DNA of 64,000 nucleotides, from NCBI GenBank assembly GCA_018266755.1, contig JAFDZW010000005.1:1315963-1379962 (forward strand). Reading direction: 5' to 3'. Below the pieces are notes generated by a model that was given only the letters and a program-made list of their open reading frames with translations, had not been told where the DNA came from and ran no database searches. Position numbers and translations under genes: made by a program. This DNA comes from Bacteroidota bacterium (GTDB lineage Bacteria > Bacteroidota > Ignavibacteria > Palsa-1295). This document shows positions 1 through 64,000 of this stretch, in pieces (the stretch's first letter is position 1; every line of letters begins with the position of its first letter).

Positions 1-449
1 GTCCGTGCTCTTGCGGCAGCCACAAACATTCGGTTCGCCCCGAACCCCGCCCACGAATGAATTCGTAGGCTACGTTTGTGGCCGTCCTACCGGACTCAAT
101 GCGCCAAAGCCGCAACGTTCCGTTACCCCACCGTCATTCTGAGCGAAGCGAAGAATCCCTATGGCGGAGCCGCAGTATGTCCAAGGCCGGTGGCACGGAC
201 TCTTAGTCCGTGCTCTTGCGGCAGCCACGCACATTCGGTTCGCCCCGAACCCCCACCCGTCATTCTGAGCATTCTTCTGCGACCATAGGAGCAGAAGCGA
301 AGAATCCCTTCGAGATTGCCTCAATGTTTCGTACAGACCGAAATGGGACGGACTGAGAGTCCGTCCTACTGGATTGAAGATACTGCGGCTTCGCGAAAGG
401 GATTCTTCGCGGAGTTTACACTGAGCAGAGCGAATGTGCTCAGAATGAC
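1..449. repeat. Dispersed intergenic repeat cluster
   Basis: No gene is seen in the first 570 bases. Two repeat types are interleaved. Type A is a 28-29 bp sequence beginning GTCATTCTGAGCGAAGCGAA. A full copy lies at 133-160, a copy interrupted by about 25 bp at 259-312, and an inverted diverged copy at about 396-449. Type B is a hairpin with 9-bp arms: GCACGGACT/AGTCCGTGC at 193-213 and GGACGGACT/AGTCCGTCC at 346-366. A further partial B-associated stretch starts at base 1 and repeats at 205-250. The same sequences recur near 7.7, 25.7, 46.2 and 54.2 kb. ORFs here are short and repeat-derived. Confidence 0.8.
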
Positions 450-571
450 GCGAATGTAAACGTTTTGAACGGAGCCACTACCAAACGGTCCGTCTACGAC
501 AAATTCCTCTCGGAATGCTATAAACAGCCGTATTTTTGAGGTTCTTCGCTAACCGATTACGAATCACTCGC

Positions 572-3232
572 ATGGCTCAGCAAAAAACGACTTCGTCGCC
601 GAAAAAACAGCGTTCACTCGATGAGATCCGCACCTCCGACTCCTCCTCAGGCTCGGGAATGATCCCAGAGAAATTCCGGACTCCGCTTGCTATCGTCGCG
701 CTCCTTGGCGCCATTCTAATCTTCTTCGGTGGCGTCCTCTCGAAAGATAAGACCTTTAGCGCCGGCGATAATATCGCCAGTGATGCGATCGTCCCGTATC
801 TCAAGGCGGCGCAGGCTGCGGGGACGAGCGTCCCGCAGTGGATCCCGAATATTTTTTGCGGCATGCCGTCGTTCGCATCGCTGCTTTCGACCGGCGCCCG
901 TACGTACGATATCGTGCACGAAGCCTTCAGCCTCGTGCAAAGCGCAGCAGTCGCGATCTTCGGCGGCAACGATGCGATGATCTACATCTGGTGCTACTTC
1001 ATCTTCGGCGTCGGGATGTATCTGCTGATGCGGCTCACCAGGCGATCGTCGCATCTTGTTGGCGTCTTTGCCGGCATTGCCGCCATGTTCTCGACATGGA
1101 TCATTACCTACATCATGATCGGGCATAACACCAAAGTGTTTGCCGTCATGTGTTTTCCATATATCCTCTTAGCGCTCGAAAAGCTCCGCGAAGAAAAGCT
1201 CACATGGCAGCGAATGGTGTTTTGGTATTCGGTCTTTGCGGTCGCCGTACACTTCTTGCTCGAGTCGTCGCACGTGCAGATGGCGTTCTATCAATTCCTC
1301 GCCATCCTGATCTATTTCATCGTATGGCTCGTGAGCGACCTGACCGGCAAGCGTAATATTCTGAACGTCGCACGCACGGGCGTGATCTCGCTGGTGATGG
1401 TGGGGCTTGCATTCGCGATGTCGGCCGATCGCTACCTTGCGACACTTGGCTACGATTCGTACTCCATCCGCGGCGCTGCGCCGCTCGTCGATCGTGCAAC
1501 GCTTGAAGGCGGTGCCGCAGCGAAAGCAAATGCGAGCACCGGCACGACCTCCGGCGGCGGTCTCGATTGGAATTACGCAACCGAGTACTCGTTCTCGCCG
1601 GCGGAGATGATTACCTTCCTCGTTCCGGGTTGGTATGGCTTCGGCAAGTTGTCATACAGCGGCCCCGAGGTATCGGTCGAGACAAAAGTCCCGACCTACT
1701 GGGGCCAGGCGACGATGACCGACTGCGCAAACTACACCGGCACGATCGTGTTCTTTCTCGCGCTGCTTTCGATGCTTGCGCTCTGGAAGCGCGACCGACT
1801 CGTGGCCCCACTCGGGGTCATTAGTATCGTCGCACTACTGATTTCGTTCGGCTCGACGATGCCGTTGTTGTTCAGGCCGATGTTCAACTACTTCCCGACC
1901 TTCAATAAATTTCGTGCGCCGATGATGGCGCTCGTGCTGATGCAGTTGTGTTTCCCCATTCTCGCCGCGATCGCGCTGCAAAAGATCATCGACGTTGTAA
2001 AAGGAACCGACGATAAGGCACTGAAGGCATCGATCACCAAGTGGACGACATACCTGATGTATGCGGCCGCCGGCTTACTCGTAGTCTTCCTGGCAGGTCG
2101 CGGGATCATCGACGGTACGCTGCGCGCAGGGATCAAAGAAAGCGGAAAACAGATAGCGACCTGGCCGGCAGGCATTCAGGACCTTGCCGTGAACACCGCG
2201 CTCAACGATGCGGCAATCTGCATGCTGCTCGCGGCCGTCGCACTCGCGACGCTTTGGATGTATCTGCGTGGAAAGATCCGTAACGCCGCCGTTCCTGCTG
2301 CCGTCGTACTCGGTCTGACCGTCATCGATCTCTGGCGCGTCGATTACCGACCGATGGACATTACCAATCGAAGCGACTACGAAGGCGCGTTCCGCGAGCA
2401 CGACTATATCAACTTCATCAAACAGGATAAGTCGCTCTTCCGTATTCTTGACGTGAACGACCCGATGTCGAACATGCCCGCTGCGTGGGGCGTACAGACC
2501 ATCTCCGGTTATCATGCCGCCAAGGTCAGGGCATTCCAGGATGTCATCGATATCACGGGCAATTATCACGGACAGATGATCGTGAATCCGTTTATGTGGA
2601 GTCTGCTCAATACGAAGTATGTGATCTACAACGGTGCCGTAGATTCGGTCGCAGGCCGCATGACTCCGGCGTTTATCTCGCAAGAACCGGCACAGGGTCA
2701 GGGAGGACAGAAGCAGCAGACGATCGTCTGGCAGAATAACTCCGTGTTGCCGCGAGCGTTTTTCGTGCGTGGATATGAAGTTAAACCGCCGAAGGAATTC
2801 CTCGACCTCATGCGCTTAGGCTCGTTCAATCCGCGCGACGTAATGTTCTTCGACAAGAAGCCGGAAGGGATGCTGCAAACATCGGAAGATGCCATCGACT
2901 CGACCGAATCGGTACAGATCGCCAAATATGAGAACGAGACGATCGAGATGAAAACCTCGTCGGCCAAGAACCGCTTGCTCTTTATGTCCGAAGTCTGGTA
3001 TCCGGCTTGGGAAGCGACCGTCGACGGCAAGCCGTTGCCGATCTACAAAGCCGACTGGGCCTTCCGCGCACTTGCCGTGCCGGCCGGTCAGCACACGATC
3101 ACGCTTACTTATCACGACAGCCGCTTCGAGAACGGCAGAATGATCTCGCTCGCGACAAACATCATCGCGATCCTCGGCCTCGTCATCGGCGTGGGCACGA
3201 CGATGAAACGGAAACGCCCGCAAGCGGAGTGA
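572..3232 (+). CDS. YfhO-family multi-pass membrane protein
   Basis: The 886-aa protein has many hydrophobic segments through about residue 590 and an extracytoplasmic-looking C-terminal domain of about 270 residues. It ends with a last transmembrane helix and a basic tail (TMKRKRPQAE). The late segment containing SEVWYPAWEATVDGKPLPIYKADW is typical of YfhO-family proteins, which are GT-C-like membrane proteins implicated in glycosylation of envelope polymers; the substrate here is unknown. An in-frame TTG at 536 would add 12 residues, but the ATG at 572 gives MAQQKTTSS and is preferred. No strong Shine-Dalgarno is visible. The gene converges on the SDR gene, with the inverted-repeat element between them. 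Confidence 0.85.
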   Translation: MAQQKTTSSPKKQRSLDEIRTSDSSSGSGMIPEKFRTPLAIVALLGAILIFFGGVLSKDKTFSAGDNIASDAIVPYLKAAQAAGTSVPQWIPNIFCGMPSFASLLSTGARTYDIVHEAFSLVQSAAVAIFGGNDAMIYIWCYFIFGVGMYLLMRLTRRSSHLVGVFAGIAAMFSTWIITYIMIGHNTKVFAVMCFPYILLALEKLREEKLTWQRMVFWYSVFAVAVHFLLESSHVQMAFYQFLAILIYFIVWLVSDLTGKRNILNVARTGVISLVMVGLAFAMSADRYLATLGYDSYSIRGAAPLVDRATLEGGAAAKANASTGTTSGGGLDWNYATEYSFSPAEMITFLVPGWYGFGKLSYSGPEVSVETKVPTYWGQATMTDCANYTGTIVFFLALLSMLALWKRDRLVAPLGVISIVALLISFGSTMPLLFRPMFNYFPTFNKFRAPMMALVLMQLCFPILAAIALQKIIDVVKGTDDKALKASITKWTTYLMYAAAGLLVVFLAGRGIIDGTLRAGIKESGKQIATWPAGIQDLAVNTALNDAAICMLLAAVALATLWMYLRGKIRNAAVPAAVVLGLTVIDLWRVDYRPMDITNRSDYEGAFREHDYINFIKQDKSLFRILDVNDPMSNMPAAWGVQTISGYHAAKVRAFQDVIDITGNYHGQMIVNPFMWSLLNTKYVIYNGAVDSVAGRMTPAFISQEPAQGQGGQKQQTIVWQNNSVLPRAFFVRGYEVKPPKEFLDLMRLGSFNPRDVMFFDKKPEGMLQTSEDAIDSTESVQIAKYENETIEMKTSSAKNRLLFMSEVWYPAWEATVDGKPLPIYKADWAFRALAVPAGQHTITLTYHDSRFENGRMISLATNIIAILGLVIGVGTTMKRKRPQAE

Positions 3233-3235
3233 GAG

Positions 3236-3270
3236 AATGTAAAATGTAAGATGTAAAATGTAAAATTGGA
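3236..3270 (+). repeat. Left 35-bp heptamer arm of the element
   Basis: Four tandem (A/G)ATGTAA heptamers followed by AATTGGA end directly against the start codon at 3271. The arm therefore also forms the 5' leader of the gene, leaving no room for a Shine-Dalgarno site beyond TTGGA. Confidence 0.85.
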
Positions 3271-3648
3271 ATGCCTTATCCGAACGACAATGTCGATATA
3301 CATGAGCGCGCATTCGAGTTTGCATCGAATATCGTGCTATTCTGTGACAAGTTGAATCAGACCCCGGGCGTCAACTGGGCGTTGGCCAATCAGTTGGTAC
3401 GCGCCGGGACATCGATTGGCGCGAACATTGAGGAAGCCCAAGCAGGACAAAGCAAGGCCGACTTCATTGCGAAGTTAGCGATTGCGCTGAAGGAAAGTCG
3501 GGAAAGTAATTACTGGCTTCGTTTGATCGCACGAACCCGACCTGCGTTGACCGAAGCATCAGAGCCACTTATCCAAGAATCAAGTGCATTGATGCGAATT
3601 CTCGCCGCTATCCTAAAATCCGCGCGCGACGGTGAAAAGGGACGATGA
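3271..3648 (+). CDS. Four-helix-bundle protein (S23/IVP-like)
   Basis: This 125-aa all-helical protein belongs to the four helix bundle family first known from intervening sequences of 23S rRNA genes. Recognisable features are the N-terminal FEFASNIVLFCDKLNQ segment, the central NWALANQLVRAGTSIGANIEEA block and the ESRESNYWLRLI segment. The family is about 115-130 aa and its members form oligomeric bundles with a basic surface; biochemical function is not established for most. The gene fills the space between two inverted 35-bp heptamer arms. It has no operon partner: the upstream YfhO gene ends 38 bp earlier and the downstream SDR gene converges on it. Confidence 0.88.
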   Translation: MPYPNDNVDIHERAFEFASNIVLFCDKLNQTPGVNWALANQLVRAGTSIGANIEEAQAGQSKADFIAKLAIALKESRESNYWLRLIARTRPALTEASEPLIQESSALMRILAAILKSARDGEKGR

Positions 3649-3654
3649 CCGCAT

Positions 3655-3689
3655 CCCAATTTTACATTTTACATTCTACATTTTACATT
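3655..3689 (-). repeat. Right 35-bp heptamer arm of the element
   Basis: CCCAATT followed by four TTACATT-type heptamers, one of them CTACATT. It is the near-perfect reverse complement of the left arm. It ends 7 bp before the stop of the convergent SDR gene. Confidence 0.85.
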
Positions 3690-3696
3690 CCCGCGG

Positions 3697-4470
3697 CTAC
3701 GCCCGGTGTACGACCGACGAGCTTCCCTGCGAAGTCGGGAAAATTATAATCTCCGCGATCTGAACGTGTGCAGGACGGGAAGCTGTCCAGACGACGGCAT
3801 CTGCGATGTCCTCGCCAGCTAATGGCTTGAAGCCTTTGTAGACAGTTGCGGCGCGTTCTTTGTCACCGTGAAAGCGTACCTCGGAGAACTCCGTCTCGAC
3901 GAGGCCCGGATCGACCGTCGTCACGCGCAGCGGCGTATCGACGAGGTCGAGACGCAACCCCTTCGTGATCGCATCGACCGCATGCTTCGACGCACAGTAC
4001 ACATTGCCGCGTGGATAGACCTCGTGCCCGGCGATCGAGCCGATATTGATAATGTGCCCCTTCCCACGTTCGACCATCCACGGCACGACAGTACGCGTGA
4101 CATAGAGCAAGCCCTTCACGTTCGTGTCGAGCATCTCTTCCCAGTCTTCGACGAGGCCCTCGTAGAGCTTGTCGAGTCCGCGCGAAAGGCCGGCGTTGTT
4201 GACGAGGATGTCAATATCCTTCCATTCGTCGGGCAGTGTGTTAAGCGATTCTTCGACGGCTTCGCGGTCGCGCACATCGAGCTCGAAGGCATGAATGTTC
4301 ATGCCGTGATGTGCTGCCTCGAGCTCTTGCTTCAAACCGGCAAGCCGCTCTCCGCGACGCGCACAGATCAGAAGCGCTGCGCCTTCACGAGCGAATGCAT
4401 GCGCACACGCTCGGCCAATGCCGCTCGACGCGCCGGTGATGAAGACGGTTTGGTTTGTCAAGTTATTCAT
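3697..4470 (-). CDS. ydfG: SDR oxidoreductase, YdfG-like (NADP-dependent 3-hydroxy acid dehydrogenase type)
   Basis: The 257-aa protein is a classical short-chain dehydrogenase. The nucleotide-binding TGASSGIG lies at residues 12-19, followed by NNAG, a GHIINIGSIAG strand and the catalytic YCASK. The run from IDILVNNAG through VEDWEEMLDTNVKGL and the LVETEFSEVRF block strongly resembles E. coli YdfG, which oxidises L-allo-threonine, serine and related 3-hydroxy acids with NADP. An upstream TTG at 4524 would add 18 residues, but the ATG at 4470 places the Rossmann strand at the usual distance from the N-terminus. The gene stands alone, transcribed leftward toward the four-helix-bundle element. 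Exact substrate is inferred from family resemblance. Confidence 0.82.
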   Translation of the reverse strand: MNNLTNQTVFITGASSGIGRACAHAFAREGAALLICARRGERLAGLKQELEAAHHGMNIHAFELDVRDREAVEESLNTLPDEWKDIDILVNNAGLSRGLDKLYEGLVEDWEEMLDTNVKGLLYVTRTVVPWMVERGKGHIINIGSIAGHEVYPRGNVYCASKHAVDAITKGLRLDLVDTPLRVTTVDPGLVETEFSEVRFHGDKERAATVYKGFKPLAGEDIADAVVWTASRPAHVQIAEIIIFPTSQGSSSVVHRA

Positions 4471-4638
4471 TGAACGTGTTGTTCGATAATCGTTAATAAC
4501 AATGAGTGGTATTAACGAGTGCATCGTGAATTGCCATTCATTATCGCTAATTAACCCAAACTGACGAACCAGTGACTATTGACTCGCAGTTGAACACATC
4601 AACAAACGATACTCCGTCATCACAATTCTCGTACGCAT

Positions 4639-5433
4639 ATGCGATCAATACACGTAGTCTTGGTTCTTTCGGTATGGTTTCCATTATTACTCGCGTCATG
4701 CGATAACGATCAGCCGTCTGTGACGAACTCGGCACTTTCCGGCAACATAACCGGCAGGGTATTGCTTACAGGGTTTGATCCTCATTATTCACCAACCGAC
4801 TTAAGCGGGACGGTCGTCAAGATTGAAGGACGAACAGATAGTACCTCCACCGACAGCAGCGGGGTCTTTACCCTCAGGGATGTCCCCGCAGGAATCCACA
4901 CGCTTGCATACTCTCATCAAGGTTATGGCATATGCAAGATCATCGGATTCCAATTCACCGGCGGAGGCACGGCATATGTACCCGCGAATCAATTGAATCC
5001 TCAGCCTCTTGGTACGTGCGTGTTGGATTCAATCATCACCGTAGACACAGTATCTAATAATTCACCAGTCACAGAATACATATTCACAGCCTTCGTCGAT
5101 AAGAATGGGTTGAAGGATCCGATAACGGCAGGAAATGATATTGTACTATTTATGGGCACGAACCCCAATGTTTCCTCCGAGAAGGGACATTACAGTCTTG
5201 TACAACGGGTATGGACGTACAGTGTATCCACCCCTTTCGGCTATCGAAAGGATAGTACAGTTGTGTATAGTAGTGACTACCTACACAACTTTCACAAAGG
5301 GGATACAGTCTATACGATCGCGTATGTAACCAATACGCCGGATGGTGATTATCCGGACCCTGCGACCGACGGTGTGTTGTATTCTTCGGTTGGGCTGAAG
5401 CACTCTGTCGTCAGATCGTTCGTTTTGCGATGA
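4639..5433 (+). CDS. Lipoprotein with carboxypeptidase-regulatory-like domain
   Basis: The 264-aa protein starts with a lipoprotein signal peptide ending in LLASC, so it should be lipidated at Cys20 and exported. Residues about 35-110 form a beta-sandwich of the carboxypeptidase-regulatory type (GNITGRVLL, a TSTDSSGVFTLRDVPAG turn, then an aromatic strand). The C-terminal half is unrecognised and rich in Ser/Thr/Asp. The same layout is shared by the tandem lipoprotein genes at 32.5 and 33.4 kb, so this is one member of a local family. It is flanked by genes on the opposite strand and has no operon partner. Function unknown; a surface or periplasmic structural role is the simplest guess. Confidence 0.75.
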   Translation: MRSIHVVLVLSVWFPLLLASCDNDQPSVTNSALSGNITGRVLLTGFDPHYSPTDLSGTVVKIEGRTDSTSTDSSGVFTLRDVPAGIHTLAYSHQGYGICKIIGFQFTGGGTAYVPANQLNPQPLGTCVLDSIITVDTVSNNSPVTEYIFTAFVDKNGLKDPITAGNDIVLFMGTNPNVSSEKGHYSLVQRVWTYSVSTPFGYRKDSTVVYSSDYLHNFHKGDTVYTIAYVTNTPDGDYPDPATDGVLYSSVGLKHSVVRSFVLR

Positions 5434-5448
5434 TGGAGAGCTATCCGC

Positions 5449-6345
5449 TCACTTCAGCGGCCGCTTCTTCACCATGCCGCCGATGGTATCGTTGATGCTG
5501 GCTTGCACCACGAATGCACTGTCGTCGATGGCAAGGATCAAATCCTTGAGCTTCATAATCTCGAGGCGGGTGACGACAGTGTAGATAATATCCACGTCCT
5601 GCGTGTGACCGCGTTTGCCGAAGCCTTTATGACCACGATATGCCGTCACGCCGCGCCCGAGCTGCTCGATGATCGCCTCGCGAATTTCGTCGCTATGCTT
5701 CGAGACAATCGTCACGCCGGTATATTCTTCAATACCTTGCACGACGAAGTCAACGGTGCGCGACGCAGCAAGGTACGTGAGGATCGAGTACAACGCCGTC
5801 TCGACGCTAAAGACCAACGCTGCAGTCGTGAAGATCAGGATATTGAACACCAGGATGACATCGCCGATCGAAAACGGCGTACGCTTGCTGATATAGAGTG
5901 CCAGCACTTCCGTGCCGTCGATCACACCGCCGCCGCGAACCGAAAGCCCGACGCCCAGTCCAAGGAAAAACCCACCAAAGACTGCGGTGAGCACTTTGTC
6001 GTTCGTGACGACAGGATAATTGATCAGCGCAAGTACGACTGCCAGAGTCGTGATGCCGACGAACGTCTTGAGCGCAAATTCCTTCGAGATCTGCTTGAGT
6101 CCCATCAGGATGAACGGGACGTTCAACGCGAAGACCAGGATCGGCAGCGGCAATTTTGTTACTGCTGCCGTCAGCAGCGAGATACCCATCACCCCGCCAT
6201 CGATAAAATGATTCGGCAGTAAGAAGCCCTTAAGTCCGAATCCCGCCGAGAGCACGCCAAGCGCGAGCAACACCGACTCCCCCAGCACATGACGCACGGG
6301 AGTGTGGTGTTTGGGGGCTGATGGATCGTGTGCTACGCTCGTCAT
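5449..6345 (-). CDS. YitT family membrane protein (DUF161 + DUF2179)
   Basis: The 298-aa protein has five or six hydrophobic segments in the first 190 residues, including a strand with GVMGISLLTAAV and a GGGVIDGTEVLAL loop, both typical of the YitT/DUF161 membrane unit. A soluble C-terminal DUF2179 domain (TGVTIVSKHSDEIREAII onward, with the RGHKGFGKRG loop) follows. The family is widespread and its role is not firmly known; transport or membrane sensing has been proposed. The start is set at ATG 6345; an upstream in-frame start at 6384 would add a charged leader. It lies 45 bp downstream of the homogentisate dioxygenase gene in the same direction and may be co-transcribed. Confidence 0.88.
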   Translation of the reverse strand: MTSVAHDPSAPKHHTPVRHVLGESVLLALGVLSAGFGLKGFLLPNHFIDGGVMGISLLTAAVTKLPLPILVFALNVPFILMGLKQISKEFALKTFVGITTLAVVLALINYPVVTNDKVLTAVFGGFFLGLGVGLSVRGGGVIDGTEVLALYISKRTPFSIGDVILVFNILIFTTAALVFSVETALYSILTYLAASRTVDFVVQGIEEYTGVTIVSKHSDEIREAIIEQLGRGVTAYRGHKGFGKRGHTQDVDIIYTVVTRLEIMKLKDLILAIDDSAFVVQASINDTIGGMVKKRPLK

Positions 6346-6390
6346 ACGAAAAAAAAGAGCGCTATGATCGCAGCGCTCCTTCAAGATTCA

Positions 6391-7530
6391 TTAGGCTTTC
6401 GCCGTCTCTTTCTTTTCCTTCCACGACGCCCAATACTCTTTCCATTCGACCGATTCCGCGGGCGGCGCAATATTGAGCGGGTGACGCGTATCGATCATCA
6501 TCGCCGATTCGTTCGTGCGCGTGAGGCTATCGTTTGCACGGAGCGCTTTCGGATGCGGGCCGTGATGAATTCCCTGCGGATGCAACGTCAGCATGCCTGC
6601 TTTGATGTTATCACGACTGAAGAAGTCGCCGTCGTGATAAAACAACACCTCGTCATAATCGGTATTGCGGTGGAAAAACGGGACCTTCAGCGTATCCGCA
6701 TCTTCTTCGAGCGGTCGCGGCAGGAACGAGCAGATCACGGCATTGGTCATCATGAACGTCGTATGCACCGGCGGTGGCAAGTGCACGCGCGGCGACATCA
6801 CCGGGCGGATATCGCGCATGTTCAGTTTGAACGTCGTCAGGTCCCCTCTCCAGCCGACGATATCGATCGGATGGAACGGATAAAACACTGACGTCCATTC
6901 GCCGAGACGTTTAATACGAATCTCATATTCCTTGCCGTTGGAATCCGTCGGTTTGTATTCCGTAAAATCGGGAAGCGTAATCGCGCCCATATCGTAGAGC
7001 GCATGCATGCCGAGCAATCCCTTCGACTCGGGCGATGGCGGAAGAATCTCGGAATGCGCTTCGACCATCATGAAAAAGTTATCGGTCGTTTTCGGAATCA
7101 TGCGATACGTTGTTGCGCGAGGAATGACGATGTAATCACCCGGCTCGAACGCGAGCGTTCCGAAATCGGTCTCGAAGATACCCTCGCCGCGATGCACGAA
7201 GTAGAGCAGGTCGCCATCGGCATTCCGAAAGTACGCCGTGTGGGGCGCGCTCCGACGCGAGACGAGCACGACGATGTCGTCGTTATAAAGGATCGGCATC
7301 GGCAAGCCGTTGGCGTCGGTCATATCGGTCGGCTTGAGCTCATTGAGGTCGTAGGCATGGGGGCGGAGTGAGCCCTCGATACGAGTCCAGCCCGTCGGAG
7401 CATTCGCATGATAAAGATGCGACACGCGGCCAAAAAATCCCTCGCGGCCGTGTTCTTCTTCGAAGGTACCTTCAGGAATAGCGACGTGCGGCTGTTTGGT
7501 GACTTTGCCGCGCATGATCGGAAAATTCAT
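6391..7530 (-). CDS. hmgA: Homogentisate 1,2-dioxygenase
   Basis: The 379-aa cupin-fold dioxygenase opens the ring of homogentisate to maleylacetoacetate in tyrosine/phenylalanine breakdown. N-terminal EEEHGREGFFGRVSHLYHA and the central HLPPPVHTTF strand match the family. The C-terminal iron site is seen as FHRNTDYDEVLFYHDGDF followed by TLHPQGIHHGPHP, giving the expected His/acid/His set. Length is near the bacterial short form. An AGGAG motif lies just upstream of ATG 7530, a better ribosome site than most genes here have. No other tyrosine-degradation gene is in the window; YitT follows downstream. Confidence 0.88.
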   Translation of the reverse strand: MNFPIMRGKVTKQPHVAIPEGTFEEEHGREGFFGRVSHLYHANAPTGWTRIEGSLRPHAYDLNELKPTDMTDANGLPMPILYNDDIVVLVSRRSAPHTAYFRNADGDLLYFVHRGEGIFETDFGTLAFEPGDYIVIPRATTYRMIPKTTDNFFMMVEAHSEILPPSPESKGLLGMHALYDMGAITLPDFTEYKPTDSNGKEYEIRIKRLGEWTSVFYPFHPIDIVGWRGDLTTFKLNMRDIRPVMSPRVHLPPPVHTTFMMTNAVICSFLPRPLEEDADTLKVPFFHRNTDYDEVLFYHDGDFFSRDNIKAGMLTLHPQGIHHGPHPKALRANDSLTRTNESAMMIDTRHPLNIAPPAESVEWKEYWASWKEKKETAKA

Positions 7531-7655
7531 TAACGACTCCTACTGATTAAATGGTGTAACCTCAGACAGGTGGAGGTATCCAAACGAGACGGGTGGGAGT
7601 GAAGTTCGGACGTCGCCTACCGGCACCACCTCTGGTTGAAACGGTGTACACATCT

Positions 7656-7863
7656 GTCATTCTGAGCGAAGCGAAGAATCCCTTCGGCGGAGCCGCAGCA
7701 TGCCCAAGACCAGTGGCACGGAATCTTAGTCCGTGCTCTTTCGGACACCACGAACATTCGGTTCGCCCTTTACCCCGCCTGTCATTCTGAGCGAAGCGAA
7801 GAATCCCTTCGACGGAGCCCCACAGGGTTTCAGCAAGGGATTCTTCGCTTCGCTCAGAATGAC
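7656..7863. repeat. Dispersed repeats with a 29-bp palindrome
   Basis: The gene-free stretch 7531-7921 is mostly repeat. A type A copy lies at 7656-7684. A second copy at 7781-7809 is followed after 25 bp by its exact inverse at 7835-7863, giving a hairpin with 29-bp arms. Between the copies lies a slightly diverged type B hairpin (about 7716-7736) with the adjacent 'GAACATTCGGTTCGCCC' sequence also seen at base 25-45 and 228-246. The cluster lies upstream of hmgA and downstream of the ompA-like gene. No ORF here looks coding. Confidence 0.85.
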
Positions 7864-7921
7864 ATACATAATACAATGACGATACACAGTGCTACTTAAG
7901 TCCACACTGAGCCGCTACTCC

Positions 7922-10003
7922 CTACTGTAGCGGCGTCTGCACTTGTACCGTCACGGTGCGGCAATAATATCGTCCTTCGGGTGTACCATTCATGTCTGTT
8001 CCCTCGGCGGGCCCGATGCCTTTGACATCCGTCAGCTTCGCCTCGGCATTTTCGGTGCGGACAAGCGCTGCGACCGCGTCGGCTCGTGCTTGCGAAAGCT
8101 CCTGGTTATGGTCGAGTTCGCCGAGGCGGTCGGTCGAGCCCGTAATCTTCACTTCCGATGACGGCTTGATCGAATGCGCAACGAACGTCGAGACCATTGC
8201 CTGGTTCTGCCGCGAGATCACGGACTTATCGAAGTCGAAGACCACAAGCGACAAGCGCGAAAGCTCGAACGGATAGCGCGACTTTTCGACCGGCACGTCG
8301 AATGTACCGGTCGTCTCGAGTCCGTCGCCATCTGTGACCGTCAACGAAGCGACGAGCTTTGCCGAGTGATCGTTCGCTGTTGCGATGGGTCCGAGATCTG
8401 CATCGCTGATATACCAATCGAATGCCGGCGGTGGCGCACCGGTGCCGCTCTGGGTCTTGAGCGTATGATCGCCGGCCTTCATCGTGAACGTCCACTCCTT
8501 GATATCCGATTGCTTTCCTTTTGCTTCGAGCACGAACGGGATTTGCTTCGGCGAGCCTTCGTAGCGCGAGAACTTCTCGTGCACGACAGGCTCGAGCATC
8601 TTCCCGCTGGGCGACGATATCTCGACGCGGCGATTTTCTTCGATGCCTTCGGCATACTTCTGGCTCGACGGATTCGACGGCGATGCCGCTGTCTTGACCG
8701 TGATGCGCGAAGGATCGATCGCCCACATGCTGACAAGGTAGTCTTTGATCGCTTGCGCTCGCGCTTTTGCAAGCGATGTTGCCGTCGTACCCGAACCGGC
8801 TTCGGTGCCATCGGTCGTTCCGGTCAGGACGATGCTTTGCGTGGGGTCGGTTGCCAGACGATCGCCGACGATGTTCAACACTTGATAATACGCTTCGAGC
8901 GAACTATGTGGTAATTCTCGATTGCGGAATTGCGTCTGTCCGTTCGCCTCGATCCGAGCGTAGCGAGTCGGGATCTCGGAGCGAGCACTATCGAAAAAGA
9001 CATAGGGCAAGAGCGGGAATGTCTCGGTGACGATCGTCTCGACGACCTGCACCTTCTGATCCGACGCCATGTGCACCGACGCGATCGGCGGTTCGGGTTT
9101 CGGTTTTGGCGGAGGCGGCGGTGGCGGAGGGGGTGGCGGCGGAGGCGCAGGTGGCTCCGGTCTGTAAATTCCGTAGCGAATCGTCACGCCGCCTTCGAGC
9201 GACGCGACTTTCCACTCGTAATCGCTCTTGATCTGACCGAACGGATAATAGTAACTAACTTCCGGCGCAGCACTCATCCCGCTGCCAAGCGGCACCGGAT
9301 ATCCAAGCACACCACGCGCACCGAATACGCCTTTGATATTCGGAATGACGCCCGAGCCGATCGTCTTGAAATTCGTGTTCGTCTGCGGAAACACGACGCC
9401 TTCGGGCGAAAGAATTTCTTCGGTCTGATCGTAATTCGACGAACCGGAAAGCGGCAGTGAGTACGTTAGTCCGGCGCCGAGATAGACGGGTATTTTTTTA
9501 TAGGGTGTGATGCGCGCACCGAGCGACATCACGATCTCCGGTATTTGCGCCGTGTACTTATGTTCGCGCACCAGTGCTTCGTAGCCTGTCCCGTTCGAGA
9601 CACGCATCGAGCTATCGATGTAGAAACTGAAATCGCCGCCGCGTTCGGCGTAACCGACACTCACTCCGAGATCGATCATCGGCGTGATCGGCTTCTCGAC
9701 GAGCAGACCGAAATCATATCCCTTGCCGGTTCCGTTGCCGAACACACCGCATCCTTCGTCGCAGCAATAGACGTGCGCATGCGATTGATGGTAATTCCGC
9801 GCAACTGCGCCGAAGAGACCGAACCGCATCACGAGACGATCGTCGCTCGGGCTGGTTACGGGCGCAAGAGCCGCCGACTTGCGTGCAGGTGCGGAGCGCG
9901 TCGTGTCGCGAAGTTGCGCTGCGCCGATATTCGCCACAAGGCATACGATGCCGAAGGCGACTACAACACGGGCGCTGCGGGTACGATGAATGTCGTGGTA
10001 CAC
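7922..10003 (-). CDS. OmpA-family outer-membrane protein with proline-rich linker
   Basis: The 693-aa protein has a signal peptide ending near GAAQ and an N-terminal domain of about 250 residues that reads like an outer-membrane beta-barrel (alternating aromatic strands, PVYLGAGLTYSLPLSG). A linker with a run of 13 prolines and PKPKPEPP follows. Two OmpA-like segments come after it: one in the middle (LTGTTDGTEAG with KARAQAIKDYL) and one at the C-terminus (ITGSTDRLGELDHNQELSQARA). The family anchors the outer membrane to peptidoglycan. GTG 10003 is chosen because the alternative TTG at 10042 overlaps the preceding gene. It lies directly downstream of the 1646-aa T9SS gene, probably co-transcribed. 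Confidence 0.82.
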   Translation of the reverse strand: MYHDIHRTRSARVVVAFGIVCLVANIGAAQLRDTTRSAPARKSAALAPVTSPSDDRLVMRFGLFGAVARNYHQSHAHVYCCDEGCGVFGNGTGKGYDFGLLVEKPITPMIDLGVSVGYAERGGDFSFYIDSSMRVSNGTGYEALVREHKYTAQIPEIVMSLGARITPYKKIPVYLGAGLTYSLPLSGSSNYDQTEEILSPEGVVFPQTNTNFKTIGSGVIPNIKGVFGARGVLGYPVPLGSGMSAAPEVSYYYPFGQIKSDYEWKVASLEGGVTIRYGIYRPEPPAPPPPPPPPPPPPPKPKPEPPIASVHMASDQKVQVVETIVTETFPLLPYVFFDSARSEIPTRYARIEANGQTQFRNRELPHSSLEAYYQVLNIVGDRLATDPTQSIVLTGTTDGTEAGSGTTATSLAKARAQAIKDYLVSMWAIDPSRITVKTAASPSNPSSQKYAEGIEENRRVEISSPSGKMLEPVVHEKFSRYEGSPKQIPFVLEAKGKQSDIKEWTFTMKAGDHTLKTQSGTGAPPPAFDWYISDADLGPIATANDHSAKLVASLTVTDGDGLETTGTFDVPVEKSRYPFELSRLSLVVFDFDKSVISRQNQAMVSTFVAHSIKPSSEVKITGSTDRLGELDHNQELSQARADAVAALVRTENAEAKLTDVKGIGPAEGTDMNGTPEGRYYCRTVTVQVQTPLQ

Positions 10004-10025
10004 TGATGCAAGAATGAGTCTGGGG

Positions 10026-13000
10026 TCAGCGGCGAATGACAATCTTCTGCGATGTTCGGTACAAGCCCGCCTCGAACGCGACGACGTACGCCCCGTCGGC
10101 TAACGGCGAGAGATCGAGCGACAAGTGATACTTGCCTCCCTTCATGAGCTTCGATCCGTCGAGCACCGTCAGCACCCGCTCGCCAGTGGCGGAATATACC
10201 GTCAGCTTCGGAGCGAGATCGCCAAAGAATTCGAAGTCGGTCTCCAACGCACCCGTCGTCGGGTTCGGTCGAAGCGCCGCGAACGAATTCCCGCCGCCGA
10301 CGAACTTCAGATAGCTGATGTCGCATCGCGGCTGCACTTCGACCGCGCTGGTATCGCCCGTCGGGATCGGCTTAATGAACATGATCGAATCGCTCGAGAG
10401 CTTGCCCGGAACGAGATAGAACGGCGAGACGACGGAGTCCGGCACATCGACGAGGAATCGCAGTCGCGCAATCTCGCCTTGTTTGATGCTGTCGCAACCG
10501 AGCATTTCGACATCCAACCGATTCGCACGAACGGTAACACTCGGCGTCGCGTACTTCGAGCTGATGCCCAGATACTCCAGTGCCCGCCGATTATACAGCA
10601 GCGAATAGCGCATATCGATTGGCGTCTGAGGCATATCACGATCCATGATGATCGGCACCTCGACAGTATCCGAGATCTGGCCGCGGACGGTATCGATGAT
10701 ACCGATATTCGGATCGAACGCCATCGTAAACGGATACGGCGGGGCCCATCCATACGAATGGATGCGTCCGGTATCGACGATCACGCACGGCGAGTCGGAG
10801 TATGCAAATATCGTCGTGTCGATGAGCGAATCGGCACGCGGACAGAACCGGATCGTAAAGACGATCGAATCGCCTGGCGCAAGCGTAAGCGGGTATGGTT
10901 TGTCCGAGCCGACGATCGAATGGAATGGCGGCAGTGCGCCGAGCGAATCGAAACGGATCGGCACGGCGCCAGGGTTGCGAACAACGACGGACAAATCCTT
11001 GCAATCGCGGATCTTCACCGTATCGAAATCCGTGAATTTCTGGATCGAGATTTCCGGATCGTCGATGATTACCCACCCATTATCGATTCCGGAGACGATC
11101 TTGAACGAGACGAGTGAATCGCTGTCGAAGTCGATATTGTCGAGCCGGATCGGGAATTGCGATGCAACGCCCTTCGGAATGAACCGCACGTAACAGATCG
11201 TCCCCGCCTTCACGTTGATCGCGTTCTTCATCAATACACGCGCGCCATCGCCGGTATCGACGACCGACGCAACCGGCGTGAACGGAGTTTGAATATCGAG
11301 CAGCGAGACCGCATTCGTATCGTACCCGATGCGGAAATACATATCGATGATACGCTGCGGAATATCGCGGGTGATCATCACCGGGATAACGAGTGTATCG
11401 CACGACGTGATATGGATCGTATCCTGCCCGATCTTCGATGTATCGAACGCGAACTGCATGCCATACGCCGGCGCAAAACCTTCGCCCGTCACATAGATCG
11501 TGGTGTCGACACCATGACATGGGAACGACGTTTCGAGATACAGTCTCGCCGCGTACTTCTTCGGCGCTCGGGGTTTGAAGTTGATCGACAGACACAGCGT
11601 GTCGTTTCGCAGCACGGTCCAGGGCAGCGGCTGCGCGGAACATTCGTTCACCGTGAAGACGCGTTCGTCGGGTACGAAATACGCATTCGTAAAGACGACA
11701 CTGTCGCCGCTCGGATTGGTAAACGCACTCGGGACGATCACCCGCACTCGTGCCGGCGATGCAGTTGTATCGACGCGTGTCGCGGGAAACGCGGCGTTCT
11801 GCGTGTTCGGCGTGAAGTTCAGTTCGCGTCGGCCCGAGAGACTGACCGTATACGACTGTGTCCAGGCCGGCGTCGACGCACGAAGGCGAAGATTCGCATT
11901 CATGATCAGATTCTGCACGATTGCCGGCACATTCGGACAGAACCGAATGACGAGCGTGTCTTCGTGATTCGGTGCGATCACATGCGGCAGCGTCGAGTCG
12001 AGTCCGGGCTTAAAGTACCATTGGTACACACTCGAATTGCCGTTCGGCAACCCGGCGCTGCTGATCGCGAGCGAATCGATCGACAACGGAATGAAGTTCG
12101 AGTAGTTCGGCAACGAAATCTCTCGCTCGACACACTCGCACGGCATGCGCAGTCCGAAATTGATATATGACATCGGCACATCAAGCTTGATGATGCGTCC
12201 GCTGCCGTTGAGTTGGCCGGTGACCGATTTTCCGCATGGTGTATCGAGTGTGGCAGTCACCACACCGTTATACAATTGCTGCGCCGTGGGTTTGAATTGA
12301 ATGTAGCCCGTGATCGAATCTCGCGGGTTGAGCCATACGGGTAATGGCTTCGATGTCCCGGTAAGCGTATAACCTGCGGGGACAGTGATGGAGGTGACTC
12401 GCACCGGCACCGCGGAGATATTTTCTACCGTCACGCTATCGTCCTTCTGCCAACCAACCTCGACTGGGCCGAACACCACGAGCGACGTCACCGCCAGCTT
12501 CGGGGTCATGCTCGTGCCCTGCACTAAGAGTTGATACTGACTTCCGCCCGCAAGATTGATATTGATATAGACACGGTCTGCACGATCGGTAATAAGATCG
12601 TTCGGACAATACTGGACGATGTAGGGAAAACTTTGTCCCGGCGAGAGCGTGGACGGCGCTTTGTTCAGCAGCGTGAAGCGACCGCTCGGATCGACGAGCT
12701 GCTCGCTCGTGATGTTGAATGTCGACGGTGTGACGTTCTTTACCAGCACGGTATCGATTCTGCATTCGCAGCCGATGACGCCATTGATATTTAAATAATC
12801 CGGGATGAACTGCAACTGGTCGAACACGCCCGTGCCCGAAACGGGGATCTTCAACGTACCATAGCACTGACGATCGAAGATCACAAGCGTATCGTAATAG
12901 GTGATCGCCTGACGCGGTCGAAACTGCAGCGTGATCGTGATCGTCTGACCCGGGTTAATATTGAAGGTCGTTCCCGACACGATCGAATACACGTCGCCCA

Positions 13001-14966
13001 CAACAAGATATGCCGACATTTGACGGGGGTCGGTCCCAACCGAGGTGACGGTCGTCGTCTTTTGCAGCGTTTTTCCGATCGTCACATTGCCGAACGCAAC
13101 ATTCGCCGAATCGAACTTGACGTCGACACTGATGCCGGTACCGGTGAAGTCGATCGTACGGACGATACTACATCCTTTATAGTGACAGATGACTTGTAGC
13201 TGACCGGTAAACGGGCCCGGCGTCGGCGGTTTGAAGCGAATAAACTCCTGGGGGTACGCCGTTTTCGGCTTCAGCAAAATTGGGAAGGTGAACCGCCGCC
13301 CGAAAAAGGCAGGATTCGTCCAGATCATCGTGTCGATATAGATATTCTCGCCGATGAGATTTCGAAACTGATAATCCTGCACATTGCTGAGCTGTCCGGG
13401 GCACACGGCCTCGAACGCCATCTTCTTGATCTGCGATTTCCCGTTCGGGTAGAGCAGTACCAACACGTCTTGCGACCTGCCTTGTAATGGGATCATTCCG
13501 CTGCCGGGGCAGGCATCGTCACTAATGACACGAAGCGTATCGTATTCGGTTTTCGACGAGTCGTCGGCATCGAGTCGCAGCGAGATCTTCCAGCAATCGC
13601 CGGGTTGAAGCGTGGTCGGCAAATTCGGGTATCCGGTGAACGGCTTCCACGAAAACTTGGGGTTGTTGAGCAACGCGTTCGAGATCTTTAGCGGCCGGTT
13701 GCTTTTGTTACAAATGGTGATCGTATCTTCACTGTATGTTTTTTCGGTGCAGCCGACATAGAGTGTGTCGAAGAGGATCGAGGTTTTATTATACGATAAC
13801 TCGGTCGAGCGATTGACAACGAGCGGAATCTGCAAGTACTCGCCGCACCGATTCGTATTCACGATATATAGATACGTCCAGAGTGAGCCGGTCTGGTTAC
13901 CGTTGAAGCTGATTGTGAGCGTTTGGGGTATGTTCTGCTGCAGAGTGAACGTACTCTGGTTCACTTTGAAGAGTCCCATGTACCCATAATAGACGTACGC
14001 AACAACGGTATTGCCGCAATACGAGGTGTCGGTGAGCGTGAAGGTAAACGTCGAATCGTCTTGACAGATCAGGTCAGCATTGAGGCTGCTCGGATTGAGC
14101 GAGAAAGTCGCGATCACGCGCCGGTCGCTCATGGCCGAATGTGCGCCGCCACGCATACGGCCGATATGTCCGTGGCCGGTCGCGTCGCACAAGTCATAAA
14201 TAAAACTCGAGTCGTTACAGCGGTAATAGCACTCCATGTTCGGCTCGTTGCCTTCGAGCGACTTATTGCGCTGACAGCGAATCTCCTGCTCACTGAGCGC
14301 ACGGCCCCAGAGTCTGATCTCGTCAATCTGTCCTTTGAACGACCGGTTCGTGACACTGTCGTCGAAGAGTGCATTCGTGCTCCCGATCTGCATCGGCAGC
14401 TTATCGCTTTCCTGATGCTTGAGCTTTACGATCGGATAGAGCGAGTTCGTCCCGCTGCCGACGAGTGCACCGTCAACATAGATCCGTGCAGTCTGCGACA
14501 CAGCGTCCCATGTAAACGCCAGATGCACCCAGCCGCGGGTATAGAGATTCGGGACGGTCGCGCTGGCGATGGTATTATCCGTCTCGCCGAGGAACGAGCC
14601 GTCAGGACTGAGTTCGAAATAGATCTTCGTATCGACGAGGTATGCAACCCAGACGTCGTTATGGTCTTTATTCGGCCCCCAGATTCCCCCGAGGAAGACA
14701 CGTTTCCCCGGCTGCTGGATCGGCTTATACCATGCTTCGTAGGTAATCGCCGTGTCGAGATTGCGAATGAGATACGATGTATCGATATCGACATACTGTG
14801 CGCCTTTGCCGGAGGTCACATCGATGGTGATGGCTTTATACGCACAGAACTTGAGGCTGTCGCAGGACTTCGGCTGGCTTCGCCCGACCGAAACCAGCGC
14901 AGCGAGCAATACGAGCACGGCAACCGAGAGCCGGCCCATGCGACGAAAGAGCGATAAATACTTCAC
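10026..14966 (-). CDS. Giant secreted T9SS protein: LamG-like, choice-of-anchor and cohesin-like repeats
   Basis: The 1646-aa protein begins with a signal peptide (LSVAVLVLLAALVSVGRSQ). A concanavalin/LamG-like domain follows at about residues 50-235 (ITYEAWYKP, then GWVHLAFTWD, then GQIDEIRLWGRALSEQEI). Many beta-sandwich repeats of the choice-of-anchor D/ASPM type span about 290-1150, each with a 'variant of FGNVTIG...TVTSVG' strand. Two cohesin-like modules (VPVMITRDIPQ and VPIIMDRDMPQ) follow, and the protein ends with a T9SS sorting domain (LRPNPTTGALETDFEF to SQKIVIRR). Start is GTG 14966; ATG 14939 is an alternative. It is probably a cell-surface adhesin or structural protein; the ligand is unknown. 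Confidence 0.85.
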   Translation of the reverse strand: MKYLSLFRRMGRLSVAVLVLLAALVSVGRSQPKSCDSLKFCAYKAITIDVTSGKGAQYVDIDTSYLIRNLDTAITYEAWYKPIQQPGKRVFLGGIWGPNKDHNDVWVAYLVDTKIYFELSPDGSFLGETDNTIASATVPNLYTRGWVHLAFTWDAVSQTARIYVDGALVGSGTNSLYPIVKLKHQESDKLPMQIGSTNALFDDSVTNRSFKGQIDEIRLWGRALSEQEIRCQRNKSLEGNEPNMECYYRCNDSSFIYDLCDATGHGHIGRMRGGAHSAMSDRRVIATFSLNPSSLNADLICQDDSTFTFTLTDTSYCGNTVVAYVYYGYMGLFKVNQSTFTLQQNIPQTLTISFNGNQTGSLWTYLYIVNTNRCGEYLQIPLVVNRSTELSYNKTSILFDTLYVGCTEKTYSEDTITICNKSNRPLKISNALLNNPKFSWKPFTGYPNLPTTLQPGDCWKISLRLDADDSSKTEYDTLRVISDDACPGSGMIPLQGRSQDVLVLLYPNGKSQIKKMAFEAVCPGQLSNVQDYQFRNLIGENIYIDTMIWTNPAFFGRRFTFPILLKPKTAYPQEFIRFKPPTPGPFTGQLQVICHYKGCSIVRTIDFTGTGISVDVKFDSANVAFGNVTIGKTLQKTTTVTSVGTDPRQMSAYLVVGDVYSIVSGTTFNINPGQTITITLQFRPRQAITYYDTLVIFDRQCYGTLKIPVSGTGVFDQLQFIPDYLNINGVIGCECRIDTVLVKNVTPSTFNITSEQLVDPSGRFTLLNKAPSTLSPGQSFPYIVQYCPNDLITDRADRVYININLAGGSQYQLLVQGTSMTPKLAVTSLVVFGPVEVGWQKDDSVTVENISAVPVRVTSITVPAGYTLTGTSKPLPVWLNPRDSITGYIQFKPTAQQLYNGVVTATLDTPCGKSVTGQLNGSGRIIKLDVPMSYINFGLRMPCECVEREISLPNYSNFIPLSIDSLAISSAGLPNGNSSVYQWYFKPGLDSTLPHVIAPNHEDTLVIRFCPNVPAIVQNLIMNANLRLRASTPAWTQSYTVSLSGRRELNFTPNTQNAAFPATRVDTTASPARVRVIVPSAFTNPSGDSVVFTNAYFVPDERVFTVNECSAQPLPWTVLRNDTLCLSINFKPRAPKKYAARLYLETSFPCHGVDTTIYVTGEGFAPAYGMQFAFDTSKIGQDTIHITSCDTLVIPVMITRDIPQRIIDMYFRIGYDTNAVSLLDIQTPFTPVASVVDTGDGARVLMKNAINVKAGTICYVRFIPKGVASQFPIRLDNIDFDSDSLVSFKIVSGIDNGWVIIDDPEISIQKFTDFDTVKIRDCKDLSVVVRNPGAVPIRFDSLGALPPFHSIVGSDKPYPLTLAPGDSIVFTIRFCPRADSLIDTTIFAYSDSPCVIVDTGRIHSYGWAPPYPFTMAFDPNIGIIDTVRGQISDTVEVPIIMDRDMPQTPIDMRYSLLYNRRALEYLGISSKYATPSVTVRANRLDVEMLGCDSIKQGEIARLRFLVDVPDSVVSPFYLVPGKLSSDSIMFIKPIPTGDTSAVEVQPRCDISYLKFVGGGNSFAALRPNPTTGALETDFEFFGDLAPKLTVYSATGERVLTVLDGSKLMKGGKYHLSLDLSPLADGAYVVAFEAGLYRTSQKIVIRR

Positions 14967-15005
14967 AGGGGAATGATTACAACGTCAGCCGCTTACACAC
15001 AATCA

Positions 15006-16628
15006 TCATCGTACACATTCGATCATTCTGCTCGCGAGGCCGAACGGGCTGCGAGCCGTCACAAGGTAAAATCCACTCGGCAGATCGAGCGACGCCGAGA
15101 TCGTATGCGTCCCGGCCGCGAACGTTTGCGACGACACCTCCGCCACACGCTGGCCCGCCATGTTTGTAATCTCGATCGAGACATACGCATCGCGAGGAAC
15201 ATCCATCACGAGTGTCGTTTGCGACGAGAATGGGTTCGGGTAGTTCGACGTGATCGCGAACTGCAATTCGCTCATCCTCGGCTGCTTCGCCGCGTTGCTT
15301 TGCGACTGGATCACCTTCACCGGCGGCAACAGATCCACGTCGGGCAGATTCCTTCCGCCTTTGAGCAGCGTCCGGGCATCGTCGAGCGTCATGCCGTACC
15401 AATCGGTGAGTACATCGAGGTACACCGAACGAAAGTCGTTTTGGTAGGTCATATTCCCGTCTTCGTCGAGGTTCGACAGATCGAACGCCGTGCCGAAAAT
15501 ACCGCTATTGACCTGTGTGCCAAACACAAATTGTACGCTGGCCGCACCGTGGTCTGTACCGAAGCTGCCGTTTTCCGACGGGCGACGACCGAACTCCGAA
15601 ACCGTCAGGCCGACGACACGATCGGCCAGGTTTAACCGGACCATATCGTTCATAAACTGTGCGACCGCGTCGGCAAGCGTGCCGAGCAGCGACGCATGTA
15701 ATCCTGCTTCGGTCGTTCCGGGAATTGCCTGCGAGACGTGTGTATCGAACCCGCCCATCGACACGACATACACTTTTGTCTGCAAGCCGCCGGCGATCAG
15801 CGCCGCGCAGTTTGCCATTTGCTGGCTAAATCCGTCCGTCGCATAACTACCCTTGAGCATTGCTTTGCCTGCAGTGTAGCTATCCTTTACTCGTTGCGCA
15901 TACTTATCCGAACGAGCGGCAATATCGGCGACGAACGCATACTCATTGGCATACGCCGTACCGGTCGCATCGGGATCGAGCGTATCGAGTGCGGAGCTGA
16001 CTCCTTGCTGCTTCGTCGGGTCGCTGCCGACTTCGATGCCCATGCGTCCGACTTGCGCCTGAAGTGTCAGCGAGAACCCGCCGAACTGGATCGCAAGCGG
16101 ATCGGCTGGAAGATCTGCCGGGAAATTCGGATACTTCGACGAAAGATAACGGCCCACCCAGCCGGTATCGAGCCTGTCGTTCGGGTTCGAGTCGTTCATG
16201 CCCGAGAGCCAAATGTCGGTCGAGCGAAAATGACTCAGGTTCGGGTACGGATATCCCACGTTCAGCACCACCGCCAGATTACCGGCGGACATCATGTTCG
16301 TGAATCCGCCTTTGTTGCCCGAGCCAAGCGCCGGATGAAACCAGGCGTCGCCGAATTTCACCGACTTCGACTTGACTACCGTCGGGTCGAGCGCGATGTT
16401 CGGCCGCAGGGCTGTATATGCGGGGTCGTCGATCGGCGGGATCGTATTGATCCCGTCGTTGCCGCCGAAGAGTTGAACGATGATCAGGATGCGATCGTCG
16501 GACTGTGTCGTCGGCAGTTGTGCAAGAAACTTCAACGGGCTCGATGCATGAACCGGCATCCCGCCGAGCATGATCGGTGCGGCTGCCGAAGTCGCAAGAG
16601 CTGACTTGAGAAAGGTACGGCGCTTCAT
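15006..16628 (-). CDS. DUF1501 protein with Tat-like signal and T9SS sorting domain
   Basis: The 540-aa protein starts MKRRTFLKSALATSAAAP, a twin-arginine-type leader, at ATG 16628. The longer in-frame extension upstream runs into the DUF1800 gene and lacks a signal, so it is rejected. The DUF1501 core (sulfatase-like fold) shows ILIIVQLFGGNDGINTIPP near the N-terminus, a GGFDTHVSQ block and SEFGRRPSENGSFGTDHGAA. The last 85 residues form a T9SS sorting domain (NYPNPFSSQTTLVMDVP). Members occur beside DUF1800 genes across many phyla; enzymatic activity is not established. The gene follows the DUF1800 gene by 28 bp, a typical two-gene operon. Confidence 0.9.
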   Translation of the reverse strand: MKRRTFLKSALATSAAAPIMLGGMPVHASSPLKFLAQLPTTQSDDRILIIVQLFGGNDGINTIPPIDDPAYTALRPNIALDPTVVKSKSVKFGDAWFHPALGSGNKGGFTNMMSAGNLAVVLNVGYPYPNLSHFRSTDIWLSGMNDSNPNDRLDTGWVGRYLSSKYPNFPADLPADPLAIQFGGFSLTLQAQVGRMGIEVGSDPTKQQGVSSALDTLDPDATGTAYANEYAFVADIAARSDKYAQRVKDSYTAGKAMLKGSYATDGFSQQMANCAALIAGGLQTKVYVVSMGGFDTHVSQAIPGTTEAGLHASLLGTLADAVAQFMNDMVRLNLADRVVGLTVSEFGRRPSENGSFGTDHGAASVQFVFGTQVNSGIFGTAFDLSNLDEDGNMTYQNDFRSVYLDVLTDWYGMTLDDARTLLKGGRNLPDVDLLPPVKVIQSQSNAAKQPRMSELQFAITSNYPNPFSSQTTLVMDVPRDAYVSIEITNMAGQRVAEVSSQTFAAGTHTISASLDLPSGFYLVTARSPFGLASRMIECVR

Positions 16629-16656
16629 GACAATATCGTTACTATCCGGTGAATGA

Positions 16657-18246
16657 TCAGCACAACTGGAAATCGGGCAGCAAGGAGATCTCGGTGAGCA
16701 CGTCGCGCATGTTCCGCGCGGCGGTCGCCGAACTCGTTGCAAGAATGGTCGGCCACTCGTAATCTTTGCTGGCGCCGTCGCCACCGACTAAGCGGCTGAC
16801 AAGATCGTCGTGACGCTCCTGCGAGAGCGGACGCGGGATGAGCATCGCCGCCACATTCTCTATGAGCTTATTCGCGTCGTTGTTGTTCGGGAATTGCGAG
16901 ATGAAGTCGAGGGTCTGCTGATCGGTCATTGCCGCGATCGCTGCCGATGCATCGGCCGAGCGTACGGGGAACGTGTTCGTCGTGATCCAGTCGTGCCAGC
17001 CGGTCCAGCCGCTCACGTTCGGTGGTTGGAAGATCGTTTGCAGCATGCCGTTCATGTTCGCCGACATATTCGTTGCGAACCCAAGCTGGCGCGCGAGGCC
17101 GATCACGAACTCCGCCGGGGTTTTGATCTGGGCCCCGATGTTCGCATTATCGAAAAAGTGTGCGCTCTTGAGCAGCGCGGAGATGACCGGCTTGATCTGC
17201 CAGTTGTTATCTTTTAAGATTTGCGCCATCGCTGCGATGACGGTCTCGTCCGTCCCGCCAGGATTACTATAGACAAAGAACCGGTAGATCTTACGGCAAA
17301 TAAACGGCGCCACCGCATCCGCACGCTCGGTGAAGATCGTATCGATCAGCTTCGTGATCTCCCCTTTCTTCACAAGGTCTTCCGTATTCTCGGCATCGGA
17401 GATCGCATCGAACGTCACGCCGAGATACTGCTTGGCGCCGGTGTCATGATCGGTCGGCCGAAAGTACGGGACGAAGATCCCGTTCGGGTTAAACGCATCG
17501 TTGTAACGGCTCGCATGCCAGCCGGTGAGGATGCGCGATGCTTCTTTGACGTCGCCTTCGGAGTAATTGCCGAGGCCCATCGTAAAGAGCTCCATCAACT
17601 CGCGGCCGTAGTTCTCGTTCGGATGGCTTTTGTTATTGAGGTCGCCACCTAAAAATACGAGCATCGCGCCGTCGAGCGTAACATCGAACGCCATGTCCCG
17701 AACACTCGCGAGCGCCAACGCGCGGAAAAGACTATTCTGCCGGTATAAGAGCGGCGCCTGCACCCAATCGGTATTGTCAAGATTGAACTGCGTCGTGAAG
17801 TGTCCGCTCCAGAAGAGCACCATTTTCTCGACGATCGACAGCGGCGAGGCGATCAAGACATTGATCCACCATGTTCGCAGCGACTCGGTATCCGACGCCC
17901 ACGTCGCCTTTAACGCTTCGAAGAGCGCGGAATCCAGTCCGGAAGGGCTTTCCGTGTCGTGATTGGCAACCGCAGGTTGGGCGGGACTGCTGGTGGTATT
18001 GAGTAATAGATCGACGGAATCCGACGGGGTCATGGCCATGAGCTGACTCATCTCGGCCCACTTCGGCATCATCATCGTCCGACGCAACAGATGCCCGACA
18101 CGAATTGCATCCCATGGCGCAGACGCCGATGGCACATACGGTTCGAGTCCGGTCGAAAGTGTGCGGTTATTGTTCGGGGTGTACGAAGCCGAGGTTCTCG
18201 ATCTCGTCGAAGCAAACGTGCCTGTGAGAAAGGCTCTGCGATCCAT
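16657..18246 (-). CDS. DUF1800 family protein
   Basis: This 529-aa protein starts MDRRAFLTGTF, a short RR-containing leader. DUF1800 signatures are IRVGHLLRRT, the MVLFWSGHFTTQFN block, HPNENYGRELMELFTMGLGNY and EASRILTGWHASR. The family is encoded next to DUF1501 and is thought to act with it at the cell surface; biochemical role is unknown. A GGAGG sits 7 bp before ATG 18246, a clear ribosome-binding site. It is the first gene of the pair, and the divergent msrC-like gene lies 165 bp away, so the promoters are in that gap. Confidence 0.9.
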   Translation of the reverse strand: MDRRAFLTGTFASTRSRTSASYTPNNNRTLSTGLEPYVPSASAPWDAIRVGHLLRRTMMMPKWAEMSQLMAMTPSDSVDLLLNTTSSPAQPAVANHDTESPSGLDSALFEALKATWASDTESLRTWWINVLIASPLSIVEKMVLFWSGHFTTQFNLDNTDWVQAPLLYRQNSLFRALALASVRDMAFDVTLDGAMLVFLGGDLNNKSHPNENYGRELMELFTMGLGNYSEGDVKEASRILTGWHASRYNDAFNPNGIFVPYFRPTDHDTGAKQYLGVTFDAISDAENTEDLVKKGEITKLIDTIFTERADAVAPFICRKIYRFFVYSNPGGTDETVIAAMAQILKDNNWQIKPVISALLKSAHFFDNANIGAQIKTPAEFVIGLARQLGFATNMSANMNGMLQTIFQPPNVSGWTGWHDWITTNTFPVRSADASAAIAAMTDQQTLDFISQFPNNNDANKLIENVAAMLIPRPLSQERHDDLVSRLVGGDGASKDYEWPTILATSSATAARNMRDVLTEISLLPDFQLC

Positions 18247-18411
18247 AAGTGATACCTCCGTCTAAATCCAACTCAAGCGTATTCCTAAAACCCAAATCCC
18301 ACAGAGAAGTTACAGCGCACCTGTCGGCGCGTATCTTCGTTGTGAACATAGGAGTTTCGGGTAGGAAAGCTGCATAAATATACATAAATAGTTTTCGATT
18401 GATTCACCAGA

Positions 18412-18921
18412 ATGTGGGCACACATAGATATTGACGGGCTCGATCCGCAAGCACGGTGGCACTCTCTGCGCGAGAGTCTTACGGGGCTGCTCTCGCCCGC
18501 CGATCATCCGATCACCGTACTTGCGAATGCCGCGGCATTCATTTATGAAACAACAGACCGCCTGAACTGGGCAGGCTTCTATCTGTTCGACGGGTCGCAG
18601 CTCGTCCTCGGACCGTTCTGCGGCAAACCGGCATGCACGTCAATCCGCCTCGGTAACGGAGTGTGCGGAACGGCCGCCGAGCGACGCGAGACCGTCGTCG
18701 TCGCCGACGTCGATGCCTTCCCCGGCCATATCGCCTGCGACGGAGCGTCGCGCTCGGAGATCGTCCTGCCGATGATCGCGGCGGACGGCAAGCTCATCGG
18801 CGTGCTTGACATCGATAGCCCGGAGCTCGACCGATTCGATGAGAACGACCGCCGTGGGCTGGAGCAATTACGCGATGTCGTCGTCGAGCGCCTGGCTGGT
18901 CGGGTGGTGCTGGCAACGTAA
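18412..18921 (+). CDS. msrC: Free methionine-(R)-sulfoxide reductase (GAF domain)
   Basis: The 169-aa single-GAF protein reduces free Met-(R)-O using cysteine chemistry. NWAGFYLFDG and GPFCGKPACTSIRLGNGVCGTAA supply three of the conserved cysteines (two in CGKPAC and one in GVCG), and HIACDGASRSEIVLPM supplies the catalytic-region Cys and the SEIV motif. The GVLDIDSP strand closes the domain. Length matches the family. It is a cytosolic thiol-dependent repair enzyme. The gene is followed by 103 bp before the mutase gene; co-transcription is possible but not shown. Confidence 0.87.
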   Translation: MWAHIDIDGLDPQARWHSLRESLTGLLSPADHPITVLANAAAFIYETTDRLNWAGFYLFDGSQLVLGPFCGKPACTSIRLGNGVCGTAAERRETVVVADVDAFPGHIACDGASRSEIVLPMIAADGKLIGVLDIDSPELDRFDENDRRGLEQLRDVVVERLAGRVVLAT

Positions 18922-19024
18922 TGGTATGCAATGACACCCAGAATCCCATCTCTCCTGCCCGCAACCTTCCCCAACCCCTTCTCGTTTTATGGCCTACGCC
19001 AATTTTCCACTCTGACAGAGACCT

Positions 19025-20719
19025 ATGAAGAACGGGACTGCGACGAACGGACAGACGGGATTTGAACACTCTCCGGAATACCTGGAGGCCAAGAGCCGCT
19101 GGGAAGCGCGCAATGCAAAAGGCCAAACGACCGGCTGGAAGCACACGACGCTTTCCGGCAAGGCGCTCGATACGATGTACTTGCCGACCGACGGCTCGCC
19201 GAGCCAGTACATGGAGAAGCTCGGTTTCCCGGGCGAGTACCCGTACACTCGTGGCATCCATCCGAACGGCTACCGCGGAAAGGTCTGGACGATGCGCCAG
19301 TTCGCGGGCTTCGGATCGCCCGAGGACACCAATGCCCGCTTCAAGTATCTGCTCGCGCACGGGCAGACCGGTCTGTCCACCGCATTCGATCTGCCGACGC
19401 TGATGGGCCGCGACGCCGACAGCCCCTGGAGCGAAGGCGAGGTCGGTATCTGTGGCGTAGCGATCAGCTCGCTCAAGGACATGGAGCGACTCTTTGACGG
19501 TATCCCGCTCGGTGAGGTCTCGACGTCGATGACGATCAACTCGCCGGCTGCGATGATCTTCGCGTACTATCTCTGCGTCGCTGAAAAGCAAGGTGTTCCA
19601 TTCGCCAACTTGCGCGGCACGTTGCAAAATGACATTTTGAAAGAGTACATCGCGCAGAAGGAGTTCATCTATCCGCCGCATCCGTCGATGCGCATTATTA
19701 CGGATATGATCGAGTACTGCACGAAGGAAGTGCCACAATGGAATCCGGTCTCGGTGTCGGGGTATCACATTCGCGAAGCAGGTTCGACGGCTGCACAAGA
19801 ACTTGCATTCACGCTTGCCGACGGATTTGCGTACGTCGAGGCGTGTATCGAGCGCGGAATGGATGTCGACTCGTTCGCTCCGCGCATCTCGCACTTCTTT
19901 AATTCGCACATCGACTTCTTCGAAGAGATCGCAAAGCTCCGAGCCGCACGCCGCATCTACGCCAAGCGTATGCGCGAAAAGTATGGCGCGAAGAACCCGA
20001 AATCCTGGACGCTGCGCTTCCATACGCAGACCGCCGGTTGCTCGCTCACGGCACAGCAGCCCGAGAACAACATCGTCCGTACCGCATTCGAAGCGCTCGC
20101 CGGTGTGCTTGGCGGCACACAGTCGTTGCACACGAACTCGATGGACGAAACGCTCGCCCTGCCGAGCGAAAAGGCCGTGAAGATCGCGCTGCGCACGCAG
20201 CAGATCCTCGCCTACGAGACGGGCGTGATCAATACCGTCGATCCACTAGGCGGTTCGTATTTCGTCGAAGCCGAAACCGACCGCCTCGAGGCCGAAGCAA
20301 ATGCGTACTTCGATAAGATCGATGCTCTCGGCGGCGTGATTAATGCCATCGAAGCAGGCTTCTTCCAGCGTGAGATCGCCGATGCCTCATACCGCTATCA
20401 GCTCGAACTCGACAAGAAGGAGAAGTACATTGTCGGCGTGAACGAATTCGTCGAAGAGCACGAGACGATCGACATCCCGATCCTGCAGATCTCGCCCGAA
20501 GTCGAGCGCAAGCAGGTCCGCGAACTCAAGGAGCTTCGCGCAAACCGCTCGCAGGCCGATGCCGATGCATCGATCGCCGAGATCACCGAAGCAGGGTTCG
20601 GCCACACGAACCTCATGCCCGTCCTGATGAAGGCGGCACGCAACTACGTCACGCTCGGCGAGATGATCGACGCACTGAAAGTGCCGTTCGGCGAGTATGT
20701 CGAGTCGGTCGTATTCTAA
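19025..20719 (+). CDS. icmA: B12-dependent acyl-CoA mutase large subunit, isobutyryl-CoA mutase type
   Basis: The 564-aa TIM-barrel subunit of the methylmalonyl/isobutyryl-CoA mutase family has no B12-binding domain, which must come from a separate small subunit outside the window. Two specificity residues can be read. TMRQFAGF gives Phe93, where methylmalonyl-CoA mutase has Tyr89. [12 protein letters not shown] gives Gln211, where methylmalonyl-CoA mutase has the carboxylate-binding Arg207. The 118-residue spacing is the same as between the known pairs. Phe/Gln is the isobutyryl-CoA mutase combination, interconverting isobutyryl- and n-butyryl-CoA. A pivalyl-CoA-type activity cannot be excluded. 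A toxin-antitoxin pair follows by 18 bp. Confidence 0.8.
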
Positions 20720-20737
20720 CTACGGAGACAAAGAGAA

Positions 20738-20950
20738 ATGCACATCCAATTTGTCACAGACGCAGCCGGGAAGCAGCAAGCCGTACAGATTCCCATCCGG
20801 GAATGGAAGCAGTACGAAAAAGAACTGACGCAGCTTAAGCGAAAGGTTCAGCTCCTGACAGACCTGAAAGCCGCAGCGCGAGAGGTACGTCAGATCGAGG
20901 CTGGGAAATCAAGGGGCAAACTCCTGAAGAATCTTCTTGATGAGCTATAA
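20738..20950 (+). CDS. Small antitoxin-like protein
   Basis: The 70-aa charged protein has an N-terminal beta segment (MHIQFVTDAAGKQQAVQIPI) followed by a long basic/acidic helix. It starts at ATG 20738 behind a GGAGAC motif. It overlaps the RelE/ParE-like gene by 11 bp in another frame, the classic antitoxin-first arrangement with translational coupling. It is assigned as antitoxin from position and size; no named antitoxin family is recognised with certainty. Such proteins neutralise the toxin and often repress their own promoter. Confidence 0.7.
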   Translation: MHIQFVTDAAGKQQAVQIPIREWKQYEKELTQLKRKVQLLTDLKAAAREVRQIEAGKSRGKLLKNLLDEL

Positions 20951-21266
20951 GGTCGTTGCAACGGCCCGTTTCGAGAAGATGGCAAAGCGCCTTGCCAAGA
21001 AATTTCCATCGCTCATAAGCGACCTCACTTCACTGCTCCGGGTTCTTTCTGCGACTCCGGCTCACGGAACTCCGCTCGGTAAGAATGTTGATAAGATCAG
21101 GCTTGCGATTGCGAGCAAGGGAAAAGGCAAAAGTGGAGGAACACGAGTAATCTCGTATGTACACATCTCTGCTGAAACCGTATATCTTCTTGCGATCTAC
21201 GACAAATCAGAAGTTGCCGCAATTTCGGACCGGGAGATCCTTCGTATGCTCGGGGACTTACCATGA
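20940..21266 (+). CDS. RelE/ParE superfamily toxin-like protein
   Basis: The 108-aa basic protein shows the compact RelE/ParE fold pattern: N-terminal YKVVATARFEKMAKRLAKKF, a central GTPLGKNVDKIRLAI strand, GGTRVISYVHI, then VYLLAIYDKSE and a short C-terminal helix. ATG 20940 overlaps the end of the antitoxin gene; a TTG one codon earlier is less likely. Family members either cleave ribosome-bound mRNA or poison gyrase, and the sequence alone does not decide which. The pair sits immediately after the mutase gene and just before the UbiA operon. Confidence 0.75.
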   Translation: MSYKVVATARFEKMAKRLAKKFPSLISDLTSLLRVLSATPAHGTPLGKNVDKIRLAIASKGKGKSGGTRVISYVHISAETVYLLAIYDKSEVAAISDREILRMLGDLP

Positions 21267-21326
21267 CAGAGGGTAAAATTCCGCCCCTCATACACCATGA
21301 CCATGCTTCGCGGTATCTTTGAATAG

Positions 21327-22211
21327 ATGACAATTACATCCTACATCAAGCTCCTGCGGCCGAAGCAGTGGATCAAGAACCTCTTCGTCTTTGCGGCGCT
21401 TGTCTTTAGCCACCATTTGTTCGATTGGGACTTCGTCCAGCTATCGCTGTGGGCGTTCGTCCTCTTCAGTGCGACAGCAAGCACGATCTACATCGTCAAC
21501 GACATCGTCGACCGCGACCGTGACCGCGCACATCCCAAAAAACGGCATCGGCCGATTGCCAGCGGGGTGATCTCTGTTCCCAGTGCGATCTCGACGGCAA
21601 TCATCGTCCTCGGTGTCGTCATCCCAAGTGCGCTCAATCTCCCGTTCAAGTTCGGCATGTGCCTTGCGATCTATTTCGTGATGAACCTCTCGTACAGCCT
21701 TTTCCTCAAAGAGGTCGTACTGATCGACGTGTTTGTCATTGCGATCGGATTTATGCTGCGCGTGGTCGGCGGCGCGTTCGTGATCGGCGTACCGATCAGC
21801 TCGTGGCTCATCCTGACGACGATGTTCCTCTCGCTGTTCCTCGGCGTGGCAAAGCGACGCGGCGAACTCGTGATGCTCGAAGCGAAAGGCGAAACAGCGA
21901 GCACCAGGAAGGTGCTCGAACACTACAGCATCGAGTTCACCGAACAGTTGCTGACGATCTGCGCGTCCGGGTTCGTCATCAGCTATGCGCTCTATACGGT
22001 CAGCGACCGCACCGTCAAGATATTCGGGACCGAGAATCTGATCTTTACGACGCCATTTGTCCTCTTCGGTGTCTTTCGGTATCTCTATCTGCTGCACAAG
22101 AAGAACCTCGGCGAAAACCCGACCGAGATCGTGCTGACGGATATTCCGATGATCCTGAACTTTGTCGCGTACGCGGCTTCGATGTTCGTCATCATTTACA
22201 TGCACTCGTAA
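21327..22211 (+). CDS. UbiA-family prenyl-phosphate phosphoribosyltransferase-like protein
   Basis: This 294-aa protein has about eight membrane helices. The first Asp-rich motif is NDIVDRDRDRAHPKKRHRPIASG, a close match to decaprenyl-phosphate 5-phosphoribosyltransferase (mycobacterial Rv3806c type) rather than to quinone prenyltransferases. RPKQWIKNLFVFAALVFS at the N-terminus also fits that subfamily. The reaction would attach 5-phosphoribose from PRPP to a polyprenyl phosphate, giving a lipid-linked pentose donor at the membrane. It is the first gene of a tight three-gene unit with two GT-C membrane proteins, supporting a glycosyl-donor role. The eventual sugar and acceptor are unknown. 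Confidence 0.82.
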   Translation: MTITSYIKLLRPKQWIKNLFVFAALVFSHHLFDWDFVQLSLWAFVLFSATASTIYIVNDIVDRDRDRAHPKKRHRPIASGVISVPSAISTAIIVLGVVIPSALNLPFKFGMCLAIYFVMNLSYSLFLKEVVLIDVFVIAIGFMLRVVGGAFVIGVPISSWLILTTMFLSLFLGVAKRRGELVMLEAKGETASTRKVLEHYSIEFTEQLLTICASGFVISYALYTVSDRTVKIFGTENLIFTTPFVLFGVFRYLYLLHKKNLGENPTEIVLTDIPMILNFVAYAASMFVIIYMHS

Positions 22212-22214
22212 CTC

Positions 22215-23807
22215 GTGTTTACCCGTCTGAAGACGGAGTTCATATTCGTTTTGGCGGGCATTGTTCTGCTCGCGGTTCTCTTCATTGCACAGCACCAAGC
22301 GCTCGAACGCAGCGGCGGCACGAACTATGCAGGCGCGATCGGCGTCCCGCTCGACGACGTCTATATCCATTGCCGCTACGCCGAGAATTTGCTTGCAGGG
22401 CACGGCTATTCGTTCAACTCTCCCCAGCAGGTCACGGCCGATACTTCTCCGCTTTGGGTCGTGCTCATCGCCGCCGGCGGCTTGCTAACGCATCATCTGG
22501 ACGTTGTCGCCGTCATCCTGTCGTCTCTTGCCTGGCTGATGCTTGCGCCGGGGGTATTCCGCGTCGCAAGGGATGTATTCTCTCTCGGGAAATACCCATC
22601 CCTGATGGCAGGAATATTCATGTTGCTCAACGGTCGTGCACTGGGTCTGGCAGCGAGTGGGATGGAGACGTCGCTGGCGATCTTGCTGGCACTGGTGAGC
22701 GCCGAGGCACACATCCGATCGCGCGACCGTATGCAGCCGCGAGTGCGAGAAGCGATCATGCTCGGCCTCGGCATCCTCACGCGACCGGAGTTGATGCTAC
22801 TGGCCCTCGTGTGCTTCATCGATTGGTTCGTGCTCTTGGCGAAGCGGAGGATACAATTTGCAGCGCTCTACTCCTATATCACTGCCTTTGCTCCGTTCGC
22901 AGTCACCTATATCGTGCTCCCCCTCGCGATCGAAGGATCGCTGAGCTACCACTCAAGTATCGTTCAAGGCTTTGGATTGCGCTTTCCGCCGGACTTCTAC
23001 TATATTGTGCGCTCATTCTCGATCATTTTCGAGCAATACTTCTACATAGTGCTGTTCGCCATCCCGTTGATAGGTCTTGCCACCCGCGATTCGCAAGACA
23101 CGATTTCGGATCGGCGAAGGACGCTCTTCCATCGCCTCGGCCTTCCGAGACTAACCCCGAGAACAGCCGTGCTGGCTGCCTTCTTCATTAGTCTGCCAGT
23201 GCTACAGTCGGTTGTGGCTCCCCAGTATCGCCACTTCGGCCGGTATGTCTTCGTCTTGATCCCCTTCGCCTGTCTCTGGGTTGCTGCGTTTGCGAGAAAT
23301 CACAGACGGCAACAGGCGACAACTGTTTCTACTGCACGAGACAAGCTCGTTGGAGGGCTGGTGTTGCTCGTGCTCCTCGCGATAGCAAGCCCCGCATCGT
23401 TCAAGTGGATCGGCAACTACGCGGACTCCGTTTCGAATATCAACGACCAGCATCTTGCGGTCGCCGCGTGGGTAGATGCGAACTGCACCGCGAAGGATGT
23501 GATCGCCGCTGACGATGTCGGTGCACTCGGCTTTGTCGCGAAGCGAAACGTCATCGATCTGACGGGACTCGTCAGCCCGGCGATGTATCCGTTGCAACGT
23601 GACCAGCGCGACGTGTGGAAGGCCGCCCGAGCGCAGGGAGCGAACATCTTCATCATCTACACACGGCTCAACCCGAGTTTCTACGAATACGCGAAGGACT
23701 CGCTGGAGCTTGTTCGTTCGTTCACCGTTCGACCGCCGCTCGTTTCCAGCGCCGATACAACGATGAGAATCTTCCGTCTGAAAGGAGGTTCGTATGCCAC
23801 TCGCTGA
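22215..23807 (+). CDS. GT-C type membrane glycosyltransferase, AftB-like
   Basis: The 530-aa polytopic protein starts at GTG 22215, only 3 bp after the UbiA gene. After a first helix it has PLDDVYIHCRYAENLLAGHG, the acidic loop expected of GT-C enzymes and similar in form to arabinofuranosyltransferase AftB ('DDAYI..RY' then 'G.GL.FN'). The last about 110 residues (VAAWVDANCTAKDVIAADDVGALGF onward) form a periplasmic-side soluble domain. It likely uses a polyprenyl-phosphate sugar, consistent with the upstream phosphoribosyltransferase. Sugar identity is inferred from context only. Confidence 0.7.
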   Translation: MFTRLKTEFIFVLAGIVLLAVLFIAQHQALERSGGTNYAGAIGVPLDDVYIHCRYAENLLAGHGYSFNSPQQVTADTSPLWVVLIAAGGLLTHHLDVVAVILSSLAWLMLAPGVFRVARDVFSLGKYPSLMAGIFMLLNGRALGLAASGMETSLAILLALVSAEAHIRSRDRMQPRVREAIMLGLGILTRPELMLLALVCFIDWFVLLAKRRIQFAALYSYITAFAPFAVTYIVLPLAIEGSLSYHSSIVQGFGLRFPPDFYYIVRSFSIIFEQYFYIVLFAIPLIGLATRDSQDTISDRRRTLFHRLGLPRLTPRTAVLAAFFISLPVLQSVVAPQYRHFGRYVFVLIPFACLWVAAFARNHRRQQATTVSTARDKLVGGLVLLVLLAIASPASFKWIGNYADSVSNINDQHLAVAAWVDANCTAKDVIAADDVGALGFVAKRNVIDLTGLVSPAMYPLQRDQRDVWKAARAQGANIFIIYTRLNPSFYEYAKDSLELVRSFTVRPPLVSSADTTMRIFRLKGGSYATR

Positions 23808-25485
23808 ACGCAGACGCCGCCAACTAACCGGCGCGGGGCTCGTGATCGCGACGCTCGCGACACGATTGCCGTTCGCGACGACGATGCTCGCCGAATTCGA
23901 CTCGGTCAACTTTGCGGTAGGCACTGTGCGATATAGTCTGGAGCAAGTAACTCCGCACTTCCCTGGCTACATCCTGCACATTCTCTTTGCGAAGCTGCTG
24001 CTGTTGTTCACCTCCGATACGAATCAGGCGTTCGTTTGGATCAGTATTCTTCTTTCGATCGGTTCAGTACTCTATCTCTGGCGTGCGGCTGCGGTGCTGC
24101 GGGGTGAGCGTGTCGGTCTGATTGCGGCGAGCATCTGGCTCGTGCTTCCGATATTCTGGTACTACGGCCTCGTGGCGACGGCATACGAGTACGAAGCGTT
24201 CTTCGCTAGTGCATTGCTCTATCATGGCCTGCGATTGATGCGCTCGCATACGAACCGTGTTCATTTTTTCGCACTCGTCATCTTGCTCTCGCTTGCCGGG
24301 GCGGCTCGGCAATCGAGCTTGTTGCTCTTCTTCCCGGCCGTGATGTATGCGGCGCTCGTCACCCGTCAGTCGGCAGGCCGCATCCTGCAAGCCATCGGTG
24401 TGTTCGTGCTCGTCACCGGTGTATGGGTCAGCGCGCTGTTCGCATACTGCGGCGGCGTGCTGGTGTACCTACATGCAATGAGTGCCGAGTCGATCTACCG
24501 CTCGCAGTCCTTCCTGTTCGGCAATTCGTTTACCGAGCACCTGGCAATCATGGCGAAATGCCTCGTATATCTCGGAGCCTCGTGTTTCCCATTGATCCTC
24601 GTTACGCTGTATGCGGCGATCAAATACCCGAAGCGTTTGCGAGCGTTCATGATCGAAGCACGCGAGCACGAGAGTTTCCGCATGGTGACCATCGTCGCCG
24701 TCCCCGCGCTTGCATTCTATCTCTTCATCTATTTTATGAAGGGCGGCTATCTGCTCACGCTCATGCCGAGTATCGTTCTGGCCGGGGCCGTGCTCATCGA
24801 CCAACTGTCGATCTGGCATGCGTACGACATCAAGACCGCCCCCGGGAATGCGCTGCTGCTGACACGGCCGATCATCACACGACGAGTCCTCATTCTCACA
24901 TTCCTCGTTGCCGCAGTGAGTATCGCGTGGTTCGTCACACCGTTCCCCGGCAACGATCAGGCGTCGTTCGATCGCGCGTTCGCACACGATGCATTCGGCG
25001 CACGACGCTCCTCGCTCCCGAAACAGCCGGGAGCATTGCGGTACGCGCTCGATCGTGTATTGGCTTTCACATCGCTGCAGTCTGCACGCGAAGGTGATGT
25101 CTTACATTCGACCATGCTTCGTACACTCCGGGACGAAGCCCGCAAAGGAGAAATCACCATCTTGGATACGTGGTGGCATCGGTGGGAGTACTACTATCTT
25201 CCCGGTTCGTTCTCGTACGACATTCGTGACTACGGCGGACGCGATACCATCGCCGTTGGGCGTTCGATCGGCTATCTGCGCACGATGGACTTGCCGCAGG
25301 TGATGATACTGCCGAGTACGTCTTCTGTCTTGCTCGTCATCCCTCGCGAGCATCCTGCCTTCGCTGATCTCGCAGCCCAAGTCCACCTCGAACGCCTTCC
25401 GATATCGGACGGACTGGACATCTGGCGCATTACCGATTCCAGCTTCCACTTGAATTGGAAAAATCGGGTATTCGTCAAGCGATAA
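23794..25485 (+). CDS. GT-C/GT39-like membrane protein
   Basis: The 563-aa protein has about ten membrane helices in its first 380 residues and a soluble C-terminal part. Near the N-terminus, AEFDSVNFAVGTVRY and HFPGYILHILFAKLL resemble the acidic first loop and 'HPPGYP' segment of GT39-like proteins. ATG 23794 is preceded by AAAGGAGG at ideal spacing, the strongest Shine-Dalgarno in the window, and overlaps the previous gene by 14 bp. It is the third gene of the UbiA-GT-GT operon. Specific activity is not predictable. Confidence 0.65.
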   Translation: MPLAERRRRQLTGAGLVIATLATRLPFATTMLAEFDSVNFAVGTVRYSLEQVTPHFPGYILHILFAKLLLLFTSDTNQAFVWISILLSIGSVLYLWRAAAVLRGERVGLIAASIWLVLPIFWYYGLVATAYEYEAFFASALLYHGLRLMRSHTNRVHFFALVILLSLAGAARQSSLLLFFPAVMYAALVTRQSAGRILQAIGVFVLVTGVWVSALFAYCGGVLVYLHAMSAESIYRSQSFLFGNSFTEHLAIMAKCLVYLGASCFPLILVTLYAAIKYPKRLRAFMIEAREHESFRMVTIVAVPALAFYLFIYFMKGGYLLTLMPSIVLAGAVLIDQLSIWHAYDIKTAPGNALLLTRPIITRRVLILTFLVAAVSIAWFVTPFPGNDQASFDRAFAHDAFGARRSSLPKQPGALRYALDRVLAFTSLQSAREGDVLHSTMLRTLRDEARKGEITILDTWWHRWEYYYLPGSFSYDIRDYGGRDTIAVGRSIGYLRTMDLPQVMILPSTSSVLLVIPREHPAFADLAAQVHLERLPISDGLDIWRITDSSFHLNWKNRVFVKR

Positions 25486-25516
25486 AAAAAGCCCGCAACG
25501 CGGAGCGTTACGGGCT
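25484..25516 (-). terminator. Rho-independent terminator of ffs
   Basis: Read leftward, AGCCCGTAACGC-TCC-GCGTTGCGGGCT forms a 12-bp stem with one mismatch, followed at once by seven T residues. It lies 12 bp past the 3' end of the SRP RNA and overlaps the stop codon of the convergent GT39-like gene. Confidence 0.85.
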
Positions 25517-25528
25517 GTGGACAATTGA

Positions 25529-25625
25529 GGTCAAGCGGTCCGCGTCACACTGAAACAATCGCTGAGAGCTGCTACCTTCCGGTCCTGACTCGGTTAGGCG
25601 CGTCTTAGTTGCGCGGGACTTGACC
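25529..25625 (-). ncRNA. ffs: Signal recognition particle RNA, small bacterial type
   Basis: On the minus strand the 97-nt sequence contains the highly conserved apical SRP domain AGTCAGGACCGGAAGGTAGC (the GGAAG tetraloop and symmetric internal loop that bind Ffh). The ends pair as GGTCAAG...CTTGACC to close a long hairpin. Length and layout match the 4.5S-type RNA lacking an Alu domain. It targets ribosomes making membrane proteins to FtsY. A Rho-independent terminator follows downstream, so it is an independent transcription unit. Confidence 0.93.
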
Positions 25626-25724
25626 CCAAACTCTTCAATTCAGGGGCGGTGATAACGCCGGAAGCCGTGCGTTCGTTTCCGACTCCACGTAATCGATAGT
25701 AACTCAGTGCCCGTTCAAAAAGAA

Positions 25725-25807
25725 GTCATCCTGAGCATCGCGAAGGATCCCTGTGGCGGAGCCTCACTGCGTTTGATCGAGGGATTCTTCGCGTTGTTCA
25801 GAATGAC
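25725..25807. repeat. Diverged copy of dispersed repeat A (hairpin form)
   Basis: GTCATCCTGAGCATCGCGAA at one end and the inverted 'GGGATTCTTCGCGTTGTTCA' at the other flank an interior of about 30 bp, the same fold-back plan as 7781-7863. The rest of 25626-25908 shows no gene; it holds the upstream regions of ffs (leftward) and of the MFS gene (rightward). Confidence 0.7.
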
Positions 25808-25908
25808 ATGGTAGATAACGTCTAACACTGTGCCACTCTCCCATCACTTCCCTCGAATCAATTTCCCTCATTCGCTGTATTTACACCTTCGCAACGCGAA
25901 CGATACGT

Positions 25909-27102
25909 ATGTTTAAGAACAAGGCTCTCATCCCGATCTTCATTGTCGTGCTGGTCGATCTGCTCGGCTTTTCGATCATCCTGCCGCTCTTGCCGTTTTA
26001 TGCACTGCAATTTCATGTCAGTTCGGAAGCGATCGGCATGATCGCCGCCGTGTACTCCATCTGCCAGTTCGTTGCCTCGCCGATTCTCGGCTCGATGTCC
26101 GATCGTTTCGGTCGCCGGCCCGTGCTCATCTATTCACAGCTCGGCTCGTTCATCGGGTTTATCCTGCTCGCGCTCGCAGGCAATGTCTGGGTCATTGTGC
26201 TTTCGCGGATCATCGACGGTCTTAGCGGTGGCAATATTACGATCGCGTCGGCGTATGTGGCCGACGTGACCGATCCGAAAGACCGAGCCCATTCGATGGC
26301 GCTCATCGGGATCGCGTTCGGCATGGGCTTTCTGTTCGGTCCGCTCCTCGGCGGCGAACTGGCACATGCCTACGGCACTGCAGCACCGGCGTATGCGGCT
26401 GCGGCGATGGCGCTCACGAGCACGCTGCTCTCGATCTTCTATCTCAAGGAGCCTGCCGTTCATCGAAGCGGAGATCATAAGAAAGGCTTCGCGCAGTACA
26501 CGCAGGCAATCAGCTACTTCAAGATCAAGAATCTGCGCACGATGCTCCTGATCTTCTTTTTCTTCGCGCTGCCGTTCTCGATCTATGTGTCGATGTTCTC
26601 GCTCTACGCACATATCGAACTCAATTTCACGGAGCGCGAGGTCGGACGATTTCTCGCATACGTCGGGTTTCTCGGGATCATTTATCAAGGAGGCGTCATT
26701 CGTCCCCTGGTCAAGAAGATCGGCGAGCTCTCGCTGCTACGCTGGGGGTTGTTGGCAATGGCCGTCGGCTTACTGGGCATTGTGCTGGCCGAGACTTGGC
26801 AGCAGCTCGCCCTCGTCGCACTGGTATTCTCCTTCGGTACGGGCGTCACTCGCGTCGTGCTCTCGAGTTTAGTGAGTCAGTTAGCGCCGCCGGATAAGAA
26901 GGGCGGCGTGATCGGTGTTTCGGCAAGTATCGAAAGCTTCACCCGTATCCTCGGCCCGCTCGTCGGCGGCTGGATTCTCGGGACCATGCACCCGAACTAC
27001 ATTGGATATATCGGCGGCGCCATGGCGCTCGTCGGGTTCTATCTTGCCTTTACCGTCCACCGCGACTCGAAGAAGCTCGAAGCGGAAATGATCGTGGACT
27101 GA
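25909..27102 (+). CDS. MFS transporter, DHA1/TetA-like
   Basis: The 397-aa protein has 12 predicted helices. Motif A is GSMSDRFGRRPVL in the loop after helix 2, and helices 1 and 4 carry VVLVDLLGFSIILPLLPFY and RIIDGLSGGNITIASAYVADVTDPKDR, which are typical of the TetA branch of drug:H+ antiporters. The family exports small hydrophobic compounds across the inner membrane; the substrate cannot be told. The gene is monocistronic: the next gene converges 7 bp beyond its stop. No adjacent regulator is present. Confidence 0.85.
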   Translation: MFKNKALIPIFIVVLVDLLGFSIILPLLPFYALQFHVSSEAIGMIAAVYSICQFVASPILGSMSDRFGRRPVLIYSQLGSFIGFILLALAGNVWVIVLSRIIDGLSGGNITIASAYVADVTDPKDRAHSMALIGIAFGMGFLFGPLLGGELAHAYGTAAPAYAAAAMALTSTLLSIFYLKEPAVHRSGDHKKGFAQYTQAISYFKIKNLRTMLLIFFFFALPFSIYVSMFSLYAHIELNFTEREVGRFLAYVGFLGIIYQGGVIRPLVKKIGELSLLRWGLLAMAVGLLGIVLAETWQQLALVALVFSFGTGVTRVVLSSLVSQLAPPDKKGGVIGVSASIESFTRILGPLVGGWILGTMHPNYIGYIGGAMALVGFYLAFTVHRDSKKLEAEMIVD

Positions 27103-27109
27103 TTCAGAC

Positions 27110-27835
27110 CTATCGCTTCTTTGCAGGAGGACGGATCATGAACGACGCCTTTTGCGGCAGCTTGCACAGCGCCTCCAAGGTGTCTATCTCCGTGAACCGG
27201 ACCGGCCACTCCGCCCCATCCGGAATAATAAGACATGGCGGTTTGATCGACGACTGCACTATGTTCGGCGACAGCAGACGGAAATGGAATTGGTGACCGA
27301 TAAAATCCTTGTCCGGCGCCGTTGGTTTCTTCGGATGCCGGTCGCGTTGCCCACGGTCCGGATTGATCGCAAACGTCACGGTCGTTCCTTTTCGATTCTT
27401 CACGATCTCCACACCGGTCGGGCCGACCGAATCGATCCGCGCCTGGTTGTGCGACAATGCACCCCACCAATATCGTTTCACCGAGTCGACGGTCGATGTC
27501 GTCACTGCATTGGTGACCCATGCCTGCGTGTCGATGATCGTATCACTCGTGATAATATGCCGGCTGCGGGCGAGATACTTCCAGTTCTGAGGGATGAGGG
27601 AATCGTCGTGTCGAAGTGAATCGAGCATCTTCCGTCGATCGATCCGTGCCGTATCGTGCGTATGCTCGCCATCCTCGCGGGCCGCAAGTTCGTCGAGCAT
27701 CGTTACCGGGAATACCCATGATTGACGGATCGTGTAGCTTCCGTCGTCGTGTGGAATCAGATCGAGGTATATATCAATGCATCCACTGAGCGTAGTGGTC
27801 AGCACGAACGCAAGGACAACACAAATGGCTCTCAT
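27110..27835 (-). CDS. Predicted lipoprotein of unknown function
   Basis: The 241-aa protein has a lipoprotein signal peptide ending LSGC (residues 16-19). The mature part is soluble, with several beta strands (DGSYTIRQSWVFP, TTVTFAINPDRG, HQFHFRLLSPN) and a basic C-terminus. No family is recognised. It is encoded 8 bp downstream of ispF in the same direction and is probably the last gene of that transcript, though a functional link to isoprenoid synthesis is not implied. Confidence 0.65.
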   Translation of the reverse strand: MRAICVVLAFVLTTTLSGCIDIYLDLIPHDDGSYTIRQSWVFPVTMLDELAAREDGEHTHDTARIDRRKMLDSLRHDDSLIPQNWKYLARSRHIITSDTIIDTQAWVTNAVTTSTVDSVKRYWWGALSHNQARIDSVGPTGVEIVKNRKGTTVTFAINPDRGQRDRHPKKPTAPDKDFIGHQFHFRLLSPNIVQSSIKPPCLIIPDGAEWPVRFTEIDTLEALCKLPQKASFMIRPPAKKR

Positions 27836-27843
27836 GCAGATAC

Positions 27844-28311
27844 TTAGGCAAGCTGACAGACCGCATACGCTGCCACACCTTCTTCGCGGCCGACAAACCC
27901 AATCTTCTCACTCGTTGTCGCTTTGACCGACACTTGTTCCGGCGTAATTGCGAGCGCCGCAGCAATTTTTGCGCGCATCTCGTCGATATGATCGCGAAGT
28001 TTCGGCCGTTCGAGGACGACCGTCGAATCGATGTTCACGATCCACGCGCCCTTCGTTGCGATCATTTCACCGACCTCGCGCAGAAGCATAAGCGAATCAG
28101 CGCCGCGATACTTCGGATCGGTATCCGGAAAGTGTTTGCCAATATCACCCAAGGCCAGCGCACCGAGCAATGCATCCATAATGGCATGCAGCAACACATC
28201 GCCGTCGGAATGTGCAACTGTACCGAGCGGAGCGTTCTCGAAGGTGACGCCGCCGATCACCAGGCTTTCACCCGGCGCAAGACGATGAATATCGTAACCG
28301 AATCCGATCAA
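27844..28311 (-). CDS. ispF: 2-C-methyl-D-erythritol 2,4-cyclodiphosphate synthase
   Basis: The 155-aa enzyme of the MEP isoprenoid pathway cyclises CDP-ME 2-phosphate to MEcPP with release of [12 protein letters not shown] gives the metal-binding Asp7 and His9. [19 protein letters not shown] gives the third metal His and the substrate loop, and [10 protein letters not shown] plus the C-terminal [20 protein letters not shown] block are diagnostic. Full length, trimeric cytosolic family. It lies downstream of topA with the gene-less inverted-repeat element between them. The following lipoprotein gene starts 8 bp after the stop. Confidence 0.95.
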
Positions 28312-28319
28312 GGCGTGGA

Positions 28320-28443
28320 AATGTAAAATGTAAAATGTAAAATGTAAAATGAGAAGAAAGTCCTCTGAAGATCAATGTGCATTGGAAGATCGGTACATAA
28401 CCGTGGGTCCCAATTTTACATTGTACATCTTACATTTTACATT
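28320..28443. repeat. Gene-less copy of the heptamer inverted-repeat element
   Basis: The left arm 28320-28354 is four AATGTAA heptamers plus AATGAGA. The right arm 28409-28443 is CCCAATT, TTACATT, GTACATC, TTACATT, TTACATT. The arms are inverted and separated by only 54 bp with no coding potential, against 384 bp with a four-helix-bundle gene at 3236-3689. It occupies most of the gap between topA and ispF. Read either way it can fold into a long A/T-rich hairpin. Confidence 0.85.
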
Positions 28444-28451
28444 CAAAGCTC

Positions 28452-30773
28452 TCAAGCTTCTTCCAGCTCGAGCAACTCCTCAGTGAAGTTCTTTTTGCAG
28501 TTCGGGCACTTGAGGTGCTTGCCGAGCGTCTTGGTGGACTTCTTCGTCAGCCAGTGGTTCTGGCACGACGGACACGTCTGGTTCACCGGCTCATCGTTGC
28601 TTAGGAAGTCGCACGTCGGGTAGTTCGAGCAGCCGTAGAAGGTGCTGTTGCGTTTGCCGCCCTTGCGTTTGACAATATCGCCCGTTGTACACTTCGGGCA
28701 CTTGATCCCGCTCGGCACCGAGCGCGTGTACTTACACTTCGGATAGCGCGAACAACCGATGAACTTGCCGTAGCGGCTGGCGCGAACAAGCAACTCGCCT
28801 TCATGACACTCTGGGCACGTCTCGCCTGTCTTTTCCGGCTCCGGTTTGTTGAGCGATTTTACCGACGTCTTCTTTCCGCAGTTCTGACATTCGATATACA
28901 TGCCGAACCAGCCTTGTTTCAGGTCGGTGTTCGTTGACTGGCATGCCGGGCATGTCTGCTTCGGCAGTTCTTCGACTAAGCGCTCTTCAACCTGATCGAG
29001 CACTGACTTGAACGGGACGTAGAAGTCGCCCATCACGCCGCTGTACGTGCGTTCGCGCGTTGCGATGGTATCGAGCTCGCCTTCCATGCGTGCCGTGAAA
29101 TCCACGTTGAAGATTTCCGGGAAGCTCTTGATCAGAATGTGATTGACTTTCTTTCCGAGTTCCGTCGGGTATAACCGTCGGTCCTGCTGCTCGACGTAAT
29201 GCCGCTCCTGGATCGTATCGACGATGCTGGCGTACGTGGACGGACGTCCAATGCCGAGCGATTCGAGTTCTTTGACGAGTGTGGACTCCGAGAATCTCGC
29301 AGGCGGTTTGGTCTGCGCGACATTGAGCGTCGGCAGATCGATGTTCGCCGTCTGGTTCTCGTCGATACCGTTCGGGAGCCGACGGTTCTCGTCGTCTTCT
29401 TTCTTGTCGACGTTATCCTCAGCATCGTCGAGAAGCTGCAAGAAACCTCTGAACTTCAGCACCGAGCCTGTCGCACGGAAACGGAACGTGCTTCCGGGTC
29501 CGGGCTCGGACTTGATCTCGACCGTCGTCTGATCGAACACTGCGGCTGCCATCTGGCTGCCGACGAAGCGCTCCCAAATAAGATCATAGAGCGAAGCAAG
29601 GTCCTTATCCTGCGCTTCGAGATATCGGCGGACCTGCTTCGGTGTCAGGTTGACGTCGGTCGGACGAATAGCTTCGTGGGCTTCTTGCGCATTCTTGCTT
29701 TTGGCCTGCTTGCGCTCGGCACCGATATATTCCTGTCCGTAGTTCGCACCGATGAACTTCACAGCGGCATTGCGGGCTTCGTCCGAAATGCGCGTCGAGT
29801 CGGTACGCATATACGTGATCAATCCGGTCAATCCTTCTTCGCCAAGCTCGATACCTTCGTAGAGCTTTTGGGCGAGGCGCATCGTCTTGCGCGGATTGAA
29901 TCTCAGCCGTGCGCTTGCCGTCGTTTGCAACGAACTGGTGATGAACGGCGGCGGCGCATTACGCTTGACCTCGCGGCGATTGACCGAGTCGATGCGATAC
30001 TCACGCTTGAGCACTTCACCTGCGTAGCCGCGAGCGGTCGTCTCGTCGCCGATGTATCGCTTGCGCATTTCCTCCGGCAGATCCTGGGCGCTGCCTTCGG
30101 GATTCTTGAGTTCGGTGTCGTCGATGCCGACGAGTCGGGCATGGATCGGGAATTCCGTGGTGGGTGTGGTGAAGTCAGCCCAGAGATTCCAGTATGCGAT
30201 CGGTTGGAAGCGGTCGATCGCAGCTTCGCGCTCGCAGATCAATCGCAGCGCCACCGTCTGTACACGTCCGGCGGAGAGCGATTCGACGCGCTCGCCAACG
30301 AATGCCTTCCAGAGGATCGGCGACACTTGATAGCCGATGATGCGGTCCATCACGCGGCGAGCCTGCTGTGCTTCGAAGAGCGCAGTATCGACATCGCGCG
30401 GCTCCTTCATGGCCTCCTGAATGCCGGACTTTGTGATTTCGGTGAACAGCACCCGCTTGACGTTCTTGTTTTCGTTGCCGATCAACCCAAGAATATGGAA
30501 TGCAATAGCCTCCCCTTCGCGGTCAGGGTCAGTCGCAAGAAACACTTCTTTTGCCTTGCCCGCAAGATTTTTCAGACGCGTCAGGAGCTCTTTCTTTCCC
30601 TTGACGGTGACGTATTGCGGCACGAAGTCGTGCTCGATATCGACACCAAGCTTCGACTTCGGAAGGTCTTTGACATGCCCGATCGAGGCTTCAACCTGAT
30701 AGCCGGAGCCAAGATACTTGTTGATCGTTTTGGCTTTCGCCGGCGATTCAACGATTACTAACGATTTTGCCAT
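28452..30773 (-). CDS. topA: DNA topoisomerase I
   Basis: The 773-aa type IA enzyme relaxes negative supercoils. Toprim domain at the N-terminus (SLVIVESPAKAKTINKYLG, then FLATDPDREGEAIAFHI with the metal-binding DxD). The active-site tyrosine lies in GLITYMRTDSTRIS. The C-terminus carries four four-cysteine zinc ribbons (CPACQSTN..CQNC, CPECHEGE..CSRYPKC, CPKCTTGD..CSNYPTC, CPSCQNHW..CPNC). Length is normal for FCB bacteria. The upstream gene is smg, a common neighbour; the downstream gene is ispF. Confidence 0.96.
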   Translation of the reverse strand: MAKSLVIVESPAKAKTINKYLGSGYQVEASIGHVKDLPKSKLGVDIEHDFVPQYVTVKGKKELLTRLKNLAGKAKEVFLATDPDREGEAIAFHILGLIGNENKNVKRVLFTEITKSGIQEAMKEPRDVDTALFEAQQARRVMDRIIGYQVSPILWKAFVGERVESLSAGRVQTVALRLICEREAAIDRFQPIAYWNLWADFTTPTTEFPIHARLVGIDDTELKNPEGSAQDLPEEMRKRYIGDETTARGYAGEVLKREYRIDSVNRREVKRNAPPPFITSSLQTTASARLRFNPRKTMRLAQKLYEGIELGEEGLTGLITYMRTDSTRISDEARNAAVKFIGANYGQEYIGAERKQAKSKNAQEAHEAIRPTDVNLTPKQVRRYLEAQDKDLASLYDLIWERFVGSQMAAAVFDQTTVEIKSEPGPGSTFRFRATGSVLKFRGFLQLLDDAEDNVDKKEDDENRRLPNGIDENQTANIDLPTLNVAQTKPPARFSESTLVKELESLGIGRPSTYASIVDTIQERHYVEQQDRRLYPTELGKKVNHILIKSFPEIFNVDFTARMEGELDTIATRERTYSGVMGDFYVPFKSVLDQVEERLVEELPKQTCPACQSTNTDLKQGWFGMYIECQNCGKKTSVKSLNKPEPEKTGETCPECHEGELLVRASRYGKFIGCSRYPKCKYTRSVPSGIKCPKCTTGDIVKRKGGKRNSTFYGCSNYPTCDFLSNDEPVNQTCPSCQNHWLTKKSTKTLGKHLKCPNCKKNFTEELLELEEA

Positions 30774-30821
30774 ACACTCTAATAAACGCTAACAGGGTTC
30801 CGCGCTCGTGCCACACACCCT

Positions 30822-30867
30822 GTATAAAAATGCGAAGCGCGAGCGTTACCTTCGTAAGTGCTCGCGC
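30822..30867 (-). terminator. Probable terminator after smg
   Basis: On the minus strand GCGCGAGC and GCTCGCGC form an 8-bp stem around a 15-nt loop. The sequence continues TTCGCATTTTTAT, so the T tract starts about 6 nt past the stem. It lies between the smg stop and the topA start, which would uncouple the two genes. The offset T tract lowers certainty. Confidence 0.5.
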
Positions 30868-30894
30868 AAGCGACAATCGTAAATATACGAACGA

Positions 30895-31413
30895 CTACTG
30901 CACGCGGTCGGTAAGCGATAACATCATGCGGCTGCCGAGGCGCGACGAGTCGTTGAAATCGAAGATCAGATTCGCTGCGAGATCGCGTGCGTCCTCAAGC
31001 GAGACGTTCTGCGCGCCGACGAGCCAGAGGCGATCGACAAGCAATTCCAATTCCGCATCTTTCAACAAGCCTAACTCACGCAGTTGCAATAAATAACCGC
31101 GAGCCTCGGGGGCCAGGATCGCAAGCTCCAACTCATGATAGACCCGAAACGGCGAACGACCGCCCGTTTCGAATGCTTTTTGCGCGGCGACCGGCGTGAG
31201 TTCGGCTTGGTTGCCGGCGACCATGATCTTATCCACAAGCCATGTGAACGCGGTCGAAACCTCGCTCTCGGAGTATCCACGGTCGGAAAGCTTCTTCAGA
31301 TCGATATCGGCAAGCTGTTTATTGCGGCGCATTTCGCCGACAAGATACAGTACGATCTCCATCACCCGGCCCACGCCCTGCGAGCCTTTGAAATTCGAAT
31401 CCTCAGTTTTCAT
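30895..31413 (-). CDS. smg: Smg/DUF494 family protein
   Basis: The 172-aa mostly helical protein fits the DUF494 (Smg) family: MEIVLYLVGEM near the N-terminus, DLKKLSDRGYSESEVSTAFTWL, then SPFRVYHELELAILAPEARGYLLQLRELGLL and a C-terminal hydrophobic helix with ARDLAANLIFDF. The family is conserved near topA or dprA in many bacteria and has no settled function. ATG 31413 is the only good start. ybeY lies 18 bp upstream on the same strand. Confidence 0.85.
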   Translation of the reverse strand: MKTEDSNFKGSQGVGRVMEIVLYLVGEMRRNKQLADIDLKKLSDRGYSESEVSTAFTWLVDKIMVAGNQAELTPVAAQKAFETGGRSPFRVYHELELAILAPEARGYLLQLRELGLLKDAELELLVDRLWLVGAQNVSLEDARDLAANLIFDFNDSSRLGSRMMLSLTDRVQ

Positions 31414-31431
31414 CTACAGAGGTAGTAAAGA

Positions 31432-31905
31432 TTATTCGATAGGATGAAGCTTGGATAAACGCTCAAGAAAAAAACGCTCCTTGCGTTGCATTCGTTTCTT
31501 GGGGGCTGCCTGCTTATCGCTGTATCCCGCCAAGTGCAACACTCCATGAATGACAAGCCGGGCCAGTTCGTTCCGCTGCGAGCCCCCAAAGCGCAGGGCA
31601 TTTTCGCGTGCACGCTCCAAACTGATATATAACTCGGCACTTAGCGTGTGCTCGTCACGGTCGATCTCGAAGGTGATGATATCCGTATAATAGTCATGGT
31701 CGAGCGCCGCGATGTTGAGTTCGCGAAGCTCTTCGTCCGATTGCAGGATAACGTTCAGCTCGAACTTGTGGATGTCCGGCAGTTCGTCGCGATACACCTC
31801 TTTCGCTGCCGTCTTGAGCAAGACCTCGAGTTTCTTCCACTTCGGTTCAAGCTGTTTCGCCGCCGCAGTGGCGAAGAGTGCGAAGGATAGGGAATGCTGT
31901 TTCAT
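31432..31905 (-). CDS. ybeY: Endoribonuclease YbeY (rRNA maturation factor)
   Basis: The 157-aa metalloprotein matures 16S rRNA and takes part in ribosome quality control. LNVILQSDEELRELN and HDYYTDIITFEIDRD match the family core, and the zinc motif is HGVLHLAGYSD. The first two histidines are present. The third ligand, His in the E. coli GYDH version, is replaced here by Asp within GYSD, as is usual in Bacteroidota. ATG 31905 is chosen over the preceding TTG. It probably forms a transcript with the downstream smg. Confidence 0.9.
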   Translation of the reverse strand: MKQHSLSFALFATAAAKQLEPKWKKLEVLLKTAAKEVYRDELPDIHKFELNVILQSDEELRELNIAALDHDYYTDIITFEIDRDEHTLSAELYISLERARENALRFGGSQRNELARLVIHGVLHLAGYSDKQAAPKKRMQRKERFFLERLSKLHPIE

Positions 31906-31959
31906 CAATGGAGATGGAGCAGAGCCACTGAGCGGACTCCCGACAATGATGCTACAAAC

Positions 31960-32394
31960 CTACTCGTACTTCTTCCCGCCCTCGGTAAAGACCTTGAGTG
32001 CAATCGCCGCGCGAAGTTCGTCGCTCGAGATCTTCGCAAAATCCTTCGAAGCGATCGAACGCGAAATATTGGAATAGACCTGGAGAATGCCGCTGGATGA
32101 GACCGTGACCATGGTGATCTTTCCTGCTCCGCTCGCCTTGGCAATGAAGGCCGCTTCGCGGGTGGCCGGGGATACGTGGACCTGCTCGATGGCCGAAAGC
32201 TCGACGATACCGAGCGCCGAAGCGATCTGCACTGCCGGCACTTTGCCACGACCATCGGCGAACGTCAGTTCGACCAACGGCAGATCGCCTGTCTTGCGCT
32301 TGCCACCATAGACAAGCACGGACGAGCCGGATGCGATGTGCACACCCTCGAGCACTTCTGCGACCGCCGATATGACGTTCTTCCGAAAGAGCAT
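31960..32394 (-). CDS. Conserved-looking protein of unknown function
   Basis: This 144-aa soluble protein is not recognised. It has alternating beta and alpha segments (GSSVLVYGGKR, DLPLVELTFADGRGKVPAVQIASALGI, KITMVTVSSSGILQVYSN) and a charged C-terminal helix. No signal peptide or membrane helix is seen. It lies upstream of ybeY on the same strand with a 54-bp gap, and the divergent lipoprotein pair begins 147 bp away. A translation-related or structural role is possible from context but not shown. Confidence 0.6.
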   Translation of the reverse strand: MLFRKNVISAVAEVLEGVHIASGSSVLVYGGKRKTGDLPLVELTFADGRGKVPAVQIASALGIVELSAIEQVHVSPATREAAFIAKASGAGKITMVTVSSSGILQVYSNISRSIASKDFAKISSDELRAAIALKVFTEGGKKYE

Positions 32395-32541
32395 TTGCTA
32401 TTGAAGTTTACACTACGAAAATACTCACGGATTTGTTCGCCACAGGCAAAAAACGGTAGGATGGGTCATTACGGCGTCACTGATGTAACTTTCCATTGTT
32501 CTCTCAGTTATTACATCGCATCGAACTAACCGGCAATCATC

Positions 32542-33306
32542 ATGAAATACTACCTATTCCTTATCGTCCTTGCACCGCTCTTCTTCGGCACGGGCTGCAA
32601 AGATGACGACACGACGAACTCTGCCTCTTTACCGACAGGCACCCTCAAGGGCCGCATCCTCCTATTCGATTCACTTGGCAGCGTCAGTTCGGATGCATCC
32701 GGCGTCGTTGTTTCAATGGAAGGCACCTCGTTATCGGCAACCACAGACGTGAACGGCGTGTGGATCATGAGCAATGTGCCGACACGAACCTATACCATTC
32801 TGTATTCGAGGCCTGGTTTGGTGCAGACCCGCGAGCCGGGATTCGTATTTGTCGGTGGAGATACGCTGTATCACACGAACACCACGCTCTGGATGCCCAT
32901 CAAACAGCGAGTTCACCTCAGTCAGGTTACCACCCCGAATCGTGTCACGTTCGCGGGCACACTTCCAGCGCTTTCGAGCACGTATCCTTCGTTCGCGTTA
33001 GTGGGCGGGGTCTCGGCCGACTCCGCAGCAATCGCAAACTCGCAAACGCTTGGCACAGTATGGGCGATCGATTTTGAAAACGGCTCTGCGACGGGGAGCA
33101 CACCGTTCAGTGTCGGCCTGCTGCAACGGTTTGCGCTCTATAGTGCAGGGTTCCAAAGCGGTCAGCGGCTCTATGCCGCAATGCATATTGTGGCATTGGG
33201 CGATGGCTACCAAAACTATACGTATTATCAAGACAACCGTACCGGCCAGTACATCTTCCCCTCTGCCGGACCGGCATCGGAAGTGATCGGGTTCACGATG
33301 CCGTAG
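32542..33306 (+). CDS. Lipoprotein with carboxypeptidase-regulatory-like domain, tandem copy 1
   Basis: The 254-aa lipoprotein has a signal peptide with the lipobox GTGC (Cys19). A beta-sandwich follows: GTLKGRILLFDSLGSVSSDASGV, then SATTDVNGVWIMSNVPTRTYTILYSRPG, the regulatory-like fold. The C-terminal half ends FPSAGPASEVIGFTMP. The next gene has the same plan and nearly the same ending, so the two are tandem duplicates; the 4.6-kb gene is a more distant relative. Cell-envelope location is expected. Function unknown. Confidence 0.78.
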   Translation: MKYYLFLIVLAPLFFGTGCKDDDTTNSASLPTGTLKGRILLFDSLGSVSSDASGVVVSMEGTSLSATTDVNGVWIMSNVPTRTYTILYSRPGLVQTREPGFVFVGGDTLYHTNTTLWMPIKQRVHLSQVTTPNRVTFAGTLPALSSTYPSFALVGGVSADSAAIANSQTLGTVWAIDFENGSATGSTPFSVGLLQRFALYSAGFQSGQRLYAAMHIVALGDGYQNYTYYQDNRTGQYIFPSAGPASEVIGFTMP

Positions 33307-33396
33307 ACATCACTCTCGTTCATCCTGCTATCGGAACAATTAATCTGCTTCTGAGGTAATTACACCAGACGTCTGACCACCATTCGAGTCCGCATT

Positions 33397-34149
33397 ATGA
33401 AATTACAGCTCACGGCGCTTTTCGCTATCCTCTTCGTTGTTATCTTCGTCGGCTGCGATCGGGACGACGACGATGTTATGTTTAATAAAGTCGGCGCGGC
33501 TACCTTACAAGGGACCGTCACCCTCATCGACTCGGTTGGCAACCGACTCAACGACGCCTCTGGGGTAACGGTCAGACTCGATGACAGTACATTCTCGGCA
33601 GTCACAGATGTAAACGGTGTATGGAAGATACACGGACTCCCGAACAGGACGTACGAGATCACATACAGCAAACCGGGATTCGGTACAATCCATGAAGCAT
33701 CCTACCAGTTTCTCGGAGGAGATACCGTTTTCCATGCAGACCAGGTACTATGGATGCCGATACACCGTCGATTTGAGCTCTCTGACGTAGGTGCTGTTGG
33801 AGGATACGTTGGGGTCGGAGGGCAGGCCAGTGTCCCGAGCAACGGGATCCTGTATTCGTATCTGCTCTGCGTCGCAAGTGATTCGACATCGCTGGTGAAT
33901 GGACCGAATACGTCACTACCCTATGGGCTGACCTCAGAGGGTTCTCAGTTCTCCGGTGCAGTCCTGCCGATTGCTCGGCTGCAAGAACGGGGATTCCACA
34001 CTGGGGATCACCTGTATGCTGCAGTATATATCGTCGGACTTGGAAATCATTATCAAGATATTGCACACTATAACGACCCGCACATTACCCGAATGGTATT
34101 CCCCTCTGCCGGACCGGCATCGGAAGTGATGGGATTTACGTTGCCTTAA
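33397..34149 (+). CDS. Lipoprotein with carboxypeptidase-regulatory-like domain, tandem copy 2
   Basis: The 250-aa paralogue of the preceding lipoprotein has a signal peptide ending in VGC (Cys20), GTVTLIDSVGNRLNDASGVTV, SAVTDVNGVWKIHGLPNRTYEITYSKPG, and a C-terminus FPSAGPASEVMGFTLP. The 3' ends of the two genes are almost identical at the DNA level over about 35 bp, suggesting a recent duplication or gene conversion there, while the middle has diverged. A 90-bp gap separates them, so each may have its own promoter. Confidence 0.78.
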   Translation: MKLQLTALFAILFVVIFVGCDRDDDDVMFNKVGAATLQGTVTLIDSVGNRLNDASGVTVRLDDSTFSAVTDVNGVWKIHGLPNRTYEITYSKPGFGTIHEASYQFLGGDTVFHADQVLWMPIHRRFELSDVGAVGGYVGVGGQASVPSNGILYSYLLCVASDSTSLVNGPNTSLPYGLTSEGSQFSGAVLPIARLQERGFHTGDHLYAAVYIVGLGNHYQDIAHYNDPHITRMVFPSAGPASEVMGFTLP

Positions 34150-34189
34150 CCGAACTGCGCATGAGTGGTGATTCAGCATTCTTTCAAAG

Positions 34190-34918
34190 ATGAACTTAAC
34201 TGACAACGTAATCCTAATTACCGGTGGCGCATCCGGCATTGGCTATGCGCTCGCCGAGCGATTCACTCAACTTGGAAATCGGGTTATTATCTGCGGGCGC
34301 AGAGCAGATGCACTTGCGGATGCTGAAGCGAAACTTCCCGGGCTCGTGACCAAGCAGGTCGATCTGTCATCGTCTGCCGAGCGGGAATCGCTCGCTCGGT
34401 GGATCGAGAGTGAGCATCCGGGTTTGAACGTGCTCGTCAACAACGCCGGCATCCAGCAGTGGATGTCCGTCACCGATACCGATTTCGCAGACCGCGCTAC
34501 TACCGAGATCACAACGAACATCGAAGCGCCGGTTCACCTAACATCGCTGTTTCTTGCACTACCCAATTTGAAGGTAGTAATGAACGTCACATCGGGTCTC
34601 GCGTTCTCGCCGCTTGCGACAGTACCGGTGTACTCCGCGACGAAAGCATTCTTTCGTTCATTTACACTGTCGCTTCGGCATCAACTTCGTAGTAGAGGCA
34701 TCGAAGTGATCGAGCTCATCCCGCCGGCACTCAACACCGATCTCGGCGGCAAAGGAATTCACGATTTTGCTCCGCCGGTATCCGGCTTTATCGACTCCGC
34801 ATTCGAACAACTCGCCGCGGGGAAACATGAGATCGCCTACGGGTTCAGCGAACAGATGCTCGCAGCCGGACCGAGTGAGCTCAGACAGGCGTTCGAACGG
34901 ATGAATCCGGCAGGATAA
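34190..34918 (+). CDS. SDR family oxidoreductase, DltE-like
   Basis: The 242-aa protein has TGGASGIG at residues 11-18, a GRR cofactor turn, NNAG at about 83-86, a VTSGLAF strand with the catalytic serine region, and YSATK. The final segment (PPALNTDLGGKG, then FGF-like GFSEQML) is typical of the DltE-like subgroup, short-chain reductases of unknown physiological substrate. It is distinct from the YdfG-like SDR at 3.7 kb. It follows the lipoprotein pair by 40 bp. Confidence 0.82.
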   Translation: MNLTDNVILITGGASGIGYALAERFTQLGNRVIICGRRADALADAEAKLPGLVTKQVDLSSSAERESLARWIESEHPGLNVLVNNAGIQQWMSVTDTDFADRATTEITTNIEAPVHLTSLFLALPNLKVVMNVTSGLAFSPLATVPVYSATKAFFRSFTLSLRHQLRSRGIEVIELIPPALNTDLGGKGIHDFAPPVSGFIDSAFEQLAAGKHEIAYGFSEQMLAAGPSELRQAFERMNPAG

Positions 34919-35091
34919 GCGACCAGGAGAAGCTCCCGAGAGCGGTTCGTCATTCGGGCGGCGGCCTGCACGCAGGCCGAAGAGATCGCCGAAAAGTCAC
35001 TCCCGCACCATGATCTTCGGCAAGCCCTCAGAAGGAACGATTGAGATTCACCGATTGTCCGTGTTCAGAAGGTCAGACTATCCTTGCGCGT

Positions 35092-35781
35092 ATGACGAGA
35101 AAACATTTGTGGATCCTGCTCCTGTCCCTCGGCACCGTTGCCTGTGATCAGTCAGCAACAAGCCCGTCGAATACCACGGCCCTTCAGGCGCCAAGATACT
35201 TCAGACGCGCAGATGTGTCGATCGATCCGGTCACCGCATTGTTCCATCTTACATCGACTGGAGGATTCGTCACCTCCGGTAACGAAGTAAGCAGCCCTGT
35301 GGATACGATGATCGAGCAACCATTTTGGTTTACCGCATCGATGCCGTTCTCCACGATCGACTCCCAAAAGACAGGCGAGCTCGCTTCCGGGTCCACCAAG
35401 TATTCCGGTGAGTCGCCAACAAGCTTTGACTTCCAGCTGAAGTGGAGTAATCTCCCCGGCATTATCGATTCCCTCGTCATCTCTCATTCCAAGGAGATAT
35501 ACAATTCATGGGGACCGTGTCTGGGCTGTCCGTACGGTTCCGATTATGTAAGTACCCGTATCCGTCTCAGTAACATCGCGATCACCGACTCAACGAGTAC
35601 CAGTATCACCGTCCGCATCCCCATCGCTGTGCTGACATCGAACCCGGGTTGGATTCAATGGGGAGATTACCTCGAACATGTTGAACCTGCACGAGGGGTA
35701 TCCCTTAAACGAGATACGGTGCTCAATAAGATAACCCAATTCAACGACACTTCGAAACTGGTGATCCGGCTCACGCGCTAA
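35092..35781 (+). CDS. Predicted lipoprotein of unknown function
   Basis: The 229-aa protein begins MTRKHLWILLLSLGTVAC, a clear lipoprotein signal with Cys18. The mature part is Ser/Thr-rich with beta-strand patterns and a CLGC pair near residue 145, possibly a disulfide. ATG 35092 is preferred over the upstream in-frame start at 35041, which would bury the signal peptide. No family recognised; it lacks the regulatory-like domain of the other local lipoproteins. The 173 bp before it hold no supported gene. Confidence 0.65.
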   Translation: MTRKHLWILLLSLGTVACDQSATSPSNTTALQAPRYFRRADVSIDPVTALFHLTSTGGFVTSGNEVSSPVDTMIEQPFWFTASMPFSTIDSQKTGELASGSTKYSGESPTSFDFQLKWSNLPGIIDSLVISHSKEIYNSWGPCLGCPYGSDYVSTRIRLSNIAITDSTSTSITVRIPIAVLTSNPGWIQWGDYLEHVEPARGVSLKRDTVLNKITQFNDTSKLVIRLTR

Positions 35782-35870
35782 TGCTGCGCTAACCGAGAGG
35801 ACACATCACTTGTGCGGCCGTACCGCAGGGAAGCACAGTACGCTGCGGAGGAGTTCGCCGGCACCGACCG

Positions 35871-36368
35871 TCAGAACGTCCGACGGACGATGTGACTTCC
35901 GCCGTGTTCGATGATCTTGGCAGTGACGAAGTCGAGCATCTCTTTGGGTACGGTATCCGGCGAGATGAATACGTAGGCCTTCGTGCAACGAGGTGTCTTC
36001 CCGATCATGATTACTCCTTTATAGTGCACAATGGCACCGATATCGGTCCAGTCGATCGAGTGCGAAGTTCGCTCGGTCGCGAACACACAGCCGGATTCGT
36101 TCGCGATTACGTCCAACGTGCTGAATGCAGGTCGCATCACGGCCCTGGACATCTTGAAGACGATATAGAGGGTGATCGCCATGAAGATGAACAGAGAGTA
36201 GCCGACGCCCATCAATGCAGCACTGTGTTCCACCTCGCCAAGCGACAACAACATCCAACCCACAATGCCGTAGCTGAGTAGTCCCGGAAGGAACGTGGGG
36301 AGGTAGATCCTTCGGACCACAAGCTTTCCGAATGCCGGATCAAGTGCACGGGTGTATCTGAATTCCAC
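35871..36368 (-). CDS. YcxB-like membrane protein
   Basis: The 165-aa protein has two transmembrane helices (about residues 25-45 and 55-78) and then a soluble domain with ESGCVFATERTSHSIDWTDIGAIVHYKGVIMI and KAYVFISPDTVP, the pattern of YcxB-type C-terminal domains (an 'IPW..I' turn followed by a hydrophobic strand). Starts are poor: GTG 36368 or TTG 36374. It is immediately downstream of lysS, 18 bp away, and may be translated from the same mRNA. Function of the family is unknown. Confidence 0.65.
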   Translation of the reverse strand: MEFRYTRALDPAFGKLVVRRIYLPTFLPGLLSYGIVGWMLLSLGEVEHSAALMGVGYSLFIFMAITLYIVFKMSRAVMRPAFSTLDVIANESGCVFATERTSHSIDWTDIGAIVHYKGVIMIGKTPRCTKAYVFISPDTVPKEMLDFVTAKIIEHGGSHIVRRTF

Positions 36369-36386
36369 TGCCAACCAGCTAATACA

Positions 36387-37931
36387 TTATTTCTCCGGCC
36401 GCATCGCCGGAAAGAGCACGACATCACGGATCGATTCTTCGCCCGTCATGATCATCGTCAGGCGGTCCACGCCGAAGCCGAGGCCGGCGGTCGGAGGCAT
36501 ACCAGTTTCGAGCGCACGCAGGAAGTCTTCATCAAGCTGCATCGCTTCGTCGTCGCCACGGGCGCGGAGCTTGGCCTGCTCTTCGAAGCGTGCACGCTGA
36601 TCGATCGGGTCGTTGAGTTCGCTGAATGCGTTGGCAAGTTCTTGTCCGGCAACCATGAGTTCGAATCGCTCGACAAGTCCCGGCTTCGAGCGATGGTTCT
36701 TCGCCAGCGGCGACATCGACAGCGGGTAGTCGGTGATGAACGTCGGCTGAGTGAGATTGTGCTCTACCTTCTCCGAGAAGATCTCGTCGATAATCTTGCC
36801 AGCGCCCCATTTCGGATCGAGGCTCAGGCCCATCGTCTTACACGCGTCGCGCAAGCCCGATTCGTCCATATCGCTCACATCGATGCCGGTGTACTCGTTG
36901 ATCGATTCATACATCGTCATGCGGCGGTACGGCGGCGTGAAGTCGATGACCGTGCCGCTCTTTTGCGTGACCTGCATCCCACCGCCGGTCACGACGCGCG
37001 CAACTTCGGCGAACATCTTCTCGACGAAGTCCATCATCCAGTTATAATCCTTGTACGCGACGTAGATTTCGGCCATCGTGAACTCAGGGCTATGGTTCTT
37101 GTCCATGCCCTCGTTGCGGAAATCTTTTGAAATTTCATACACTCCTTCGGCAAGGCCGCCGACGATGAGCCGCTTCAGGTAGAGCTCGTCTGCAATGCGC
37201 ATATACAGATCGAAATCGAGCGCATTGTGATGCGTGACGAACGGCCGGGCGTATGCACCGCCATAGAGCGGCTGCAACACGGGCGTCTCAACTTCGAGGT
37301 AGCCGTACGAATCGAAGAAACGGCGGATGGTCGAGATGATCTGCGAACGCTTGCGGAAGGTGTCGCGTATCTGCGAGTTGACGACCAGATCGATATATCG
37401 GCGACGGTAGCGAAGCTCCTTGTCAACGACGGCGTCGTGCACAATTTTCTCGCCCGTCTTCTCGTCGATCTCTTCTTTCACGACCGGCAGTGGACGAACA
37501 GCTTTCGCCAGTAACTCGAACGACGCGACGTGCAACGACGTCTCGCCGGTACGCGTGCGAAATACGAACCCGTTCGCACCAACGATATCGCCGATGTCGA
37601 GCAGTTTGAATATCTCATACCGATCCCCAAGCTCGTCGGCTTTGAAGTACAACTGGACCTTTGCCGACTCGTCGAGAATATGCACGAAGCTCGCCTTGCC
37701 CATGCGGCGAATGGCGACGATGCGACCGGCGATCGATGCAGTCGGCTTCCCCTCCGGATTCGCTTCGTCGAACAGCGCTTTCACTGCCTCGGCCGTGTGT
37801 GTTCGATCGAACGAGTATGGGTACGGGTCAACACCACGGGTGCGGATCTCGTCGAGTGCGCGCAAGCGCTCGCGCTCTTGATCCGAAAGTGCATTGATAT
37901 CGAGGGTCGTCAGATTGTATGCGTCTGCCAT
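36387..37931 (-). CDS. lysS: Lysyl-tRNA synthetase (class II)
   Basis: The 514-aa class II synthetase charges tRNA-Lys. An N-terminal OB-fold anticodon-binding domain spans residues about 60-170 ([20 protein letters not shown]). The catalytic core has motif 1 near [17 protein letters not shown], motif 2 [18 protein letters not shown] and motif 3 [17 protein letters not shown] 37931 ([10 protein letters not shown]) is used; the upstream extension to 37991 is not family-like. Normal length. The 349-bp gap to the divergent YPNPT gene carries both promoters. Confidence 0.96.
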
Positions 37932-38180
37932 GCGGTGCAGGTCTTTAAGAGCGTTGAAATAATGGGAGGGTAACACATGACGGGGGTGCATGGCTCCCCG
38001 CGAGTATTGGAACCGGCACTCTGTATTCGTTCACTCGTTGGTGAGTGAATTCAGTATCGAACGAGTGTCCCGGAGTCACTGCATGTTGTTTATTCCGTTT
38101 CGAGGGGTGACAAATAACAGTGCTAAGTCTAAATACGCCATACGGAAATTACAGAATTGCGTCTTTTACGTTTAGATAAT

Positions 38181-38211
38181 TTGGAATTTGGTATATTTCG
38201 TGGTATATTCG
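38181..38211 (+). promoter_or_regulatory. Candidate Bacteroidota-type promoter
   Basis: TTG at 38181-38183 and TATATTCG at 38204-38211 are 20 bp apart, resembling the -33 TTG / -7 TAnnTTTG arrangement of Bacteroidota primary-sigma promoters. It lies 70 bp before the YPNPT gene start. An overlapping TATATTTCG at 38192 is an alternative -7. The rest of the 37932-38280 gap shows no gene. Assigned by pattern only. Confidence 0.35.
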
Positions 38212-38280
38212 TGGTTTCGTATTAGCCGCAAACTGAGAGAACGGCCTATTATCACTTAAACTATTAGTTGGAGACTGTTT

Positions 38281-40605
38281 ATGAGTAAACTGCTGATTTT
38301 GTTCAGTATCTTAGTTATTAGCTCATCTGCGCTCGCACAAACTGGACATCCGGTGCAAATCGACGATGGAGCTGGCCACATTTCCCTTATTCACGCCCCA
38401 GGATCAGGACCGCTCGATTTTACGCTGCCAAGCGGTGGCGGTATGCTTCTAACCACCGCAAGCGCAAGCAATGCCTTTTGGGCTCTCGGTGGTAACTCGA
38501 GCCCGTCGTCCAATCTGCTCGGTACTACCACTGCAGATCCGATAAACTTCATCACGGGCACCGGCGGTCCGAATACCCGCATGACGATCGGCGCGACCGG
38601 CAATGTCTCGATCGTCTCGGCAAACTTCTCGATCGGCGGTATTGCGTATGTATGGCCGAATGCACAGGCCGCATCGTCAAACTACGTTCTAACGAACGAT
38701 GGGACGGGAAATCTGAGCTGGACGCTCGGTGGCGCAAACGGCCCAGCTGGTGGCGACCTTACGGGGACCTATCCGAACCCGACGATTGCAAACAGTGCGG
38801 TCACGAGCGCGAAGATCGCCGATGGCACGATCGTCGATGCCGATGTTTCGCCGACGGCTGCGATTGCATATTCCAAGCTCGCACTGACGAACTCGATCCA
38901 AAATGCAGATATCGTCGCCAACGCCATCACGACCTCGAAGGTCGCCAACGGTACGGTGACGACGAGCAAAATGGCCGACAGCGCGATCACCGGGTTGAAA
39001 CTGCTCACCAAGGCAGTCACTCCGAACCACATGAACATGACCGGTTCGAGCTCGGGCGATGTCTTGACGAACGTTGGCGGCAACGCTGCATGGACTGCAC
39101 CGGCGAGCGTCCCACCGAGCGGCCCCGCAGGCGGTTCGCTTGCTGGCACCTATCCGAACCCGACCATCGCGGCCGGTGCGATTACCAACACGGAAGTTGC
39201 TGCCGGCGCTGCAATTGCCTACAGCAAGCTCAGTCTCACCAACTCGATCCAAAACTCCGACATCGTCGCCAACGCCATCACGACCTCGAAGGTCGCTAAC
39301 GGTACCGTGACGACGAGCAAAATGGCCGACAGCGCGATCACCGGGTTGAAGCTGCTGACCAAAGCAGTCACTCCGAACCACATGAACATGACCGGTTCGA
39401 GCTCGGGAGATGTTTTGACGAACGTCGGCGGTAATGCTGCTTGGACTGCACCGGCGAGCGTCCCACCGAGTGGCGCTGCAGGCGGTTCGCTTGCTGGCAC
39501 CTATCCGAACCCGACGATCGCAGCAGGTGCGATTACCAACACGGAAGTTGCTGCTGCAGCAGGAATTGTCTATAGCAAGCTCAATCTCACCAACTCGATC
39601 CAGAACGCCGACATCGTCGCCAATGCGATTACGACGTCGAAGGTCGCCAACGGTACGGTGACGACCAGCAAAATGGCCGACAGTGCGATCAGCGGGCTGA
39701 AGCTGCTCACCAAGGCAGTCACTCCGAACCATATGAACATGACCGGTTCGAGCTCGGGCGATGTTTTGACGAACGTCGGCGGTAATGCTGCGTGGACCGC
39801 ACCGGCCGGGCCGAGCGGAGCTGCCGGCGGTGATCTGAGCGGTACCTATCCGAATCCCACTGTTTCGAAGATCAATGGCAACACAGTCCCAGCGAACGCT
39901 GCAGGCGTGCTGACAAATAACGGTACGGGCACACTGACCTGGGCACCCGGTGGCGGCGGCTCTCCGGCAGGAGCGAATACCGAGGTGCAATTCAACAACT
40001 CCGGGGCCTTTGGCTCTTCTTCGAATTTTACGTTCGTCTCAGGTACGGCGCTGACGTCGACCAACACAAATCTCGTGCTCGCGAACAACAATAATACCGC
40101 GACGCAACTGAAGTTCGCAGAACCAAGCGGTTCGGGCGCGAATGTGACCGCGTTTAAGGCACAGGCACAGTCGGCGGACATTACCTACACGCTGCCGAGT
40201 GCTGCACCGACGGCCGCCAATCAAGTGCTGCAGGCGCAGTCGGTGTCTGGCAATAACGCGACACTCGCGTGGGGAAGCATTAGCGGCGGTTCGATCCAGT
40301 TCAGCCGGACGGGCGTGATAGCCAACGCCGGTAATACCAGTTATAACGTCCAGAATGGCGACGACATCGTCGGTGTCGATATGTCTGCCGGAACGAATTT
40401 TACGGTGAACCTGCAAGCCGCGAATACTTCTGGAAAGATCATTATCATCAAGATCGAGAAGTATAACAACGCACTACTTCCCGTACTGACGATTCAGCCG
40501 AATGGAACGGATAAGATCGACGGCAATAATAACCTCGCCTTCGGAAACGCCGGTGGTAACCGTCGTCTTTATTCCGACGGCGCCGGCAACTGGTACGCCT
40601 GGTAA
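38281..40605 (+). CDS. Secreted YPNPT-repeat surface protein
   Basis: The 774-aa protein has a signal peptide (LLILFSILVISSSALAQ). After an N-terminal beta-rich region come three long repeats and a fourth partial one, each opening with G(P/A)AGG(D/S)L(T/A/S)GTYPNPT and continuing with short 'NADIVANAITTSKVANGTV' type beta turns ending at NVGGNAAWTAP. This looks like a fibrous, triple-beta-helix type protein as in phage tail fibres and bacterial surface fibres. The C-terminal about 250 residues are non-repetitive (TEVQFNNSGAFGSSSNF, then TLPSAAPTAANQVLQAQ, then FGNAGGNRRLYSDGAGNWYAW). No T9SS domain is evident. A tail-collar cluster lies next to it. Confidence 0.75.
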   Translation: MSKLLILFSILVISSSALAQTGHPVQIDDGAGHISLIHAPGSGPLDFTLPSGGGMLLTTASASNAFWALGGNSSPSSNLLGTTTADPINFITGTGGPNTRMTIGATGNVSIVSANFSIGGIAYVWPNAQAASSNYVLTNDGTGNLSWTLGGANGPAGGDLTGTYPNPTIANSAVTSAKIADGTIVDADVSPTAAIAYSKLALTNSIQNADIVANAITTSKVANGTVTTSKMADSAITGLKLLTKAVTPNHMNMTGSSSGDVLTNVGGNAAWTAPASVPPSGPAGGSLAGTYPNPTIAAGAITNTEVAAGAAIAYSKLSLTNSIQNSDIVANAITTSKVANGTVTTSKMADSAITGLKLLTKAVTPNHMNMTGSSSGDVLTNVGGNAAWTAPASVPPSGAAGGSLAGTYPNPTIAAGAITNTEVAAAAGIVYSKLNLTNSIQNADIVANAITTSKVANGTVTTSKMADSAISGLKLLTKAVTPNHMNMTGSSSGDVLTNVGGNAAWTAPAGPSGAAGGDLSGTYPNPTVSKINGNTVPANAAGVLTNNGTGTLTWAPGGGGSPAGANTEVQFNNSGAFGSSSNFTFVSGTALTSTNTNLVLANNNNTATQLKFAEPSGSGANVTAFKAQAQSADITYTLPSAAPTAANQVLQAQSVSGNNATLAWGSISGGSIQFSRTGVIANAGNTSYNVQNGDDIVGVDMSAGTNFTVNLQAANTSGKIIIIKIEKYNNALLPVLTIQPNGTDKIDGNNNLAFGNAGGNRRLYSDGAGNWYAW
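38740..39816 (+). repeat. Three long in-frame direct repeats in the YPNPT gene
   Basis: Units begin at 38740 (381 bp), 39121 (351 bp) and 39472 (345 bp), with a truncated fourth from 39817. The second halves are nearly identical in DNA, including synonymous positions, which implies recent duplication or gene conversion. The first unit carries a 10-residue insertion. Copy-number change by recombination is likely. Confidence 0.9.
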
Positions 40606-40644
40606 GCTACCGTTCGGGTTGACATTCATCGGTCTATATTCACT

Positions 40645-40676
40645 TCGGGGGCATCAGTAGTACTGAATGCCCCCGA
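40645..40676 (+). terminator. Probable terminator after the YPNPT gene
   Basis: TCGGGGGCATcAGTAgTACTgAATGCCCCCGA forms a long stem with small bulges 40 bp past the stop codon. It is followed by GTTGTTCT, a weak T tract, so termination is plausible but not certain. Confidence 0.45.
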
Positions 40677-40743
40677 GTTGTTCTCGGGGTAGCAGCGTAC
40701 ACTCATATTGGCCGTATAGATCGTTGACCATAGTATTATCACA

Positions 40744-41097
40744 ATGAGCGAAGCAACCGAAGCCATGACAATTCCAACGAGCCCCTTTACTGTTGATAGC
40801 TTTATCGCCTACGTGGGTCAGCCGTTTACAGTGTGTCGCGACGCGATCGCCCCAACGATCATCGAGCTCATCGAAGCGGAACCGGTGACGTTGAACCCGC
40901 GTGATAGTCGCGCTCGTGGGAAATCAGGCAATGTTCGTACCGACCCGTTTGCCCTGCTGTTTCGCGGAGCGCCGGATGTCGTCCTGCCTCAGGGGCTGTA
41001 TCAATTCGAGCATCAACACATGGGATCGTTCATCATGAGCATCGTCCCGGTCGGACCCGGTGAAGGCGGGATGCTCTACGAATCGATATTCAATTAG
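40744..41097 (+). CDS. DUF6916-like small protein
   Basis: The 117-aa soluble protein contains FTVDSFIAYVGQPFTV, LIEAEPVTLNPRDSRA, RTDPFALLFRGAPDVVLPQGLYQFEHQHMGSFIMSIVPVG. The 'F.L.FRGP....LPQG.Y..EH..LG....F..P' pattern is that of small proteins (DUF6916-type) encoded beside tail-collar genes in diverse bacteria. The role is unknown. It faces the GNAT and tail-collar genes across convergent ends and shares the cluster with them. Confidence 0.7.
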   Translation: MSEATEAMTIPTSPFTVDSFIAYVGQPFTVCRDAIAPTIIELIEAEPVTLNPRDSRARGKSGNVRTDPFALLFRGAPDVVLPQGLYQFEHQHMGSFIMSIVPVGPGEGGMLYESIFN

Positions 41098-41133
41098 TAC
41101 GATACAATTGGCGGAGGTATTCTCCGCACTCGG

Positions 41134-41643
41134 TCAACGACCGCTGTACTCCATCAGCCAGTGGGATGAAAGGTCCTCGACGATAGCAAACCCTTCCCGT
41201 TCATACAATGCAACGGCTCGATTCACCTTTTCCACATGCAGACGTATCTTCTTCCCTTGTGCAATACCGCGCGCTACATGCATTCGCATGATGTAGGTGC
41301 AGATGCCATTGTTTTGGTATTCCGGAAGAATCATGAGATCGCCTAAACGGATCTCATTCTCAAAGTCGATAATAATCAGCCGTCCGACCGGTTCCCCCTC
41401 CCGAAGCACGATGGAGATGTCGGCCCACGGATAGTTACTATTGTAATGAATCATCATCAGTCGGTACTGATGCTCGGTCAATGCATCGATCTGCTCCTGC
41501 GTCAACCCCACTGCATCGAGTGACATCTGGTGTCGAAGCGTTATCCCATAGAGGCGAATCGCAAACGGTTCATCTTCCGGCACCATTGTTCGGAACGAAC
41601 ACGGCGGCTGATCGGTGAGAATTGACGTGTCTGGGACGAACAT
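41134..41643 (-). CDS. GNAT family N-acetyltransferase
   Basis: This 169-aa protein shows the GNAT core: a VGRLIIIDFENEIRLGDLMILPEYQNNGICTYIM stretch carrying the strand-4 region and a Q-x-x-G-type acetyl-CoA loop, then a VNRAVALYEREGFAIV terminal strand typical of the fold. It should transfer acetyl from acetyl-CoA to an amine; acceptor unknown. GNAT genes recur beside tail-collar/DUF6916 genes, so a modification role within that cluster is plausible. It lies 115 bp from the first tail-collar gene. Confidence 0.8.
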   Translation of the reverse strand: MFVPDTSILTDQPPCSFRTMVPEDEPFAIRLYGITLRHQMSLDAVGLTQEQIDALTEHQYRLMMIHYNSNYPWADISIVLREGEPVGRLIIIDFENEIRLGDLMILPEYQNNGICTYIMRMHVARGIAQGKKIRLHVEKVNRAVALYEREGFAIVEDLSSHWLMEYSGR

Positions 41644-41758
41644 AGTCAGCTACAGAAATCTCGGGTTAGGGTTGATTCTTCTTCTACAGGCGGAATACAC
41701 AATGGCCGACGAACCAATTCGGTACGCCGGCCAATTGCTGTTGTCGTTCCTCTACTGG

Positions 41759-42286
41759 TTAGTTGCGCGACGGGAATATTCCCTCAAGCGCAATCGAGAA
41801 ACTAATCACCAGGTACGGCTCCATGTCGTCGTGCGGCTGATTGCCGCCCGCGAGCCCAATCGTCTGAACGTTCAACGTTGATCCGTCCGACGTTGGCCGA
41901 AAATATACGACCGAGCCTGAATCGCTACTGGCAGCGATGAAATTGCCATTGGGTGTTCCGAGAGCGCCGGCAACATTGGTCGTTGAGACCAAGTGATTGT
42001 GCATCGGCATCTCGGAATTGATCAGCGTCACGTCTTCGGAACCGGACATCTCGCCCATGTCCCGAGGTGTGAGGCCCGGTCCTTGCCCCTGATGAATCGG
42101 AGCACGGCCACGAAGATCAGGAAGACCGAAGGTCACCCGGCCATCGCCACCGAACTGGGTGCCGAGCAATGAGAACAGTGCGGTGTTTTGTGCGATCGAC
42201 ATTAACTGACCGTCGCACGTCGCATATCCATACGGTGCAAAATTGAATCCGGTTTGGATGATCTGCCCGATAAATGGTTCTGCCAT
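41759..42286 (-). CDS. Tail-collar (microcystin-dependent-type) protein, copy 2
   Basis: The 175-aa phage tail collar-domain protein opens AEPFIGQIIQTGFNFAPYGYATCDGQ, continues QNTALFSLLGTQFGGDGRVTFGLPDLRGRAPIHQG and ends in PYLVISFSIALEGIFPS. The FGLPDLRGR..IHQG signature is the collar fold. It is about 80% identical by eye to the next gene, so they are tandem duplicates. A strong AAGGAG precedes the ATG, unlike most genes here. Such bacterial homologues may form secreted fibres; function unclear. Confidence 0.87.
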   Translation of the reverse strand: MAEPFIGQIIQTGFNFAPYGYATCDGQLMSIAQNTALFSLLGTQFGGDGRVTFGLPDLRGRAPIHQGQGPGLTPRDMGEMSGSEDVTLINSEMPMHNHLVSTTNVAGALGTPNGNFIAASSDSGSVVYFRPTSDGSTLNVQTIGLAGGNQPHDDMEPYLVISFSIALEGIFPSRN

Positions 42287-42304
42287 GGTACTACTCCTTT
42301 GCGA

Positions 42305-42832
42305 TTAGTTACGTGACGGGAATATACCGACCAGTGCAATGCAGAAATTGATCACGAGGTACGGCTGCATATTGTTGTGCGGCTGATTACCTCCGGCCAG
42401 ACCAATGCTCTGCGGATTCAACGTCGACCCATCGGACGTCGGTCGGTACATCGACACGGCCGTTGAGTCACTGCTGGCGGCAAGGAAGTTGCCGTTCGGT
42501 GTCGGCAGCGCACCCGCAACGTTCGTTGTCGACATCAAATGATTATGCATCGGCATTTGCGTGCTGATCAGCGTCACGGTTTCGGAACCGGATGACTCGC
42601 CCATCACTCTCGCTGTGAGTCCCGGGCCTTGTCCCTGATGGATCGGGACGCGACCACGAAGGTCAGGAAGACCGAACGTCACACGGCCGTCACCACCGAA
42701 CGTGGTGCCGAGCAATGAAAATAATGCGGTGTTCTGCGCGATCGACAGTATCTGACCGTCGCATGTCGCGTATCCTTTCGGTGCAAAATTGAATCCTGCC
42801 TGGATGATCTGCCCGATAAATGGTTCTGCCAT
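42305..42832 (-). CDS. Tail-collar (microcystin-dependent-type) protein, copy 1
   Basis: This 175-aa collar protein is the upstream member of the pair (FIGQIIQAGFNFAPKGYATCDGQ, then FGLPDLRGRVPIHQG, then INFCIALVGIFPS). ATG 42832 with an AAGGAG site is used; an in-frame start at 42880 would add a 16-residue leader without family match. The two copies are separated by 18 bp and should be co-transcribed. The upstream region extends 146 bp to the VWA gene's end. Confidence 0.87.
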   Translation of the reverse strand: MAEPFIGQIIQAGFNFAPKGYATCDGQILSIAQNTALFSLLGTTFGGDGRVTFGLPDLRGRVPIHQGQGPGLTARVMGESSGSETVTLISTQMPMHNHLMSTTNVAGALPTPNGNFLAASSDSTAVSMYRPTSDGSTLNPQSIGLAGGNQPHNNMQPYLVINFCIALVGIFPSRN

Positions 42833-42978
42833 GGTTTTCTCCTTAATTGTTGTTGATTGATGAAGGTCGATAGTTGACAATTCCGCTGTTGCTTGGCAAC
42901 GAATACAGAATGAGTAGATGTCAGCTAATAAGAACTGTGAAGATACGAAGAAAACGATCTGAATTCCAAATTAAATTA

Positions 42979-43881
42979 TTAATATCGTCTAAACCCACCT
43001 GCCCCGGAGAATGGAAGGCCGAAGACGACCCGATACCCGGACACGAGCGATCTCCTGATGCCGGCGAGCACCGAACGCAAACCACCAAGTGTCTCGGCCG
43101 TGAAGGTGCGACCACCTGCATGATTGACGAGCCAGATCATTCGCCACTGCGGGTCGCTGCGGAAGTTGACCACATAGATGCTCACATGCATGGCGGCTGC
43201 AAGCTCGGCCAGATGATTGCCGGAGATTGTGCTACAGTTGTCCTCGCCGTCGGTGACCACGACGAGTACGTCGCTGCGCAACGAGTCTCCGCTGCGGCGT
43301 CGTTCGGCAATGTGTTCGAAACTCTTCCACATTGCATCGAAGAGCGGCGTGTACCCGCTGCGAATGGAATCGTAGAAATGCCAGAAGTCGCTGATGCGCG
43401 CACGCTCGGTCGTAAACGGACGCGACGCCAGAAACAACTGCTGGCGTCCGGTTGCGTCGTAGGTAGGGTCGCGGTCGGTGTTATCGAATGTCATCGCCGA
43501 AAGTATGGCGCCGGCGCCGAGCGAATCGAGAAATCGGTCGAGGTAGTTCGTCAGCGAATCGTATGCATGGAACATCGAGCCCGAGTTATCGAGCACGAAG
43601 CTGATGGCAAGATCTTCTGCACTGAGCGTCCGGACCGGCTCGAAGCGAATGATATCCGCCGTATCGTTTCCGATGGTAATGAGCAGATCGCTCGAATCGA
43701 GCGTGGTGATCGGCTCACCGCGTGTATCCCATGCGCGAAGATAGAGCGTATCGTTATCGAATCGTGCGATGAGCTTCGGCTTCGTTCCGGTCCGCAACGA
43801 CACCTTCGGACCGACCGACGGCTGCGCAAGCGCACTTGCGATCAGAACCAGATTCAATACTATTGCGCCAATCCACCGCAC
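42979..43881 (-). CDS. VWA-domain exported protein
   Basis: The 300-aa protein starts at GTG 43881 with a signal peptide MRWIGAIVLNLVLIASALAQ. A von Willebrand factor A domain follows: the MIDAS motif DNSGS at about residue 100, then YTPLFDAMW and VVTDGEDN complete the metal site. VWA domains mediate metal-dependent protein binding. The long in-frame extension to 44061 overlaps the EnvC-like gene and is rejected. It lies 22 bp downstream of that gene, probably one operon. Confidence 0.8.
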   Translation of the reverse strand: MRWIGAIVLNLVLIASALAQPSVGPKVSLRTGTKPKLIARFDNDTLYLRAWDTRGEPITTLDSSDLLITIGNDTADIIRFEPVRTLSAEDLAISFVLDNSGSMFHAYDSLTNYLDRFLDSLGAGAILSAMTFDNTDRDPTYDATGRQQLFLASRPFTTERARISDFWHFYDSIRSGYTPLFDAMWKSFEHIAERRRSGDSLRSDVLVVVTDGEDNCSTISGNHLAELAAAMHVSIYVVNFRSDPQWRMIWLVNHAGGRTFTAETLGGLRSVLAGIRRSLVSGYRVVFGLPFSGAGGFRRY

Positions 43882-43903
43882 GTCACATATCTGCCTTTCG
43901 ACT

Positions 43904-45220
43904 TCACTTGAGCCACCGCACCGGATTCTGTTTTGCCTTGCCCTTCCAGACCTCGAAGTGCAAGATGTCGCCGAGTTCGCTGTTGCTGCCGGAACGACCG
44001 ATCGTCTGACCTTTGGTGACCGTCGATCCGGTCGATACGGATGTCCCCGAGAGGTCGGCATAGACGGTCAGCACGCCGCCGCCATGGCGGATGATCACCA
44101 GCGTCCCATAACTCGGTAACGAACTCACGAGTGCTACCTTCCCATCGGCGGCAGCATGTACTGCCGAACCGGCTGCAGTGCCGATATCGATCCCCAGGTT
44201 CATCGTAACGGTGCCGAGCTCTTTGTTGCGCTGTTCGCCGAAGCCCTGGACAATACGGTGCGATGCGGTCGGCCAGCCGAGCGAATGAGGTCCGGCAAGG
44301 CTTTTCTGTTCTTGCGCATCGAGTTCTTCCTGATGACGTTCGCTCTGGGTAAGCTTCTTGCCGGCGCGTCGTTTGTTTCTGCGTTCGGCTTCGCGCTTTC
44401 GGATGGCTTCTTTGCGCCGTTTGATCTCGGCCTCTTCCTTTGCCGCAAGATTTGCGATCATGGCCTCGAGTCGTTTTGCAGCAGCTTTGCGACGGTCAAG
44501 TTCCTTTTGTAACGCTTGTTTTCGCTCCTGGATGCTGCGAAGTTCGTGGGCCGTCCGCTGCGTTTGTTGTTCCGCGCTTTGTTGTTGCTGTTTCGTCTCG
44601 GAGATCGCGCCGCGCTGTTCGTCAAGCAACGACGCAACCTCTTCGCGATTCTCGGTCAATTCCGACTTCGTCGAATCGAGCGTTTCTTTGTTGTGGTGTA
44701 ATGCAGTCGAGGCAAGATGCGCATAATACGCATTCCGTAGCCGTACCGATTCCTCCTGCGGATCGTCGAAGCCGCTTCCTTTTGTCACATGCTCACGGTA
44801 CGCACCGCTCGTGTAGCGACGCACGACATCGGCGGCATACGATCGTTTCAATGTGTCGATCGTCGACGCAGTCTGTTGGATCGAGGTGTCGAGTTGATGC
44901 TCTTGGGCTTCGAGTGCAGCAGCTTCGGATTTGAGCGAGGCGAGTTTTTTCTTGAGCGCTGCCGTTCGCGCGTTATGTGCCGCGAGTTGCTTTCGTGTAA
45001 GATTCTCTTTGCGGGTATGTTCGCCGAGTTCGCGCTCGGTTTCGGCAATCTCTCGCTTGAGCTGCGCAAGTTCTGCCTCGCGCGACAGGCGTTCTTTATG
45101 GGTTGCGGATGTGTGACGGCGTTGCGGCGCAGCTCGTTTCTTCGCTCGACGTGCATCGGCAGACCCGGTCGCAACGACGAGCGTTAGAACAACAAGGCAA
45201 CACACCGAGCTTGCGCGCAT
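43904..45220 (-). CDS. EnvC-like murein hydrolase activator (degenerate LytM)
   Basis: The 438-aa exported protein has a signal peptide (SVCCLVVLTLVVATGSADA), a coiled coil at about residues 40-300 with heptad Leu/Glu/Arg patterns, and a C-terminal LytM/M23 domain (from SHRIVQGFGEQ). The metal site is broken: the HxxxD His is Asn in NLGIDIG, the YAHLS His is Asp in VYADLS, and the HxH is HFE in LHFEVW. That is the pattern of EnvC/NlpD-type regulators, which activate amidases at division rather than cut peptidoglycan themselves. ATG 45220 is chosen. The VWA gene follows. Confidence 0.85.
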   Translation of the reverse strand: MRASSVCCLVVLTLVVATGSADARRAKKRAAPQRRHTSATHKERLSREAELAQLKREIAETERELGEHTRKENLTRKQLAAHNARTAALKKKLASLKSEAAALEAQEHQLDTSIQQTASTIDTLKRSYAADVVRRYTSGAYREHVTKGSGFDDPQEESVRLRNAYYAHLASTALHHNKETLDSTKSELTENREEVASLLDEQRGAISETKQQQQSAEQQTQRTAHELRSIQERKQALQKELDRRKAAAKRLEAMIANLAAKEEAEIKRRKEAIRKREAERRNKRRAGKKLTQSERHQEELDAQEQKSLAGPHSLGWPTASHRIVQGFGEQRNKELGTVTMNLGIDIGTAAGSAVHAAADGKVALVSSLPSYGTLVIIRHGGGVLTVYADLSGTSVSTGSTVTKGQTIGRSGSNSELGDILHFEVWKGKAKQNPVRWLK

Positions 45221-45293
45221 TGTGAATGCTAACCGACGACGGACGGCAAATGTCACCGCTGTTGCACGCGGAAAAGGCATCGTGCGGATGGGG

Positions 45294-46031
45294 TTATCGC
45301 TTCTCTGCGATATGCATCGTCACGATCCCGGCCGAGAGGTCCTTCCACCGAGCATTCACGAAGCCGATCCGAGTAAGCATTGCGACGATCTCTTCGCGTT
45401 CCGGAAAGCGGCGGATCGAATCCGGCAGATAGCTATACGCCTCCGTATTCCTCGAGACGCCTTTGCCGACGATCGGCAAAATGAATCGGCTATAGAACGC
45501 ATAGAGCTGCTTCATCGGAAAGCGTCGCGGCTTCGAAAGCTCGAGATTGACAAATACCCCGCCGGGTTTGAGCACCCGGAATATCTCGCGGCATGCTACA
45601 TCGAGTTTGCTGAAGTTGCGCGTCGCGAAGCCGATCGTGACTGCATCGAACGTATTGTCCGCAAACTCCAGCGCTTCGACATCTCCTTCGCCGATCACGA
45701 TGGTCGCATGACGCTTGTCGATCTTCTGCTGGAAAATATCGAGCATCGGTCGAGCGAGGTCGAGCCCCGTAATCTTCGCGCCCGGCATCTGACGAAGGAC
45801 TTCGAACGAAAGGTCGCCCGTCCCGCAGGCAATATCGAGAACCGCAGGCTGCGCGTTCGTGCCAAGATGCTTCCTCACCACGCGAACGGCCTTCTTGCGC
45901 CAGCGAAAATCCTGCCCGAAGGATAGAAAGTGATTGAGGAAGTCATAGCGTCCGGCGATGTCGGAGAACATCTGCCGGACGTACACTTTCTTCTCGTCGG
46001 TGGTGTCGAACGTGAATTCGGATTTGCTCAT
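45294..46031 (-). CDS. ubiE: Demethylmenaquinone methyltransferase
   Basis: The 245-aa SAM-dependent enzyme methylates demethylmenaquinone (and in ubiquinone makers its precursor) in respiratory quinone synthesis; the menaquinone role (menG) is expected here. VRQMFSDIAGRYDFLNHFLSFG at the N-terminus, SAM motif LDIACGTGDLSFE, and FGFATRN-like ITIGFATRNFSKLDVACREIFRVLKPGG and the YSYLPDSIRRFP block all match UbiE/MenG. Full length. It is probably co-transcribed with the downstream EnvC-like gene, 73 bp away. Confidence 0.93.
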   Translation of the reverse strand: MSKSEFTFDTTDEKKVYVRQMFSDIAGRYDFLNHFLSFGQDFRWRKKAVRVVRKHLGTNAQPAVLDIACGTGDLSFEVLRQMPGAKITGLDLARPMLDIFQQKIDKRHATIVIGEGDVEALEFADNTFDAVTIGFATRNFSKLDVACREIFRVLKPGGVFVNLELSKPRRFPMKQLYAFYSRFILPIVGKGVSRNTEAYSYLPDSIRRFPEREEIVAMLTRIGFVNARWKDLSAGIVTMHIAEKR

Positions 46032-46071
46032 GTGCGGTACAAAAATACCGCGAGAAGTACACGCGCCTGTA

Positions 46072-46093
46072 GAGACGCGCCATGGCGCGTCTC
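46072..46093. repeat. 22-bp palindrome GAGACGCGCC/GGCGCGTCTC
   Basis: GAGACGCGCCAT-GGCGCGTCTC is a near-perfect inverted repeat with 10-bp arms just outside the ubiE start. Similar GAGACGC-type fold-backs are dispersed in many unrelated genomes. It may lie in the ubiE leader on the minus strand; function unknown. Confidence 0.7.
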
Positions 46094-46169
46094 GGGCACT
46101 TCACCGCTTGACGAACTTCCCTGTCACCAGTCCGGACTGTATTCATAGTGTCGTCGAGAACAAACAACC

Positions 46170-46270
46170 GTCATTCTGACCAAAGCGAAGAATCCCTCGA
46201 TGAGACGTAGTCAGTCTCAACCACAAAGATTCTTCGCAGACTGCAGACAGAGTATGTCCTCAGAATAACT
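46170..46270. repeat. Diverged dispersed repeat A pair
   Basis: GTCATTCTGACCAAAGCGAA opens the unit and an inverted GATTCTTCGCAGACTG...TCAGAATAAC closes it. It sits in the ubiE/TetR divergent intergenic region, whose remaining bases hold the TetR operator and the leader of the efflux operon. Confidence 0.7.
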
Positions 46271-46356
46271 TCCGGGTAAACCGTTGAAACAGAGTCCATA
46301 CGTTTCCCTTACCCTGGAACGCAATCCGACACAGCTTGTTATCATGTCGTATAAAA

Positions 46357-46377
46357 AATGACTGACGGTCAGTCATT
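46357..46377. promoter_or_regulatory. TetR-type operator
   Basis: AATGACTGAC-G-GTCAGTCATT is a perfect 21-bp palindrome 84 bp upstream of the TetR gene. TGACTGAC half-sites facing each other are a common operator form for AcrR/TetR efflux repressors. It is well placed to repress the whole operon and the regulator itself. Confidence 0.75.
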
Positions 46378-46461
46378 ATATATGAAACAATCGAATTTTA
46401 CACCCGTAGGATTTGGCATCCAAGGGATCATGAATACGGTAAGTTATTGATTTTACAGGAT

Positions 46462-47232
46462 ATGGGTATTATTGAACGAAAAGAGAGAGAACGTGAAGCC
46501 CGACGCGGACAGATACTCGATGCTGCCCAAAAGGTCTTCCAATCACGTGGTTTGAGCCAAGCATCGATGGACGATATTGCCAAAGAAGCCGAGCTCGCCA
46601 AAGGGACGATCTATCTCTATTATAAGAATAAAGACGAACTGCTGCTTGGGCTGATCCTTCGGGGCTTCGAGATCCTCGACGATATCATGGTCGAGTTTAC
46701 CTCTGCCAAGCCGACCGGACTCGAGCGTATTGTCGCCGTCGGTGAGTCGTACCGCACATTCTCACAGAAGGAGACTTTTTTGTTCTCGCTCATGAATGTC
46801 AGCGAGCCGCCTCCGAAATCGAATATTTCCAGCGAGTTGATCGACGAACTTGCCCGCCTGACCCAGAAGATCTGGAGCGCGTTTTACTCCTTTACCGAAC
46901 AGGCAAAGGCCGAGGGCGACCTCAAAGCGGAGGTCAACGGCATCACGCTCGTCCTCACGCTCTGGCTTTCGAGCACGGGCGTGCTCCGGATGTACAATAA
47001 GGCTGTCTGCAGCCCGGAAAATAATGCATTCGCTGCGCGAAAAGGCGGGATGCATTTAGAATATCTCGACTGGCCATACGTCTATGACACGACGATGCGG
47101 ATGTTGCTCGAAACAGCCGTTACCGACCAGGGCCGTGCGCGCCTGGCTCCGCTCGAGTGGAAGACGAACGAACAGATGGGGCTGACGTTCGAAACGCTCC
47201 CCCACACCGAGGCCGAACTACAAGTTGCTTAA
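46462..47232 (+). CDS. TetR/AcrR-family repressor of the RND operon
   Basis: This 256-aa regulator has an N-terminal HTH (RRGQILDAAQKVFQSRGLSQASMDDIAKEAELAKGTIYLYYKNKDELL) and a larger, divergent C-terminal ligand-binding domain. ATG 46462 is chosen with AGGAT upstream; a TTG at 46447 is in frame but would change the HTH spacing. It is the first gene of an operon ending at the terminator at 53.1 kb. It likely binds the palindrome at 46357-46377 and releases on binding a pump substrate; the inducer is unknown. Confidence 0.9.
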   Translation: MGIIERKEREREARRGQILDAAQKVFQSRGLSQASMDDIAKEAELAKGTIYLYYKNKDELLLGLILRGFEILDDIMVEFTSAKPTGLERIVAVGESYRTFSQKETFLFSLMNVSEPPPKSNISSELIDELARLTQKIWSAFYSFTEQAKAEGDLKAEVNGITLVLTLWLSSTGVLRMYNKAVCSPENNAFAARKGGMHLEYLDWPYVYDTTMRMLLETAVTDQGRARLAPLEWKTNEQMGLTFETLPHTEAELQVA

Positions 47233-47274
47233 TTCCCAGATATTATCGCTAGCTCATTCGTATTGCAATATCGT

Positions 47275-48630
47275 ATGAAAAGTAAATCCATCTTCATTCT
47301 TGCGACGGGATTGCTGTTCCTCGGTCAGTCGGCTTCGGCCCAGACCGGAGCGGTTCCGTCGGCACTCTCCAGCTATATTCAAACAGCACTCGAACAGAAT
47401 CCGGAAGTCATGGCCAGCCGCGCCAGGTGGAAGAACGTCGATGCAAAAGTAGAAGAAGCGCGTTCGGGGTTGATCCCGCATTTGAGCTTCGTCTCGAAGT
47501 TCACCGATTACAGCGGTGGCCGCATCCTCTATTTCCCCGGTGTCGGCAACTTCAATGCAACCGGACTCGGGATCGTCCCGTGGGATAACCATTTCGAATT
47601 CTCCTGGCCGATCCTCAATTATGGCATTTGGCAAGGCATGAGCATCTCTACCGCCGTGCGCGACGCATCGACGGCAGAGGTCAGCGCCAAAGAACTCGAC
47701 GTGACCGAACGTGTCGCCGAAGCATACTATAACTATGCAAAGGCGAGCGAACTGGTCGAGATCCGCAAGAACGCCCAGGCGCTTGCGACCGAGAACTTGC
47801 GCACGGCTAATGCCCTCTTCTCGAACGACAAAGTACCGAAGAACGACGTACTGCGTGCGGAGGTCGGTGTGGCAATGGCCGAAGGCGATGTGCTCACCGC
47901 ACAAAATATGTCGTCGCTTGCACGGACAAACTTCAACAACCTTCTCAAGCGCGACTTCGACGCCGAGATCAATCTGCCCAAGCCGGAAGAGATTACCGCA
48001 CTTGTCCATGCCGGCAGCGACCTCGCCGCCAATGACGGACAGAAGTATGCGATGAATCTTCCGCCGATCCGCGAGGACATCGACCGTGCGTATGCAACAC
48101 GCCCCGAGCTTGTGCAACTCGCGCGTAACGAAGATGCGCTCAACGGAGCAAAGAAGGCCGCATGGTCCGACTTCCTGCCGTCGATCGCGATTTTTGGTTC
48201 GTACGGGTGGCAGGAACAGACGCCGAAGTTTTCGAGCGACGCCGACCTGCTTCTCGGCGGCGTCCAGCTTCAGTGGAATTTCTTCTCCGGCTTCGGTACC
48301 ACCGCAAGGGTGAACGAGCAGGAAGCACAGCTCGAAGAACTCCGCTACCAGACCGAGGCGGCGATGAACGGCATTCGTCTCGAGATCGAGAATGCCCGCC
48401 TCGAGAAAGTCAATGCGATCGATCGACTCACGATCGCCCAGAAGCAGCGCACCAGCGCCGAAGAAAATTATCGCATCGTCAAAGCACAGTATGACAATGG
48501 CATGGCGCCGCTGATCACCTTGCTTGACGCACAAACGACCCTCGCCAATGCGAAGGCCAACCTGACCACGACGACATACGACGTCCTGATCGCCGACGCA
48601 AAGTACAGAAAAGCACTCGGCACACGATAA
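47275..48630 (+). CDS. TolC-family outer-membrane efflux protein
   Basis: The 451-aa protein has a signal peptide ending SASAQ and the paired-helix TolC repeats: LSSYIQTALEQNPEVMASRARW, then ELDVTERVAEAYYNYAKASELVEIRKNAQALA, and in the second half WNFFSGFGTTARVNEQEAQLEELRYQTEAAMNGIRLEIENARL. It forms the trimeric outer-membrane channel of the tripartite pump. ATG 47275 is used. It is the second gene of the operon, 42 bp after TetR. Confidence 0.9.
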   Translation: MKSKSIFILATGLLFLGQSASAQTGAVPSALSSYIQTALEQNPEVMASRARWKNVDAKVEEARSGLIPHLSFVSKFTDYSGGRILYFPGVGNFNATGLGIVPWDNHFEFSWPILNYGIWQGMSISTAVRDASTAEVSAKELDVTERVAEAYYNYAKASELVEIRKNAQALATENLRTANALFSNDKVPKNDVLRAEVGVAMAEGDVLTAQNMSSLARTNFNNLLKRDFDAEINLPKPEEITALVHAGSDLAANDGQKYAMNLPPIREDIDRAYATRPELVQLARNEDALNGAKKAAWSDFLPSIAIFGSYGWQEQTPKFSSDADLLLGGVQLQWNFFSGFGTTARVNEQEAQLEELRYQTEAAMNGIRLEIENARLEKVNAIDRLTIAQKQRTSAEENYRIVKAQYDNGMAPLITLLDAQTTLANAKANLTTTTYDVLIADAKYRKALGTR

Positions 48631-48670
48631 TCAACCGACCATTCATTCACCGCCCAACTATAGAAGTAAT

Positions 48671-49756
48671 ATGAACGCAATTGTAAAAGTATCGCTCTTC
48701 GCCGGCCTTGTACTCGTCTCGGGCGCGGCACTGACCGCCTGCAACAAGACCGATGGCGCCGAGCGCCCGGCCGAAACGCTCATTGCAGTCAAGACCGCTC
48801 CGGTCTCGACCGCTCCGATGGCCGCAACATTCCGCGCGACGGGCTCGCTCGAAGGCGTGCACGAAGCAACCGTCAACAGCGAGACGCAAGGTCGGATCGT
48901 CAGCGTCAGCGTCAGCAACGGTTCGCGCGTCGGCGCCGGCGCTGCGCTCGTCACGGTCGACAACGAACTCAAAGCCATCGCCGTCAAGCAGGCCGAGGCC
49001 GCACGCCTGGCTGCCGAGGCTTCGCTTGCAAAAGCAAAGCTCGATCTTTCGCGCACCGACGAACTCTCGAAGACCGGCGCTGCAACCAAGAGCCAGTACG
49101 AACTGGCCGAGTTGCAGGTCAAGAGCGCCGAAGCGCAGCTCAAGGCCGCCGAATCGGGCGAAAGCCTCGCAAAGCGTCAGCTCTCGGATGCAACCGTGAA
49201 AGCTCCGTTCAGCGGTGTCGTTGCGATGCGATATGTCAACCTCGGCGAACTGCTCAACCCGGGCGGAAAAGTCGCGACGCTTGTGGACGATTCGAAGATG
49301 AAGCTCAAGATCAATATCGGTGAGCTCGATCTCGGTCTGCTCTCGATCGGCGATGCCGTATCGATCTCGGTCGATGCGCTTCCCGGCAAGACATTCACAG
49401 GAAAGATCGCGACGATCGCCGACAAGGCCGACGCAGGTCGCTCGTACACCGTGGAGGTCGAGCTTGACAATCCGGGCAAAGAACTCAAGAGCGGCATGTT
49501 CGCTCGCGCCGAGATCAAACGCGAAGCCGAGCGCACATGCACCGTCGTTCCTGCCTCTGCGATCATCTATAATGGTCAGCGTACCCAGGTGTACGTCGTC
49601 GACGCCAAGAACATCGCCCACTTGCGTGGCGTGAAGATAGGCGTCACAACCACCGATCTTGCCGAAGTTGTCGAAGGGCTGCAACAGAACGACGTCGTCG
49701 TTTCTTTCGGTCAGGCACAGCTCAAAGACGGACAACCCGTAAAAATCCAACAGTAA
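48671..49756 (+). CDS. RND efflux periplasmic adaptor (membrane fusion protein)
   Basis: The 361-aa lipoprotein has a signal with lipobox LTAC (Cys24). It shows the HlyD-type layout: a barrel-sandwich strand (GRIVSVSVSNGSRVGAGAALVTVDN), a helical hairpin (residues about 105-170), the matching half-lipoyl strand KAPFSGVVAMRYVNLGELLNPGG, a beta barrel and a membrane-proximal domain. It bridges the RND pump and TolC in the periplasm, anchored in the inner membrane. It lies 40 bp after the TolC gene. Confidence 0.92.
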   Translation: MNAIVKVSLFAGLVLVSGAALTACNKTDGAERPAETLIAVKTAPVSTAPMAATFRATGSLEGVHEATVNSETQGRIVSVSVSNGSRVGAGAALVTVDNELKAIAVKQAEAARLAAEASLAKAKLDLSRTDELSKTGAATKSQYELAELQVKSAEAQLKAAESGESLAKRQLSDATVKAPFSGVVAMRYVNLGELLNPGGKVATLVDDSKMKLKINIGELDLGLLSIGDAVSISVDALPGKTFTGKIATIADKADAGRSYTVEVELDNPGKELKSGMFARAEIKREAERTCTVVPASAIIYNGQRTQVYVVDAKNIAHLRGVKIGVTTTDLAEVVEGLQQNDVVVSFGQAQLKDGQPVKIQQ

Positions 49757-49798
49757 CCGTCCTTCCCACCCTACTATGATCGAAAGGAACTCTGTCGT

Positions 49799-52700
49799 AT
49801 GACTATTACTGAATTATCAATCAAGCGGCCGGCGCTGATTACGATCTTCTTCATCGCACTCGCGGTGATGGGGTTGTTCGGTCTGTCGCGGCTCGGAACA
49901 GACCTGCTGCCGAAAATGGACTGGCCGTTCGTCACGGTCTGGACCGTGTATCCCGGCGCAGGTCCTGAAGAGATCGAAGATCTCGTCACGAAGCCAATCG
50001 AAGAAGCGGTTGCAGCGACAAGCAATCTCGACAACGTCCGTTCGTTCTCGAACGAAGGATATTCTGTCGTGCTCGGACAGTACCTCTTGACGGCGAACTC
50101 CGATCAGGCGGCTGCGGATGTGCAGCGTCGAGTCGATCAGATTCGCTCGAAGCTGCCGAAGGACGCCGAAGCGCCGAAAGTCCAAAAGAACGATATCAGC
50201 GCCATGCCGATCATTCGCGCATCGCTGACATCGACCGTCCTCACGTCGACCGAGCTCTACCAGCTCGCGAAGGATAAACTCAAAGCCCGACTCGAATCCA
50301 CCGAAGGCGTCGCTCAGGTGGACATCACGGGCGGACATGAACGAGAGATCAAAGTGCAAGTCGATAACGACAAGCTGCAATCCTACAATCTCTCGATCCT
50401 TCAATTACAGCAGGCACTCTCGCGTGAGAATCTCGACTTCCCGACCGGCACCGTCAAACAGCCGACGGATCAGTACATCGTCCGCGTCAAAGGCAAGTTC
50501 GAGAATATCAATGAGATCAAGACGCTCCCGATCGTCACACTACCGACCGGCACGACCGTGTACGTCGGCGATGTCGCTACCGTCATCGACAGCTACAAAG
50601 AAGACGGCAAACCGACCCGCCTCAGCGGGCATGATGCCGTCGGCGTGAACATCGTCAAGACCTCGGATGCAAACTCGACCGAGACCGCCGATCACGTCTA
50701 CGCGACGATCGCAAAACTTACGGACGAGTATAAGCAGGATGGGATCAAGTTCGAGATCGCGCAAGATGCAACGCAGTTCACCCGCGCGTCGATCAGAGAA
50801 GTATTCCGCGACCTCATCCTTGCGATCGTGCTCGTCTCCTGTGTGCTGTTCCTGTTCCTGCGATCGGGCCGTAACGCATTTATCGTGCTTGTTTCGATCC
50901 CGACGTCGCTCGTATCGACATTCATTTTCATGTGGCTCTTCGGGTTCACGATCAACATGATGTCGATGATGGCGCTGTCGCTGGTGATCGGTATCCTCGT
51001 CGACGACTCGATCGTGGTGCTCGAAAACATCCACCGAAAACTCGAAGACGGACAAGATCCGGTCAATGCTGCGATCAACGGTCGTAACGAAATTGGATTT
51101 GCTGCCATCGCGATTACGCTCGTCGACGTCGTGGTGTTCTTGCCGATCTCACTCGTTAGTGGTATCGCCGGCAAGATCTTCCGCGAGTTCGGTCTGACGG
51201 TCGTTGCCTCGACGCTCATGTCGCTGCTTGTCAGCTTCACCCTTACTCCGATGCTTGCCGCCAAATTCGGACGCGCACACGAAACGATCAAGTTCAAGCC
51301 GTTCAAGTGGCTCAGCGATCAGTTCGAACGCTTCCAGGACTGGGGCGAGCTTAAGTACAAGGGCATCCTTGCCTGGTCGCTGAAGCACCGGTGGGTCATC
51401 GTCACCAGCTCGTTACTGCTCTTCCTCGGCTCGTGCAGCCTTGTGATCACCGGGAAGATCGGATCGGAGTTTATCACGAATCCGGACCGCGGAGAATTCG
51501 CTGCGAACTTCGACTTCCCCGACGGGACGAATCTCGAAACCGCCGACTCGCTCGTCCAGCGATACGAGAAACTGCTCGCAGCCGACTCGAACATCGAGCG
51601 CTTCCAGACCGTCGTCGGCCGCCAGGAAAATCCCTGGGGCGCCGTCGAGCGCGGAAGCGTCGGGCAGATCTCGGTCAAGATTAAAGAAGGTAAACACCAG
51701 ATCCGGGGGACCGAACAAGAGATGAAATATGTGACGGCGCTCGCGTCGTCGATCCCTGGCATGACGATCCGTACGCAATCGATCGGTATCTTCGGAACAG
51801 CGAATGCATCGCCGATCCAGTTGGAAATCGGTGGCGACGACCTCGGGAAGCTTTCAACATACGCCGATACGCTCATTGAGCATATTCAGAACATCCCCGG
51901 TCTGAAGGATCTCAAGAGCTCGTACGAAGAAGGACAACCGGAAGTGAAGATCAAATTCGATCGCGAACGACTCTCGGCCAACGGCATGTCGCTTGCAGAA
52001 GCTGCAGGGGCGATCCGTACTGCGCTTGCCGGTAATACCGATGCGAAATACAAAGAAGGCGAAACGGAGTACGATATCAATCTCATTCTCGAAAAGATCG
52101 ATCGGTCGAATGCGAAAGATGTCGGACAAGTGACGCTCATGAATCATTACGGCCAGCAGATCAAAGTGTCCGACATTGCGACGCTTTCGTATGGCAAAGG
52201 CCCGTCGGTGATCGGCCGTAAGAATCGCGAACGCGTCGTGATCATCTACGGCAACCTGACGAAGACACTGCCGCTCGGCGATGCCGTGATCAAGATTCAA
52301 AAGGAGATCGACAAACTGCCGCGTGCCGCAGGAATCGGCGTCCCGTATTTCGCGGGCGATGCCGAGAATCAGCGTCGAAGCGGCGGCGACATGGGAATCG
52401 CGTTCTTGCTTGCCATCCTCTTCGTGTATATGATTATGGTGGCACTCTTCGAAAGCTACGTCCATCCGTTCACGATCATGTTCTCGTTGCCCGTTGCGCT
52501 GATCGGTGCACTGGTGATGCTGGCGATCACGGGCAAGACACTTTCGATCTTCACGATGGTGGGCATGATCATGCTCATGGGACTTGTCACAAAGAACGCT
52601 ATCCTGATCGTTGATCGTACGAATGCGAAGCGTGCAGAGGGCGAAGGCGTCACCGACGCATTGCTCGATGCCGGCCCGACGCGTTTGCGCCCGATCATGA

Positions 52701-52954
52701 TGACCACCTTCACGATGATCCTCGGCATGATCCCGCTTGCAATGGGACTCGGCGAAGGCTCCGAATTCCGTCAGGGGATGGCTCTTGCTATCATCGGCGG
52801 ACTGACGAGTTCGATGATCCTGACGCTGGTGCTCGTGCCGGTCATGTACACATACGTCGAAGGCTGGCGCACACGCTTCCCGGCGTTCTTCCGCAGGATC
52901 AACATCTTCTCGAAGATGCGCAAACCGCGGCCGGGATACGTCAATACGCTCTGA
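49799..52954 (+). CDS. RND-family multidrug efflux pump (HAE1/AcrB-type)
   Basis: The 1051-aa inner-membrane transporter has 12 helices and two large periplasmic loops. The proton-relay residues of AcrB are visible: two adjacent Asp in GILVDDSIVVLENIHRKLEDG (helix 4) and the Lys in GLVTKNAILIVDRTN (helix 10). ITELSIKRPALITIFF and SIPTSLVSTFIFMWLFGFTINMMSMMALSL are typical. The presence of the relay supports proton-driven multidrug-type efflux rather than metal export. An AAAGGAA site precedes ATG 49799. It is the last gene of the operon, followed by a strong terminator. Confidence 0.95.
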   Translation: MTITELSIKRPALITIFFIALAVMGLFGLSRLGTDLLPKMDWPFVTVWTVYPGAGPEEIEDLVTKPIEEAVAATSNLDNVRSFSNEGYSVVLGQYLLTANSDQAAADVQRRVDQIRSKLPKDAEAPKVQKNDISAMPIIRASLTSTVLTSTELYQLAKDKLKARLESTEGVAQVDITGGHEREIKVQVDNDKLQSYNLSILQLQQALSRENLDFPTGTVKQPTDQYIVRVKGKFENINEIKTLPIVTLPTGTTVYVGDVATVIDSYKEDGKPTRLSGHDAVGVNIVKTSDANSTETADHVYATIAKLTDEYKQDGIKFEIAQDATQFTRASIREVFRDLILAIVLVSCVLFLFLRSGRNAFIVLVSIPTSLVSTFIFMWLFGFTINMMSMMALSLVIGILVDDSIVVLENIHRKLEDGQDPVNAAINGRNEIGFAAIAITLVDVVVFLPISLVSGIAGKIFREFGLTVVASTLMSLLVSFTLTPMLAAKFGRAHETIKFKPFKWLSDQFERFQDWGELKYKGILAWSLKHRWVIVTSSLLLFLGSCSLVITGKIGSEFITNPDRGEFAANFDFPDGTNLETADSLVQRYEKLLAADSNIERFQTVVGRQENPWGAVERGSVGQISVKIKEGKHQIRGTEQEMKYVTALASSIPGMTIRTQSIGIFGTANASPIQLEIGGDDLGKLSTYADTLIEHIQNIPGLKDLKSSYEEGQPEVKIKFDRERLSANGMSLAEAAGAIRTALAGNTDAKYKEGETEYDINLILEKIDRSNAKDVGQVTLMNHYGQQIKVSDIATLSYGKGPSVIGRKNRERVVIIYGNLTKTLPLGDAVIKIQKEIDKLPRAAGIGVPYFAGDAENQRRSGGDMGIAFLLAILFVYMIMVALFESYVHPFTIMFSLPVALIGALVMLAITGKTLSIFTMVGMIMLMGLVTKNAILIVDRTNAKRAEGEGVTDALLDAGPTRLRPIMMTTFTMILGMIPLAMGLGEGSEFRQGMALAIIGGLTSSMILTLVLVPVMYTYVEGWRTRFPAFFRRINIFSKMRKPRPGYVNTL

Positions 52955-53071
52955 TACATCCATTCGATGCGATACTGACGTATATAAGTATAGTAACTGT
53001 CGTCCGGAGATGTCGAGAGTGATGATGGATGACGATGGATAAGGTGAAAACCGACCTCTTCGGACACAACC

Positions 53072-53104
53072 AAACCGGCTCGCCCACGCGAGCCGGTTTT
53101 TTTT
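53072..53104 (+). terminator. Terminator of the RND efflux operon
   Basis: AAACCGGCTCGC-CCAC-GCGAGCCGGTTT is a perfect 12-bp stem with a CCAC loop, followed by a run of eight T residues. It stands 118 bp after the pump gene. Confidence 0.95.
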
Positions 53105-53214
53105 ATAGTCCGGTATCAGTCGACCCCGGCTGCGAGTACTTCGTGCCTTCGGCACTCTGTTTTGACCAAGTATTGAATGCGCCAACTACAGGGGCGTTAC
53201 GTATCTTTGTCTCT

Positions 53215-54128
53215 ATGCAGGAGTTCAATGACAGCCCGATTTCTTGTGTGCGAAGAGTCCTAGTCCTCAGCCTATTGCTGATGATGTCCTGCACGGTAGC
53301 TCCTGCCATTGCGATCGCAAATACGGATTCCTGCTTTCAACTTCGCAAATGGCTTGGGTCGACCCGTCAACTCACGACCTGATCGTCCAACAGAACGACT
53401 CGCTAAGGGCATATGTGGAGTCCTGCGCAAGCAGCGACAATGGGTCCTATCGGGCATTTCCGCTCTTGGATGTTGATGTGCAGGAGATCGATCCAAACGA
53501 TACTACAAGGTATGATCACTACCGTGATTGGCTCTTGTCCGTTCTCTATTTGAATACCACAAACCCGGACTACTTCTGCACGTGCGTACAATCTATGGCA
53601 CGCACTTTCCCATACGGCCGATATCACATTCCAAATGCATCCTTATCCGTGATTCGATACTTGATCGATAATGCTCCATGCCACGATAGTTCACTCATTC
53701 CATTCTATGACCGGAGTGTTGCGCTTCGTCACCAGATGTGGCTGAGGGGTGACACTACTATTCCAGAGGACACAGCGCTTCCCTCCTTGGATTCCATCGG
53801 GCTCGATGCGGTTTTGCATCCGCCATCAGCCGTTCCGCTGCCCGGTACCGATGCACAGGTGCATCTTGCTTCCTTCACCGGATCTCCAAACCCGTTCACC
53901 AAGGAGACGGAGCTAACGTTCGTCCTGAACCGCATGACCTATGTAACACTGGCGATCTACGATGAACTGGGCCGGATGGTTTGGGGTGACGGGAAGGGCC
54001 GCTCGCTCGATGCGGGGACGCATACGATTCACATTGATGGCACCGGCTTGCCAAGCGGCACACTCTACGCCCGCATCTCGACCGGCTTCGGTGAGGTGAA
54101 AACGGTGAAGCTCGTGCATCAGGAGTAG
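53215..54128 (+). pseudogene. Frameshifted T9SS-sorted secreted protein gene
   Basis: From ATG 53215 one frame encodes a signal peptide (RRVLVLSLLLMMSCTVAPAIA) and continues to about residue 45 before a stop at 53380-53382. The body is in another frame, open to 54128: VDPSTHDLIVQQNDSLRAY, several cysteine-containing segments, and a T9SS sorting domain (SPNPFTKETELTFVLN to SGTLYARIS). In the body frame the N-terminus has no signal peptide. A single frame change near 53350-53361 would join AIANTDSCFQLRKW to VDPSTHDL. It is either a real frameshift or a sequencing error. Confidence 0.7.
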
Positions 54129-54150
54129 TAACGAGTCTAAAGTAACGAGT

Positions 54151-54185
54151 GGGGTGGCTTCGGGAGGAGTCGCCCCGTTTTGTTT
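54151..54185 (+). terminator. Terminator after the T9SS gene
   Basis: GGGGTGGCTTC...GAGTCGCCCC pairs through a 10-bp stem with G-U pairs, followed by GTTTTGTTT. It lies 22 bp beyond the stop codon. Confidence 0.6.
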
Positions 54186-54201
54186 GGTGGTGGGCGAAAG
54201 A

Positions 54202-54284
54202 GCACGGACTAAGAGTCCGTGCCACCGCTCTTGGGAATACTGCGGCTGCGCGAAAGTGATTCTTGGGCTGGTGCCTCAGAATGA
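54202..54284. repeat. Dispersed repeats B and A (partial)
   Basis: GCACGGACT-AAG-AGTCCGTGC (54202-54222) is the type B hairpin in inverted order. The segment to 54284 (GCGAAAGTGATTCTTGGG...TCAGAATGAC) is a degraded inverted type A repeat. Confidence 0.75.
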
Positions 54285-54285
54285 C

Positions 54286-54938
54286 GGATGTGCGAACGGA
54301 GCCGGTACTCTTCGTTTTTACCGGACTTTTTCGGTGGTCTTCGTGTTACATCATCGTTATACCGAAAGAAGAGTTTCGTTGTAACACATTGATTTTATTA
54401 AAATAAGCCTGCTGCTTTCCGACCCGTGGGCTGTTCGTGCGTAGAGTTCAGCACACAGCATCCACAGGGGGCGAAAGAGAAGTTAGGGTTTTGAGGACTG
54501 CGGTACCACGATTCGATTTCGACCGTACCGCGCCGGAGATTTCCGTCCTGAATTCGTTATTGTGTACGTGTTGTTGCCCATCGTGATCGCTGCAGTAGTT
54601 CTCGGAGCCCTCCGAGCGGTCGCTGCCATCACTGTTACCACGCCTCTGCCTGCACCCGTTGCACCGAACGCCCCTGCGTCCGGATACCGGAGCGCGTCCG
54701 CACGTACCGACGAACGCGAGTTCATACTCCATTCCAGGACTACACCGCGAACATTGAGTTCCGCTTTCCGTTACCGACGGCGAAGCAGATGCGGCGACGC
54801 TCCTCCTCGAACCTGAATCCCCCCGGTACTTCTTCCACAGCAGGAATCGTGCTCACATACGCTATGGCGTTGTGATGCTCGCTCGTCTCGACGTTCGTGA
54901 CGCGCAGCACACCATGCCGTACGTGAACCGTTACTGTT
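54286..54938. other. 653-bp gap before RNase G with unresolved small ORFs
   Basis: No gene is firmly supported. Two overlapping candidates exist. On the plus strand, GTG 54562 opens an 84-codon frame with an N-terminal hydrophobic helix (LPIVIAAVVLGAL) and a Pro/Ala-rich linker. On the minus strand, GTG 54910 opens a 56-codon frame to 54740 with protein-like composition (FRFEEERRRICFAVGNGKRNSMFAV). They overlap and cannot both be real. Other minus-strand frames at 54448-54732 look like shadows. An A/T-rich patch at 54388-54407 (TTGATTTTATTAAAATAAG) could be a promoter or a fold-back. Confidence 0.3.
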
Positions 54939-57056
54939 ATGGTACATTTTCGTAAAGAGATCATTATCAATGCGCGCAACGAGAACGAGGTCCGCATTGC
55001 CATCACCGAACAGGGCCGACTCGTCGAGCTGTTCGTCGAGAATCCCGAGACTGTCCGCCACGTCGGCGAGATCTGGATGGGAAAGGTGGCAAAGGTTATC
55101 CCCGGCATGAACGCCGCATTCATCGATCTCGGACTCACACAAGACGCATTCCTCCACTTCTCCGATGTCGGCAATTCGTATGACGGCTCGATGTCGCTGC
55201 TCTCGAGCGAAGGCGCCGATATGCGCGACGACGATGACGAGTCGGAGGACGACGAATACGATGACGACGAAGAAGGGCCGCTGACCCCGCACGTCCGTGA
55301 GGCTCGCCCCGCACCGAAGGTCAGCCGCGCTCCGCGCAAGCCCTTCACGACGCTCGAAGTCCAGAACGTGGACATGACGCCGGGCCAGAATATCATGGTG
55401 CAGGTCACGCGCGAGGCATTTGCAAACAAGGGCGTCCGCGTCACAAGCCGTATTTCGCTTCCCGGTCGTTTCCTCGTGCTCGTTCCGTTCGAGCCGGGGA
55501 TCGGTATCAGCAAGAAGGTCGCGTCGGTACGCGAACGCCGCCGCCTGCGCCGGATCATCCGTGCGCTCAAGCCGCGCGAGATGGGCGTGATCATCCGCAC
55601 GGTTGCAGAGAACAAGGAAGAATCTGCACTGCGCGAGGACATCGAGAAGCTGCTTTCCCAATGGCGCGAGATCGAGAAGAAGATCAAGGAAAAGACGCCG
55701 CCGATGATTTTGTATCAGGAATCGAACATCACGACCACCGTGCTGCGCGATCTCTTCTCGAACGATATTACCCGTATCGTCGTCGACGACAAGAAGATGT
55801 ATCAGGAGGTGCTCGACTATATTCAATGGTCTGCGCCGAACCTGGCCGGTGTGGTCGAACCATACAAAGGAAACGCTCCGCTCTTCGAACAAAAAGGCAT
55901 CGAGCAGGAAATCGAAGGCCTCATGAGCAAGAAGGTCCCGCTGCCGAGCGGCGGATATCTGTTCATCGAAAAGACGGAAGCGATGGTCGTCATCGACGTC
56001 AACTCGGGCCGATACGCCGCACGACGAGAGCAAGAACTGAACTCGCTGAAGACCAATCTTGAAGCTGCTCGCGAAGCCGCGCGGCAATTACGACTGCGCG
56101 ATATCGGCGGCATCATCGTTATCGACTTCATCGACATGCTCGATGATCGTAACAACAAGAAAGTGTATGACGAGATGAAGAAGGAGCTTCGCCGCGACCG
56201 GGCGAAGTCGAGCGTGTTGCCGCTGACCGATTTCGGTCTGATGCAGATCACGCGTCAGCGCGTGCGTCAGGCCATCGGCGATACACTGAGCGATCAGTGT
56301 CCCGCCTGCGGCGGCACCGGACTTGTCGTCGGCGCTTCGACAGTCATGCACCAGATCGAACGCTGGCTCGACCGCTACTCGACCGAGAGCGACCGCGCCC
56401 CGCTCGTATTGCGTGTGCATCCGACGGTACACGAAGAGTTGAATACCGGCTTCATCTCGAAGCTTCGTAAACTGGCCTGGAAATTCAAAGTCCGGCTGAA
56501 GTCGCGTCTCGACGACGAGATGCGCGCCGACGAATACAAATTCTCTCGCGCATCCGATAACAAGGATATCACCAACCAGTATATCGGACCTCGCCCGGAT
56601 TCTCCGGCCGACACCGAAGAGTCGACACCGACCTCACCGGCAACACCGAAACGTCGTGACCGCCGTGAGGGCGATCGCCGCGGAAACGGACGCGGCGGCG
56701 ATCGTCGCCGTGACAGCGGCGGACGCCGTCCCGAGGGACGAAGCGATCGCGGCGAAGGACGCCCAGAGCGTCAGGAGCCGCGCGGCGAACGTCCGGAGCG
56801 CGGTTCCCAAGAGCCTCGCGGTGACCGAGGTGAACCCCGTGGTGAGGGTCATGGAGACGGTGCGCGTCGCAGAAACCCACGTCGACGCGGAAGCGGTGGC
56901 GGCGGCAATCGTGGCGAAGGCGGACAAGGCCAGCCGCAACAAGGCGGCGAGAATCGCAACCGCCCGCCACAGCAACGCCGCGAAGATCGAGGCCCGCGCC
57001 TCGAACCAGGCGGCCCGCGACCGATGGACGGCGGTGATCAGCACATGATGGAGTAA
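54939..57056 (+). CDS. rng: Ribonuclease G/E family endoribonuclease with acidic insert and RG-rich tail
   Basis: The 705-aa enzyme cuts single-stranded RNA in decay and rRNA processing. The S1-like domain (VHFRKEIIINARNENEVRIAITEQGRLVELFVE; GKVAKVIPGMNAAFIDLG) is interrupted by a highly acidic loop at about residues 85-110. The catalytic DNase-I-like region has VVIDVNSGRYAARREQE and IIVIDFIDMLDDRNNKKV with the metal Asp residues, and the zinc-link appears as DQCPACGGTG. The last about 150 residues are Arg/Gly/Glu-rich and low complexity, absent from short RNase G. The tail may bind RNA or partners, like the RNase E scaffold. Confidence 0.9.
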   Translation: MVHFRKEIIINARNENEVRIAITEQGRLVELFVENPETVRHVGEIWMGKVAKVIPGMNAAFIDLGLTQDAFLHFSDVGNSYDGSMSLLSSEGADMRDDDDESEDDEYDDDEEGPLTPHVREARPAPKVSRAPRKPFTTLEVQNVDMTPGQNIMVQVTREAFANKGVRVTSRISLPGRFLVLVPFEPGIGISKKVASVRERRRLRRIIRALKPREMGVIIRTVAENKEESALREDIEKLLSQWREIEKKIKEKTPPMILYQESNITTTVLRDLFSNDITRIVVDDKKMYQEVLDYIQWSAPNLAGVVEPYKGNAPLFEQKGIEQEIEGLMSKKVPLPSGGYLFIEKTEAMVVIDVNSGRYAARREQELNSLKTNLEAAREAARQLRLRDIGGIIVIDFIDMLDDRNNKKVYDEMKKELRRDRAKSSVLPLTDFGLMQITRQRVRQAIGDTLSDQCPACGGTGLVVGASTVMHQIERWLDRYSTESDRAPLVLRVHPTVHEELNTGFISKLRKLAWKFKVRLKSRLDDEMRADEYKFSRASDNKDITNQYIGPRPDSPADTEESTPTSPATPKRRDRREGDRRGNGRGGDRRRDSGGRRPEGRSDRGEGRPERQEPRGERPERGSQEPRGDRGEPRGEGHGDGARRRNPRRRGSGGGGNRGEGGQGQPQQGGENRNRPPQQRREDRGPRLEPGGPRPMDGGDQHMME

Positions 57057-57066
57057 ATGATCGGTG

Positions 57067-57093
57067 CAGAGGGCCCTTGCGGCCCTCTGTTGT
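57067..57093 (+). terminator. Terminator after rng
   Basis: CAGAGGGCC-CTTGC-GGCCCTCTG is a perfect 9-bp stem followed by TTGTTATT. It lies 11 bp after the rng stop and 24 bp before the next gene. Confidence 0.65.
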
Positions 57094-57116
57094 TATTGAA
57101 CTGACCTTTCTACAAC

Positions 57117-57683
57117 GTGAACTCACGTCTCAAAAACGCGCTCTACGTCATTGTCCCGCTGCTGGTGCTCGTCTGGGTGGTGGGGCACGAATTCTTTTGG
57201 CGATACGAATCGCTCGACCTGACCGAGCGTATTCAGCTTGCCGACCATGCAGGCCGACCGTGCACGCTCGTCGTCCGACAAACAAGCAGTACGAAAGTCG
57301 ATACCGCACGTCGCACGTTCGTCGATATGAAACAGGGACTCACGCAATGCAGCATCTGGCTCGAAGGATCGCGTGACACATTCCACACGACGGCGGAAGG
57401 ACGCTACTTTTCGGAGTTTCGTACGCTGAAGATCGCAACCGATTCGTCGCTGCAAGCGATGCTCATCCCAAACTCCGAACACGGGCTTGCTCCGGGTTGG
57501 GGAAGTTTGGTGTACCTGACGCCAACGGATTCGCTTCGCGTGTTGCAGATCATCAACGCGAACATCGGTGATGTTGACAAAGACGGTGCGTTCGAGTTAC
57601 TCGATACGGCCGTACGCTCCTGGACCAAACTCGAACCCGCATCCGGCAAGTGGGTACCGATCACGGTGAAGGTACAGCCGTAG
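57117..57683 (+). CDS. Single-pass membrane protein of unknown function
   Basis: This 188-aa protein starts at GTG 57117. One N-terminal helix (LKNALYVIVPLLVLVWVVGHEFFW) is followed by a soluble, probably periplasmic domain with beta strands and a DVDKDGAFEL calcium-like loop. No family is recognised. A terminator separates it from rng. It converges with the hybrid-kinase gene, 13 bp beyond its stop. Confidence 0.6.
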   Translation: MNSRLKNALYVIVPLLVLVWVVGHEFFWRYESLDLTERIQLADHAGRPCTLVVRQTSSTKVDTARRTFVDMKQGLTQCSIWLEGSRDTFHTTAEGRYFSEFRTLKIATDSSLQAMLIPNSEHGLAPGWGSLVYLTPTDSLRVLQIINANIGDVDKDGAFELLDTAVRSWTKLEPASGKWVPITVKVQP

Positions 57684-57696
57684 CCGACCGCAGCGG

Positions 57697-60591
57697 TCAA
57701 AGACGTATTCGTAATTCCGCGATCGCGCCGTCGCACTCCCGCTCGAGCGCAGCGAAGTCGTTCGAGATCGCATTCACATCTACGCCGTTTCCACACGCCT
57801 GCTCGATGGACTCCGCGAGCGAAGCGCCGTGCGCCATTCCCATGAACTTGAACTGCGGCTTGAGCGCGTGAACTGTGCGCCGGGCGAGATCGAGATCGTT
57901 TGCCGCAAGCGCTGCGCCGATGCGCTGCATCTGCGTCGGTGTGTTCTCGACGAACATGCGAATATATTTGCGCATCTGATCTTCTTCTCCACCGGTGAAT
58001 TCGGTGAGGAATGATAGATCGATGATAGAGAACGAGTTTGGCTCGTGCGAGATAGGTAACTCGGCGGTGGTTGCTCGGCTTCTATTCGAAGGTGCATATA
58101 TCTCCTGGAGCGCACCGAGGAGTTCGCTCCGACGAAACGGCTTCGGTACGTACCCATTCATCCCCGCTGCAAGACAATGGTCAATGTCACCACGGATGAC
58201 ACTGGCAGTCAGTGCGACGATGGGCGTATTCTTTACCGGCCCATCGAGCGAACGGATGCGTCGCGTCGCCTCGATACCGTCCATCTCCGGCATCTGCACA
58301 TCCATCAGGATCACATCGAATCGCGAACGCTGCGACTCGGATAGAGCTTCGGCGCCATTGGTGGCAGTGACGATCTGGGCATCGGGCACGAGGTGATGCA
58401 CGGTGTCGATGAGTACGAGCCGGTTGTATTCATTATCTTCTGCAAGGAGGATCCGAATGCCCGAAAGCGAACGTGGGTCGTAATCAGTTTCTGATGCATT
58501 CTCGACAAGATCTTCCTCGTGACCGATCGCCAGTGGCATCGTGAACGAGAATTTTGAACCAGTGCCGACGGTACTTTCGACCGAGATGTCGCCGCCGGCA
58601 AGTTCGACAAGCGTCTTCGAAATCGACAATCCGAGTCCGGTACCGCCGTATGTACGAGACGTGTGGCTTTCAGCTTGTTTGAACGACTCGAACACCGTCG
58701 AGAGCTTATCGGGCGCAATGCCAATGCCGGTATCGCGCACGCTGAAACGAAGCAACGCTCCGAGCTCGGTGCTTCTGAGCACCGATACACCGATCGTTAC
58801 CGAACCCTTCTGGGTGAACTTAATCGCGTTGCCGACAAGATTGAGAAGGATCTGCGACAATCTCCCCGGATCGCCGACGAGGACGGGCGGGACGTCGGCT
58901 TCGATCTGCGATGTGAGCTGCAACCCCTTCTCTTCGGCTTTGATACGCATGATGTCGGCCACATACGTGATCCGCTCACGCACTCGGAACGGGATACGCT
59001 CGAGCTCCATCTTTCCTTCTTTAAGCTTGGAGAGATCGAGAATATCGTTGATAATTACGAGCAAGTGTTCGCTAGAACGTTTGATGGCGCTCAAGTACTC
59101 GTTTTGCTTTGGCGAATGCTCGGTATCGAGCAGTAGCGACGTCAGGCCCATCACCGCATTCATCGGTGTGCGGATCTCATGGCTCATGTTCGCGAGGAAT
59201 TGCTTCTCATACTGTTCGCTGCGTTCGGCGCGCTCTTTGGCTTCCCGAAGCGAATCGCTCAGGCGTTTCTTGCGTCGGTTGTTGCGCATCAGTACCAAGC
59301 CGAACGCAGCCAACACGATCGTGCCACCGAGCGATGAATACAAGATGGTCTCGCGGTTACGAAGCTCTTTCGCCTGCTCTCCAATCTGCTTTTCTTTCTC
59401 GGCCGTGCGATACCGCGCCTGCATTTCGGTCAGCATACGCGCACGGTCGCTATTGAAGATCGAATCGCGCAGCGATGACCACTCCCTCAAATAACGGTAT
59501 CCTTCCTCATCGTTGCCGATCGCGTGATAATACTCAGCAAGTTCTCGAAGCGCTTGGACAAGATCTCGTCGAGCCCCTCCCTCCCTGCAAACTCGTACCG
59601 CACGATGCAGATAGTACGATGCGCTGTCGTACTGTCGCAACCGTCTGAACAACGCGCCAACACATGCATAACAACGTCCTGCGGCTGCAGTCGTGGAATC
59701 GCCGGTCGCCCGGTGGATTGCGACCGCAGAGCGGTAATAGAAGAGTGCGCTGTCATTGAGCCCCCGGAGTTCGAAGCAACGCGCAATGTTTGCGGTGCTC
59801 CGTTGGAGCATCAGGCCACCGTGCCCCTGCCAGATCGCGACAGCACGCCGAAAGCCCAACTCTGCGCTATCGAGATACGGGCCGTTCTTCGGGTGAAAGA
59901 AGTCCGTGTCGAGGTAGATCAGACCGATGTTATTCTCCATCGCCGCGATCCCGCTCGAGTCGTTGAGCCGATATGACTCTGTCAGGCCAAGCCGCAAATA
60001 GTGTAGGGCGTTGGGATAGTCTTTTTGATCGAAGTACAGTGTGCCGAGACCGTTGTATGCGGCTGGTAACATGTTCTGAAGGTGCGCGGCCTGCACCAGC
60101 TTGAGTACCCGAAAATGCATGTCGACCGACTCGCGGTAATTCCCCTGTTCGTTGTCGTTCCACGCAAGCGCCTGAAGCACTTGCGCCATCGCAGCGGTGT
60201 CCTTGCGACGCTCAGCCGCACGGTAGATCCGATCTGAAATTGCGCGAGCGCTATCGTACTGACCTTTACTAGAGTACCAGTCGATCATAAACTGTTCGAT
60301 CCCATCGATCCGCTGCTGATTCTTCGCGCGGGCAGCATACGTGCGAGCCTGGTCTACGTACCGGAGCGATCGCGGACCATCGACTTCAAAGAACAGTGTA
60401 GCGAGTAACGCATAATGATCCGCGATTGTCGTGTCGTCCTTCAACGAAGGAATGATCCGCAGGAGAGAGTCTGCGACGATCTCGCGTCGGGCCGGAGTGC
60501 GATCGATCTGCGGCAACTGCTGCGCGCGCAGCGCATCGGCGCCGACGACGAGCGCAATTCCGATGCCGAGTATCAGCAGGGTGCGTTGCAT
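57697..60591 (-). CDS. TPR hybrid histidine kinase with receiver and Hpt domains
   Basis: The 964-aa protein has a signal/anchor (LLILGIGIALVVGADALRAQ), an extracytoplasmic TPR region (about 30-400), a transmembrane helix near 415-435, HisKA with the phospho-His in NMSHEIRTPMNAVMG at about 468, HATPase (NAIKF, GTGLGLSISKTLVE), a receiver near 710-830 (LLAEDNEYNRLVL; ILMDVQMPEMDG), and a C-terminal Hpt with H in VHALKPQFKFMG near 907. All steps of a His-Asp-His relay are in one chain. It is the third gene of the operon, immediately after the 826-aa kinase with no spacer. Confidence 0.92.
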   Translation of the reverse strand: MQRTLLILGIGIALVVGADALRAQQLPQIDRTPARREIVADSLLRIIPSLKDDTTIADHYALLATLFFEVDGPRSLRYVDQARTYAARAKNQQRIDGIEQFMIDWYSSKGQYDSARAISDRIYRAAERRKDTAAMAQVLQALAWNDNEQGNYRESVDMHFRVLKLVQAAHLQNMLPAAYNGLGTLYFDQKDYPNALHYLRLGLTESYRLNDSSGIAAMENNIGLIYLDTDFFHPKNGPYLDSAELGFRRAVAIWQGHGGLMLQRSTANIARCFELRGLNDSALFYYRSAVAIHRATGDSTTAAAGRCYACVGALFRRLRQYDSASYYLHRAVRVCREGGARRDLVQALRELAEYYHAIGNDEEGYRYLREWSSLRDSIFNSDRARMLTEMQARYRTAEKEKQIGEQAKELRNRETILYSSLGGTIVLAAFGLVLMRNNRRKKRLSDSLREAKERAERSEQYEKQFLANMSHEIRTPMNAVMGLTSLLLDTEHSPKQNEYLSAIKRSSEHLLVIINDILDLSKLKEGKMELERIPFRVRERITYVADIMRIKAEEKGLQLTSQIEADVPPVLVGDPGRLSQILLNLVGNAIKFTQKGSVTIGVSVLRSTELGALLRFSVRDTGIGIAPDKLSTVFESFKQAESHTSRTYGGTGLGLSISKTLVELAGGDISVESTVGTGSKFSFTMPLAIGHEEDLVENASETDYDPRSLSGIRILLAEDNEYNRLVLIDTVHHLVPDAQIVTATNGAEALSESQRSRFDVILMDVQMPEMDGIEATRRIRSLDGPVKNTPIVALTASVIRGDIDHCLAAGMNGYVPKPFRRSELLGALQEIYAPSNRSRATTAELPISHEPNSFSIIDLSFLTEFTGGEEDQMRKYIRMFVENTPTQMQRIGAALAANDLDLARRTVHALKPQFKFMGMAHGASLAESIEQACGNGVDVNAISNDFAALERECDGAIAELRIRL

Positions 60592-63072
60592 CTATGCCGT
60601 TCGAGACTGGGTAAATCGGGCAAGCGCTTCGAGCAGTTCCTCCCGCTTGAATGGCTTCGGCACATAGGCGTTCATGCCGGCAGCGAGGCATTGCTCAATG
60701 TCGCCTTTGACAATGCTGGCGGTGAGTGCAATGATGGGCACTGCGCGACGTCGCTCCTCAGTAAGCAAGCGAATGCGGCGCGTCGCCTCGAGGCCGTCCA
60801 TCACGGGCATCTGAACGTCCATCAGCACGATGTCGTACGAGCCGGACTCCGCGAGCCGAACGGCTTCGAGACCATTGTCCGCCACATCAATACTCACATT
60901 GCCGATCAGATGTTTGAGCGTATCGACAAGGACAATCTGGTTATACTCGTTATCTTCTGCGAGTAGTACGCGCAACCCGGCTAGCGCAGCAGCGCTGACG
61001 GCCTGCGTCGGTGCGACCGACTCAGCTTCGTCGGTCGCCAGCGGAAATTGCACAGCGAACGAGAAGACCGAGCCTTGGCCGGGAGTACTCTGCACTCGTA
61101 TCGTACTGCCCATCAACTCGACCAGCGTTTTCGAAATCGAGAGTCCGAGCCCCGTCCCCCCGAACTTGCGGGTAATCCCTGCCTCCGCCTGCTTGAACGA
61201 GTCGAAGATCGCCGCCTGCTGCTGCGGTGCGATGCCGATGCCGGTATCGGTGACTGCGAATTCGATCGTAGCTGTATCGTCCGTTCGTTCGAGCAGTCGG
61301 ACCGAGACGCCGACCGAGCCGCGCTCGGTGAACTTGATCGCATTGCCAACGAGATTCAACAGCACCTGTGTCAGTCTGCCCGGATCGGCAAGTACGGCGT
61401 GCGGCAACAGTTCGTCGAGCGTCGCAGCGAGCGCAATGCCTTTATCGGAGGCTTTGTACTGCATTGTCCGGAGCACTTTGCTGACGACATCGCGAAGACG
61501 TGTCGGGACGGCTTCGAGCTCCATCTTCCCTTCGCGCAATTTCGAGACGTCGAGAATGTCGTTGATGATCACGAGCAGATTCTCGGATGACGTCTTCATC
61601 GCTTCGAGGTACTCTCGCTGCTTCGGCGTGGTCTCGGTATCGAGCAGCAGTGTGGTCATTCCGAGCACCGCATTCATCGGCGTGCGGATCTCGTGGCTCA
61701 TGTTCGCCAGAAACTGCTGCTCGTATCGTTCGCTCTCTTCGGCTCTCGCGGTCGCTTGTTCAAGCTCATGATTCGCCCGCTGCTGCTGGCGGTTGGTGCG
61801 GACCATCAACACGACGAATGCAGCGATGACGAGACCAAGCCCAAGTGCGCCATAATTCATCATCCCTTGGGTCCGTAACGCTTCCCCCTGTTCGGCGAGC
61901 TGTTTCTCTTTTTGTGACGACTGATAGAGCCCATCGATATTCGCAAGCATCCGCGCTTTTTCCGCACTGAAGAGTGAATCATGGAGCACACCCGCGCGGT
62001 CAAGCAACTCATACGCCTTGCCGAAGTCGCCCATCGTCGCGTACGCCCCGCTGAGCTGGCTATACACGTTATCGATCACACGACGATTGGTCGTGTTCTT
62101 GAGCATCGCCTCGGTCGCACGCAGGTAGCTCAGTGCACTGTCCATCCGGCCGTTCGAGCGGAAGAGATCCGAGAGCTCGATCATCGCCTGTGCGAGAAAA
62201 CTGATCCGCCCTTCGTCGCCGCATGTACGAAACCCTTCGATCGCACGCCGGTAATAATAGAAGGCGCTGTCCTGCTCGTGCTTGCGATTGAACGCCTGGG
62301 CCAAGAGGAAGTAGCCTTGTGCGTGTTGCTCGCCTGCGGGCAAGCCGGCGACAGCACGCAAGCCGAGACGCGTATAGTAGAGCGCCGAATCCATCGCCGC
62401 AGATTCGGTGATCGAGCTATCAGCGCCGCTCATGAAATAGCCAGCCATGTTCTGTGCGCTGACAGCCATACCGTCCGGATTGTGGATCGCAGAGTACAGT
62501 CGGTACGCTTCGCGCGAGAACCCATGTGCACGAAGATGATCGCCTTGATCGCTGAATACGCAGCTCAGGTCCGTATTCGATTTCCCCATCTGGAATGTAT
62601 CACGGGCGTGGGTACTGAGATCGAGCTCTCTGTAAAAATTCTCCAACGCCTCCTTGAGGTGCCCTTGCTCGAGTTCGATATCGCCGAGCATCCCGTAGCC
62701 GAACGCGCTGACCCGGGCATCACTGTGACGATCGCCAATGTCGATGGCCTTTTGGGCATAGGTCTTGGCCAGATCGTAGTTGCCGGCCAAGTGAGCAGAC
62801 ATCGAGAAATGCACTTCGATCATCCCGAGGCGTCGGCTATCGAGATGTCCGCTGCGCAAGGTACCCAACCGCTCAAGGTCAGACGCAGCGGCTGCAGAAT
62901 CTATGCCGCGTTCGAGGTCGAGCAGTTGCGAGAGAATATCGAACCGGGCCGTATCGGTATTTGCACCGGGGAGCGCACGGCGAAGGCTGTCGATCCGAGG
63001 GTTACGCTGTGCGTGCAGAACCGACGGCAGCACCAGAAGCAGGACAAGTGCGATGCATGGGCGGGCTCGCAT
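60592..63072 (-). CDS. TPR hybrid histidine kinase with receiver domain
   Basis: The 826-aa kinase is paralogous to its neighbour: signal peptide (CIALVLLLVLPSVLHAQ), TPR-like region to about 400, one helix (MNYGALGLGLVIAAFVVLMV), HisKA with H in NMSHEIRTPMNAVLG near residue 457, HATPase, and receiver near 700-820 (LLAEDNEYNQIVLVDTL; IVLMDVQMPVMDG). Unlike the 964-aa protein it lacks the C-terminal Hpt, so it may use that protein's Hpt. Its stop codon and the next gene's ATG abut. It is the second gene of the operon. Confidence 0.92.
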   Translation of the reverse strand: MRARPCIALVLLLVLPSVLHAQRNPRIDSLRRALPGANTDTARFDILSQLLDLERGIDSAAAASDLERLGTLRSGHLDSRRLGMIEVHFSMSAHLAGNYDLAKTYAQKAIDIGDRHSDARVSAFGYGMLGDIELEQGHLKEALENFYRELDLSTHARDTFQMGKSNTDLSCVFSDQGDHLRAHGFSREAYRLYSAIHNPDGMAVSAQNMAGYFMSGADSSITESAAMDSALYYTRLGLRAVAGLPAGEQHAQGYFLLAQAFNRKHEQDSAFYYYRRAIEGFRTCGDEGRISFLAQAMIELSDLFRSNGRMDSALSYLRATEAMLKNTTNRRVIDNVYSQLSGAYATMGDFGKAYELLDRAGVLHDSLFSAEKARMLANIDGLYQSSQKEKQLAEQGEALRTQGMMNYGALGLGLVIAAFVVLMVRTNRQQQRANHELEQATARAEESERYEQQFLANMSHEIRTPMNAVLGMTTLLLDTETTPKQREYLEAMKTSSENLLVIINDILDVSKLREGKMELEAVPTRLRDVVSKVLRTMQYKASDKGIALAATLDELLPHAVLADPGRLTQVLLNLVGNAIKFTERGSVGVSVRLLERTDDTATIEFAVTDTGIGIAPQQQAAIFDSFKQAEAGITRKFGGTGLGLSISKTLVELMGSTIRVQSTPGQGSVFSFAVQFPLATDEAESVAPTQAVSAAALAGLRVLLAEDNEYNQIVLVDTLKHLIGNVSIDVADNGLEAVRLAESGSYDIVLMDVQMPVMDGLEATRRIRLLTEERRRAVPIIALTASIVKGDIEQCLAAGMNAYVPKPFKREELLEALARFTQSRTA

Positions 63073-63094
63073 CTTCCGGGGAAAAAGTGTATCG

Positions 63095-63589
63095 TTAACT
63101 AAAGCGCAGATAGATCATGTAGGCGATCATCAGGAACAGCAGCACCCAAACGACCGTACTCATGGTTTTTTGGAAGCCGTGCGATTTCTTCAGCTCGTTA
63201 TACGAGAGCAAACTGCCGATCGCGAGCTCGAGCTTCTGAAAGGCCGTCTCGTTCTTGACGATGTAATCGCGAGCACCGTACTTGATCGTGTTCGTCGCAA
63301 CTTCCATCCGGTCCTGGCTGCTGAGGAAGATGATGGGCAGTTGCGGGTAGCGCTCGCGAAGCTTCGTCAGCACCTGAATGCCATTCATTGCATCGGCTTT
63401 GACGCTATCGAGCTGGTAATCGAGGATCACCAGATCCGGCGCAAGTGAAAGCGTGGAAAGGGCGTCCTCGCCGGTGTTGTAGATCTCGACCTCCGTGCCG
63501 GGAAATTTCTTCCGTAACATGTCGGCGATCATCTCGCACATGGTCGGGTCGTCGTCAATGGCTACGATGCGAAGGGTAAGCGCGCTCAT
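63095..63589 (-). CDS. Response regulator receiver with C-terminal membrane anchor
   Basis: The 164-aa protein from ATG 63589 is a receiver domain: LRIVAIDDDPTMCEMIADML with the acidic pair, LVILDYQLDS with the phospho-Asp, PIIFLSS and a YIVKNE Lys. Instead of an output domain, the last about 25 residues form one membrane helix (TMSTVVWVLLFLMIAYMIYLRFS), so the receiver is tethered to the membrane by its C-terminus. It heads the operon; the 826-aa kinase follows after 22 bp. A start at 63649 would prepend 20 residues with no receiver match. Confidence 0.85.
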   Translation of the reverse strand: MSALTLRIVAIDDDPTMCEMIADMLRKKFPGTEVEIYNTGEDALSTLSLAPDLVILDYQLDSVKADAMNGIQVLTKLRERYPQLPIIFLSSQDRMEVATNTIKYGARDYIVKNETAFQKLELAIGSLLSYNELKKSHGFQKTMSTVVWVLLFLMIAYMIYLRFS

Positions 63590-63669
63590 AGGAATGAAAA
63601 TGTGACGCCAAGGATAACTCAATTTCGCATTGAAGGTTCCGGGCAGCAAATAGCGGTATTTTTGTCATC

Positions 63670-64000
63670 ATGCTGCACCTATTATCGATCGAAGGGATCA
63701 CCTATGTGTACTGGGCGTCGCTGTACATGCACCTGTTCAGTGCCGTGGCCTGGTTGGGTGGAATATTGTTTCTGACTGGCGTTTCGAGGCCGATCTTCGA
63801 ATTCTACAAAGGCTCTCAGTACCAGCTACAACAGGAGCTCAAAGAGCGCTTCCTTGGGTTCTCGTGGATGCTTGCGATCACGACGGCTGTGACCGGGACG
63901 ATTATCATCCTGTGGTCCACTCGCTTCCTCTTCTTCAATTTTTCATCGTTGTGGCTGGTGCTTGCACACCTGAAGATTCTCGGTTTCCTGCTCTTAGCGG
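63670..64000 (+). CDS. CopD-like membrane protein (partial, runs off the window)
   Basis: From ATG 63670 the first 110 residues are read (MLHLLSIEGITYVYWASL...). Three hydrophobic segments are visible: YMHLFSAVAWLGGILFLTGV, FSWMLAITTAVTGTIIIL, and LAHLKILGFLLLA. The HLFSAVAWLGGILF and AHLKILGFLLL segments resemble CopD/YcnJ-type membrane domains, with paired histidines in helices. The family is linked to copper or heme handling, but assignment from a fragment is tentative. It is divergent from the signalling operon, with 80 bp between. Confidence 0.6.
   Translation, partial: MLHLLSIEGITYVYWASLYMHLFSAVAWLGGILFLTGVSRPIFEFYKGSQYQLQQELKERFLGFSWMLAITTAVTGTIIILWSTRFLFFNFSSLWLVLAHLKILGFLLLA

Follow-up and report, generated by a model that had tools for sequence, protein, structure and literature searches.

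A probable autonomous small mobile element made of inverted seven-nucleotide arrays and one four-helix-bundle gene

The window described here is the whole 64,000-nucleotide stretch of DNA that was analysed, taken from a Bacteroidota genome of 3.55 Mb that is 100% complete (G000 below). Close to its start, a YfhO-like gene (stop at 3232) faces a convergent SDR gene (stop at 3697), and the gap between the two is filled by a short open reading frame enclosed by inverted arrays of the word AATGTAA; the left array starts 3 bp after the first stop and the right array ends 7 bp before the second. Another pair of arrays in the window, overlooked in the preliminary description of this DNA, encloses no gene. 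The features are as follows:

3235..3274, + strand, left terminal inverted repeat: AATGTAA heptamer array at 3236-3266, followed by ATTGGAATGC, which includes the start codon
3271..3648, + strand, ORF of 125 aa, four-helix-bundle protein (23S rRNA IVP / S23p), assigned by PF05635, TIGR02436, the AF2 model and fold matches
3651..3690, - strand, right terminal inverted repeat: heptamer array at 3659-3689 in inverted orientation
28319..28351, + strand, left heptamer array of a mini-element that lacks a gene and uses the focal word (AATGTAA); the orthologous site in G001 is without it
28352..28412, no strand, mini-element interior of 61 bp without a gene (RNA fold z -3.8)
28413..28443, - strand, right heptamer array of the mini-element, found by tandem-repeat and inverted-pair detection

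Tandem-repeat detection on the window assigned a period of 7, 4.4 copies and 91% matches to each of the two focal arrays, and the inverted pair that contains them is 40 nt long and 93% complementary. Scanning the window for ATGTAAAATGTAA with at most one mismatch returned 11 matches against 0.01 expected, which rules out chance as the origin of the arrays; all 11 lie within the focal pair and the second pair at 28319-28443. With arrays, arms and ORF thus located, the central claim of the preliminary description, a gene bracketed by inverted heptamer arrays, is borne out. Its finer geometry requires some revision. Five 7-bp units had been assigned to each arm, of which four are good and the fifth is degenerate. 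The left arm had been said to touch the start codon; the array itself stops 4 bp short of the ATG, and it is the inverted repeat that continues through it (ATTGGRATGC). The right arm had been placed 6 bp after the stop, which is incorrect, as the array begins 10 bp and the inverted repeat 2 bp past it.

The encoded protein matches PF05635 (1.8e-19; 70.3 bits, curated cut-off 33.8) and TIGR02436 (9e-25; 87 bits, cut-off 24), confirming the suggested link to proteins of 23S rRNA intervening sequences (IVSs); profile searches of the gene did not identify a Y1 transposase. An AF2 model predicts four helices (pLDDT 90), and its best fold matches are 2RLD and 2GSC, followed by Avd from DGR ribonucleoproteins (8UB7, 4DWL). 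Both the 2RLD and 2GSC entries contain five chains, and PMC4990558, citing Lin 2006, describes 2GSC as a toroidal homopentamer. The focal protein probably forms a pentamer that recognizes the arms, a proposal for which there are no binding data.

Elsewhere in G000 the same word recurs. AATGTAA arrays occupy 14 sites in this genome, including five inverted pairs, one of which holds a gene. In several solo arrays ATTGGG(ATGC), the motif on the inner side of the focal arms, is preserved, a pattern that deletion derivatives should show. A reversed-pattern control is uninformative for these scans, since AATGTAA is the same word when read backwards. Four PF05635 genes, the focal one included, are present: two of the others carry arms with different words (AGTAACG and AGTGCTT), and in the last (L033; G000:C5:411199-411513) there are no arms and the S, N and E conserved in the family motif have been lost. 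Among the related genomes of family f1, AATGTAA arrays are confined to G000, G002 and G006, the three in which the focal protein has homologs with 47% identity or more; two of the other genomes in the family are incomplete. The nearest homolog (61%, in G002) lies between AATGTAA arms beside a tRNA-like sequence, that is, at another site. AGTGCTK arrays have a distribution of their own, inverted mini pairs included, and as a second test of whether arrays follow the protein they are consistent, if untidy. Gene-less copies of a word are scattered in genomes that hold the matching type of protein.

The association between gene and arms was then surveyed in 170 PF05635 genes from many phyla, comprising 95 class loci (from G000 and 60 relatives) and 75 loci from organism-named genomes. 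Arms were scored by local alignment of the upstream flank to the reverse-complemented downstream flank (score at least 25), with mispaired flanks as the null. They were detected in 81% of the class loci (null 3.9%) and in 64% of the named loci, again from many phyla (null 3.8%), leaving 19-36% of PF05635 genes without clear arms. The expectation that homologous genes should carry such arms, on which the preliminary description had staked its idea of an element, is therefore met. Over the 95 loci, the best-window self-match peaked at lag 7 (0.65, compared with about 0.43), was echoed at lags 14 and 21 and stayed at about 0.41-0.48 for other lags, and the lag-7 signal recurred in the named loci across many phyla. 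The named sample was collected by a narrow alignment search and is thus biased towards one PF05635 clade. RAYT genes from the same genomes served as controls: inverted repeats flank 71% of them, with lag 7 at background. At these RAYT (Y1) loci (L289-L328), the genes sit within GC-rich REP palindromes, which are common in this class; RAYT/REP is a separate, ordinary system. A connection between arms and an intact S...N..E motif was rejected, as genes with and without arms did not differ in this respect (p 0.61).

Among elements with a clear period, 82 of 106 have a period of 7, 22 of 8 and two of 9, and most arrays contain 4-5 units. An element shares its period with its nearest protein relative at a rate of 0.83, compared with 0.64 by permutation; for elements with a period other than 7, the values are 0.63 and 0.18. 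The excess of shared periods among close relatives holds across phyla as well. The repeat period thus follows the protein clade. The word itself changes from element to element, while the two arms of any one element match (0.80 vs 0.46); read towards the gene, arms are poor in C (11%). Word similarity between elements depends only weakly on protein identity (Mantel r 0.11), and the notion that the protein sets the unit word was rejected. For the same reason, recognition of a specific word is unsupported, the support extending only to period and pairing, and it is these, rather than sequence, that the arms seem to keep. Ten Bacteroidota loci at the sdhA/sdhB junction illustrate the point (L166, L168, L176, L181, L182, L190, L210, L217, L228 and L237, around positions 2470-2900). 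Here the PF05635 gene directly follows the stop of the succinate dehydrogenase/fumarate reductase flavoprotein gene and precedes that of the iron-sulfur subunit; words differ widely among hosts, and the arms within each copy usually match. This pattern reflects either old residence with concerted change of the arms or a recurrent target. The preliminary description did not anticipate a word that varies in almost every element while the period stays, the tracking of protein clade by period or the bacteria-wide spread of the class.

Comparison of occupied and empty sites provides the evidence for movement. On a conserved Nostoc plasmid segment carrying hyp1, hyp2 and hyp3, L251, L252 and L255 have an element where hyp1 meets hyp2, L163 has a different one where hyp2 meets hyp3, and L253, L254 and L258 have neither, with flanks that are 91-95% identical. 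At a TraM junction on Nostoc plasmids, L164 and L249 carry an element, L247 and L248 have none, and L250 retains a remnant without a gene; at an nrdB/nrdA junction, L160 carries an element and L257 does not. All of these Nostoc insertions are located at gene boundaries, and no consistent target duplication was seen when occupied and empty Nostoc junctions were compared, with precision limited by the use of one genome per species. A single element was also found at three unrelated sites (L251, L330 and L332), its copies being 78-82% identical, and the identity extends exactly from one outer array edge to the other. Arms and gene therefore move as one unit whose edges are the array ends. In G001 and G005, the gene pair orthologous to the one around the focal element has no insertion, and the orthologous G001 site lacks the mini-element at 28319-28443 (about 70-76% identity in each case). 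Empty sites, the other check that had been proposed, thus exist in Nostoc plasmids and, at lower identity, in G001 and G005 for the focal element. If the mark of a mobile element is that one unit recurs at several sites with unchanged edges and that unoccupied sites exist, the cyanobacterial members qualify, and the focal element does so at lower identity. Together with the armed homologues, the empty sites support the suggestion of a discrete insertion unit without a transposase.

Several known systems share parts of this design. PMC4990558 describes the Coxiella burnetii 23S IVS as 428 nt long, with a terminal stem, an S23p ORF and excision by RNase III, and with GACAGAT heptamers in tandem immediately ahead of the start codon, their number varying among strains. 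It also mentions that Ralph and McClelland (1993) had proposed the IVS to be a mobile element, present or past. Such IVSs (in Coxiella, and also in Leptospira) share with the focal element the protein family, a stem around one ORF and a similar length, and in the Coxiella case heptamers next to the start codon as well. By its published description, the sequence itself not having been compared, the Coxiella IVS is of the same design as the focal element. The focal element differs in that it lies between ordinary YfhO-like and SDR genes, is dispersed and has gene-less copies; exact-motif searches found no 23S rRNA around the scanned PF05635 loci. Our findings support the view of the IVS as a mobile element and extend it beyond rRNA. 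Dispersed heptameric arrays, usually of about four units as in the focal class, are likewise on record: PMC4692102 and PMC4679880 list GGGAATC in Xanthomonas, where convergent inverted pairs are frequent, GGGGA(C/T)T in Nostoc, Calothrix STRRs and TAACTGA in Beggiatoaceae. Those papers connect the arrays with no gene family, and in the open-access literature we found no paper linking heptamer repeats to PF05635. REPIN/RAYT systems also combine a gene flanked by inverted hairpin repeats with dispersed gene-less copies; however, RAYT is a catalytic Y1 transposase among GC-rich REP palindromes without period 7, whereas the focal flanks are heptamer arrays. DGRs share the four-helix-bundle fold through Avd (8UB7, 4DWL) and differ in having a reverse transcriptase, for which G000 gave no RVT_1 match. 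MITEs and insertion sequences have terminal inverted repeats, precise edges and mobility in common with the focal class, which, unlike them, has no transposase gene, no clear target duplication and arms that are tandem arrays of a changing word.

The mobility of the element is well supported, as is the connection between its arms and its protein. We regard the locus, with good though not complete confidence, as an autonomous small mobile element composed of inverted 7-nt arrays and one four-helix-bundle gene, its pentamer binding and hairpin route being inferred. Were the gene instead a static one with a cellular role, its arms would be slippage-made spacer or a regulatory hairpin; some copies do appear long-lived, such as those at the sdhA/sdhB junction, the arms are predicted to form RNA stems and L033 lacks arms altogether. 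This reading is already contradicted by the empty sites and by the element at three unrelated sites with its edges at the arrays, unless precise deletions have recurred, and gene-less copies elsewhere also weigh against it; we find it hardly credible. A trans-acting Y1/HUH transposase (RAYT, IS200/IS605) that recognizes the hairpin arms, with the protein as an accessory, could draw on the Y1 genes present in 49 of the 61 genomes and on the resemblance of the mini-element layout to REPINs. Yet those Y1 genes have GC-rich REP palindromes of their own without period 7, and the nearly complete G016, G024 and G025 hold 8, 3 and 2 copies without any Y1 match. Y1/RAYT was rejected as the mover on account of its flanks, and this possibility is decidedly unlikely.

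Movement through RNA deserves somewhat more weight, while remaining improbable. Here, the protein would bind the hairpin RNA after its excision, much as Avd forms part of DGR ribonucleoproteins, and the RNA would be reverse transcribed by an enzyme supplied in trans and then inserted. The Avd-like focal fold, a predicted hairpin RNA and the RNase III excision of the 23S IVS (PMC4990558) all point in this direction, as does a sense orientation bias: 118 of 167 elements are co-directional with both neighbours and 14 are antisense to both, the neighbours being taken from simple, rough ORF calls. This bias may equally result from selection for expression. Against the route stands the absence of any RVT_1 match in G000 (100% complete) and in genomes with 15, 12, 10, 9 and 9 copies; a reverse transcriptase in the same genome is thus not needed as the mover.

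For the autonomous element that we favour, a mechanism can be outlined, largely by inference. Elements, if transcribed, are predicted to fold into a single hairpin (z -7.2; -3.8 to -9.8 for mini-elements), and the arms could adopt this form whenever a strand is single, be it RNA or DNA at a fork. On an arm that is single-stranded or in hairpin form, each subunit of a pentamer would bind one unit, so that about five consecutive units would be covered; the protein would act, both in cis and in trans, on arms whose period is the right one. In RNA, the predicted stem would probably be cut by RNase III, as published for 23S IVSs, so that insertion between operon genes would cost the host little. 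New copies would probably be made when the host's replication or repair machinery acts on a hairpin to which the protein is bound, because the element has no nuclease or transposase gene and a resident reverse transcriptase is not required. Copying by this specific route is tentative, its chances falling a little short of even, and neither a target duplication nor any enzyme indicates a chemistry. The 23S rRNA intervening sequences with a PF05635 ORF would be the same element with a ribosomal target.

Taken more broadly, we lean slightly towards a bacteria-wide class of mobile elements without a catalytic gene, in which a pentamer uses the 7- or 8-nt period of the paired arms as a ruler and spread depends on host replication or repair; this class would be a frequent source of bacterial heptamer repeats and of 23S IVSs. 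The class probably accounts for some bacterial seven-base repeats and 23S rRNA intervening sequences, with the Xanthomonas and cyanobacterial STRR words as yet untraced to PF05635. Three loose ends would thereby be joined: the over-representation of heptamers, the origin of 23S IVSs and the role of a very common protein family of unknown function. A mobile element without a catalytic protein, whose drifting arms keep pairing and period, would also offer a testbed for the recognition of repeats by proteins.

The PF05635 family has been reported in cas loci and near DGRs (PMC3936711 and PMC10053308, respectively). On plasmid pANA02 of Anabaena sp. 90 (L329), cas6 and cas4 have between them a PF05635 gene whose arms repeat GTGACAG, and, with this case in mind, the reported CRISPR/cas and DGR associations may in part be element insertions. 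An element of the PF05635 type, likewise with arms of heptamers, is present on plasmid AZO_p2 of Azospirillum lipoferum 4B (L333), in a stretch for which no gene is listed. Within the window, GGGATTCTTCGCNTNGCTCAGAATGAC is another dispersed repeat, with seven copies, partly in inverted pairs (133-159, 7656-7682, 7781-7807, 7837-7863, 25725-25751, 25781-25807 and 46170-46196), and positions 38890-39806 hold a tandem repeat with a unit of 351 bp (2.6 copies, 91% matches).
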